35,275 bases of DNA, from positions 1 through 35,275 of the forward strand of contig NZ_JACSWB010000214.1 of assembly GCF_016888135.1 (NCBI RefSeq), in the 5' to 3' direction. Below, piece after piece: positions 1 through 35,275 of the stretch. Position numbers and translations under genes: made by a program. The DNA comes from Leptolyngbya sp. CCY15150 (GTDB lineage Bacteria > Cyanobacteriota > Cyanobacteriia > RECH01). Within the stretch, counting starts at the first letter, position 1; every line of letters begins with the position of its first letter. The notes beneath the pieces were generated by a model. The model ran no database searches. It worked only from the letters and a program-made list of their open reading frames with translations, and was not told where the DNA came from.

Positions 1-240
1 ACGCTCATACTGACCCAGACTGTTGTACGCAATCCCCAGATTGCCTAAAGTATTGCCTTCTCCCTGGCGATCGCCAATCTCCCGCGCGATCGTCAGGGAG
101 TGCTGATGGAATTCGATCGCACGCTCATACTGACCCAGACTGGTGTACGCATTTCCCAGACCGCATAAAGCACGGCCTTCTCCCGCGCGATCGCCAATTT
201 CTTGTGCAAGATCAAGAGTTTGCTGAAGATATTCAATCGA
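1..240 (-). repeat. 120-nt tandem repeat encoding TPR units
   Basis: Two 120-nt units (1-120 and 121-240) lie head to tail inside the TIR-NB-ARC-TPR gene. They begin with the same 22 bases and share many further blocks, including HIP1-like sites. 241-360 is a more diverged third unit. Each unit encodes one 40-residue TPR. The array continues beyond position 1. Confidence 0.8.
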
Positions 241-2367
241 TTCAGCATATTGTCCTAGTCCTTGAAATACAATACCCAAGTTGTTGAGAGCCTTCCACTG
301 TCCTTGTTTATCATCAATTTCTTTAGCCAGATTTAAGCTTTGCTGGTAGTGAGAAGTTGCTTGGGAGTACTGACTTAAAAAGTAATAGGCATTTCCAACC
401 CATTTCTGACAAGCCACTTCATCTAAAGGCTCTAGATGATCTATCAAGCGATGATGATAGATGAGCATTTCCTGATACTTGCCCCAGCTTTGAAGCTGGA
501 GTCCGATTTGCTGGTCTAACAAGATAGCTTTTGCAGCGTCCCAGTCTCTGACTTCGCAGTAGTGAACAAAAGCCTCTAGATAACCGCGCACGGTTTCCAG
601 GTTGGGTGCATCGGGGGCGGGTTTGTAGTCGTTCAGCCAGAGGTGGACAGCTTGGCGTTCGGCAGCTTCCCAGATTGGGGTGTCGGTTTTGAGCAGGGCA
701 TAGGCAATAGACCGGATCAGGTGGTGTTGGCGAATCAACAGTAGATTGTTAGGGCTGGAGACATATTCCACCAAGTGGCGATCTTGGAGGGTGTCAAAGG
801 CCGCTTGCGGGTCGCCATTGGGGAGCATGGCGTACCAGAACTTTTCAGGCACAGGGCGGCGGAAGACGGCGCTGGCGCAGAGCATTTGGCGGGCGGGTTC
901 GGGGAGGCGTTGGATCGATTGCTCTACCCGTTGACGAACGCGGCGGCGGAAGAGGCGGCTGCGGTCGAGCTTGTGAGCTGTCACGGCAGGGGCGGCGGTA
1001 AATTCTGCTTCGTAGTGCTGCCAATAGCGGGCGATGTTGCCCGAAAAAGGCGGCTGGCGGATTTCTTCGATGATCACCTGCAACACCAGGGGATGGCCAT
1101 CGTAGAAGGCCCCAATGCGTTGGAGGATGCCCCAGTCGGCATCGGTGGGGGTTAGCCCCAGGTTTTGGAACAGGGTGCGCTGTTCATCGGTGTTTAAGCC
1201 CTGGAGCGGTTCGCAGTGCCAAAACTGGGGGTAGCGCGAAGCTACGGTATCCAGGTCGCCGGGGATGTCTTGGCTGGTGAGCAACAGTTGGCTGGGGCAG
1301 TCGGTACCCGCCAGAAATTTTTGCAGCAGATCCAGCCAGAGGGGATCGCAAAACTCACTCCAGCCCTCCTGTTCATTGCCCCGCAGCAACCGCTCCAACG
1401 AGTCGATTTGCAAGCGGCAGGGGTGGCTCTGTAGCCGAGCGAGAATGTGCTCCACTAGGTTGGCTGGGTCTTGCTGATCCGCCAAGGTTGGTTCCTCGCC
1501 CAGTTCCCGCAAAAGCGCCGCGCCGCTGCTGGCAACGTCGGGGGTGAGGCTGAGATTATCTAAGCTGAAGCGGCAGTAGGGCAAGCTTTCATGCTGCTGC
1601 CCCATCTCCTGCTGCCTGAGCGAAGCCGAAGGCAGCAAGCTCCCCATCAGGGTCGCAACCACCCGTTCTCCCAAGGCCGTTTTGCCGATGCCCGTCATCC
1701 CTACCAGAGCAACGATGCGGCAATGGCCTTGAAAGCGGGCGGTGAGGTTGGCAGTTTCGGCGTCGCGGCCTGCAAAGGTCGCCGGGTTATAGGTGGAAAA
1801 GGGTGATGAGGCGCGCGGGGCTGGCAGGGCAGAAGCCGTAGGGTTTCCACTAGCGCTGGGATCTGGGACAACGGGAGATGCTTCAACCGTTGTCCCCAAG
1901 GGCTTTTTTGCTTGGAGCGACTCCACCGCTTTACGAATGCTCTGCACCACATTCAAAAAGGCTTCGTCTTGGTCATCCCACTTCGTAATGGGTTTGGCAT
2001 CCTTAGGCACCACTTGCAGCTTGCTGAAGGGGGTGCCCTGCCAGTCGCAGGGTTTGACGATGATGGGGATGACGCGGGCGGTGCCTTCGTTGTGGCGCTC
2101 TACGGCGCGCTGCATTTCTAGGTCATAGCAATAATCTGACGCCAAAAACCGGGGTGTAATCAGAAGCAAGATAAGTTCTGCGGCTTCAAGCTGTTGCTTG
2201 ATTTCTGAGTCCCATTCTGCTCCCGCTTCAATATCTCGGTCTTGCCATGCAGAGATTTTGCCCTGGCGTTTTAAGGTTGCCAGGTGTATGACCAGTTCAT
2301 CTTTGAAGTCCTCATCCCGGTGAGAGTAGGAGATGAATGCACTTAAGGGGGTAACCGCATTAGGCAT
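1..2367 (-). CDS. TIR-NB-ARC-TPR protein (NLR-like STAND protein), 3' end outside window
   Basis: The minus-strand frame is open from an ATG at 2367-2365 to the window edge (789 codons, no stop). An in-frame TAA lies just upstream, so this ATG is the only plausible start. Residues about 8-150 form a TIR domain: it opens with AFISYSHRDED and has the SDYCYDLEM segment, in which E84 is the candidate NADase glutamate. An NB-ARC/STAND NTPase follows, with Walker A GMTGIGKT at 223-230, and then a helical region. From about residue 640 there are 40-residue TPR-type repeats with NLG..Y..LGQYE cores that continue off the window. In known TIR-STAND proteins the repeats sense a ligand, the NTPase oligomerises, and TIR cleaves NAD or makes a nucleotide signal. 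A defence role is inferred from this architecture. The repeat number and true C-terminus cannot be seen. Confidence 0.88.
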   Translation of the reverse strand, partial: MPNAVTPLSAFISYSHRDEDFKDELVIHLATLKRQGKISAWQDRDIEAGAEWDSEIKQQLEAAELILLLITPRFLASDYCYDLEMQRAVERHNEGTARVIPIIVKPCDWQGTPFSKLQVVPKDAKPITKWDDQDEAFLNVVQSIRKAVESLQAKKPLGTTVEASPVVPDPSASGNPTASALPAPRASSPFSTYNPATFAGRDAETANLTARFQGHCRIVALVGMTGIGKTALGERVVATLMGSLLPSASLRQQEMGQQHESLPYCRFSLDNLSLTPDVASSGAALLRELGEEPTLADQQDPANLVEHILARLQSHPCRLQIDSLERLLRGNEQEGWSEFCDPLWLDLLQKFLAGTDCPSQLLLTSQDIPGDLDTVASRYPQFWHCEPLQGLNTDEQRTLFQNLGLTPTDADWGILQRIGAFYDGHPLVLQVIIEEIRQPPFSGNIARYWQHYEAEFTAAPAVTAHKLDRSRLFRRRVRQRVEQSIQRLPEPARQMLCASAVFRRPVPEKFWYAMLPNGDPQAAFDTLQDRHLVEYVSSPNNLLLIRQHHLIRSIAYALLKTDTPIWEAAERQAVHLWLNDYKPAPDAPNLETVRGYLEAFVHYCEVRDWDAAKAILLDQQIGLQLQSWGKYQEMLIYHHRLIDHLEPLDEVACQKWVGNAYYFLSQYSQATSHYQQSLNLAKEIDDKQGQWKALNNLGIVFQGLGQYAESIEYLQQTLDLAQEIGDRAGEGRALCGLGNAYTSLGQYERAIEFHQHSLTIAREIGDRQGEGNTLGNLGIAYNSLGQYER
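1610..1637. repeat. Palindromic element inside the NB-ARC coding region
   Basis: TGCTGCCT at 1610-1617 and AGGCAGCA at 1630-1637 are perfect inverted arms around a 12-nt loop. The core CCTGAGCGAAGCCGAAGG resembles a short palindromic repeat that I recall as dispersed in many cyanobacterial genomes. It is read through in frame as part of a Ser/Leu/Arg/Gln-rich stretch at about residues 244-253, just after the P-loop. Confidence 0.5.
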
Positions 2368-2494
2368 GATGAGCTTAATTTACGCAAGTGTCCCTATTTT
2401 GGCTCATTTTCCCACTCTACGGTAATGTCTCAAGGGACAGTGCCTGTTTTTGCACGGCAGTGCCTAAGAAGCACCATCCCTCACGTTTGAGCCT

Positions 2495-2520
2495 GCCGAA
2501 TGTTCATGTAGACGTTCGGC
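2495..2520. terminator. Hairpin between gltB and the TIR gene
   Basis: GCCGAATG at 2495-2502 pairs with CGTTCGGC at 2513-2520: eight pairs including one T-G wobble, with a 10-nt loop. It lies 13 nt past the gltB stop. No T-tract follows on the minus strand, so it may be an mRNA 3'-end structure rather than an intrinsic terminator. The rest of 2368-2532 holds nothing else I can support. Confidence 0.35.
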
Positions 2521-2532
2521 GATCGCTCCCAA

Positions 2533-5500
2533 CTACTGCACTGAGGTGAGTTCCTTCACGTCCGAGATGTTGGGATTGGTTTCTGGGCTATCGGCTTCCG
2601 AGGGCGGTACGACTTGCCAGAACTGAGGTAAGTAATGCTCCCAGTTGCTGAGGATCTTGGCAGCGCGATCGCTCCCTGTGTGATCAGCATAGGTTTGAAT
2701 CATCGACTTCAGTTGCTGCGCACCGGCGGCGGTGACCACCCGCTGCAGTTTGACGATCTCTGGGTTCACCTTCACGGGTACCGAGCCATCTTCATCGAGA
2801 ATGTAGGCTAAACCGCCGGTCATCCCAGCGCCGATGTTGCGCCCGATCGCGCCTAGAACCACAATCACACCGCCGGTCATATATTCGCAGCAGTGGTCAC
2901 CTGCGCCTTCAATGACCGCTTGTCCCTTGGAGTTACGCACGGCAAACCGTTCCCCTGCCTGCCCGTAGGCATAGAGGGTGCCGCCGGTTGCGCCATAGAG
3001 GCAGGTATTGCCGACGATCACGTTTTCAGATGGGTTGTAGGTGATGGCTGCCGATGGTTTAACGACAATTTCGCCACCATGCATGCCCTTACCGACATAG
3101 TCATTGGCTTCGCCCGTGAGTACGAGGGTCATCCCCGGCAGGTTGAAGGCTCCAAAGCTTTGCCCAGCACTGCCCTGGAAATTCAAGGTGATCTGTCCTT
3201 CAAACCCAGTATCGCCATAGCGCTTGGCGATCGCCCCGGCTAGGCGAGTGCCCACGGTGCGGTCTGTGTTGACCACTGGAGATTGATAGGTCGCGGTAGA
3301 CTGGTGGGCGATCGCGGCTTGGATTGCGGCGTCCGCCAGCAGTTGATCGTCTAACACGGGGCCATTACTATGAACATCTTCATGCTTCAGCCACTGCCGA
3401 TCTTCGCGGGTGTCAGGTAGATGGATCAGGCAGTCGAGGTTGAGGGCCTGGGTTTTGGTGGGCAGAGCGCCCGCCCGAGGCGTGAGCAGATCGGCCCGTC
3501 CGATGATCTCGGAGAGAGAGCGGTAGCCGAGGCGCGCTAGGAGCGATCGCACTTCTTCGGCCACAAAGTAGAAGAAATTGACCACATGCTCCGGTGTACC
3601 GGTGAACCGCTTGCGCAGCTTTTCTTGCTGGGTGGCGACGCCGACGGGGCAGTTGTTGGTGTGGCAGATGCGGGCCATGATGCAGCCTTCAGCAATCATC
3701 GAGACGGCCCCAAAGCCATATTCTTCAGCGCCCATCAGCGCCGCCATCAGCACATCCCAGCCGGTTTTCATCCCGCCATCGGCCCGCAGCAGGACGCGAT
3801 CGCGCAGTTGATTCTCCATCAACACGCGATGCACCTCTGTGACCCCCAGTTCCCAAGGCACTCCGGCATGTTTGATGGAACTCAAGGGCGAAGCACCGGT
3901 ACCGCCGTCATGCCCAGAGATTTGGATGACATCGGCATTGGCTTTGGCTACCCCAGCGGCGACGGTACCAATACCGACTTCCGCCACGAGTTTCACGGAG
4001 ACCTTCGCGTTCGGATTAATTTGATGGAGGTCAAAAATCAACTGTTCCAGGTCTTCAATGGAATAAATGTCGTGGTGGGGCGGTGGGGAAATCAAGGGTA
4101 CTCCAGCCTTGGAGCGCCGCAGCATGGCAATGTAAGGACTGACCTTTTTGCCAGGAAGCTGACCGCCTTCGCCGGGTTTAGCGCCTTGAGAGACTTTGAT
4201 TTCCAGTTGCTGAGCCGTGGCCAGATATTCCGGCGTCACCCCAAAGCGTCCAGAGGCAATCTGCTTGACGGCGGAGCTGGCCGTATCGCCATTGCGTAGG
4301 CCTTGAAGGTGGGGGAAGTGGCTGGAATGCCCGGTTTCATCCACGTCGTCAATGGTGCGATAGCGGGCCGGATCTTCTCCGCCTTCACCCGAATTGGACT
4401 TGCCGCCCAATCGGTTCATGGCGATCGCCAAGGTTTCATGGGCTTCACGGGACAAGGCACCCAAGGACATCGCCCCGGTGCAGAAGCGCTGCACAATGGT
4501 TTCTACGGAATCAACCTCATCGATGGAAATAGAAGGGCGATCGCTCTTCACGTCCAGCAGATCCCGTAGAGCCGTCAACGGCCGCTCTTCCAGATACTGT
4601 TGATAGACCTGGTAATGGTCATAGCTCTTTTCTCCCACTGCCTTATGCAGCGCCTTGGCCATTTCCGGACTATTCATGTGGTATTCACCACCGGGCTTGT
4701 AGTTAAAGAAGCCCATATTTTCCAGCTTTTTCTGGCTCAGCTCTGGGAACGCCCGCTGATGGAATGATGCAATCTCCTGGGCCAGGTCAGCCACGGTCAG
4801 ACCACCCAATCGCGACGCCGTACCCCGGAAGGCCAGATCCAGCAGCTCGCTGCCAATGCCAATGGCTTCAAAAATCTGCGCGCCGTGGTAGCTGGTCAAC
4901 AGCGAGATGCCCATCTTAGAGAGAATCTTCAGCAGTCCAGCTTCCAGCGCCTTGCGGTAATTGGCCTGAGCTTGGCCCATATCAATGGCGTCCAAGCGTC
5001 CCCGGGCCATCATGTTCTGGGTCTTGGAACTTGCCCACCATTGGCGAACGGTTTCCCAGGCCAGGTAAGGACAGACGGCGCTGGCTCCATAGCCCACCAA
5101 GCAGGCAAAGTGATGGGTGCTCCAGCATTGAGCTGTATCGACCACCAGGGATGCTTTCATGCGCAGCCCTTCGCGGATCAGATGGTGGTGGACTGCGCCG
5201 ACGGCGAGCATGGGCGGAATATAGCTGCAGTCTTCACTCAGGGAGCCCGGTTGTCCATCTCCAGAGAGGCGATCGCTCAAAATCAAAATCTCACAGCCGG
5301 CCTTCACCGCATCATCGGCTTGCTGACAGAGGGCTTCAACGGCCTGGGCCAAACCTTGGGGGCCGGTCAAGGTGTAGAGGGTAGAAAGATTGGCTGTTTT
5401 GAAGCCAGAGGTGCGCACTTGCTCCAGCTCAGTCTCGTTGAGCACCGGTGATTCCAGCTTCAGCAGGCGAGCATAGTCGGGCTTCGCTTCTAGAAGATTG

Positions 5501-7275
5501 CCCCGCGCCCCTAGTTGAATCGTCAGGGACATCACCAAACTTTCCCGCAGGGGATCGATGGCGGGGTTGGTAACCTGGGCAAACCGCTGCTTAAAGTAGT
5601 CGTAGAGCAGGCGTGGCTTGGTGGACAGCACCGCCAGGGGCACGTCATCGCCCATGCAGAAAGTAGGCTCCTTGGCTTGGGACGCCATGGCTTCCACGAT
5701 CATTTCCACGTCTTCGCTGGAGTAGCCAAAGGCCATCTGCTGGCGCAGCAAATCGCCATCCTCAAGCTGCAGACTATCTACGAAGGGTTGGGGTGTCAGA
5801 TCGACTCGATTCTCCTTGAGCCATTGTCCGTAGGGCTGGCTTTGGGCCACCCGTTGCTTAATATCCCAGTTTTTGAGGATTTCATGGTTCTGCAAATCGA
5901 CAGCGATCGCTTGCCCTGGGCCCAAACGTCCCTTTTCCACGATGTCCGCCTCTGGCAGATCCACCACGCCAGCTTCGGAAGACACCACAATATAGCCGTC
6001 GCGGGTGATGCTGTAGCGAGCCGGACGGAGACCGTTGCGATCCAGCGACGCACCCACCAGCTTGCCGTCGCTGAAGACAATCAAGGCTGGGCCATCCCAA
6101 GGTTCTTGGATGCCGCTGTAGTATTCGTAGTAGTCCACAATTTCGGGATGGTCGGCCAGGGCCGGCTGATCCTTATAGGCTTCCGGCACTAGGATCATCA
6201 CCGACTGCAGCGGCGTCCGTCCCGATCGCACCAGCAGCTCCATGACGTTATCCAAGGTGGCCGAGTCGCTGTTGTCGGCATTCACCACTGGCTTTAGGGC
6301 TTCTAGGCGATCGCCCCAAGCGGGATGGTGCAGGTCTGCTTCCCGGGCCATCATCCAGTTGATGTTGCCCAAGACCGTGTTGATTTCGCCGTTGTGCCCC
6401 AGCAGACGCATGGGGTGAGCTAGGGGCCACTTGGGCATGGTGTTGGTGCTAAAGCGCCGGTGGTAGATGGCAAAGGCGCTTTCATAGTCGGCATCCTGCA
6501 GGTCTAGGTAGAACTCGCCCAGCACCGCCGATCGCACCATGCCTTTGTAGACGATGGTGCGGGACGACAGGGAGCAGATGTAGAACTCACCTAGGGCACT
6601 GGCTAAGCTGGCATCTGTCGCTGGCGTGACCAAGGCAGCGATCGCCCGTTCGATCTGTTTGCGAACCAGGTAGAGCTGCCGCTCCAGTTCATCCCCCTGG
6701 GTGTCTGACGACTGCACGAGGAACTGTTCTACATGGGGACGGTTGGCTAAGGCTTGGGCTCCCAGCACCTCCGGCTTCACTGGCACCAAGCGCCAGTCCA
6801 AGAAGGTCAGCCCTGCATCGGCGACCACCTGCTCAATCACCGGCCGAGCCAGATCAATGGCCGCGGGCAGCCGTGGGAAAAAGGTCATGCCTACGCCCAC
6901 GCTGGCCAGATCGGCGGGACAGCTTAGGTCTGCGGTTTGCATCCAGCGCTGCAGCATCTTCCAAGGAAGGGCCGTCATCAGCCCAGCGCCATCGCCCGAG
7001 TCGCGATCGGCACTACAGCCACCCCGGTGTTCCATACAGGTCAATGCGCCCAGGGTCGTGGTGATCAGCCCATGGCTGGCTCGCCCCTGTTGATCGGCAA
7101 CAAAACCCACCCCGCAGGCGTCTCGTTCCTCCACGAGCCACCGCTGCCCGGCATAGCCAGGGTCGGGGGATAGATGCTGCTGACCGAATTGAACTCCACC
7201 TGTATTTCCCATGATCGATTGATCCATCTTGCTCGTTGATGATTGAACGTGTGGCTGATGCTTAGCGCAAAACAT
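2533..7275 (-). CDS. gltB: Glutamate synthase large subunit, ferredoxin-dependent type (Fd-GOGAT; also called GlsF/GltS)
   Basis: This 1580-residue protein has the full GOGAT architecture. Near the N-terminus ERDACGVGF places the class-II glutaminase nucleophile at Cys54, exposed after removal of a propeptide. A central domain follows, then the FMN/synthase barrel, the 3Fe-4S cysteines in [12 protein letters not shown] (about residue 1200), and the C-terminal beta-helix GXGXG-type domain. The synthase domain contains a [20 protein letters not shown] insertion (about residue 975). This insertion is typical of ferredoxin-dependent enzymes and absent from NADPH GltB. No small subunit gene adjoins it, which also fits Fd-GOGAT. 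It makes two glutamates from 2-oxoglutarate and glutamine with reduced ferredoxin. The start at 7275 has no clear Shine-Dalgarno sequence. The downstream ATGs at residues 17 and 22 are possible alternatives. Confidence 0.97.
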
Positions 7276-8037
7276 TAAGAATAGTGATCTAAACGGAGGA
7301 AAATGCGACGCCTATCGTCATGATGGTAGACGGCATCCGTAGCGGGGGATTCAACGGACGGTTCCGTCGTAGTAGGGCATTGCATCGTCCTAGTGGCAGC
7401 ATAGGCTTAAGGTGTTTGCCATGGAATGACGGAGGAGCGATCGCCACCCTACCCATATCGTGAGTAGGACGGGGCGAACACCAACGTCTGTATGACGTGA
7501 CCTGCGCGACGCCTGGTTCGGACTAAAACACAGGCTAGTTCGTCACTAGACCTCTGCCACGACCGATTCATATGTATCAAGGACGGCTTAAAAATAGTAA
7601 GGTATGTGGGTCGTCAGGGCAAGCCTCCGCCGGCTGAATCTTTGCGTCAGCAGGCATCGCTGGTTATGTCATGCCGGTCATCCAACCGCCGCCATCGAAC
7701 AGGTTTCTCCAAGGCTGCGGAACTTAGACGAGGTCGAATGAATCCATTAATCAAGCAGAGCATAACCCTCCCTGCGATCTATTGATTTAACCGCCTCTGT
7801 GTTTACTATTATGACGTCAAACTGGGCATCCTTCCGAAAAAGGGAGCCTTGGTACGTCAGTATTTGATGATGTTGATAGCCAGTCGATAGCCAAGGTAGG
7901 GTGAGCCAAAATTCGCGAAGTTGACGGATATATCACGACAACGGTTGATGAATGATGGTGTACATCAGGGGAAGCGATCGCCCCTGGTTCGCCCCTCGAT
8001 GATCTCTTCATGATCCATAAACTCCCAGACTACTCCG
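7276..8037. other. Gene-free divergent intergenic region (about 760 bp)
   Basis: This lies between the 5' ends of gltB (-) and the glycosidase-like gene (+). I see no convincing coding frame, tRNA or known riboswitch. A sigma70-like promoter for gltB is listed separately. GACGGTTCCGTC at 7358-7369 is a short palindrome. No GTA-N8-TAC NtcA site was found by eye. Confidence 0.6.
7594..7622 (-). promoter_or_regulatory. Candidate sigma70-type promoter for gltB
   Basis: On the minus strand, TTGCCC (7622-7617), a 17-nt spacer and TACTAT (7599-7594) make a near-consensus -35/-10 pair. It lies about 320 nt upstream of the gltB ATG, which implies a leader of about 310 nt. No start-site data exist; this is by-eye recognition. 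Confidence 0.4.
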
Positions 8038-9975
8038 GTGGTCACGGTGAGCAGGCCTCGTCTCTCCATGTGTTCCAACTCCACTAGCATTCATGGGCAT
8101 GGTTGTATGCGTTTTCACTCCTCTTCTGTCTCTGCCTCTCTAAACCGCCTGCTAGACTCCCGGCTAGGGCGACATAGCTACGCATCGGTCTTGGCTGCCC
8201 TCCTCGGCACCTTTATCATGACAGGGGAAGTCGCCCGCCCCGTCTTCTCCCAGCAGGTTGCGGTCACCTCGACGCCCTCGTGGCTGCCGTCCTCGCCTCA
8301 GCAGTCTAGCCTGGCTCCGTTGGAACAGGAGGGAAACCGCATTTACCTAAATGGACGCACCTTTGTGGGGGGATGGAGCCAGCGGCAGCAGCGCATTGGC
8401 TTGACAGATGCGGCTCTTTTGGAGGTGCTGGGAGCAGAATTGCTTGATAGCGCTAATCCGTCGGTGCAGCCGGTGCAGTGGTATTCCGATCCCACGACCC
8501 AGCCCTTGAACTTGGCCACCTGGCTGACGCCTACCCAGCGATTTCTGGACATCACCGATCTGGTGAGTGAGCTGAATTGGCAACTGGCTCCTAACGGCAC
8601 CACGCTCATCATCACCACGCCCCAGTCTCAGGTCTCCGGCGTGCGCCACAGTCGGCAAAGCTGGGGCGATCGCATTGTGGTAGACCTGCAGCAGCCCGCC
8701 TCTTGGCAACTGCAGTCGGGGACGGGCGACCTGGTGCTCTCTGTGGATGCTGCTGCCGACTCTGCGGCTGTGCAGGCGATCGCCACCCAACTCCGCAGCG
8801 CCAATTCTCCCGTGTTGGGCATCACCACCCAGGGGAACCAAACAACGGTGCGTATTCGGGCCTCGTCCCAAACCCCAGATGTATGGACATTGCCCAACCC
8901 CGATCGCTTGGTGGTAGACCTCCGCTCCATCGCTGCCCCACCTCGCCGCATTGCCTGGGCTCCGGGCATGGAATGGCGAGAGGACACTGTGCAGTTGGGC
9001 AGCAACCAGTTTCCGGTCGTGTCCTTGGTGGTCGATCCCCGTCTGTCCGAAATTTCCCTGGGGCCCATTTGGGGTAACTCATCCCAGATGGTGGGCATTA
9101 CGCCCTTGGTGACGGCAACTCAGGAATGGGGGGCGATCGCTGCCATCAATGCTGGATTTTTCAACCGCAATAACTTCAACCCCCTGGGAGCCATTCGCCA
9201 AAACGGCCGCTGGCTCTCGGGGCCGATTCTCAACCGGGGGGCGATCGCCTGGGATGATAACGGTAATGTGATTATGGGTCGCCTGGCCCTGCCCCAAACG
9301 GCTACTTTGTCAACGGGCGATCGCCTGGCTGTGCTCCACCTCAACAGTGGCTATGTGCAGGCTGGCACCTCCCGCTACACACCCGACTGGGGCCCAACCT
9401 ACAGTCCGCTCATTGATAACGAGGTCATCGTGACCGTGCGCGGTGGGCAAGTTGTTCAGCAGCAGCCAGGGGGCAGCGCCGGCAGTAGCGCCTTCCCGAT
9501 TCCCAGCGACGGCTATCTACTGGTGGTGCGATCGGACAGCCGAGTCGCCGCTAGCCTATCTCCCGGCACGATGGTACAAGTTGATGCCGCCGCTAGCCCC
9601 GCCGCCTTTGATGCCTACCCGCACATTGTGGGTGCAGGGCCGCTGCTGCTGCAAAACCGGCAGGTGGTGCTGAATGCCCAAGCGGAAGGCTTTAGTACTG
9701 CTTTCATCCAAGAGCGGGCGGTGCGCAGCGCCATTGGGGTGTTGAGTGATGGCAAGCTGATCATGGCCACCATGCAAAACCGGGTTGGCGGCAGTGGGCC
9801 TAGCCTTACTGAAACCGCTCAGATTATGCAGGCTCTGGGAGCGATCGATGCCCTGAATCTTGATGGCGGTAGTTCCACGACGCTGCTGCTGGGCAATCAA
9901 GTGCTCAACCGTCCCCCGAGCACGGTGGCGCGGGTGCATAACGGTATCGGCGTGTTCCTCACCCCTGGCAACTAA
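8038..9975 (+). CDS. Secreted phosphodiester glycosidase (NAGPA) family protein
   Basis: The product is up to 645 residues from a GTG at 8038. The ATG at 8107 (MRFHSSS...) is an equally plausible start, because it leaves a normal signal peptide (hydrophobic SYASVLAALLGTFIM, likely cut near VFS-QQ). The mature N-terminal half has a copper-amine-oxidase-N/AMIN-like beta region (IYLNGRTF..., two DRIVVDLQ/DRLVVDLR strands). The C-terminal half (about 340-640) is NAGPA/DUF2233-like: INAGFFN, the NRGAIAWDD segment, HIVGAGPLL, RSAIGVLSDGKL and the signature ALNLDGGSSTTLL. Family members remove N-acetylglucosamine from phosphodiesters or act on exopolysaccharide and wall phosphoglycans. The substrate here is unknown. 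The location is probably periplasmic. Its stop overlaps that of the convergent gene by 4 nt. Confidence 0.85.
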   Translation: MVTVSRPRLSMCSNSTSIHGHGCMRFHSSSVSASLNRLLDSRLGRHSYASVLAALLGTFIMTGEVARPVFSQQVAVTSTPSWLPSSPQQSSLAPLEQEGNRIYLNGRTFVGGWSQRQQRIGLTDAALLEVLGAELLDSANPSVQPVQWYSDPTTQPLNLATWLTPTQRFLDITDLVSELNWQLAPNGTTLIITTPQSQVSGVRHSRQSWGDRIVVDLQQPASWQLQSGTGDLVLSVDAAADSAAVQAIATQLRSANSPVLGITTQGNQTTVRIRASSQTPDVWTLPNPDRLVVDLRSIAAPPRRIAWAPGMEWREDTVQLGSNQFPVVSLVVDPRLSEISLGPIWGNSSQMVGITPLVTATQEWGAIAAINAGFFNRNNFNPLGAIRQNGRWLSGPILNRGAIAWDDNGNVIMGRLALPQTATLSTGDRLAVLHLNSGYVQAGTSRYTPDWGPTYSPLIDNEVIVTVRGGQVVQQQPGGSAGSSAFPIPSDGYLLVVRSDSRVAASLSPGTMVQVDAAASPAAFDAYPHIVGAGPLLLQNRQVVLNAQAEGFSTAFIQERAVRSAIGVLSDGKLIMATMQNRVGGSGPSLTETAQIMQALGAIDALNLDGGSSTTLLLGNQVLNRPPSTVARVHNGIGVFLTPGN

Positions 9976-10853
9976 AGCGCTCCACCGCTGGGCCATGCAT
10001 CCAGCGACGACACGGTGACAAAAACGGCCGCCCGGATCCAATAGCCATCCGTTAGCTCCTCGAAGGTTTTGACCTGCAGACCATAGAGCGGATTGCCTAC
10101 TATGACGACTTGGTAGTCTACATCAATGGCAAGGAGAGCGATCGCATGTTGGATTCTGGCTCCAACCACGGGTTCAATCACGTGCAAAACCGCCAGTTGC
10201 TGACGATCGATTAAGTCCTCTAGGGTCAGTCCCCGTTCGTAGCGCGGTGCCAACCCTAGGGCTTTCATGGCCTGGAGTTCGGCCATGGTGCTGGTGCCTT
10301 GACGGCTGGTGCCCGCCAGTTCCACCACGTCCCGCTCGGTGGTTTGGGCGGAGGGATGGACGATGCGAGAGAGGGTGGCGATGGTGGCGGCGGAGCAGCT
10401 ATAGGGGGTGGTTTGCAGAACAATGTCGTCAGACAGGCGGGGCGATCGCACTAAGTGGGTGACGGGTAAGTTCTGATAGACCAGAACCACCATGGCAGAT
10501 AGACTAATCGCTAGAAAAAGAATAAGTTGCCGTAGGCGAGAGCGATCGCGCCAGCCTGGACATTCTAGCCCCATCAGTAAGCCTGTACAAAAGCAACAGA
10601 GCAGTAAAATAACCTGCCAAAAATAGGCTCCTGCATAGAGCAATAGCAAGGAGGGCAGCCAAGGGCTATGCCGTCCTGCCGTTAGTAGAACACCTAGAAA
10701 GGTGCCTATGCCCAGGGCTACAGAGGCGATGATATAGACCTGGCGCTGGTAGTGTTGGATGGCATTCTCGGCGGTCAAGCCTTGCTGGGCTAGGGTATAG
10801 CCGAGGCGCAATCCGAGGGCACCCGTTATCAACATCAAGATGGTTAATAGCAT
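9972..10853 (-). CDS. Membrane-anchored C39-like cysteine peptidase domain protein
   Basis: A 293-residue protein from the ATG at 10853. A TTG at 10901 would add 16 residues but is less likely. The N-terminal 135 residues hold four or five hydrophobic helices. The C-terminal half resembles a C39 bacteriocin-processing peptidase domain: TPYSCSAAT with candidate nucleophile Cys153, QHAIALLAID with His236, and VGNP with Asn254 where C39 proteases usually have Asp. The Cys-His-Asn set may be active, as Asn can replace Asp in papain-fold triads, or may be a binding domain as in ABC transporter C39-like regions. No transporter or leader peptide is nearby. Convergent with the glycosidase-like gene, with overlapping stops. 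Confidence 0.68.
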   Translation of the reverse strand: MLLTILMLITGALGLRLGYTLAQQGLTAENAIQHYQRQVYIIASVALGIGTFLGVLLTAGRHSPWLPSLLLLYAGAYFWQVILLLCCFCTGLLMGLECPGWRDRSRLRQLILFLAISLSAMVVLVYQNLPVTHLVRSPRLSDDIVLQTTPYSCSAATIATLSRIVHPSAQTTERDVVELAGTSRQGTSTMAELQAMKALGLAPRYERGLTLEDLIDRQQLAVLHVIEPVVGARIQHAIALLAIDVDYQVVIVGNPLYGLQVKTFEELTDGYWIRAAVFVTVSSLDAWPSGGAL

Positions 10854-10914
10854 AGACCTGAATTCGATGACGTGATGAGTAGCGCTAGCGTAACGTTTCA
10901 ACAGTTTGCGAGAC

Positions 10915-10943
10915 GGTGCGTTACGGCTTCGCCTAACAGCACC
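10915..10943. repeat. Interspersed palindromic element in the divergent intergenic region
   Basis: GGTGC, GTTA and GGC blocks on the left arm pair with GCC, TAAC and GCACC on the right, with a one-base bulge on each side and a TTC loop. It sits in the 214-bp gap (10854-11067) between the C39-like gene (-) and the ALDH gene (+). Similar GCGTTACGGCTTCGCCTAA elements are, to my knowledge, dispersed in cyanobacteria. Confidence 0.5.
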
Positions 10944-11067
10944 CTACGTTGCTAAGCGTTCCCTGACTGTGGGGTTGTTGGCAGGATGTCTGTGTTGCTG
11001 GCTACCTTCAGGATGCACCTGATCCCTGATGCTAGGGATAGACTTGTTATGGATTGACCTACCATCT

Positions 11068-12543
11068 ATGAGTGCCGCAACGCCTTTGCTCAACTATATC
11101 AACGGGACATGGTGCGCATCCGCTGCCGATTGTTTGCCGGTGATTAACCCTGCTACCCTCGATCCTCTTGGGCAGGTGCCTTTGTCAATGGCGGAGGAGG
11201 TGGATGCTGCTGTGCAGGCAGGGCAAGCTGCCTTTCCAGGCTGGCGGCGCATTCCGCCTACGGATCGGGTGCGCTATCTTTTCCATCTACGGCAGTTGCT
11301 GGAGCAAGACCGGGAAGCGATCGCTCACATTATCACCCAGGAGTGTGGCAAAACCTTGGCGGAGTCGCGGGGCGAACTGCAGCGAGCGATCGAAAATGTG
11401 GAGGTGGCCTGCGGCATTCCTATGCTGATGCAGGGCTATAATTCCGAAGACATTGCTCGGGGGATTGATGAAACCATGATCCGCCAACCCTTGGGCGTCA
11501 CGGCCATTATTGCGCCGTTTAACTTTCCTGGCATGATTCCCTTTTGGTTCTTACCCTACGCGATCGCCTGTGGTAACACTTGTGTGATCAAGCCGTCGGA
11601 AAAGGTGCCGTTGACTATGCAGCGGATTATGGGATTAATCCACCAGCTTGATCTACCGCCGGGGGTGGTGAATCTTGTGCATGGTGCCAAAGATGCGGTG
11701 GATGCACTGCTGGATCATCCGTTGGTGCGGGCAATTAGTTTTGTTGGTTCTAGCCCTGTGGCGCGGTATGTCTACAGTCGGGCGGCGGCGGCGGGGAAGC
11801 GGGCCCAGTGCCAGGGTGGTGCCAAAAATCCGGTGATTGTGTTACCTGATGCGGATATGGATATGACCACTCGCATTATGGCGGATAGTGCCTTTGGCTG
11901 TGCCGGGCAGCGCTGTTTGGCGGCATCGATCGCGATCACGGTGGGGCAAGCGAAGGATCATTTTACGGAGGCGATCGCTTCGGTGGCGGAGAACCGTAAG
12001 GTGGGCTATGGTCTGGAGGAGGGTGTGCAGATGGGGACGGTGATCTCGGCCCAAAGTAAGCTGCGCATTGAGGCGTTGATTCAGCAAGGCGCAGATGAAG
12101 GCGCGAAGATTTTGATTGATGGCCGCCGTCCTCAGATTCCTGGCTATGAGCAGGGACATTTTATCCGTCCCACCATTTTGCAAGATCTAGATCCATCTAG
12201 CGACTTGGCCCGCACGGAAATTTTTGGCCCGGTTCTCAGCTTGATCCATCTAGATACCATTGAGGAAGCGATCGCTCTAATTAATCGTGGGCAGTATGGC
12301 AATATGGCTTGCTTATTCACCAGCAGCGGTGCAGCCGCGCGTCAGTTTCGCTATGAGGCGGAGGCGGGTAATATTGGCATTAATATTGGCGTGGCGGCAC
12401 CTATGGCCTTTTTTCCGTTCAGCGGTTGGAAGGATAGCTTTTTTGGCGATCTGCATGGACAAGGGCAGCACGCGGTTGAGTTCTTTACCCAAACCAAGGT
12501 GGTCATTGAACGCTGGCCCCAGGAATGGTCACGACGTTTTTAG
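11068..12543 (+). CDS. mmsA: Methylmalonate-semialdehyde dehydrogenase (CoA-acylating) family ALDH
   Basis: A 491-residue ALDH-superfamily enzyme from the ATG at 11068. An ATG at 11029 would add 13 residues not expected from homologues, which start just before the LLNYINGTW segment. Visible family features are [12 protein letters not shown], the NAD-binding [23 protein letters not shown], and catalytic Cys283 in CAGQRCLA. The usual ALDH general-base glutamate motif (LELGGK) is replaced by QCQGGAKN. This is the hallmark of the CoA-dependent MMSDH branch, in which CoA rather than water attacks the thioester. The expected reaction is (methyl)malonate semialdehyde to propionyl- or acetyl-CoA plus CO2, in valine, beta-alanine or inositol catabolism. 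No pathway partners are adjacent, so the substrate is inferred only from family. Confidence 0.88.
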
Positions 12544-12627
12544 GGCGCGATCGCTTGATCAGCTATGGCGGTGATCAGTTTGGTTGATATTGGATGAGCT
12601 AACCCATCTGTCCCCCTCAACCCCCAA

Positions 12628-12654
12628 CCCCTTCTCCCACGAGGGGAGAAGGGG
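12628..12654. repeat. Perfect 11-bp hairpin after the ALDH gene
   Basis: CCCCTTCTCCC (12628-12638) and GGGAGAAGGGG (12644-12654) pair perfectly around a 5-nt loop, 85 nt after the mmsA stop. There is no T-tract. A C-rich CCCCCTCAACCCCCAACC lead-in precedes it. It may act as a 3'-end barrier or be a dispersed palindromic repeat. Confidence 0.55.
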
Positions 12655-12676
12655 AGTCAGAGTGGATTCTTTATGC

Positions 12677-12707
12677 AAAAAAAAACTCCCAGTCGAGGGA
12701 CTAGGAG
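12677..12707 (-). terminator. Rho-independent terminator for the repeat protein gene
   Basis: On the minus strand, CTCCTAGTC (12707-12699) pairs with GACTGGGAG (12694-12686). This is nine pairs with one T-G wobble and a 4-nt loop, followed directly by nine T residues (12685-12677). It is a textbook intrinsic terminator, placed downstream of the repeat-protein reading frame and its post-stop extension. Confidence 0.8.
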
Positions 12708-12762
12708 ATGCAACGTATTCGAGTGAGTTGTTTATATCTTAACTGTGCCCAAATCAGGAATG

Positions 12763-12876
12763 TTATGCTAAAACAAACTGAGGATTGGGCAGCTTATCAT
12801 CGCTGTAACGAGTTGATTGCAGCGTTTCTTTAAGGCTCTGAAAATTGGGTAAGAAACTATCCCGATGGCGGGTCAT
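12763..12876 (-). other. In-frame coding-like extension after the TAG stop of the repeat protein
   Basis: Directly after the TAG at 12879-12877 the same frame resumes with ATG (12876-12874) and runs 37 codons to a TAA at 12765-12763. It encodes two more units of the repeat: TRHRDSFLPN, then 20 residues later TRYSDDKLPNP. This shows the repeat array once extended further, or is reached by readthrough or re-initiation. Confidence 0.6.
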
Positions 12877-13272
12877 CTATCCCAAGTCGTTGCCAAATAC
12901 CGGATTGGGTTGATCGCTATCCCGATGGCGAGTGGAGGGAGATAGGTTATCGCTCCGAAAGACGCCAGGTGCAGAATCATCTCGCTGATGAACAGACTCC
13001 ATTGCTTCTTCAAAACTGTGGGGGTTGGGTTGGTCGCTATCCCGATGGCGGGTGGCGGCAGGTTCAACCCCAGCACGATAGGGACTGCTCAACTCACTCG
13101 TGCGTTCTTCAACGGTCTGCATCGCTTCATCAAAGTTGTGGGGATTGGGAAGCGAGCTATCGCGATGGCGGGTTGCAACGGTGGTGGAACTGACAACTGG
13201 AGTTGCGATCGCTTCAATACCAACTGCGGTAAGAGCAAGTAGTGAGAAACCGGCAATAATCATGCGTTTCAT
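12877..13272 (-). CDS. Secreted repeat protein with TRHRDSxxPNP motifs, function unknown
   Basis: A 131-residue product from the ATG at 13272, chosen because AAGGAG lies 9 nt upstream. An upstream in-frame start at 13368 would bury the signal peptide. MKRMIIAGFSLLALTAVGIEAIA is a clear Sec signal. The mature part has three copies of TRHRDSxxPNP at 40-residue, then 40-residue intervals, the first two followed by F.EAM..V..R. The fourth and fifth copies lie beyond the TAG stop at 20-residue intervals. I do not recognise the family. The extended repeats are His/Arg/Asp-rich and disordered-looking, so a periplasmic or exported binding role is conceivable but not shown. The next gene (13455, -) is collinear 182 nt upstream. 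Confidence 0.72.
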   Translation of the reverse strand: MKRMIIAGFSLLALTAVGIEAIATPVVSSTTVATRHRDSSLPNPHNFDEAMQTVEERTSELSSPYRAGVEPAATRHRDSDQPNPHSFEEAMESVHQRDDSAPGVFRSDNLSPSTRHRDSDQPNPVFGNDLG

Positions 13273-13454
13273 AGATCTGGACTCCTTACGTTTGAGTGAC
13301 GGATAGGTAATACGTACTGTATTGCCTCTGACACTTTCTACTATGGAGTCTGAAGATGAGCGTTTCATGAGTTTCAGTTAAGAGTCTTGCCCAGATACGT
13401 CTCATATTGATACGGGGCGATCGCTCTCTTGTCGTTTAAGGGCTGAGATTAGCG

Positions 13455-13877
13455 CTAGTTGCTGGTAGTGGCTGGTGGGGTGAAGGTGCATTCTACGGTG
13501 ACTTTGACGTTGCAGGCGGCGGTGCCGTTGGCGATGTAGGGAATGCCGGCTTTGACGTCTACGTTGACGCCAAATTCCATGGTGACTTTTGAGACGTTGG
13601 CGGTCGCGACGTCGTAGAAGGAGTCTTTGATGGCGTTGAGGGTGTAGCTGGTGTAGCTGCGGATGGTGGTGCTGAGGGTTTGGATGGGGGTGGGGTGACT
13701 GGGTGGAGTGGGGCGACGAGGATCCCATAGGGGTGATTTTTGTCCGCCTCGCACTGCTTCTTCGGGTTCTTCAGGTTCTTCAGGGGCGAGGTTGAGATCG
13801 GAGGTGTCGATGTCGTCTGCGGCTTCGACATAAATGATGGTATTGTCGTCAATCTGTACGGGTTGCAGTTTTTTCAT
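13455..13877 (-). CDS. Trypsin-co-occurring domain 1 (CU044_2847)-like protein
   Basis: A 140-residue protein from the ATG at 13877. The N-terminal strand segment MKKLQPVQIDDNTIIYVEA leads into an acidic, proline-rich linker (EEPEEPEEA and PTPPSHPTPIQ). A helix-strand-strand end follows: LSTTIRSYTSYTLNAIKDS, then KVTMEFGVNVDVKAGI and ACNVKVTVECTF. The order 'helix, V.MEFGV.V..KAG, A..N.KV.V' is that of the trypsin-co-occurring domain 1 family, which is linked to conflict-system effector proteases. The gene is divergent from the caspase gene with 71 bp between starts, so co-regulation from one spacer is likely. It may tether or guard the caspase effector; that role is inference. Confidence 0.68.
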   Translation of the reverse strand: MKKLQPVQIDDNTIIYVEAADDIDTSDLNLAPEEPEEPEEAVRGGQKSPLWDPRRPTPPSHPTPIQTLSTTIRSYTSYTLNAIKDSFYDVATANVSKVTMEFGVNVDVKAGIPYIANGTAACNVKVTVECTFTPPATTSN

Positions 13878-13948
13878 GGCTATACTGGTGAGGATTGCAA
13901 CAGTGCTGCTCTAGTGAAGCACATCTAGTTCAAGGTGTCCTGTTGGCT

Positions 13949-15649
13949 ATGGTTCGAGATGCCCTTGTGGTCGGCATTAATACGTATAAGCATATTAAGT
14001 CGCTTCAGGCTCCAGCCCATGACGCGGAGGCGATCGCTCATCTCTTGTCAGAGTACGGTGAGTTTCAAGTGAAGCGCTTGCCGGAAACTGTAGAACAGAA
14101 GCAGCTTCGGGTGGGAAAAAAGACCTCCGTATCGCAAGATGATCTTGAAGAGGCTCTAATTCGCTTGTTCAATCCTGAGGGGTCTAGCATTCCAGATACC
14201 GCACTATTCTACTTCTCAGGGCATGGAATGCGGGTGAGCAAGGGCGGTGTTTCAGAAGGGTTTTTAGTGACGAATGATGGGGATAAACGCTGCTGGGGTG
14301 TCAGTTTTAAATGGTTACAAGAACTGCTGGCTAAAAGTCCTGTTCAGCAGAAAGTTGTCATCCTTGATTGTTGCCATTCTGGAGAGTTCATAACGTCTCT
14401 AAATCTTCTCAGTTCGTCATCTTGGCAAGGACGCGATCGCTTCTTCATTGCGGCATCCCGTGAGTTTGAATCCTCTTGGGAAGACCTTGAATCTCCTTTA
14501 AGTACCGTAACCAAAATCTTGGTCGATGGACTGGATCCATGTCGCCATCAAAAGCCAATTTTTAGAAGCACAGATCTAGATCAATATCTGTACGATCATT
14601 TGGCTGGAGTGACCCAACGTCCCATTGTTGAACGTGTTGGAGAACCTATTATCCTTGTCCGTACGTCTTCCACGATGGTCAGTGAGTCGGGGACAGAAAA
14701 TTTTTTAGCCGGGGAACTGCCCCCTGTGTCATCAAAACAACCGATTCCAGGATCAGCATCTAATCTCGTACCTGTTCAGTCAGAGTGTGACACCACACAA
14801 GCACTTGAGCCTCCAAACTTATGTCATCTTGTCGTTACGCTCTTTTGGGAACAGCAGAGTAGCCGCAAAGTACGTGTTCATCCCAAACTTTACTATCGAG
14901 AAAGAAGTACTAACCAAGTCGTACAAAAACCATTGATGGAAGATAACCCGTCTGTTGGTCTAGACTATTTTCCGCAGTTTCTAGACGAATTGGTTAAGTT
15001 CACCGCTAGAGATTTATCAGGAGAATTCCCTGATCCATTACAACCTTGGCTATTATCGATCAAGTTGTTTGTTCCGATTGATTTATTAGGTGATCCGCTA
15101 CATACCTGGTGTGGTAGAGCAGCAGATATCTTTACCCATTATTCTATTGTTGTGGGTTGCTCTGATCGCTTCAATGCTGATCATTCCGGTGCGGCAGAGT
15201 TGCACAATCAACTTAAACTTGGCTGGCAACGGTTTCAAGCCAATATCCCCGATGGTGATGCTGCCTGCCTAACCCATCTCAACTGGCTGGATTCTGACCA
15301 GGCGCACATGAGTCGCTTGGAAGACCATTCAGGATTTCGCTGTTTTGGTGATTGGCTGGGCCCTGGAGAGCAGTATCTTGAGGGTTGGGAGAAGTTAGTG
15401 CGATCAGGAATTCCCATCGCGCTGTGGATGTGTGAGGGAGAGGGAGGAGCTGAGCGATCAGATCGCGATGAAACCTTTAATTGCTTAATTGCCCACTCTC
15501 GATTTCAATTTCTAGATGAACTTCCAAGAACTCGCGATCGTCAGCGGATCACCAGTCAAATGTGTGTCGGGGTATTCTACGAAGATCCAACCTATGTGCC
15601 AGATATCCCTCGGAAGAAAACCCAATTTTTTGCTTGGCCAAGTGCTTAG
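13949..15649 (+). CDS. Caspase-like (peptidase C14) effector with VMAP-C-like C-terminal domain
   Basis: A 566-residue product from the ATG at 13949, just before the beta-1 strand DALVVGINTY. A start at 13895 would add 18 unrelated residues. The caspase-fold dyad is intact: His92 in FYFSGHGM and Cys142 in VILDCCHSGEF. The region about 235-290 is a low-complexity linker. The C-terminal half (about 290-566) matches the VMAP-C pattern: LVVTLFWEQQ, a FTHYSIVVGCSDRF strand, a W-rich middle, GIPIALWMCEG, and a closing VFYEDPTYVPDIPRKK. In the described vWA-MoxR-VMAP systems this domain marks the third component, which carries the effector. Proteolysis that kills or stops growth of an infected cell is the inferred outcome. 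MoxR follows after 21 nt. Confidence 0.87.
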   Translation: MVRDALVVGINTYKHIKSLQAPAHDAEAIAHLLSEYGEFQVKRLPETVEQKQLRVGKKTSVSQDDLEEALIRLFNPEGSSIPDTALFYFSGHGMRVSKGGVSEGFLVTNDGDKRCWGVSFKWLQELLAKSPVQQKVVILDCCHSGEFITSLNLLSSSSWQGRDRFFIAASREFESSWEDLESPLSTVTKILVDGLDPCRHQKPIFRSTDLDQYLYDHLAGVTQRPIVERVGEPIILVRTSSTMVSESGTENFLAGELPPVSSKQPIPGSASNLVPVQSECDTTQALEPPNLCHLVVTLFWEQQSSRKVRVHPKLYYRERSTNQVVQKPLMEDNPSVGLDYFPQFLDELVKFTARDLSGEFPDPLQPWLLSIKLFVPIDLLGDPLHTWCGRAADIFTHYSIVVGCSDRFNADHSGAAELHNQLKLGWQRFQANIPDGDAACLTHLNWLDSDQAHMSRLEDHSGFRCFGDWLGPGEQYLEGWEKLVRSGIPIALWMCEGEGGAERSDRDETFNCLIAHSRFQFLDELPRTRDRQRITSQMCVGVFYEDPTYVPDIPRKKTQFFAWPSA

Positions 15650-15670
15650 ATCGTTTGCTGGAGACCTACC

Positions 15671-16735
15671 ATGACCACTAACCCATGGACATTATTTCAA
15701 GGCAATGGGCGATCGCTTCCCCTAACTCAGATGCCCGAAGCGCCTGCTTGGCGGAGTTTTATGACGGATGAGGACTTTGGAGCGGAGGAAGCCTCTAGTG
15801 AAAAGCGCTGGCAGAAAGTCCAAGACTTAGCTGAGACTGACATTCGCGGCAAGGAGAGGGGGGAAAGCTTTCGGCTGGATGATGGCGATACGGATGTTCT
15901 GAACGCGGTGAATGCAGCACTGCATCTGCGGCGACCGCTGTTGGTGACAGGCAAGCCGGGGTCGGGCAAAACATCGTTGGCCTATGCCGTAGCCCATGAG
16001 CTGAAGTTAGGCGTGGTTTTGTCTTGGGCGGTGAGTGCCCGATCGCTGGTTCGAGACGCCCTATATCAGTATGATGCGATCGCTCGTTTGCAAGATGCCC
16101 AACTCAAGCGGGAGCGGGCCATGGGTGACTATATCCGCCTTGGCCCTTTGGGTACGGCATTTCTACCCTCTCACCTTCCCCGAGTGTTGCTGATCGACGA
16201 GATTGATAAGTGCGATATTAACTTGCCCAATGACCTTCTGAATCTGTTTGAAGAAGGGCGGTATGAAATTCCTGAGCTGGTGCGTTGCAAGGATGAGCCA
16301 GGTTTAGATACCGTTAGCGTTCGGACAGCAGATGCGGATGTTTCGGCTGATGTTCGAGGGGGACGCGTGTTTTGTCGTGAATTTCCGTTTGTGGTGATGA
16401 CTAGCAATGGGGAGCGAGATTTTCCGCCTGCATTTTTGCGCCGCTGCCTGCGGTTACGGATGCCTGATCCTAGCCAGAGACCCAAGGCCCTAGAGCGCAT
16501 TGTGGAAGCACACCTCAAACGAGGACAGGATGAAGCCCGCTGGGGCGATATGCAGCAAGAAGTCACAGCGTTGGTTGAGCGATTTGTGGCTAAGGGCAAG
16601 GAGCAAACGGCGGATGTGGCGACGGATCAGCTCTTAAACGTGGTCTATTTGTTGACTCGCGAGGTGCAGCCGGGGCAGGATCAGCGAGAACAGCTTCAAG
16701 CCCTGCTGTTGAAAGGCTTGAGTGAGGAGGATTAG
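15671..16735 (+). CDS. MoxR-family AAA+ ATPase of the ternary system
   Basis: A 354-residue protein. GGAG lies 7 nt upstream of the ATG, a good ribosome binding site. A non-conserved N-terminus leads into Walker A GKPGSGKT (94-101), a long insertion typical of this subfamily, Walker B LLIDEIDK (Asp176, Glu177), a sensor-1-like VVMTSNGERDFPPAFLRRCLR, and an arginine-rich lid domain. MoxR ATPases act as chaperone-like remodelers paired with vWA proteins. Here the vWA gene follows immediately. With the upstream caspase/VMAP-C protein it forms the signature triad and would supply the NTP-dependent switch. Confidence 0.92.
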   Translation: MTTNPWTLFQGNGRSLPLTQMPEAPAWRSFMTDEDFGAEEASSEKRWQKVQDLAETDIRGKERGESFRLDDGDTDVLNAVNAALHLRRPLLVTGKPGSGKTSLAYAVAHELKLGVVLSWAVSARSLVRDALYQYDAIARLQDAQLKRERAMGDYIRLGPLGTAFLPSHLPRVLLIDEIDKCDINLPNDLLNLFEEGRYEIPELVRCKDEPGLDTVSVRTADADVSADVRGGRVFCREFPFVVMTSNGERDFPPAFLRRCLRLRMPDPSQRPKALERIVEAHLKRGQDEARWGDMQQEVTALVERFVAKGKEQTADVATDQLLNVVYLLTREVQPGQDQREQLQALLLKGLSEED

Positions 16736-16761
16736 TTATCGAACCCTGCCTAAGTCCGTCG

Positions 16762-19362
16762 TTGCAACAGTTGATCTCGACCCTGAACCAGCGTGGGCTG
16801 ACGGGGCGGGAAATTGCTGATGCCATTTGGCTGATGACGCGCATAGCGGGCGAGCTGGAAGAGCCAGAGCCAGAGTTGCAGTCTCTGGAACAGGATGATT
16901 GGGTAGATGACGGTGTAGAAGACAACGAACATCTAGAAGAACATCTAGCAGATGATGAATACCCAGAAGATGAATATCTAGAAGATGATGAAGGACTGGA
17001 AGAGCCTATCCCTCCGGAGCCTGAGGCGGAACTGGTACCAGAACCCATGGAACGTCCATCTTTGGCATTTCCGGATACCTACAGGCCGATTCCCGTTCCC
17101 GATGCACCAGCAATTGCTCACACGCTTCAGCTAGCGCGATCGCTCCGTCCCCTGGCTCGTCAGATAGCCGCTGGGTTGGCAACGGTGATCGATGAGGGAG
17201 CAACGGCGGAACGGATTGCAGAAGCAGGCGTATGGCAGCCGGTACTCCAGCCGGCATCGGAGCTATGGTTTGATGTTGCCTTGGTGTTTGATGCTAGTCT
17301 TTCCATGTGTTTATGGCAGCGTCTAGAGAAAGATTTGCGGCAATTTTTGTCGCGCTATGGTGTGTTCCGGGATGTGCGAGTGTGGTATGTGCAGCATGGT
17401 ACTAATCGGTTGGAGCTTACGTCACGCAATGGCATTTCTCACAGGCCCAAGGAGCTGTTGACGGGCGATCGCCGTCGAATGGTGGTTATGGTCAGTGATT
17501 GTGTGGCTCCGGCTTGGCATGATGGCAGGATGAAAAACTTGATGGCGATTTGGTCTGCTGCGTTGCCGACGGTGATCTGTCAGGTCTTTCCAGAACGGCT
17601 ATGGGCCAGGACGGCACTGACGCGATCGGTGGTGGTGGAGCTTCAGGCGAAGCAGGCTGGTTTACCAAGCGATCGCCTGGATCCTAAGGCGCGATCGTAT
17701 TGGGATCGGGGACGGGTGCAGGCGGCTGTTGGGGTAGGGATGATGCGATTGCCGGTGGTCACCCTTGAACCAGATTCCCTAGCCGACTTGGCTCGGGTGG
17801 TGGCAGGGCGGCAGGGGCAGGTGTTGGGGGTTGTGTGGGATGCGGAACCGGCCATGATATCGGGGGCTGAACCGTCAGCATCCGATGCAGCAGAACTCAC
17901 AGAGATCGTGGATGATTTTTTGCTGTTGGCACCTCCCACGGCGCGCCATTTGGCCACTCTGCTGGCTTCTGCACCGGTGATTACGCTGCCCATTGTGCGA
18001 TTGATCAGGCAAGCGATGCTGCCCCGTGCGAATGCGGTTCATGTGGCGGAAGTGCTCATGAGCGGTTTATTCCAGGTTAGTAGCGGTACTGTACCGACGG
18101 TGGAAAATGCGGAGCGTGTTGTTTATGAGGTGCTGGATGAAGCTGTCCGTCAGCGCTTGAGAGGTGGGTCTTTGGTGATGGATGCGATCAACGTAGTGGA
18201 GGCAGTATCGCAGTATGTGGCGAAGGGGTTAGGAAAGTCAGTATCAGAGTTTCGGGCCTTGTTGAGAATGCCAGGGACAGGGCAGAATCAACAGGAAACG
18301 GAGTTTTTAGCTGCCTTTGCCACGGTCACAGCGACAATTTTGCGGGGCTTGGGCAGTGAGTTTGAGGCGATGGCAGAGCGGTTGCTGGCACCAGAGCCAT
18401 CAGACCCCGTCTCAGATAATGAGCAAGAGTTCCCAGGCTTTCCGCCTCTTGAAGACTTCAGCTTTGATGTTGCGACTGTGATTGAGGATGTAGAAGAACC
18501 ACCCTCTTTTCCAAATATCCCAACCCTTCAACGTTTGTATAGCCACGCTGCTACTCTACAGCGGGTGGGTCGGAGATGGGAGATCACCTATCAACTTGCT
18601 TCAGGCTGGCACTATGTCGAACAGTTACCGAAAAAAATATCCATAGAGATGGTGGCGATTCCCAGTGGACGATTTCTCATGGGATCGCCTGAGGGCGAAG
18701 GCGAGGATAGAGAACGCCCGCAGCATGAAGTTACTGTTCCTCCCTTCTTCATGGGTCGCTATCCCATCACCCAGGCTCAGTGGTGGGCCGTGGCAGTGAT
18801 GCCCAAGGTAAAGCAAGATCTAGAGACAGATCCCTCCCGTTTCAAAGGTAATACGCGTCCGGTGGAGCGTGTGACTTGGCAGGATGCCATAGAGTTTTGT
18901 GCTCGTCTCTCTGTTCATACGGGGCGATCCTATAGCCTGCCTAGTGAAGCGGAGTGGGAATATGCCTGTCGAGCTGGAACCACTACCCCGTTTCATTTTG
19001 GTGAAACCATCAGCCCTAAGGTGGCTAACTATGACGGCACTCGGATTTATGGTGATGGCCCTAAGGGAGAGTATCGAAAAGAAACAACTCCGGTGGGGCA
19101 GTTCGAAGTGGCCAACGCCTTTGGCCTGTGCGACATGCATGGAAATGTGTGGGAATGGTGTTTAGATTCCTGGCATGGAAATTATGAGGGAGCGCCGACG
19201 GATGGAAGCGCCTGGGATGCAGATGGTGCAAGGGATAGACGCGTTAGACGTGGCGGGTCTTGGGGCATCAATCCTAGGTTTTGCCGGTCTGCGTACTGCA
19301 ACTATGACATCCCCGTGGTTCGCTTCAACGACTTCGGTTTTCGTGTGGTCTGCCACGTCTAA
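16762..19362 (+). CDS. SAV_2336-like N-domain / vWA / FGE-sulfatase-type lectin fusion with variable C-terminus
   Basis: An 866-residue product if the TTG at 16762 is used. GGAGG at 16726-16730 is spaced better for an in-frame ATC at 16738. The order is: a short helical segment (GLTGREIADAIWLM), a very acidic hinge (about 30-95, E/D repeats), a SAV_2336-like helical region, a vWA domain with an intact MIDAS start DASLS (Asp177, Ser179, Ser181), a helical middle (about 370-560), and an FGE-sulfatase/C-type-lectin domain from about 628 (EMVAIPSGRFLMGSP, GNVWEW, RGGSW). In human FGE the copper cysteine pair follows GGSY. Here the first cysteine is replaced (Ile), so catalysis of formylglycine is unlikely and ligand binding more likely. 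It is the presumed sensor/adaptor of the caspase-MoxR system. Confidence 0.88.
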   Translation: MQQLISTLNQRGLTGREIADAIWLMTRIAGELEEPEPELQSLEQDDWVDDGVEDNEHLEEHLADDEYPEDEYLEDDEGLEEPIPPEPEAELVPEPMERPSLAFPDTYRPIPVPDAPAIAHTLQLARSLRPLARQIAAGLATVIDEGATAERIAEAGVWQPVLQPASELWFDVALVFDASLSMCLWQRLEKDLRQFLSRYGVFRDVRVWYVQHGTNRLELTSRNGISHRPKELLTGDRRRMVVMVSDCVAPAWHDGRMKNLMAIWSAALPTVICQVFPERLWARTALTRSVVVELQAKQAGLPSDRLDPKARSYWDRGRVQAAVGVGMMRLPVVTLEPDSLADLARVVAGRQGQVLGVVWDAEPAMISGAEPSASDAAELTEIVDDFLLLAPPTARHLATLLASAPVITLPIVRLIRQAMLPRANAVHVAEVLMSGLFQVSSGTVPTVENAERVVYEVLDEAVRQRLRGGSLVMDAINVVEAVSQYVAKGLGKSVSEFRALLRMPGTGQNQQETEFLAAFATVTATILRGLGSEFEAMAERLLAPEPSDPVSDNEQEFPGFPPLEDFSFDVATVIEDVEEPPSFPNIPTLQRLYSHAATLQRVGRRWEITYQLASGWHYVEQLPKKISIEMVAIPSGRFLMGSPEGEGEDRERPQHEVTVPPFFMGRYPITQAQWWAVAVMPKVKQDLETDPSRFKGNTRPVERVTWQDAIEFCARLSVHTGRSYSLPSEAEWEYACRAGTTTPFHFGETISPKVANYDGTRIYGDGPKGEYRKETTPVGQFEVANAFGLCDMHGNVWEWCLDSWHGNYEGAPTDGSAWDADGARDRRVRRGGSWGINPRFCRSAYCNYDIPVVRFNDFGFRVVCHV
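19249..19353 (+). other. Candidate DGR variable region 1 (C-terminus of the vWA-FGE protein)
   Basis: This covers residues 830-864, from RGGSW to GFRVVC. Nearly all codons at the non-conserved positions end in C or T (for example GGC, ATC, AAT, TTT, TAC, TAT, GAC). That is the pattern left when adenines of AAC/AAT codons in a template repeat are randomised at positions 1 and 2. The fixed residues W, P, C-R-S-A, P and GFR are interleaved as in known FGE-type DGR targets. Confidence 0.65.
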
Positions 19363-19463
19363 GACACTCTCTCGCAGTGGGAGGAGCTTGGTAGGGCAAC
19401 CATCGCGAACCCCACCTATAACCTCGACTTCTACGGTGTTAATCATATTCCTTTGCTTCCCCC

Positions 19464-20324
19464 ATGACCCAATTCGCCATTCATCAACAAACCAAAATCA
19501 ATCGTCGGTTCTTTGAAGATCTCGGGAACGATATTCGCCTAGAAATGGTTCTCATCCCCAGCGGCACCTTCCTCATGGGATCCCCAGACGATGAACTGGA
19601 ACGGAGAGACAGTGAGGGGCCCCAACATCTTGTTACCATGCCGACCTTTTTCATGGGCCGCTATCCCATTACTCAAGAGCAGTGGCGGGCCGTGGCAGTG
19701 ATGTCTAGAGTAGAGCGTGATCTAGATCCGGCTCCTTCAGAGTTCAAGGGTGATATGCATCCGGTTGAACGGGTGTCTTGGGAGGATGCGATGGAGTTTT
19801 GCGCTCGGCTTTCTGCCTTCACAGGGCGATCCTATAGCCTGCCCAGTGAAGCGGAGTGGGAATATGCCTGTCGAGCTGGAACCACAACTCCGTTCCACTT
19901 TGGTGAAACAATAAGCCCTAAAGTAGCGAATTATGACGGCAATTACCTCTATGCCAGGAACCCTGAAGTAGTCCGCTATGACGGAAGCTCTACCTATGGC
20001 GACGCTTCCCCAAAAACATATCGCAAAAAAACAACGCTGGTAGGATATTTTGGGGTGTCTAATGCCTTTGGTCTGTGTGATATGCACGGAAATGTGTGCG
20101 AATGGTGTTTGGATCCTTGGCACGATAACTACGAAGGCGCGCCAATGGATGGAAGTGTCTGGAATTCTGATGAGCAGAAAGACATACGCGTTTTACGTGG
20201 TGGATCTTGGCTCAACAAACCGAGGAGTTGTCGATCTGCAAACCGTGACTATGTCAACCCTGCGTCCCACTACGACTATAATGTCGGGTTTCGGATTGTC
20301 TGTCACATCCGAGGCACTCCCTAG
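19464..20324 (+). CDS. Stand-alone FGE-sulfatase/C-type-lectin domain protein, second diversified paralog
   Basis: A 286-residue protein made almost only of an FGE-like domain (EMVLIPSGTFLMGSP, MGRYPITQEQWRAV, SLPSEAEWEYACRAGTTTPF, GLCDMHGNV). It is closely related to the C-terminus of the preceding gene, with near-identical DNA around 18920-19030 versus 19826-19932, so it arose by tandem duplication. GNVWEW has become GNVCEW. The first FGE copper cysteine is absent (Asn), so enzyme activity is doubtful. It starts 101 nt after the vWA-FGE stop without a clear ribosome binding site. It probably provides a soluble second ligand-binding specificity for the system; that is inference. Confidence 0.85.
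   Translation: MTQFAIHQQTKINRRFFEDLGNDIRLEMVLIPSGTFLMGSPDDELERRDSEGPQHLVTMPTFFMGRYPITQEQWRAVAVMSRVERDLDPAPSEFKGDMHPVERVSWEDAMEFCARLSAFTGRSYSLPSEAEWEYACRAGTTTPFHFGETISPKVANYDGNYLYARNPEVVRYDGSSTYGDASPKTYRKKTTLVGYFGVSNAFGLCDMHGNVCEWCLDPWHDNYEGAPMDGSVWNSDEQKDIRVLRGGSWLNKPRSCRSANRDYVNPASHYDYNVGFRIVCHIRGTP
20196..20303 (+). other. Candidate DGR variable region 2 (C-terminus of the second FGE protein)
   Basis: This covers residues 245-280, from RGGSW to GFRIVC, and aligns codon for codon with 19249-19353 (one extra codon here). Fixed positions differ only in third bases. The variable positions differ mainly in first and second bases and almost all end in C or T. The pair GTG/GCG fits one ancestral GAG with its adenine changed. 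Confidence 0.65.
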
Positions 20325-20356
20325 CCCTCTGCTCTTTTGCCCTCTTGCCCTTTGCT

Positions 20357-20380
20357 GGCGCGAAGCGCCTAAAATTTTTT
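20357..20380 (+). terminator. Intrinsic terminator closing the caspase-MoxR-vWA-FGE gene set
   Basis: GGCGC (20357-20361), loop GAA, GCGCC (20365-20369), then TAAAATTTTTT. The stem is short but GC-only with a downstream T-run, 32 nt after the second FGE stop. Confidence 0.6.
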
Positions 20381-20494
20381 GGGGATAGTGCCAGGTGAGC
20401 AATGGCTGATGGATCGCCCTCAAGGAGACGACTCTGTTTATAGTAGGGGAGTGATTGTACGGTTTTTGACCCCACTCCTTCTCCCCAAGCCACT

Positions 20495-21856
20495 ATGACT
20501 GGAGCCTATCCCGCCATCCTCCGCCACCTGAATACGGGTCAATCGAGTGATCCGGTTTATACCCTGTCGCCAGACTTCACCGTCGGACGCGAGCCAAAAC
20601 TCTGCCAGCTCGTCCTAGACTCCGCCCGCTATGGCGAAGTCTCTCGCCAGCACCTGAAGTTTCAAGCTATCGCTGACGTTGATGGAGCGGCATGGCAGGC
20701 CTGCGATCTGAATAGCGCCAACGGCACCTACATCAATCAACAGCCCTTGGTGGGCTGCCAGACCCTGCAAACGGGCGATCGCATTCGGCTGGGACGCAAC
20801 GGGCCAGAATTTATCTTCGAAGCAACCACCACACCCAGAGGAACCGTACCCTCTGGCAACCGCCGCACCGGCAACGCGGGCACCACCCGCCCTCCCGTGC
20901 CAGCCCCCGTGGTCTCCCAAGCCGACACCGATGCCCTCAGCCTCAGCCAGCTCCTGCCCATCGTGTCCAAAGGTCGCGAACTCAGCAGCAAAGCCTACCT
21001 CATCCCCGGTGTGATTACCGTATCCTTCGTGGTACTCCTGTTTCTCGCCAACGGCGTACCGGAGTTATTCAACCCAGTCTTAGCGCTTTACGTCTCTAGC
21101 GGAGCCTGCTACTTTGTCTATTTGCTCTGCGGCAAGACAAAACCCTGGTGGCTGCTGGTCGGCTCTGCCCTCATGACCGTCGTCCTGCTCCTGAGTCCAG
21201 TTTTACCATTATTTATCTTAGTATTTCGAAGCATCTTGCCCGGCAGCATTCCGCAAAATATTGAATCCATTGGCTTCATGGAACTGCTCGTGCGTATGTT
21301 CTTTGGCGCTGGCTTGATGGAAGAGTTGCTGAAAGCCATTCCTATTTTTCTAGGCGTTGCCCTAGGTCATCGGCTGCGATCGCCCCAGCGAGAACGGTGG
21401 GGCGTACTGGAACCGTTGGACGGCATTTTAATCGGCGTGGCATCAGCGGCCGGATTTACCCTGATCGAGACCCTGGGGCAATATGTACCCGATATTATTA
21501 ACAGTGTTTCCATGCAGGGTGGGCAAGACCTAGGACAGCTTGTGGGTCTGCATCTACTGATTCCCCGCATTCTAGGTTCGATCGCGGGACATATGGCCTA
21601 CAGTGGCTACTTTGGTTATTTTATTGGACTCAGTGTCCTCAAACCCCGCAGTCGCTGGACGATTCTCGCCATTGGTTACCTAAGTTCATCCTTGCTCCAT
21701 GCTCTCTGGAATGCGATCGGTATTCTTAGCTTTTTCCTGTTAGCCGTGATTGGCGTCCTGTCCTATGCCTTCTTGGGCGCAGCGATCCTCAAGGCCAGAG
21801 AACTATCGCCAACGCGATCGCAGAATTTCGCCACCCGAGTTAGTCGCATACCTTAG
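20495..21856 (+). CDS. FHA domain-PrsW family intramembrane protease
   Basis: A 453-residue protein. Residues about 25-105 form an FHA phosphothreonine-binding domain (VGREPKLCQLVLD, RYGEVSRQHLKF, LNSANGTYIN, GDRIRLGR). A Pro/Arg-rich linker (about 110-140) leads into eight or so membrane helices. The membrane part is PrsW/CPBP-like: Glu276-Glu277 in LMEELLKAIP, a second acidic segment FTLIETLGQY, GHMAYSGYFGY, and LLHALWN near the end. These are the conserved blocks of PrsW glutamic-type site-1 proteases, which cleave anti-sigma or other membrane proteins. The FHA domain suggests control by Ser/Thr kinases, of which two lie at 28-32 kb; the link is inference. Confidence 0.87.
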   Translation: MTGAYPAILRHLNTGQSSDPVYTLSPDFTVGREPKLCQLVLDSARYGEVSRQHLKFQAIADVDGAAWQACDLNSANGTYINQQPLVGCQTLQTGDRIRLGRNGPEFIFEATTTPRGTVPSGNRRTGNAGTTRPPVPAPVVSQADTDALSLSQLLPIVSKGRELSSKAYLIPGVITVSFVVLLFLANGVPELFNPVLALYVSSGACYFVYLLCGKTKPWWLLVGSALMTVVLLLSPVLPLFILVFRSILPGSIPQNIESIGFMELLVRMFFGAGLMEELLKAIPIFLGVALGHRLRSPQRERWGVLEPLDGILIGVASAAGFTLIETLGQYVPDIINSVSMQGGQDLGQLVGLHLLIPRILGSIAGHMAYSGYFGYFIGLSVLKPRSRWTILAIGYLSSSLLHALWNAIGILSFFLLAVIGVLSYAFLGAAILKARELSPTRSQNFATRVSRIP

Positions 21857-21888
21857 AGTAGATGACTCGTCGCACCATCTTATCTTAA

Positions 21889-21935
21889 TGCGTTACGCTG
21901 ACGCTTTAGCGAAGCCATGCCGCAGGCTATACGCA
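21889..21935. repeat. Interspersed palindromic repeat between convergent genes
   Basis: TGCGTTACGCTGACGCTTTAGCG followed by AAGCCATGCCGCAGGCTATACGCA contains nested inverted pieces (TGCGT/ACGCA ends, CGCT/AGCG inside, GCC/GGC). It fills most of the 93-bp gap between the PrsW and histidine kinase stops. I recognise it as the kind of short dispersed repeat common in cyanobacteria. It may double as a bidirectional 3'-end structure. Confidence 0.5.
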
Positions 21936-21949
21936 CTCTAAGCATTCTA

Positions 21950-23950
21950 CTAGGATGGGCGAAGGATGGCTTTGGGCCAGGTGAAGTAAATGGTGCAGCC
22001 TTCTTGCTCCTGGGATTTGAGCCAAATACTGCATCCTTCAGCTTCAATGATTTTTTTGACAATGGCTAGACCGATGCCGGTACTTTCATTCACATCTCGT
22101 GATTTAAGGGTTTGGAAAATGGTGAAGATCTTGCTGTGATATTTGGGATCAATGCCAGGGCCATCGTCAGCGATCGCAAACTCGTAGGTGGTTTCCAACT
22201 CTTTAATATGGATAAAAATATTCCCATCATTACGATGGTGGTGTTGGATGGCATTGCTGATCAAGTTGGCCAACACTTGGCGTAGTAGCAGTCGCTTGGT
22301 TGTGAAGGTAGGAATGGTGGGCGGTAGATGGAGGATAAATGTTGGAAGAGGATCTAGAAGATCGATTACCTCTAGCAGCAGATCGTTGAGGTTGATTGTT
22401 TCTTCTTGAATCTCAATGCGTCCGACGCGAGAATATTCCAACAATCCATTAATCAAGGCCTCCATGCGATGAACCCGTCCGCGCAGGAGCTGCATTTGCC
22501 GTTGATTTTCTAGCGGTAGCTTATCTCCTAGATCTTCTTCGATCCATTCTGATAAGTTAGCGATCGCCCTCAGGGGAGCTTTTAGATCATGGGATGAAAC
22601 ATAGGCAAACTGATCCAGTTCTTCGTTGCGATGTTTGAGTAAGGCAGTCGTGCGAGATAGCAACGCATTGATATAGGTCAGTTCCTCAGCCCGTTCTCGC
22701 AACGCAATTTCCGATCGCTTACGTTCACTAATATCTTCAATGACGGCTAAGAGATACTGCACCTGCTCCGTGCGATCGTCGTTGTCTATAGATGACTGGA
22801 GCCATGCCTGGATGCTCACGTCGGCTGGATAAGCACTGCGCACGGCTGAAGCCGTAATTTTGACCCAGATCCGTGATCCATCGTGGCGCACATACTCTTT
22901 TTCCAGGTTGCAGGTTTCTGCCTCTCCCTGAAATAATTGATCAATAATTTGGCGATCGCGCTCTAGGTATTCCGGCGGCGTCACGTCTTGATACCTCTGC
23001 GCCATCAACTCATCTCGGCTATAGCCCAAAATGTTGCATAGGGTTTGGTTGACCCGCAGCCACTGTCCTTGGCGTGATACATGGGCAATGCCCACCGCCG
23101 CCTGCTCAAAGGTAGCGCGGAAGCGTTCTTCACTATCTTTGATAGCCAACTCTGCCTGTTTGCGATCGCTGATGTCGGTAATGGTGCCAATGTAGCCCAC
23201 AACTTCCCCAGCTTCATTGGTTTGGGGAATAGCCTGACCCAGTACCCAGGTGACGGTTTGGTCGTCGCGCAGAAAGCGATACTCTAGCTGAAAAGGTAGT
23301 TGCGCCTGCACACAGCGCTGCCATTCTGCCACAACCCGATCGCGATCAATGGGATGTAGCGCCGCCGCCCACTGGGAACCCGACGCCTCCGGCGTATGCA
23401 CACCCGTGATGGCACACCAACTCTGGTTGACATATAGCCGATTCCCTTGGTGGTCGGTGCGGAAAACGCCCACCGGCAAGAGCTTCGCTAGGGTTTCATA
23501 GCGGCGATCGCTCTCCCGCAAAGACTGCTCCATCAGCCGGTGTTCCGTAATATCTTCAAACCCCAACCCCACACAGCGGTTGGGTAAGGGAAAGACCTGC
23601 ACGCGGTAGATGCCGACCGTTGTTGTTGTGCTGTAGTAGGATTCAGCGCGATGAGAACTGGTGCGTCCGGTGCAGGCGATCGCTGCGTAGTGGTTGAGCA
23701 ACGTTGGATCTTGCCGCACGAGGTCTGGAAAGCAATCCACCAAGCGATCGCCCACCCGTTGATTAAGCGGCACCCCCGTTACGTGAACGGCCGCTGGATT
23801 AAACGCCACGAGTTCTAACGATGTCGGATCATTGGGCTCGGGCAAATGCCAGATAGTGAGACCAAGCTGAATATTGCGTACAACTTCTGAACAAAGATCC
23901 ATATGCCCCACGTCATGGGGAAATGGCAAATCGCGATAATTTGGCTGCAT
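21950..23950 (-). CDS. Multi-PAS sensor histidine kinase (soluble, phytochrome-like kinase core)
   Basis: A 666-residue protein from the ATG at 23950. A TTG at 23998 would add 16 residues. There are three PAS domains: about 20-135; about 150-265 with its PAC segment GYIGTITDISDRKQAE; and about 275-415 with a charged insertion. A short coiled coil leads to HisKA with the phospho-acceptor His454 in FAYVSSHDLKAPLRAI. HATPase_c follows, with N-box LISNAIQHHH, G1 DDGPGID and G2 GIGLAIVKKI. No membrane segment is seen, so sensing is cytosolic; no cofactor-binding cysteine is evident. A response regulator lies divergently 490 nt away and is the obvious partner candidate. Confidence 0.9.
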   Translation of the reverse strand: MQPNYRDLPFPHDVGHMDLCSEVVRNIQLGLTIWHLPEPNDPTSLELVAFNPAAVHVTGVPLNQRVGDRLVDCFPDLVRQDPTLLNHYAAIACTGRTSSHRAESYYSTTTTVGIYRVQVFPLPNRCVGLGFEDITEHRLMEQSLRESDRRYETLAKLLPVGVFRTDHQGNRLYVNQSWCAITGVHTPEASGSQWAAALHPIDRDRVVAEWQRCVQAQLPFQLEYRFLRDDQTVTWVLGQAIPQTNEAGEVVGYIGTITDISDRKQAELAIKDSEERFRATFEQAAVGIAHVSRQGQWLRVNQTLCNILGYSRDELMAQRYQDVTPPEYLERDRQIIDQLFQGEAETCNLEKEYVRHDGSRIWVKITASAVRSAYPADVSIQAWLQSSIDNDDRTEQVQYLLAVIEDISERKRSEIALRERAEELTYINALLSRTTALLKHRNEELDQFAYVSSHDLKAPLRAIANLSEWIEEDLGDKLPLENQRQMQLLRGRVHRMEALINGLLEYSRVGRIEIQEETINLNDLLLEVIDLLDPLPTFILHLPPTIPTFTTKRLLLRQVLANLISNAIQHHHRNDGNIFIHIKELETTYEFAIADDGPGIDPKYHSKIFTIFQTLKSRDVNESTGIGLAIVKKIIEAEGCSIWLKSQEQEGCTIYFTWPKAILRPS

Positions 23951-24017
23951 GATATCTGAACGTAACAAAAATCTAGAGAAGGGTTGGAGAAAAGGCAACG
24001 AATAGGGCGTTGACCAC

Positions 24018-24061
24018 GGGGCATTGCCGGGGCATTATCGGTGCATTGTCGGGGCATTGTC
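24018..24061. repeat. Four 11-bp tandem repeats upstream of the histidine kinase
   Basis: GGGGCATTGCC, GGGGCATTATC, GGTGCATTGTC and GGGGCATTGTC follow each other without gaps, 68 nt upstream of the kinase ATG. The 11-bp period is close to one helical turn, so identical faces of each copy would align on one side of DNA. Confidence 0.7.
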
Positions 24062-24439
24062 ATTGTATGTATCTTGACCGTGCACACCTAGCTCTATTAT
24101 TGGCTGACTCTCTCTAGTTCGTAGTACGCCTCTGGTTAGATCTTTGCTAAGGTACCCGGGGGGTTGCTTCAATCGTTCGTTAGGTTTTGTACCCAAGACC
24201 ATGTCCGTGATTTCTACCGTGTCTAGGGGCGATCGCTGATGGGTCATGCGGTTGCGGTTGCATAGACGGGACTCGTTTTTTAGGATGAAGAGCGATCGCC
24301 CTCATCAGAGCCAGCCGCCCCATAGATTCGTAGTCTATCCAAAGATAGATGCTGTTTCCCAGCATTTCTCGTCATAGTGAAACTGGGTAAATGGTGTTTG
24401 ACCTTACCCACACGTTCACACGTCAGAGGTAATTGAGTC
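24062..24439. other. Divergent intergenic region between histidine kinase and response regulator
   Basis: About 380 bp with no coding frame I can support. It contains two HIP1-type sites and no recognisable RNA gene. AGAGG sits 11 nt before the response regulator ATG as a weak ribosome binding site. Confidence 0.55.
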
Positions 24440-25153
24440 ATGACCCCGATCCGCGTTGCCTTAGTTGAAGATCATGCGTTGACTCGAATGGGTCTCAGAG
24501 CCACCCTAGAGCAATATGACACCATTGCTGTGGTGGGAGATGCCAAAGATGGTAGAACTGGCCTGCAGATGTTACAGCGAACCCAGCCCGATGTGGCGCT
24601 GATCGACATCGGCCTACCGGATCTCGACGGCATTGAGCTGACCCGTCAGTTTCAACTTAAGCAAGCTGAGATAGATGCCCCTCCCGTCAAGATTATCATC
24701 CTCACGATGCATGATGAAGAAGATGCGGTGTTGGCCGCTTTTGGTGCCGGTGCAGACTCGTATTGCATGAAAGATGTGCAAGTCGAGCAGTTGGTGGAAG
24801 CCATTCAGGCAACGGCTGCTGGCCAGGCTTGGATTGATCCAGCGATCGCCAATATTATTCTACGCAACATGCGCCAGTCCTACGGCTCCATGGACAATCC
24901 CCCTGCAGGGATATCAATTACGGCGTCGGAGCCAGAGTATCAAACAATTATTGATACCTTTCCATTAACCCATCGCGAGCTAGAGATTTTAGAACTGATT
25001 GTGGCTGGTGGTAGCAATGCCAAAATTGCCAACGCCTTAGACGTGACGGTAGGTACGATCAAAACCCATGTGCGCCACATTCTTAGTAAACTCTGTGCTG
25101 ACGATCGCACCCAGGCGGCAGTTCGGGCGCTGCGATCGGGGTTAGTTTGTTAG
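24440..25153 (+). CDS. NarL/FixJ-family response regulator
   Basis: A 237-residue protein. The receiver domain (about 4-130) has the acidic pair Glu10-Asp11, phospho-acceptor Asp56 in ALIDIGLPD, Thr in IIILTMHDEE, and Lys in YCMKDVQ. A linker of about 40 residues leads to a LuxR-type helix-turn-helix: PLTHRELEILELIVAGGSN, AKIANALDVTVGTIKTHVRHIL. It is a DNA-binding transcription regulator, probably activated by phosphorylation. The divergent histidine kinase at 21950-23950 is the nearest candidate partner. Targets are unknown; the 11-bp repeats between them could be one. Confidence 0.93.
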   Translation: MTPIRVALVEDHALTRMGLRATLEQYDTIAVVGDAKDGRTGLQMLQRTQPDVALIDIGLPDLDGIELTRQFQLKQAEIDAPPVKIIILTMHDEEDAVLAAFGAGADSYCMKDVQVEQLVEAIQATAAGQAWIDPAIANIILRNMRQSYGSMDNPPAGISITASEPEYQTIIDTFPLTHRELEILELIVAGGSNAKIANALDVTVGTIKTHVRHILSKLCADDRTQAAVRALRSGLVC

Positions 25154-25209
25154 ACTTATCCTAACAATCTCGCTAGGTCTCGCGATGTCATCTGCGGCTG
25201 CGGTGATTG

Positions 25210-26496
25210 ATGTTGCTCCATCCTGTTGAACCTATGTCCCTGAAATCCATGTCACTTCGGCACTATACCGCTAGCTTTGCGCTGCTTGCTCTCATGGGCT
25301 GCAGCACCCCCAATCTCTCTGCCGAGCCGAGCGATCCGTCTGCAACGGAGCAAGGCGATCCACAAGCCGAGGTGATGGAGGTGGATGAAGCGGTGGATGA
25401 AGAGACGGACGCAGCGGTGGCGATCGCTGATCCTGTCTCGGTGCAGCCGGTGACCGTCATGGATAATCTAGAACATCCTTGGGGCATGGATTGGCTGCCA
25501 GATGGCACGATGTTGGTGACTGAGCGTCCTGGCCGTTTGCGGATTATTCGAGATGGAACCCTCGATCCCACGCCCATTCCTGGCCTGCCCAATCTGCTCG
25601 TTGAAGGGCAAGCCGGGCTGTTAGATATTGCCGTTCATCCCAAGTTTGAAGACAACCGCTGGGTTTACTTTACCTACTCCAGCGGCGATCGCAACGCTAA
25701 CCAAACCCGTGTGGGTCGCGCAGAATTCGACGGCACCTCTTTGAGAAATTGGACCGTAGTCTTTGAGGTGGGGCGTGCGAAACCCGATACCCAGCACTTC
25801 GGATCGCGGCTGGTCTGGCTGCCTGATGATACGCTGCTGGTGTCGATTGGCGATGGCGGCAACCCGCCGGTGCAACTGGATGGTGAGCTAATTCGCAGCC
25901 AGGCACAGAATCTAAACAGCCGTCTGGGTAAGATTGTGCGCATTCATGATGATGGCTCGATTCCAGACGACAATCCCTTTGTCGGTGATGATGCGGCCGA
26001 TGATGCGGTGTGGAGCTATGGCCATCGCAATATCCAAGGCCTGGATAGAGATCCGGTCACCGGTCAGGTTTGGGCAACAGAGCATGGATCCCGAGGGGGC
26101 GATGAGCTGAACTGGGTGCGGGCGGGGGAGAACTATGGCTGGCCGTTGGTGACCCACAGTAGGGAATATACCGGGGGTGAAATTTCACCGGATCAGTCGC
26201 GGCCGGGGATGGTGGATCCTAGCCTCGTTTGGACACCAGCCAAGGCCCCGTCTGGTCTGCTCATCTACCGAGGCGATCGCATCCCTCAATGGCAGGGACA
26301 TTTATTTGCTGGAGGTCTGCGATCCCAAGAGGTGTTGCGCATTCAAGTAGATAGCGCTGGCAATGTGGTAGACCAAGAAGCGATCGCCATCGGACAACGG
26401 GTGCGAGATGTGCAGCAGGGCCCGGACGGTCTAATCTATGTGCTCACCGATGATCCAAACGGTCGCCTGGTTCGCCTAGAACCTGATGCTGGCTAA
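25210..26496 (+). CDS. PQQ-dependent aldose sugar dehydrogenase-like lipoprotein
   Basis: About 428 residues from the ATG at 25210. The in-frame ATGs at 25234 and 25249 are as likely, because MSLRHYTASFALLALMGC is then a compact lipoprotein signal with lipobox ALMGC. An acidic linker (EVMEVDEAVDEETD) follows. The rest is a six-bladed GDH/YliI beta-propeller: LEHPWGMDWLPDGTMLVTERPGRL, GLLDIAVHPKF, a QHFGSRLVW segment holding the catalytic His region, IGDGGN, GHRNIQGLD, TEHGSRGGDELNW and YGWP. Family members oxidise aldose sugars with PQQ in the periplasm. Cyanobacteria often lack PQQ synthesis, so the cofactor or even the activity is uncertain. Confidence 0.88.
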   Translation: MLLHPVEPMSLKSMSLRHYTASFALLALMGCSTPNLSAEPSDPSATEQGDPQAEVMEVDEAVDEETDAAVAIADPVSVQPVTVMDNLEHPWGMDWLPDGTMLVTERPGRLRIIRDGTLDPTPIPGLPNLLVEGQAGLLDIAVHPKFEDNRWVYFTYSSGDRNANQTRVGRAEFDGTSLRNWTVVFEVGRAKPDTQHFGSRLVWLPDDTLLVSIGDGGNPPVQLDGELIRSQAQNLNSRLGKIVRIHDDGSIPDDNPFVGDDAADDAVWSYGHRNIQGLDRDPVTGQVWATEHGSRGGDELNWVRAGENYGWPLVTHSREYTGGEISPDQSRPGMVDPSLVWTPAKAPSGLLIYRGDRIPQWQGHLFAGGLRSQEVLRIQVDSAGNVVDQEAIAIGQRVRDVQQGPDGLIYVLTDDPNGRLVRLEPDAG

Positions 26497-26549
26497 GGGA
26501 CTGGCTTGGCTAATGATGGCTTTTCCTCGGACAGTCTTGCTTAATCATT

Positions 26550-26593
26550 GACAGGTATCTATAGATATATCTCTACAGCGATAGATACCTGTC
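26550..26593. repeat. 13-bp perfect inverted repeat
   Basis: GACAGGTATCTAT (26550-26562) and ATAGATACCTGTC (26581-26593) are perfect arms around an 18-nt AT-rich loop. It starts 54 nt after the sugar dehydrogenase stop. No T-run follows, so it may be an operator, a transposon-end relic or an mRNA 3' stabiliser. Confidence 0.7.
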
Positions 26594-26611
26594 TCTGAGG
26601 TAACCATCGTT

Positions 26612-26684
26612 GTCACGGAACGTCAATGTGACCGAACGTCACGGAACGTCAATGTGACCGAACGTCAATGTTACTGAACGTCAA
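26612..26684. repeat. Alternating 10- and 16-bp direct repeats
   Basis: In order: GTCACGGAAC, GTCAATGTGACCGAAC, GTCACGGAAC, GTCAATGTGACCGAAC, GTCAATGTTACTGAAC, then a partial GTCAA. The 26-bp composite unit is repeated exactly, and GTGACCGAACGTCAC inside it is a small palindrome. Confidence 0.75.
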
Positions 26685-26706
26685 TAGATCGTTGATGGCA
26701 GAGACC

Positions 26707-26822
26707 ATCACGGATACTTTGCTGCTTAACCATCAAGCCTGTGATTGACCACTAGATATAGTCGATCACGGATACTTTACTGCTTAACTATAAGCCTGGG
26801 GTTGACCACTAGATATAGTTGA
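26707..26822. repeat. 58-bp direct repeat, two adjacent copies
   Basis: ATCACGGATACTTTRCTGCT begins both copies (26707 and 26765), and GACCACTAGATATAGT lies near the end of both. The middle has diverged slightly. The copies abut with no spacer. Confidence 0.75.
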
Positions 26823-26952
26823 TCTTGCCCTGAAATCTATGATGACGGCATGATATACAGAATAAAAAATGGGTGGGTAGTTGTTTTTGATCGCGATCGC
26901 CCAGGGTGTTGGAACCTTGCAAGTATCATCTGACCTTTGACCTGGTTTGATC

Positions 26953-26994
26953 TAGATTCTGATCTCTAGATTCTGATCTCTAGATTCTGATCTA
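26953..26994. repeat. Three 14-bp tandem repeats
   Basis: TAGATTCTGATCTC occurs at 26953, 26967 and 26981, with the third copy ending in TA. It follows TGATCTAGAT-type sequence that makes small overlapping palindromes. Confidence 0.75.
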
Positions 26995-27522
26995 GATAGA
27001 GATTGACCCTGCATACTCTTTGCTGAGAGAAAATTAGGGGCTGATCGGAGGCTATTAGGGAGCGATCGCCTGCTAGGGACAAAACGGCCAGCGAAATGAG
27101 TCATATCTATCAAAAATCTCGATCAAAAGTCTGCGAACGTATAGATCATTTGCCAGAGTCGGAATATGCTGGGTATAGATGTCTGTTTTAGCCGGATGTC
27201 TGGAGCAGTAATTTGTAAAGTCACGATACAGTTGGCAACGATGTTGTTGTAGCCTGATGACGAACTTGGGTTATGAAAAGAAGACCATCTCCAAGCCTGG
27301 AGATAGAATTCATGCCTAGGGGTAAGTTATGGAACAGCGGCTATCCATGAGCCCAGATTCCATAGCTGTTGCGGGTTGTATCTGTCCATCCGGGCTGGAA
27401 TTGAGCTGTTTCACAGGTTGGGATAGCGCTCTGGCGATCTACGGATGATCTGTAGGTTTGGGTGTGGTCTTCTCAATGGGTTCAGGGTCTATGAGTTCAG
27501 GATATTAATGTCTATGTATGGT

Positions 27523-27551
27523 TTGATATCCGCATAGCTGTGTTTTAATTA
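27523..27551 (+). promoter_or_regulatory. Candidate promoter of the basic coiled-coil protein gene
   Basis: TTGATA (27523-27528), a 17-nt spacer and TAATTA (27546-27551) precede the ATG at 27584. AAGAGG lies 9 nt before that ATG. The spacing is ideal for a sigma70-type promoter and implies a leader of about 25 nt. Confidence 0.5.
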
Positions 27552-27583
27552 AATTCACCCCAAAGATTTAAGAGGTCATCTTC

Positions 27584-28366
27584 ATGAAACGTTCCGCAAC
27601 ATCGGTAGATCCCTCAGATGTGGTGCAGGTCAATTTGTTGCAGGCCCGAGAAAACTTAGCCGCTCAAGAAGCTCAGCTTTTAGCAGATCTTGCACAGATT
27701 CGAAAAGGGATCGAAAGTATTGACACAACCATTCAAGTCGTTCGTCAAACCTTAGGCATAGCAAACCATACGGGGTCTATGACAACGGTTGAACCAATGT
27801 CTTCCCATACCCTCAACGGTGCCACGCCTCCTCCTGCAGTATCTCCATCGGTCGATCGCTCTACCCCAGCTCCTAAAGCAAAACGGCAAAAACCTGGCCC
27901 CAAGCCAAAACTTCAGCCGGTCAGTGAGCCAGCACCAGCGATCGCTAAGGACGAGACAACGACCGCCAAGGCACCGAAATCATCTACCCAACCTGCAACT
28001 ACCAAGACCACTACAGCTAAGTCGGCTAGTACCCGAGGGCGCAAGAAATCTGAGGCAAAAGCCAAGACGACTAAGACGACCGCAAAACGGAAAACCTCTA
28101 CTGCCGATACGGGCTGGCAGCACTATATGTTGGCTGACTATCGCACCCAACCATTAACAGAAGTGGTGCATTCTATCTTTGAGGCATCTCCCGACGCGGT
28201 GATGGGTTCGAGTGATTTGATTAGCCATATTTTTTCTCCGGAAATTCCCAAGGATGCCCGCACTACGGCCCGCGATCGCCTGTTGAATATCCTATCGATT
28301 GGGGTGAATGACAACAAGTTGGAGCGGGTGAAGTCGGGTAAGTATCGGCTGGTGGTGTCTTCCTAA
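27584..28366 (+). CDS. Basic nucleoid-like protein: coiled coil, AT-hook-like linker, C-terminal winged-helix-like domain
   Basis: A 260-residue protein I cannot assign to a named family. Residues about 15-60 are a heptad-rich coiled coil (LLQARENLAAQEAQLLADL). Residues 70-175 are Pro/Lys/Thr/Ala-rich, with AT-hook-like KRQKPGPKPK and TRGRKK, resembling histone-H1-type tails. Residues about 178-260 look folded, with a helix-rich pattern (LADYRTQPLTEVVHSIFE, SSDLISHIF, ARDRLLNILSIGV) ending in a wing-like LERVKSGKYRLVV. DNA binding is inferred from charge and pattern. The start is supported by AAGAGG 9 nt upstream. Its stop overlaps the convergent kinase gene by 4 nt. Confidence 0.75.
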   Translation: MKRSATSVDPSDVVQVNLLQARENLAAQEAQLLADLAQIRKGIESIDTTIQVVRQTLGIANHTGSMTTVEPMSSHTLNGATPPPAVSPSVDRSTPAPKAKRQKPGPKPKLQPVSEPAPAIAKDETTTAKAPKSSTQPATTKTTTAKSASTRGRKKSEAKAKTTKTTAKRKTSTADTGWQHYMLADYRTQPLTEVVHSIFEASPDAVMGSSDLISHIFSPEIPKDARTTARDRLLNILSIGVNDNKLERVKSGKYRLVVSS

Positions 28367-30183
28367 TGTCCTCGCCATAGACGCAGGGTGCGATCTTGGC
28401 TGGCGCTGATCAGCCGTCCGTCGGGATGAAAGGCGATCGCCTCGATGGCGGCGGTGTGGTCGGTGAGGGTGGCTAGGAGTTGGCCGGTGATCACCGACCA
28501 CAGTTTGATGGTGCTATCTTGACTGCCGGTGGCTAAGATCTGGGCATCGGCACTCAGCGCTAGGGTACGAATGGGCAGTAGATGTCCGGATAGGGCATGG
28601 TACAGTCCGCCGGTATTCAGATGTCGCAGACGAATGCTCATGTCCCAACTGCCGGTGACTACCGTTTGCTGCTCCGGCTCTTCCGGGTCGGGGGAGGGGA
28701 TCAGGGCGATGGCGCTCACGGATCCACCATGTTTGGCCAACTGGCGCAGGCAGATGCGCAGGTTTAGGTTCCAAACCCGTAGGTTGCCATCCGCATCGCC
28801 GCTTACCATCACCGGGGCCGTGGGGCTGACGGCTAGAGACTCCACCGGGGCGCTATGTCCCTCAAAGATATGCAGCAGTTTTCCGTGGCGATCCCACAGC
28901 CGCAGATGGCGATCGCGGCCAGCGCTGATCAGATGGCTTTCCTGGGTAAATGCCAGGGCGGTAACCAGTTCACCTTGCTCTAGCAACACTTGGGGTGTCG
29001 GACGATCTAGCTCCCATAGCTTGAGGGTGCGATCGTAGCCACTGCTGGCCACCATGGCCGTCGCGGGGGAGTAGGCGAGGGCGGCGATGCTGTAGGCATG
29101 ACCCACCCAGGTACGTTCCAGCTCCGTTCCCTGCCAAAGGGCGATCGCTCCCTGTTGATCGCCGGTGAGCATCTGCCCCATAGGCAGCAGCGCCAAGCGG
29201 GTGATCGGGTGCTCGACGGTCACGGTCGTCTCACAGACCCAGGATAGATCTGGGGGCTGGGTGTCGGGCAGGGGCAGGGGAGGCTGGCTAGCGGGAATGA
29301 TCAGGGTGGAGGATGAGCCTGGACAGTGGAGTAAGACATCCTTGAGGGCGATCTCGGCGCTGGCGTAGCGTTCGGTTAAATTACGGCATACGAGGCGATC
29401 GAGGATCTGCGCTAAGTCGTCCGTGATCGGGCCGGACACGCTACGCCACAGCCAACTGCCGTCCCGGAAATTGAATAATTCAAAGGGCGACAGTCCCGTG
29501 AGTAAATGCAGGCAGGTGGTGCCTAAGCTATAGAGATCGCTGGCAAAGGTGACCTGGCCTGCCAGTTGCTCGGGGGCAATATATTCAGCGCTGCCGATCA
29601 TGGTGCCGGGTTTGGCGAGGGTAGACTGGGTGGCGATCTTGGCGGATCCAAAGTCTACGAGGGTAAGATAGCCTAGGTCAAACCGACCGTCGCGGCGGAT
29701 CAGGTTGGTGGGCTTCACGTCGCGATGGATCAGCCGTTGACTGTGCAGATACTTGAGCAACAGCAGTCCTTCTTGGAGCACCGTCCAGATTTTATCTTCG
29801 CCAAAGGCTCCGCTGGCCTGGAGTTCTTGCCCAAGATTGGGGCCAGGAATGTAGTCTTGCACCAGGTAATGGTGCTGGTCGCGTTCAAAGTAGGCCAAGA
29901 CATTAGGCAACTGCGCATGTTTGAACAGCGGTTCGATGCGGGCAATCTGGTAACGAAAGGCTTCTCCATCGCCCTGCTGCTCAAATTCTTTGATCACACA
30001 GCGATTGTGGGTGAGACGGCGTTGATCGGTGGCCAAGAAGGTGCGGCTCGATCCACCGCCGCCGATGGGCTGTACGGCTGCGTAGCGATCGCCCAACCGC
30101 ACTCGCGATCCGCAATGCACACAAAAATGATCGCCCTGGGGGGTGCTAGGGGATGGACAGGTTGGATGCAAACAATAGCTCAT
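28363..30183 (-). CDS. Ser/Thr protein kinase with C-terminal WD40 repeats (second of pair)
   Basis: A 606-residue protein. The start at 30183 is chosen because its ATG overlaps the upstream kinase's TGA as ATGA; a longer start at 30222 lies inside that gene. The N-terminus has a zinc-ribbon-like pair, CLHPTC and CVHC. In the kinase domain the Gly loop is GGGGSS, VAIK lysine is Lys65, HRDVKPTN has Asp155, and DFG is at 177-179; all catalytic residues are present. About 330-606 is a beta-propeller of six or seven WD40 units (ASSGYDRTLKLW, ATGSQDSTIKLW, SASQDRTLRLW). Such proteins are common in filamentous cyanobacteria; substrates are rarely known. Confidence 0.92.
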   Translation of the reverse strand: MSYCLHPTCPSPSTPQGDHFCVHCGSRVRLGDRYAAVQPIGGGGSSRTFLATDQRRLTHNRCVIKEFEQQGDGEAFRYQIARIEPLFKHAQLPNVLAYFERDQHHYLVQDYIPGPNLGQELQASGAFGEDKIWTVLQEGLLLLKYLHSQRLIHRDVKPTNLIRRDGRFDLGYLTLVDFGSAKIATQSTLAKPGTMIGSAEYIAPEQLAGQVTFASDLYSLGTTCLHLLTGLSPFELFNFRDGSWLWRSVSGPITDDLAQILDRLVCRNLTERYASAEIALKDVLLHCPGSSSTLIIPASQPPLPLPDTQPPDLSWVCETTVTVEHPITRLALLPMGQMLTGDQQGAIALWQGTELERTWVGHAYSIAALAYSPATAMVASSGYDRTLKLWELDRPTPQVLLEQGELVTALAFTQESHLISAGRDRHLRLWDRHGKLLHIFEGHSAPVESLAVSPTAPVMVSGDADGNLRVWNLNLRICLRQLAKHGGSVSAIALIPSPDPEEPEQQTVVTGSWDMSIRLRHLNTGGLYHALSGHLLPIRTLALSADAQILATGSQDSTIKLWSVITGQLLATLTDHTAAIEAIAFHPDGRLISASQDRTLRLWRGH

Positions 30184-32042
30184 GGCGTACCCCGATCTAA
30201 TCCCAGTGGTTCGTAGGTCCAAAGTTGCAGCGTTTCATCTGCCCCGGCGCTCACCAATCCGCCGCTATCCGGGCAGATGGCGATCGCATTCACCACCCAA
30301 GCCGTTTTCAGCGATCCGCCATGGCGAAACCGCGATCGCTCCCAGCGTCCAATCTGCAGTTGGCTATCATCGCCGCCGCTAGCCAGAAACTGACCGTCAG
30401 GACTGAGGGCCAGGGTGTTGATGGCCCCTTGATGGGCGCGAATGGTCTGCTGGCAAACTTGCTCTAGGGTATCCCATACCATCAGGGAGCGATCGCTGAT
30501 GGTGATCAGCCATTGGCGGTCGGCACTGAGGGCGATGGCGCGAGCTGGGGCATCTTGTTTCAGCGTATTCCACAACGGCACCTGTCCCGTCTGCCGCAGG
30601 TTACCCAAATCCCAAATGCGCACCAGGCGATCGCCCCCACTCACCAGCCAAGCGCCATCGAGGCTGATCTGGAGAGCCGTCACTGGCACAGACTGGGGGC
30701 GTAGGGTTTGCAGACGTTCCCGCCGGGTAATATCCCAAAGCTGAATGGCACCATCGGCGCTACCCACGGCCAGGGTTCGATCATCGCCACTGAGGGCGAT
30801 CGCCGTCACCCCCCAACTATGGGCCGGCACCATGCCAATGGCGGTACGGCGCGGCACATCCCAGAGCCATACGGTGCCATCGTCACTGCCGCTCAGTAAC
30901 GTTTGGGCATCGCTGGTGAAGGCCAGGGCGTTGACTGGGGCAGAGTGGCCGTCTTTCCCCCAGGGCGATCGCCCCTCGAAGCTATGGATCAACTTGCCGG
31001 TATATAGGCCCCAGAGCTTGATGGACTGATCCCGACTAGCGCTGGCCAAGAGGGTACCATCGGGACTGATGGCGATCGCCAAAACACTGCCGGTATGGCC
31101 GCGAAACACCCGCGTGCAGCGCCAGCCGCTGGTTTGGGGCCGTGCCGGTGCGGCCGGGCGAGGTGGCCGCGATCGCCGAATATCCTCCAACACCTCACTA
31201 GCCGTGGCGTAGCGACGGCTCAGGGATCGTTCTAATAATCGGTTTAGCACCCGCATTAGGCGATCGCTCACCGGCTGGGGCAGATACTGCGACCACACCC
31301 AACCATCATCACTGACGCTGTACAGATCAAAGGGATGCTGATCCGTCAGCAGATGAACACAGGTGACCCCGAGACTGTAGAGATCACTGGCGAACACGGC
31401 TTTACCTAGGGCCTGCTCTGGCGCTGCATAGCCCGCACTGCCGATCACTGTGCCGGTGCGGGCCAGGGCCGTACCCGTGGCATATTTCGATGCGCCAAAA
31501 TCGACTAAGGCGAGGTGGCGATCGCCCGTGCGGATAATATTGGCCGGCTTAAGATCTCGGTGGATCACCCGAGCGCTGTGGATAAAATCCAGAACCGGCA
31601 GCAAGGATTTCAGTACATACCACACCTGGGATTCCCGCAGCGGCCCCTGCTCTTTCAGCACCTGTTCCAAATCCTGCCCGTCAATAAACTCCTGCACCAG
31701 GTAGTAATACCCCGCCTGCTCCACCTGGGCTAGGAATTTGGGAATCTGCGGATGATCGCCCAATTCCGCCAACCGAGCCGCTTCCTCCTGGAAGAGCATG
31801 GCCGCCTGCTCCGCATAGTCGCGCCCCTGCAACTGCGGCAAAAACTGCTTCACCACACAGCGATCGCGCCCCGGTAGGGTCTCATCCACGGCCAAAAAGG
31901 TCGCCCCAAAGCCCCCCTGCCGCAGCGGTCGCAGCAACCGGAAGCGATCGCCCAACATCAGCGCCGTACCGCAGGCATCACAATGCAGCCCATGGCGATC
32001 ATTTTGGGGACTGGGGCAAACCGGGTTGGGACAATAGCTCAT
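30180..32042 (-). CDS. Ser/Thr protein kinase with C-terminal WD40 repeats (first of pair)
   Basis: A 620-residue protein starting MSYCPNPVC, with a second cysteine pair CDAC (zinc-ribbon-like). In the kinase domain the loop is GGFGATF, Lys65 is in RCVVKQF, HRDLKPANII has Asp163, DFG is at 181-183, and the activation segment is GTVIGSAGYAAPEQ. The WD40 propeller runs from about 310 (LASASRDQSIKLWGL, LSGSDDGTVWLWD, VGSADGAIQLWD). It is paralogous to the following gene over its whole length, which points to tandem duplication, and is translationally coupled to it. The FHA protein at 20.5 kb is a possible reader of its phosphorylation (inference). Confidence 0.93.
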   Translation of the reverse strand: MSYCPNPVCPSPQNDRHGLHCDACGTALMLGDRFRLLRPLRQGGFGATFLAVDETLPGRDRCVVKQFLPQLQGRDYAEQAAMLFQEEAARLAELGDHPQIPKFLAQVEQAGYYYLVQEFIDGQDLEQVLKEQGPLRESQVWYVLKSLLPVLDFIHSARVIHRDLKPANIIRTGDRHLALVDFGASKYATGTALARTGTVIGSAGYAAPEQALGKAVFASDLYSLGVTCVHLLTDQHPFDLYSVSDDGWVWSQYLPQPVSDRLMRVLNRLLERSLSRRYATASEVLEDIRRSRPPRPAAPARPQTSGWRCTRVFRGHTGSVLAIAISPDGTLLASASRDQSIKLWGLYTGKLIHSFEGRSPWGKDGHSAPVNALAFTSDAQTLLSGSDDGTVWLWDVPRRTAIGMVPAHSWGVTAIALSGDDRTLAVGSADGAIQLWDITRRERLQTLRPQSVPVTALQISLDGAWLVSGGDRLVRIWDLGNLRQTGQVPLWNTLKQDAPARAIALSADRQWLITISDRSLMVWDTLEQVCQQTIRAHQGAINTLALSPDGQFLASGGDDSQLQIGRWERSRFRHGGSLKTAWVVNAIAICPDSGGLVSAGADETLQLWTYEPLGLDRGTP

Positions 32043-32173
32043 GCCGTGGTGACATCTAGACTATGTTCATCTTAGTGGGCTCTGTGGAATCACAGTCTAT
32101 GGATACCACCCCACCCGTATTCCCTTCGCCCGCAAAGTATCCGATAGCGTTGCGCCTAGAACAACCTGAACAG

Positions 32174-32674
32174 CTATGACAGAAGGAGCTGCAAAAACTT
32201 CAGGTCAAGCCAGCGATCGAACTTATAGCCAACTTGAGGAAAATGGGCCACTTCTTGAAAGCCAAAACAGCGATGTAGCCGCAGACTGGCTTCATTGTTG
32301 GCATCAATGCCCGCCACCATGGCATGGATGTTCATGGCTCGCGCCGCTTCAATCAGGGGCTTCATTAACTGTTTACCCACACCCCGGCCGCGATCGCTGG
32401 CGGCGACATAGATCGATAGCTCCACGGTGTATTGATAGGCGGCCCAGGCGCGAAAGGGGCCAAAGGAACTGAAACCCACAACCCTTCCTTGGCGTTCTGC
32501 CACAAAAATGGGAAAGCCTTGGTCTACTTTGGCGGCATACCAAGCCTGGCGCATGGCTAGGGTATGGGGCTCATAGTCGTAGGAGGCGGTGGTATGTAAG
32601 ACGGCATCGTTATAGATCTCCAAAATATCGGGGAGATCGGCGTCAGTCGCGGAGCGGAGGGTCACCTGATCCAT
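32174..32674 (-). CDS. GNAT N-acetyltransferase, phosphinothricin/L-amino-acid acetyltransferase-like
   Basis: A 166-residue product from the ATG at 32674. An upstream in-frame start at 32779 would add 35 residues of non-conserved sequence. LRSATDADLPDILEIYNDAV is the typical Pat/MnaT N-terminus. VELSIYVAASDRGRGVGKQLM carries the acetyl-CoA pyrophosphate loop (R/Q-x-x-G-x-G/A). AGIDANNEASLRLHRCFGF and GYKFDRWLD complete the family pattern. It likely acetylates the amino group of phosphinothricin-like compounds or of methionine sulfone/sulfoximine-type amino acids. The true substrate is unknown. Confidence 0.9.
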   Translation of the reverse strand: MDQVTLRSATDADLPDILEIYNDAVLHTTASYDYEPHTLAMRQAWYAAKVDQGFPIFVAERQGRVVGFSSFGPFRAWAAYQYTVELSIYVAASDRGRGVGKQLMKPLIEAARAMNIHAMVAGIDANNEASLRLHRCFGFQEVAHFPQVGYKFDRWLDLKFLQLLLS

Positions 32675-32795
32675 GCAAGTCTCTGTTCTTAAATCCAGAT
32701 GCCACCCTACACAAAAATGCGATCGCGAATAGTGTTTTGGCTTACCCTGATCTAGACCGCTCGCAGGGGGAGTGAGCAAGTCCTACGCCGCATCG

Positions 32796-33914
32796 TCAAG
32801 ACAAGAGGGGAAGTTGTTGGTCGGGCGGTTGGTAGCCCAGATGCTGCCAGGCGGCGCGGGTGGCAATGCGGCCGCGGGGGGTGCGGTTGAGGTAGCCGAT
32901 TTGCAAGAGGTAGGGTTCATAAACTTCTTCGATGGTTTGGGCATCTTCGCCGGTGGCAGCGGCTAGGGTATCGAGACCCACCGGGCCGCCGCCAAAGTTT
33001 TCGATCATCATCGATAGCAAGCGTCGGTCTGTCCAGTCTAGACCGCAGGGATCGACGTTAAATAGCTCCAAGGCTTCCGCCGCGATCGCTTCGGTGACTT
33101 CCGAGCCCGATGCTTTCACCTCTAGATAATCCCGCACCCGTCGCAGCAGGCGGTTGGCAATCCGCGGTGTACCCCGTGCCCGGCGGGCAATTTCGGCCGC
33201 CCCCTCAGGGGTAACGGCGGTGGTGAGAATGGTGGCGGTGCGCTGGACAATCTCGGTCAGTTCTTCAACGGTATAGAACCGGAGCCGTTGGACGAGGCCG
33301 AAGCGATCGCGTAGGGGCGACGACAGGGCCCCCACTCGTGTAGTTGCGCCTACCAAGGTGAAGCGCTGTAGGGGAATACTGCGGGTGCGAGCGCTTTGCC
33401 CTTTGCCCACGGTGATATCTAGGCGAAAGTCTTCCATGGCTGGATAGAGAATTTCTTCTGTGACCCTAGGCAGGCGATGGATTTCATCGATAAACAAAAT
33501 GTCGCCGGGTTTCAGGTTAATCAACAGGCCGACAATATCGCGGGGACGCTCTAGGGCTGGGGCGGTGGTGATCTTGCAGCCCACTTTCATTTCGCTAGAC
33601 AAAATCAAGGCCATGGTGGTCTTTCCCAATCCAGGCGGCCCGTAGAGCAATAGATGATCCAAGGACTCTTGACGTGACTGGGCGGCTTTGATGGCAATGT
33701 CTAACACGTCTTTCAAGGACGATTGCCCGATGTAGTCGCCAATGCGCTGAGGTCGCAGGGATTCTTCTGCCTTGCCCGTTTCTTGCACTTGGGCATCGGG
33801 CTGCAGCAAGGCCGCTTCAGGCGGACGAGGCACCCGAGGGGCGATCGCTTTTGGATCGGGGCTGTCTGATCCAGGCTGGTTGGGATCGGGTTGCTTGGAG
33901 GAAATAATGGCCAT
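32796..33914 (-). CDS. ruvB: Holliday junction branch migration DNA helicase RuvB
   Basis: A 372-residue product from the ATG at 33914 (MAIISSKQP). A start at 33977 would add 21 residues not expected. An N-terminal extension of about 55 residues rich in Pro/Asp is normal in cyanobacterial RuvB. The RuvB signature follows: [12 protein letters not shown], Walker A GPPGLGKT (92-99), Walker B DEIH (143-146), [18 protein letters not shown] with the arginine finger region, and the C-terminal winged helix ([25 protein letters not shown]). It drives branch migration with RuvA during recombination repair. No ruvA or ruvC is adjacent, as usual in cyanobacteria. Confidence 0.98.
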
Positions 33915-34060
33915 AGGAACGCTCCCAGAAGGGCGATCGCACATCACGTTCCTTTGTACTATACCATCGTGCCCCATCCGGTATGTGTCAACGTGGGGTC
34001 GATAGCGTTGTGGCTTCAGAAGCCCCTGTTGTTGGGGATTTGATAAACACCGTCAGTTTT

Positions 34061-35222
34061 TTATTCATGTTTAGTGTCTTTTGCAGATCTTTGTTTCCTA
34101 ATTTGATCCCACCGAAATTCTCTCCAGACCACATCCCAATCAGAAGTTTTTTCGTGGCATAAAATTTTTGGAAAAAAGTCTATACATGTATGATCATAAT
34201 AACTTTTTTCGTATATGTTTCGGTTGCTTAGGTAGTGTTTCAATGCTAGTGGGAATATAAAACTACTTAAAAGCAAATGCTCCTTCAAAGTCCATATGGA
34301 TGCATAGGACTCATGACTGTGCCCGTGAGCTAGGCTTCCTCTTTTTATGACGATATCTCTCATCCAAACCTCTTGTATGGATGTATCTTTTTGAAGCTTC
34401 TGCTTTTTATCTTGTTGCCGTTGTTGCCGTTGTTGCCATTGTTGCCCCCTATAACAATCAATGATGTCCATATCAGATTGCGTGCCGAGTAATTGAGTGA
34501 ACCTATTAGCTAAATCTTCGTCTGCGCTGCCCTTAGATCTCTTTTGGCTATTGGATTTTAGCAATCGCTCAAAGGCGCTCACTGAGAAGACAAGTTCTAT
34601 TGCCTCAGATGTATATGGGCCATCCGAGTTGGATAAATTAAAACTTATTATCCCCTGAAAAATACTTTCCCACTTATTTAATCGAGATTGAGCAGAAATT
34701 AAAGAATGCAAGAAGTCCTCGTTCAATCTTGTCCTTAAATGACGTACATGGCTAGGCATTACTTCTCGAAATTTATGTTTTGATATGATGTTCTCATTGC
34801 AACCATCTCTTCGTCTAGTGATTGTTTTATAAGCGACCGAGTTACTAAATCTTTTTAGCTGAAAGTTGTCTCTGTTGCAATAATCCTGGCTACCCGAGAA
34901 AAATGTTCTACCACTCAATCCACAAAAAGTTATTAACTCTATCCATAAAGCAAGCTTTTCCTCTAATTTTTTACTGATCTTATCAATCAATCTGGGCATT
35001 GATTGATAAGATCGTGATGCTCTGGACATTTCTGGTGTCACTTTCATAAAAATGATTTAGGTAGTCTTCCAGTGCAGATACGGTTTCCTGATCATATTCT
35101 GTCGGTCTACTTCCTTTGTCGAAAGGTAGCAGGCTGAAATCATCTAAATGAACAGCTTCAGAAATCCTGAACCAAGGGAAAAAAACTAGGGCGGCAAAAC
35201 TAGCTGGAGAAAGAGGAGACAA
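34061..35222 (-). pseudogene. HEPN-like (Apea-type) protein gene split by a frameshift
   Basis: Two overlapping minus-strand frames join into one protein. The upstream part starts at a TTG (35222; an in-frame TAG lies four codons before it) and runs LVFFPWFRISEAVHLDDFSLLPF to SITILSINAQID, then TGA (34985-34983). The downstream frame continues naturally as DKISKKLEEKLALWIELITFC to a stop at 34063-34061. Removing one TGAT from ATTGATTGATAAG restores one frame. The downstream part has R-G-S-L-A-H (in VIKRGSLAHGHSHES), which fits the HEPN Rx4-6H RNase motif. Family assignment is tentative. The region is AT-rich, lacks HIP1 sites and has a QQRQQRQQ tract, suggesting acquisition. An ATG at 35047 could still express the last 328 residues. 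Confidence 0.6.
34976..35013. repeat. Perfect 16-bp inverted repeat at the frameshift site
   Basis: GATCTTATCAATCAAT (34976-34991), loop CTGGGC, and ATTGATTGATAAGATC (34998-35013). The 4-nt unit that breaks the HEPN-like reading frame is part of one arm, so the arms match perfectly only because of that insertion. Confidence 0.85.
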
Positions 35223-35275
35223 TTGGCTAGGCTAGGCACAGAGGCGAGAACAGGGTGAGGCAATCAAGATGGTCA

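Follow-up and report, generated by a model that had tools for sequence, protein, structure and literature searches.

At a fixed site beside gltB, two sister species of Leptolyngbya carry genes that share one TIR–NB-ARC chassis and quite probably bear recognition cassettes of different ancestry, one of which is related to the sensor of a receptor armed with a trypsin. On either side of a conserved NB-ARC switch, sensor and effector would have been swapped, as would be expected if changing invaders exert selection on an NLR repertoire. The TIR–NB-ARC–TPR architecture is already known, as it is in print for bacteria (accessible part of PMC9806590); what is new here is a pair of natural alleles in which two sensors are mounted on one chassis. 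These matched alleles combine a TIR and NB-ARC core about 96% identical in DNA, different sensors and the same locus, and are completed by an empty site in a third species. The recognition part of bacterial NLRs is usually learned protein by protein, and the pair makes it testable whether the TPR cassette alone sets specificity. A search of titles and abstract openings, with subscription journals mostly outside its scope, found no report of sensor exchange between orthologous bacterial TIR-NB-ARC-TPR genes.

The window (the whole stretch of DNA that was analysed) is contig C214 of Leptolyngbya sp. CCY15150 in full, 35,275 bases. This genome is called G000 below; G001 and G002 belong to the same genus, G002 being the sister species. 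The relevant features are:

1..2367 of the window, continued at L009 3553..2843 (contig C215), both minus strand: TIR–NB-ARC–TPR gene, 789 of its 1,025 codons in the window; from the 89-base overlap and G001 synteny
1..429 (residues 647-789), minus strand: visible TPR units; TPR_12 4.4e-36 and helix pairs in the model
298..555 (residues 605-690), minus strand: sensor base ('cap'); stretch differing from the G002 orthologue
568..1782 (residues 196-600), minus strand: NB-ARC-type STAND switch, with Walker A at 1678-1701 and the MHD-like His at 724-726; from motifs, profile and relatives
1903..2355 (residues 5-155), minus strand: TIR effector domain, with Glu84 at 2116-2118; from TIR_2, the conserved Glu84 and the predicted fold
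2368..2532, minus strand: spacer separating the TIR gene from gltB; it aligns with G002, and in G001 unrelated sequence takes its place
2533..7275, minus strand: gltB, glutamate synthase large subunit, the housekeeping neighbour; PRK11750 1746.8 bits
13895..20324, plus strand: cluster of caspase–VMAP, AAA, SAV_2336 N-terminal-domain–FGE and FGE genes, separate from the system of the TIR gene

In the window, the TIR gene is a minus-strand open frame that begins with an ATG at 2367 and leaves at base 1 without a stop, so that 789 residues are visible; it is cut by the contig end and not by the window alone. Contig C215 (3,642 bases) overlaps the end of C214 by exactly 89 bases, and the frame continues in-frame through it to a stop, giving 1,025 residues. 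This join is supported by G001, where gltB is directly followed by the DUF4112 and receiver–histidine kinase genes that are found on C215. Extension to the left, which the earlier note had proposed for obtaining the full TPR number, therefore completes the protein, with about nine 40-residue units as assembled. As the longest exact repeat of the array is 58 bases, the 89-base overlap suggests an assembly branch, with perhaps further collapsed units, and the TIR genes of G000 and G002 both hit contig ends inside their repeats. The other end of the window (35179-35275) is a multi-copy element: exact copies of 86-96 bases occur at eight further places in the genome. At least four of these recurrences sit at the first base of a contig, from which it appears that contigs of the G000 assembly break at shared stretches of about 86-96 bases. 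Near this end, window 34061-35047 encodes a 328-residue protein without Pfam or PADLOC match at 0.001.

The immediate neighbours of the TIR gene are gltB and, beyond small frames, DUF4112; the earlier note had placed it beside a housekeeping gene, and gltB does indeed lie 165 bases away. Homology between G000 and G001 stops 4 bases beyond the gltB stop and again at the DUF4112 stop, and the interval between these ends measures 3,907 bases in G000 versus 411 in G001, where the site is empty. Judging from these comparisons, the gltB–DUF4112 locus is an optional site, occupied in two of the three genomes of the genus (G000 and G002). The stretch from the TIR gene to DUF4112 contains two small minus-strand frames (L009 2333-2539 and 2701-2853), of which the second overlaps the TIR stop. 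On the same contig, L009 95-171 is a short dispersed repeat into which the majority of the listed C215 matches in G002 and G001 fall.

The TIR domain is recognized by TIR_2 at residues 11-120 (5.8e-17, 62.8 bits against a cut-off of 28). It was folded alone because TPRs took up the VIA-align list obtained with the whole model, and the resulting model (pLDDT 83.5) has plant TIRs as its eleven nearest chains (RPV1, Z 16.2, rmsd 2.2, 139 aligned; RUN1, 16.1; RPP1, 14.8); Z is at most 13.7 for SPARTA, 12.4 for SARM1 and 11.9 for Cat1. The Glu84 pointed out by the earlier note is present and invariant in the 15 aligned TIRs (15/15). It falls in the predicted helix 78-94 and is found in 36 of the 38 matches listed; the two exceptions are weak matches that are gapped or truncated at that point, and some genes are represented in the list by several pieces. 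Alignments show one extra residue just ahead of it, hence an offset by one relative to Cat1 and a plant TIR; Glu84 is the likely active-site position, through which the domain would act as an NADase. A catalytically dead TIR that serves as an adaptor would agree with the extra residue, but the invariance of Glu84, its presence in nearly all listed matches and its place within the helix make this very unlikely.

The central part of the protein was labelled NB-ARC by the earlier note, a name that this protein taken alone does not reach in Pfam: NB-ARC scores 14.3 bits, under the cut-off of 23.5, nSTAND1 barely passes its own (27.3 versus 27.1), AAA_16 is weak as well and NACHT reaches 9.2 bits against a cut-off of 26.7. 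The label holds through the relatives and the family profile. Among ten relatives scanned, five are above the Pfam NB-ARC cut-off (L102, L053, L058, L030 and L101), four are under it and one, L028, has no NB-ARC match up to 0.01. In an alignment of 16 sequences, the Walker A G/GKT, GH and MHD-like His columns are invariant, and the Pro of GHPL occurs in at least 90%. In a search with the profile of the 16 STAND regions, Roq1 is the best match (3.3e-7), its alignment starting ahead of Walker A and reaching the GLPL motif. Other plant NLRs follow, and from 4.7e-5 onward Clp-type ATPases are interspersed among the matches. The STAND is called NB-ARC type because half of the relatives pass the cut-off and the family profile best matches Roq1.

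The whole-protein model (68.7 pLDDT, pTM 0.43) is poor in the STAND part, where pLDDT ranges from 32 to 84 by blocks of ten. Its best Foldseek match is PH0952 (6mfv), an archaeal STAND protein with a TPR sensor (1.6e-10), but with 15% identity, a TM-score of 0.31 by query length and an rmsd of 12.0 the domain arrangement is not closely matched; RPP1, CED-4 and the apoptosome appear lower down among many TPR proteins. The plant-NLR-like architecture claimed at the outset is thus borne out by the TIR model, by the NB-ARC profile and by a whole-model search that reaches RPP1.

In G002, the TIR gene stands at the same place beside gltB, as a 774-residue frame that is also present in RECH01000147.1 (metagenome bin Leptolyngbya sp. 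DLM2.Bin15). Its residues are identical to those of G000 at 150/155 positions in the TIR and 220/225 in the NB-ARC core (96.6 and 96.1% in DNA), then at 109/118 over residues 421-538 and 58/74 over residues 539-612 (DNA 89.5% then 78.4%), and the G002 protein has an extra insertion ahead of the MHD-like motif. Over residues 613-690, in the cap, there is no usable alignment. The trees of the two parts are discordant. The NB-ARC tree places G000 with G002 (88/95, not starred). The cap tree, made of seven caps with one long-branched row (G041) and without the PCC 6406 cap, which is cut short, places G000 with G072 (97/96, starred) and does not resolve the placement of G002. In AU tests, for which the groups were named after similarities already seen, G000+G072 is rejected for the NB-ARC (p 8.9e-6) and G000+G002 is rejected marginally for the cap (p 0.04).

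A search of 96 genomes with the cap found G072 (4.0e-15) and, just under 1e-4, G024 and G052. At E <= 1e-4, there was no match in G001, G002 or G003; a cap donor within the genus was also sought in G000, which has no match at this threshold besides the cap itself. The G072 protein, which comes from another genus, has a trypsin in place of the TIR. These data suggest that the two sister species have sensor bases of different ancestry. We interpret the difference as one of them having had its sensor cassette replaced, the AU test for the cap being marginal and made on seven sequences. Ordinary fast divergence or an assembly artefact is an unlikely source of the difference. It would fit the fact that G002 is a metagenome bin, that both contigs end in the TPR array, with the cap 297 bases from the end of C214 and about 190 from that of C377 (G002), and that identity is already dropping over residues 421-612; the marginal AU result and the unsettled place of G002 in the cap tree lean the same way. 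However, the cap lies inside both contigs and outside the 89-base overlap, the nearest cap in the 96 genomes is that of G072 although its NB-ARC is only 44% identical to that of G000, and the path between G000 and G002 amounts to about 2.2 changes per column in the cap tree versus 0.08 in the NB-ARC tree, all of which argues for replacement of the cassette.

Beyond the cap, the TPR array, whose helix pairs have a pLDDT above 90 in the model, runs on in C215. Repetition in its visible part is far beyond chance: the last pair of 120-base units that can be seen agrees at 91/120 positions (76%) and the preceding pair at 59/120, against 29% for a STAND-region control at the same offset. The earlier note had called these last units nearly identical, which overstates what the window holds. 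In the completed array, unit 730 is 90% identical to unit 770 and 92% to unit 810, including identical stretches of 57 and 58 bases, and this level of identity and these stretches lie partly or wholly outside the window, in C215. Unit 850 matches units 730, 770 and 810 at 78-82%, and unit 690 and the units from 890 on match at no more than 62%; at protein level, identity among the four most similar units is 60-82%. Mosaic identity between units goes weakly beyond shuffling (lowest p 0.019 of nine pairs, uncorrected). Between the species, where the comparison extends to no more than about one and a half units on the G002 side, the best TPR stretch has 90% identity over 97 bases and the best unit match 88% over a partial unit of G002; one J069 unit matches that partial unit at 91%. 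The identity between G000 and G002 TPRs is below the roughly 96% of the TIR–NB-ARC core and hardly below that inside the G000 array, a pattern that would fit turnover since the split or arrival of the array with a new sensor. The idea of a recently expanding sensing array stands as far as a changing sensor is concerned, the stronger signal being the other sensor base in the sister species. Expansion as such goes further than these data: both contigs end in TPRs, that of G002 within its 774-residue frame, so that copy numbers are not comparable between complete orthologous arrays.

On the effector side, the TIR+STAND query matched in some part in 39 of the 96 genomes, its own included (E <= 1e-10). 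A STAND match above 60 bits was obtained for 21 distinct proteins of the loci examined, several of them cut by contig or locus ends, and four of these (G000, G002, L102 and L051) also have a TIR. In the ten relatives scanned, Trypsin_2 was found in two, TIR in two and an HTH just above its cut-off in one. Leptolyngbya sp. PCC 6406 has a trypsin instead of a TIR on a STAND that is 77% identical to that of G000. In this gene (L100 5314-7485 and beyond), the frame stops soon after the cap and is followed by a frame that we take to be transposase-like; its sensor has probably been lost. TIRs of the same lineage are linked to CHAT, GUN4, AAA_35, kinase–FGE, SAVED and LRR–Roc–COR. CHAT–TIR proteins, whose TIR is 74-75% identical to that of the window, occur in all three genomes of the genus (L016 793-1953; L057 4510-5703; L056 1682-2779), with an internal TAG reported in the G002 and G001 matches, and a TIR–GUN4 fusion is found in the own genome (L054 3671-4897).

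The position of the gene and its TPRs could also be those of a STAND-type signalling regulator, metabolic or developmental and possibly acting with gltB, whose TIR would serve as a scaffold and would not be that of an immune NADase. The TIR gene lies downstream of gltB on the same strand with no terminator-like site at 2300-2700, AfsR, a STAND-TPR regulator, is among the weaker matches to the TPR part, and the spacing of Glu84 is non-canonical. Yet gltB does not need the TIR gene, as G001 keeps gltB without a TIR gene at the site, and a promoter-like site is located just upstream of the TIR gene (2433-2406; 1 found versus 0.3 expected). No HTH family is listed for the window protein up to E 10. 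Partners of the TIR relatives are SAVED, CHAT, kinase-FGE and Roc-COR modules, and elsewhere the same switch bears a trypsin, as in conflict systems, so that a regulator appears quite improbable.

The reading that we consider reasonably likely is that of a single-protein NLR-type receptor, for which the following model can be drawn. In the absence of an invader, the TPR superhelix and the cap would keep the NB-ARC switch off. Recognition of an invader protein by this sensor would release the switch, leading to nucleotide exchange and oligomerisation of the NB-ARC and bringing the TIR domains together. The assembled TIRs would then cleave NAD+ via Glu84, and the infected cell would halt growth or die, or a signal of the cADPR type would be made. 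Such a defence role is proposed from sequence and predicted structure.

Plant TNL resistosomes (Roq1, RPP1) have an LRR-based recognition part. The G000 protein resembles them in its NB-ARC, by the profile match to Roq1, and in its TIR, by the model match to RPP1, and is unlike them in having TPRs. Compared with bacterial systems, the TIR matches the Thoeris family PDLC00420 ThsB1|ThsB of PADLOC (1.4e-59, residues 11-184), although the protein is not classed with Thoeris. It is a receptor that stands singly next to a housekeeping gene. The seven PADLOC matches obtained up to 0.01 with the visible 789 residues include no Avs-named family (AVAST), and the protein may work like an Avs at most by analogy. 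Bacterial TIR-NB-TPR proteins are described as resembling plant TNPs (TIR-NBARC-TPR) in the nucleotide-binding domain and not in the TIR or TPR (accessible part of PMC9806590); the G000 protein has the same three-part order, NB-ARC motifs and TPRs in place of LRRs. In the same way, the conflict proteins of Kaur et al. 2020 include an AP-ATPase with TIR and TPR, with parts that vary between close relatives (accessible part of PMC7159879). The TIR–AP-ATPase genes described there belong to VMAP clusters, in which they lie downstream of FxSxx peptide systems, whereas the G000 gene stands beside gltB. In fungal NLRs, the TPR, ANK or WD recognition repeats are highly alike within a gene, possibly through concerted evolution (threshold >85% over >=100 residues; accessible part of PMC4986451), and the G000 repeats are likewise much alike in one gene but stay under that threshold, with the 60-82% given above for their most similar units.

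The caspase–VMAP cluster of the window encodes a first protein with VMAP-C (2.5e-13) and a caspase domain, a second with AAA and a third with the SAV_2336 N-terminal domain (5.5e-107) and FGE. The earlier note had supposed that the TIR gene and this system may be independent modules, with which the comparison agrees. The caspase–VMAP protein, the only one of the cluster that was searched, has no match at E <= 1e-10 in any of three relatives (G001, G002 and G003), and since G002 keeps the TIR gene without it, the two modules need not occur together. A single pathway in which the TIR product activates the caspase would resemble the link from TIR to caspase known in a Thoeris type, and both genes are on the same contig, 11.5 kb apart; but they are in opposite orientation with other genes between them, and this, with the distribution just given, makes one pathway hardly probable at all. 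There is a resemblance between the cluster and the ternary vWA-MoxR-VMAP systems described by Kaur et al. (accessible part of PMC7159879), and no vWA model reached 1e-3 within 13895-20324. Two of its proteins (window 16762-20324) have an FGE domain, the kind of protein described as a target of diversity-generating retroelements (accessible parts of PMC7159879 and PMC10907252). Diversification of these proteins by such an element was considered and set aside, the sole RVT_1 match in the own genome (E <= 0.001) being an AbiA-like protein. This reverse transcriptase protein, at G000:C143:28834-30834 (L117 2835-4835, plus strand), matches AbiA of PADLOC at 4.8e-83.

Follow-up and report, generated by a model that had tools for sequence, protein, structure and literature searches.

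A gene split between two overlapping frames

The window analysed here is one entire contig (C214, 35,275 bases) of the 304-contig draft genome of the cyanobacterium Leptolyngbya sp. CCY15150. Close to the contig end, on the minus strand, ORF 34061-35047 (328 amino acids) and ORF 34983-35222 (79 amino acids) overlap in different frames. The two frames carry the fragments of a single broken gene: a 5' fragment (34983-35185; FFPWFRISEAV...) that ends at a TGA stop (34983-34985), and a 3' fragment (34061-34984) in the frame of ORF 34061-35047. A family profile was built from five intact homologues, leaving out the window sequence. Model positions 6-73 of this profile were matched by the upstream frame and positions 76-357 by the downstream one; the passage from one frame into the next falls within the 3' arm (in gene sense) of a perfect hairpin located at 34976-35013. 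Over the profile match of the downstream frame, no additional stop was found 3' of the hairpin.

The intact homologues from Pseudanabaena, Cupriavidus and Microvirga cross the break point in a single frame, and the two window fragments match successive parts of these proteins. Judged from these alignments, the frameshift is a real departure from the family, since the homologues read through and the fragments follow one another along them. The original prediction of a gene broken at the hairpin was thus confirmed, and a check for homologues having the shifted frame found none, the intact ones being unshifted. The downstream frame could alternatively be read as a separate, intact gene of 328 amino acids starting at the ATG at 35047, as ORF 34061-35047 is indeed open throughout. 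However, its first ~23 residues are without homology, whereas the other frame over the identical bases does show homology, and no homologue starting at the 35047 position was found. The upstream frame (FFPW...) is clearly homologous to the family (E = 8e-14 in a three-sequence search), refuting a start at 35047 without upstream similarity. With a homologous upstream frame and a break in the 3' arm, a separate gene from 35047 is scarcely credible, and we regard this reading as wrong.

A rare gene family with a conserved R-x4-H motif

The gene is rare. None of the 95 nearest other genomes contained it, and nearly all of the sampled phylum is without it. A first scan of genome contigs revealed no relative; a second contig scan, with alignment, detected Pseudanabaena and two Microvirga sequences. 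The closer homologue is that of Pseudanabaena sp. M085S1, and distant ones are carried by Cupriavidus metallidurans pMOL28 and by Microvirga plasmids, the nearest homologue being 37-43% identical in protein. Phage records gave no match to the gene. A candidate relative in genome G289 was rejected because the ORF in question resembles TolC-like outer-membrane efflux proteins. The Microvirga makkahensis homologue (L041, 2902-4192) is also apparently split in two frames, elsewhere in the gene. At the Pseudanabaena locus (L039, 2055-2890), two small genes come before the intact homologue, and we take them to resemble a PrlF/YhaV-type toxin-antitoxin pair.

An R-x4-H motif is kept in all aligned homologues (RGSLAH, RGDLAH, RGQSAH, RSSRAH) and lies in a C-terminal region predicted to be helical; in the broken gene it is found as RGSLAH inside the 3' fragment. 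HEPN RNases have R-x4-H as their core motif (PMC3710099). By this motif the family resembles RNases of the HEPN superfamily (ApeA-type, PrrC/RloC, HepT and others), but the residue following the arginine is G or S here, and not N, D or H as in usual HEPN proteins. Searches of Pfam, NCBIfam and PADLOC gave no match to a HEPN or other family profile. Comparison of our profile with solved structures produced a chance-level match only (2op5, E 0.54), and the AlphaFold model of the Pseudanabaena homologue, with a mean pLDDT of 41.5, was too poor for a fold search. The earlier description of the gene as HEPN-like was therefore upheld as to the motif and not as to a match with a described HEPN family profile. 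We consider "HEPN-like" a fair label for a putative RNase, drawn solely from the conserved R-x4-H. A short repeat in the broken gene (TTGCCGTTGTTGCCGTTGTTGCC, 34416-34450) codes for QQRQQ; the aligned homologues are without it.

A perfect hairpin at the frame break

In gene sense, the 5' arm (34998-35013, minus strand) and the 3' arm (34976-34991, minus strand) of the hairpin are complementary at 16 of 16 bp around a loop of 6 nt (34992-34997), as had been claimed. This is the longest perfect inverted repeat anywhere in the window. It exceeds what shuffled sequence produced: 60 Markov-shuffled versions of the window gave no arm above 13 bp, and 400 shuffled versions of just the gene gave none above 12 bp, a length reached in a single one of the 400. 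The folding of the hairpin DNA gave a z value of -7 to -8 on either strand relative to dinucleotide shuffles. No further exact copy of the 16-nt arm was detected across the genome, and a mobile (dispersed) palindromic repeat was rejected on the basis of this single copy. Other perfect inverted repeats of the window, at 26550-26593, 28455-28502 and 12628-12654, have arms of 13, 12 and 11 bp, respectively.

We compared the arms with the homologues. The peptide I-L-S-I-N, encoded by the 5' arm, aligns with L-L-S-I-N of the intact Pseudanabaena homologue; the residues LSIN are thus conserved with respect to this one homologue. The 3' arm, in which the frame breaks, falls in an unconserved stretch and has no counterpart in the homologues, and no inverted repeat of at least 7 bp is present in the aligned Pseudanabaena stretch. 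On this evidence the 5' arm appears to be the old one and probably served as the template, and the 3' arm would be its copy.

The interval between conserved anchors on both sides of the break measures 58 nt in the window, 57 nt in Pseudanabaena and Cupriavidus and 60 nt in Microvirga, that is, a net change of +1 nt relative to the two closest-spaced homologues and of -2 relative to Microvirga. In terms of aligned sequence, this spacing shows a change of net +1 modulo 3 only. The break had been ascribed to an extra TGAT; the shift of frame is borne out, and an insertion of these four bases is not established, the net length being +1 or -2 versus the homologues. An insertion of +4 would require an ancestor one codon shorter, a possibility that the variability of this stretch allows. 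The statement that the arms would be imperfect without TGAT proved partly right, as a single ATTGAT unit in the 3' arm leaves perfect arms of 12 bp separated by a spacer of 10 nt. A close intact allele was found in 0 of the 95 nearest other genomes, and congeners do not have the gene beside ruvB.

Origin of the frameshift

The allele resembles quasipalindrome template-switch mutations (Ripley model), such as those of the E. coli thyA hotspot, the lacZ QP reporters and the yeast lys2 QP events, in that the frameshift lies inside a perfect-armed inverted repeat and one arm resembles an inverse copy of the other. Arm homogenisation with frameshift by this route has been documented in E. coli (PMC7202029) and in yeast (PMC3820800, PMC8604942). 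Unlike these E. coli and yeast systems, which are reversion assays, the window allele is a natural fossil in which the correction itself was unobserved. After copying the 5' arm and the loop, the growing strand would have paired back on itself through a few complementary bases and used the 5' arm as the template for the 3' arm (intrastrand template switch). Its return to the template out of register would have left a frameshift in a perfect 16-bp inverted repeat.

Plain replication slippage might have produced the same allele by duplicating 4 nt beside a 12-bp inverted repeat that was already there, in which case the perfect palindrome is a by-product. The doubled ATTGATTGAT is equally a perfect tandem duplication, and the two processes thus lead to an identical product. 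However, slippage requires both a pre-existing perfect 12-bp repeat, seen in 1 of 400 gene shuffles, and a duplication occurring exactly there, and the presumed ancestral unit provides a direct repeat of just 2 nt. We therefore consider slippage possible, although unlikely. An assembly or sequencing error at the hairpin of this 304-contig draft appears improbable: hairpins can disturb sequencing, but a 16/16 perfect arm would be unusual as an error, and the gene carries an independent lesion (see below), so that its decay is expected anyway. A quasipalindrome template switch is thus our best reading and the most likely origin of the frameshift. Of the mechanism put forward in the original prediction, the frameshift at a perfected palindrome was retained and the template switch stands as the best-supported mechanism, although by its product it is not separable from a slippage of 4 nt.

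A second lesion caused by an insertion sequence

Positions 35186-35275, the last of the contig, form the left end of an insertion sequence (IS; CTAGGGCGGCAAAACTAGCTGGAGA...) that is multicopy and runs off the contig. Nine left ends were found in the genome, at the ends of contigs C214, C221, C162, C144, C270, C279, C278, C255 and C202, together with nine right (opposite) ends, at the ends of contigs C137, C272, C165, C155, C132, C123, C276, C174 and C143. Left and right ends share a 25-bp terminal repeat, the multicopy element having terminal inverted repeats, and the IS body is missing from the assembly. Every one of the IS ends that were read adjoins an A or T run of 7-9. In the gene, the target is an A7 tract (35179-35185; T7 on the gene strand) that lies in codons 5-7 and immediately precedes the FFPW codons. 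A7/T7 is present on both presumed sides of the IS and, the target being a homopolymer, its duplication is ambiguous. A literature search for homopolymer-targeting cyanobacterial IS returned nothing useful.

The transposase located beside similar ends in another cyanobacterium (G041) resembles proteins labelled ISNCY or transposase, the matches so labelled being located on Rhodovastum and Nostoc plasmids. The element is therefore likened to the ISNCY-family IS of cyanobacteria and alphaproteobacteria, its type deriving from similar ends in relatives whereas its own transposase is absent from the assembly. Relatives of the IS with an ISNCY-like transposase are present in other cyanobacteria (L054).

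We then considered which opposite end could hold the start of the gene. A T tract in the required orientation is present at three of them only (C276, C174 and C143). The T runs of C276 and C174 come after terminator-like hairpins, and C143 alone gives an ATG in phase. On this contig, ATG AGT GAA GTT C followed by T7 reads in the required phase as MSEV-LFF, before the CTAG stop of the IS itself; the N-terminus of the Pseudanabaena homologue is MSEILFFPW. The phase, the T tract and the homology to the Pseudanabaena start indicate that the end of contig C143 is probably the other side of the IS. The element (with an ISNCY-like transposase in relatives) would thus have inserted into the T7 tract at codons 5-7, and the frame, if read from the probable native start, would give MSEVLFF and then stop at the CTAG of the IS. 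The hairpin frameshift lies ~170 nt beyond this lesion. The gene is broken twice, by the IS in codons 5-7 and by the frameshift at the hairpin.

Consequences for the role of the hairpin

It had been suggested that the hairpin might act as a reversible switch, its gain or loss of bases toggling a toxic RNase on and off. Quasipalindrome changes can in principle revert, and the family carries the R-x4-H motif. However, with the IS in codons 5-7 the gene stays blocked regardless of the hairpin, so that reversion of the latter would not restore it, and the Pseudanabaena homologue has no hairpin at the break position. The switch is therefore unsupported, and we hold it to be very improbable. The same small likelihood is given to a contingency switch in which the hairpin would be a mutational hotspot, repeatedly and reversibly shifting the RNase-like gene, with the IS present in part of the population.

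Overlapping frames with a strong stem at their junction could also point to a programmed ribosomal frameshift, stimulated by the stem-loop, that would join the two frames. Such an event would require a +1 step, but the codon preceding the stop (GAT-TGA) offers no slippery re-pairing, and the hairpin encloses the junction rather than coming after it. Moreover, the start codon has been removed by the IS and the homologues are unshifted. We give this explanation almost no credence.

The reading that we favour, and consider reasonably probable, is that of a recently inactivated accessory gene with two independent lesions, the IS in codons 5-7 and a probable template-switch frameshift in the hairpin. 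Both lesions are probably recent, since no further stop follows the hairpin. Together they leave no complete protein, and in this copy the hairpin therefore serves no regulatory function: what we see is an ordinary pseudogene, young and decaying, with a textbook type of mutation, and not an on/off switch. It illustrates, from nature, the inactivation of a gene beside a perfected palindrome and indicates that a defence-like accessory gene is being lost in this cyanobacterium, leaving the general picture unchanged. It also teaches that the rest of a gene should be inspected before a switch is proposed from a hairpin at a frame break.

Synteny at ruvB and in the tRNA-Ser/ftsH region was compared with congener contigs, two of which end early. 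On C143, the stretch at positions 100-600 (L029), between the presumed start and tRNA-Ser (602-690), does not align with the tRNA-Ser/ftsH contigs of congeners before ~413-469. This unaligned stretch is possibly part of a tRNA-associated insertion.
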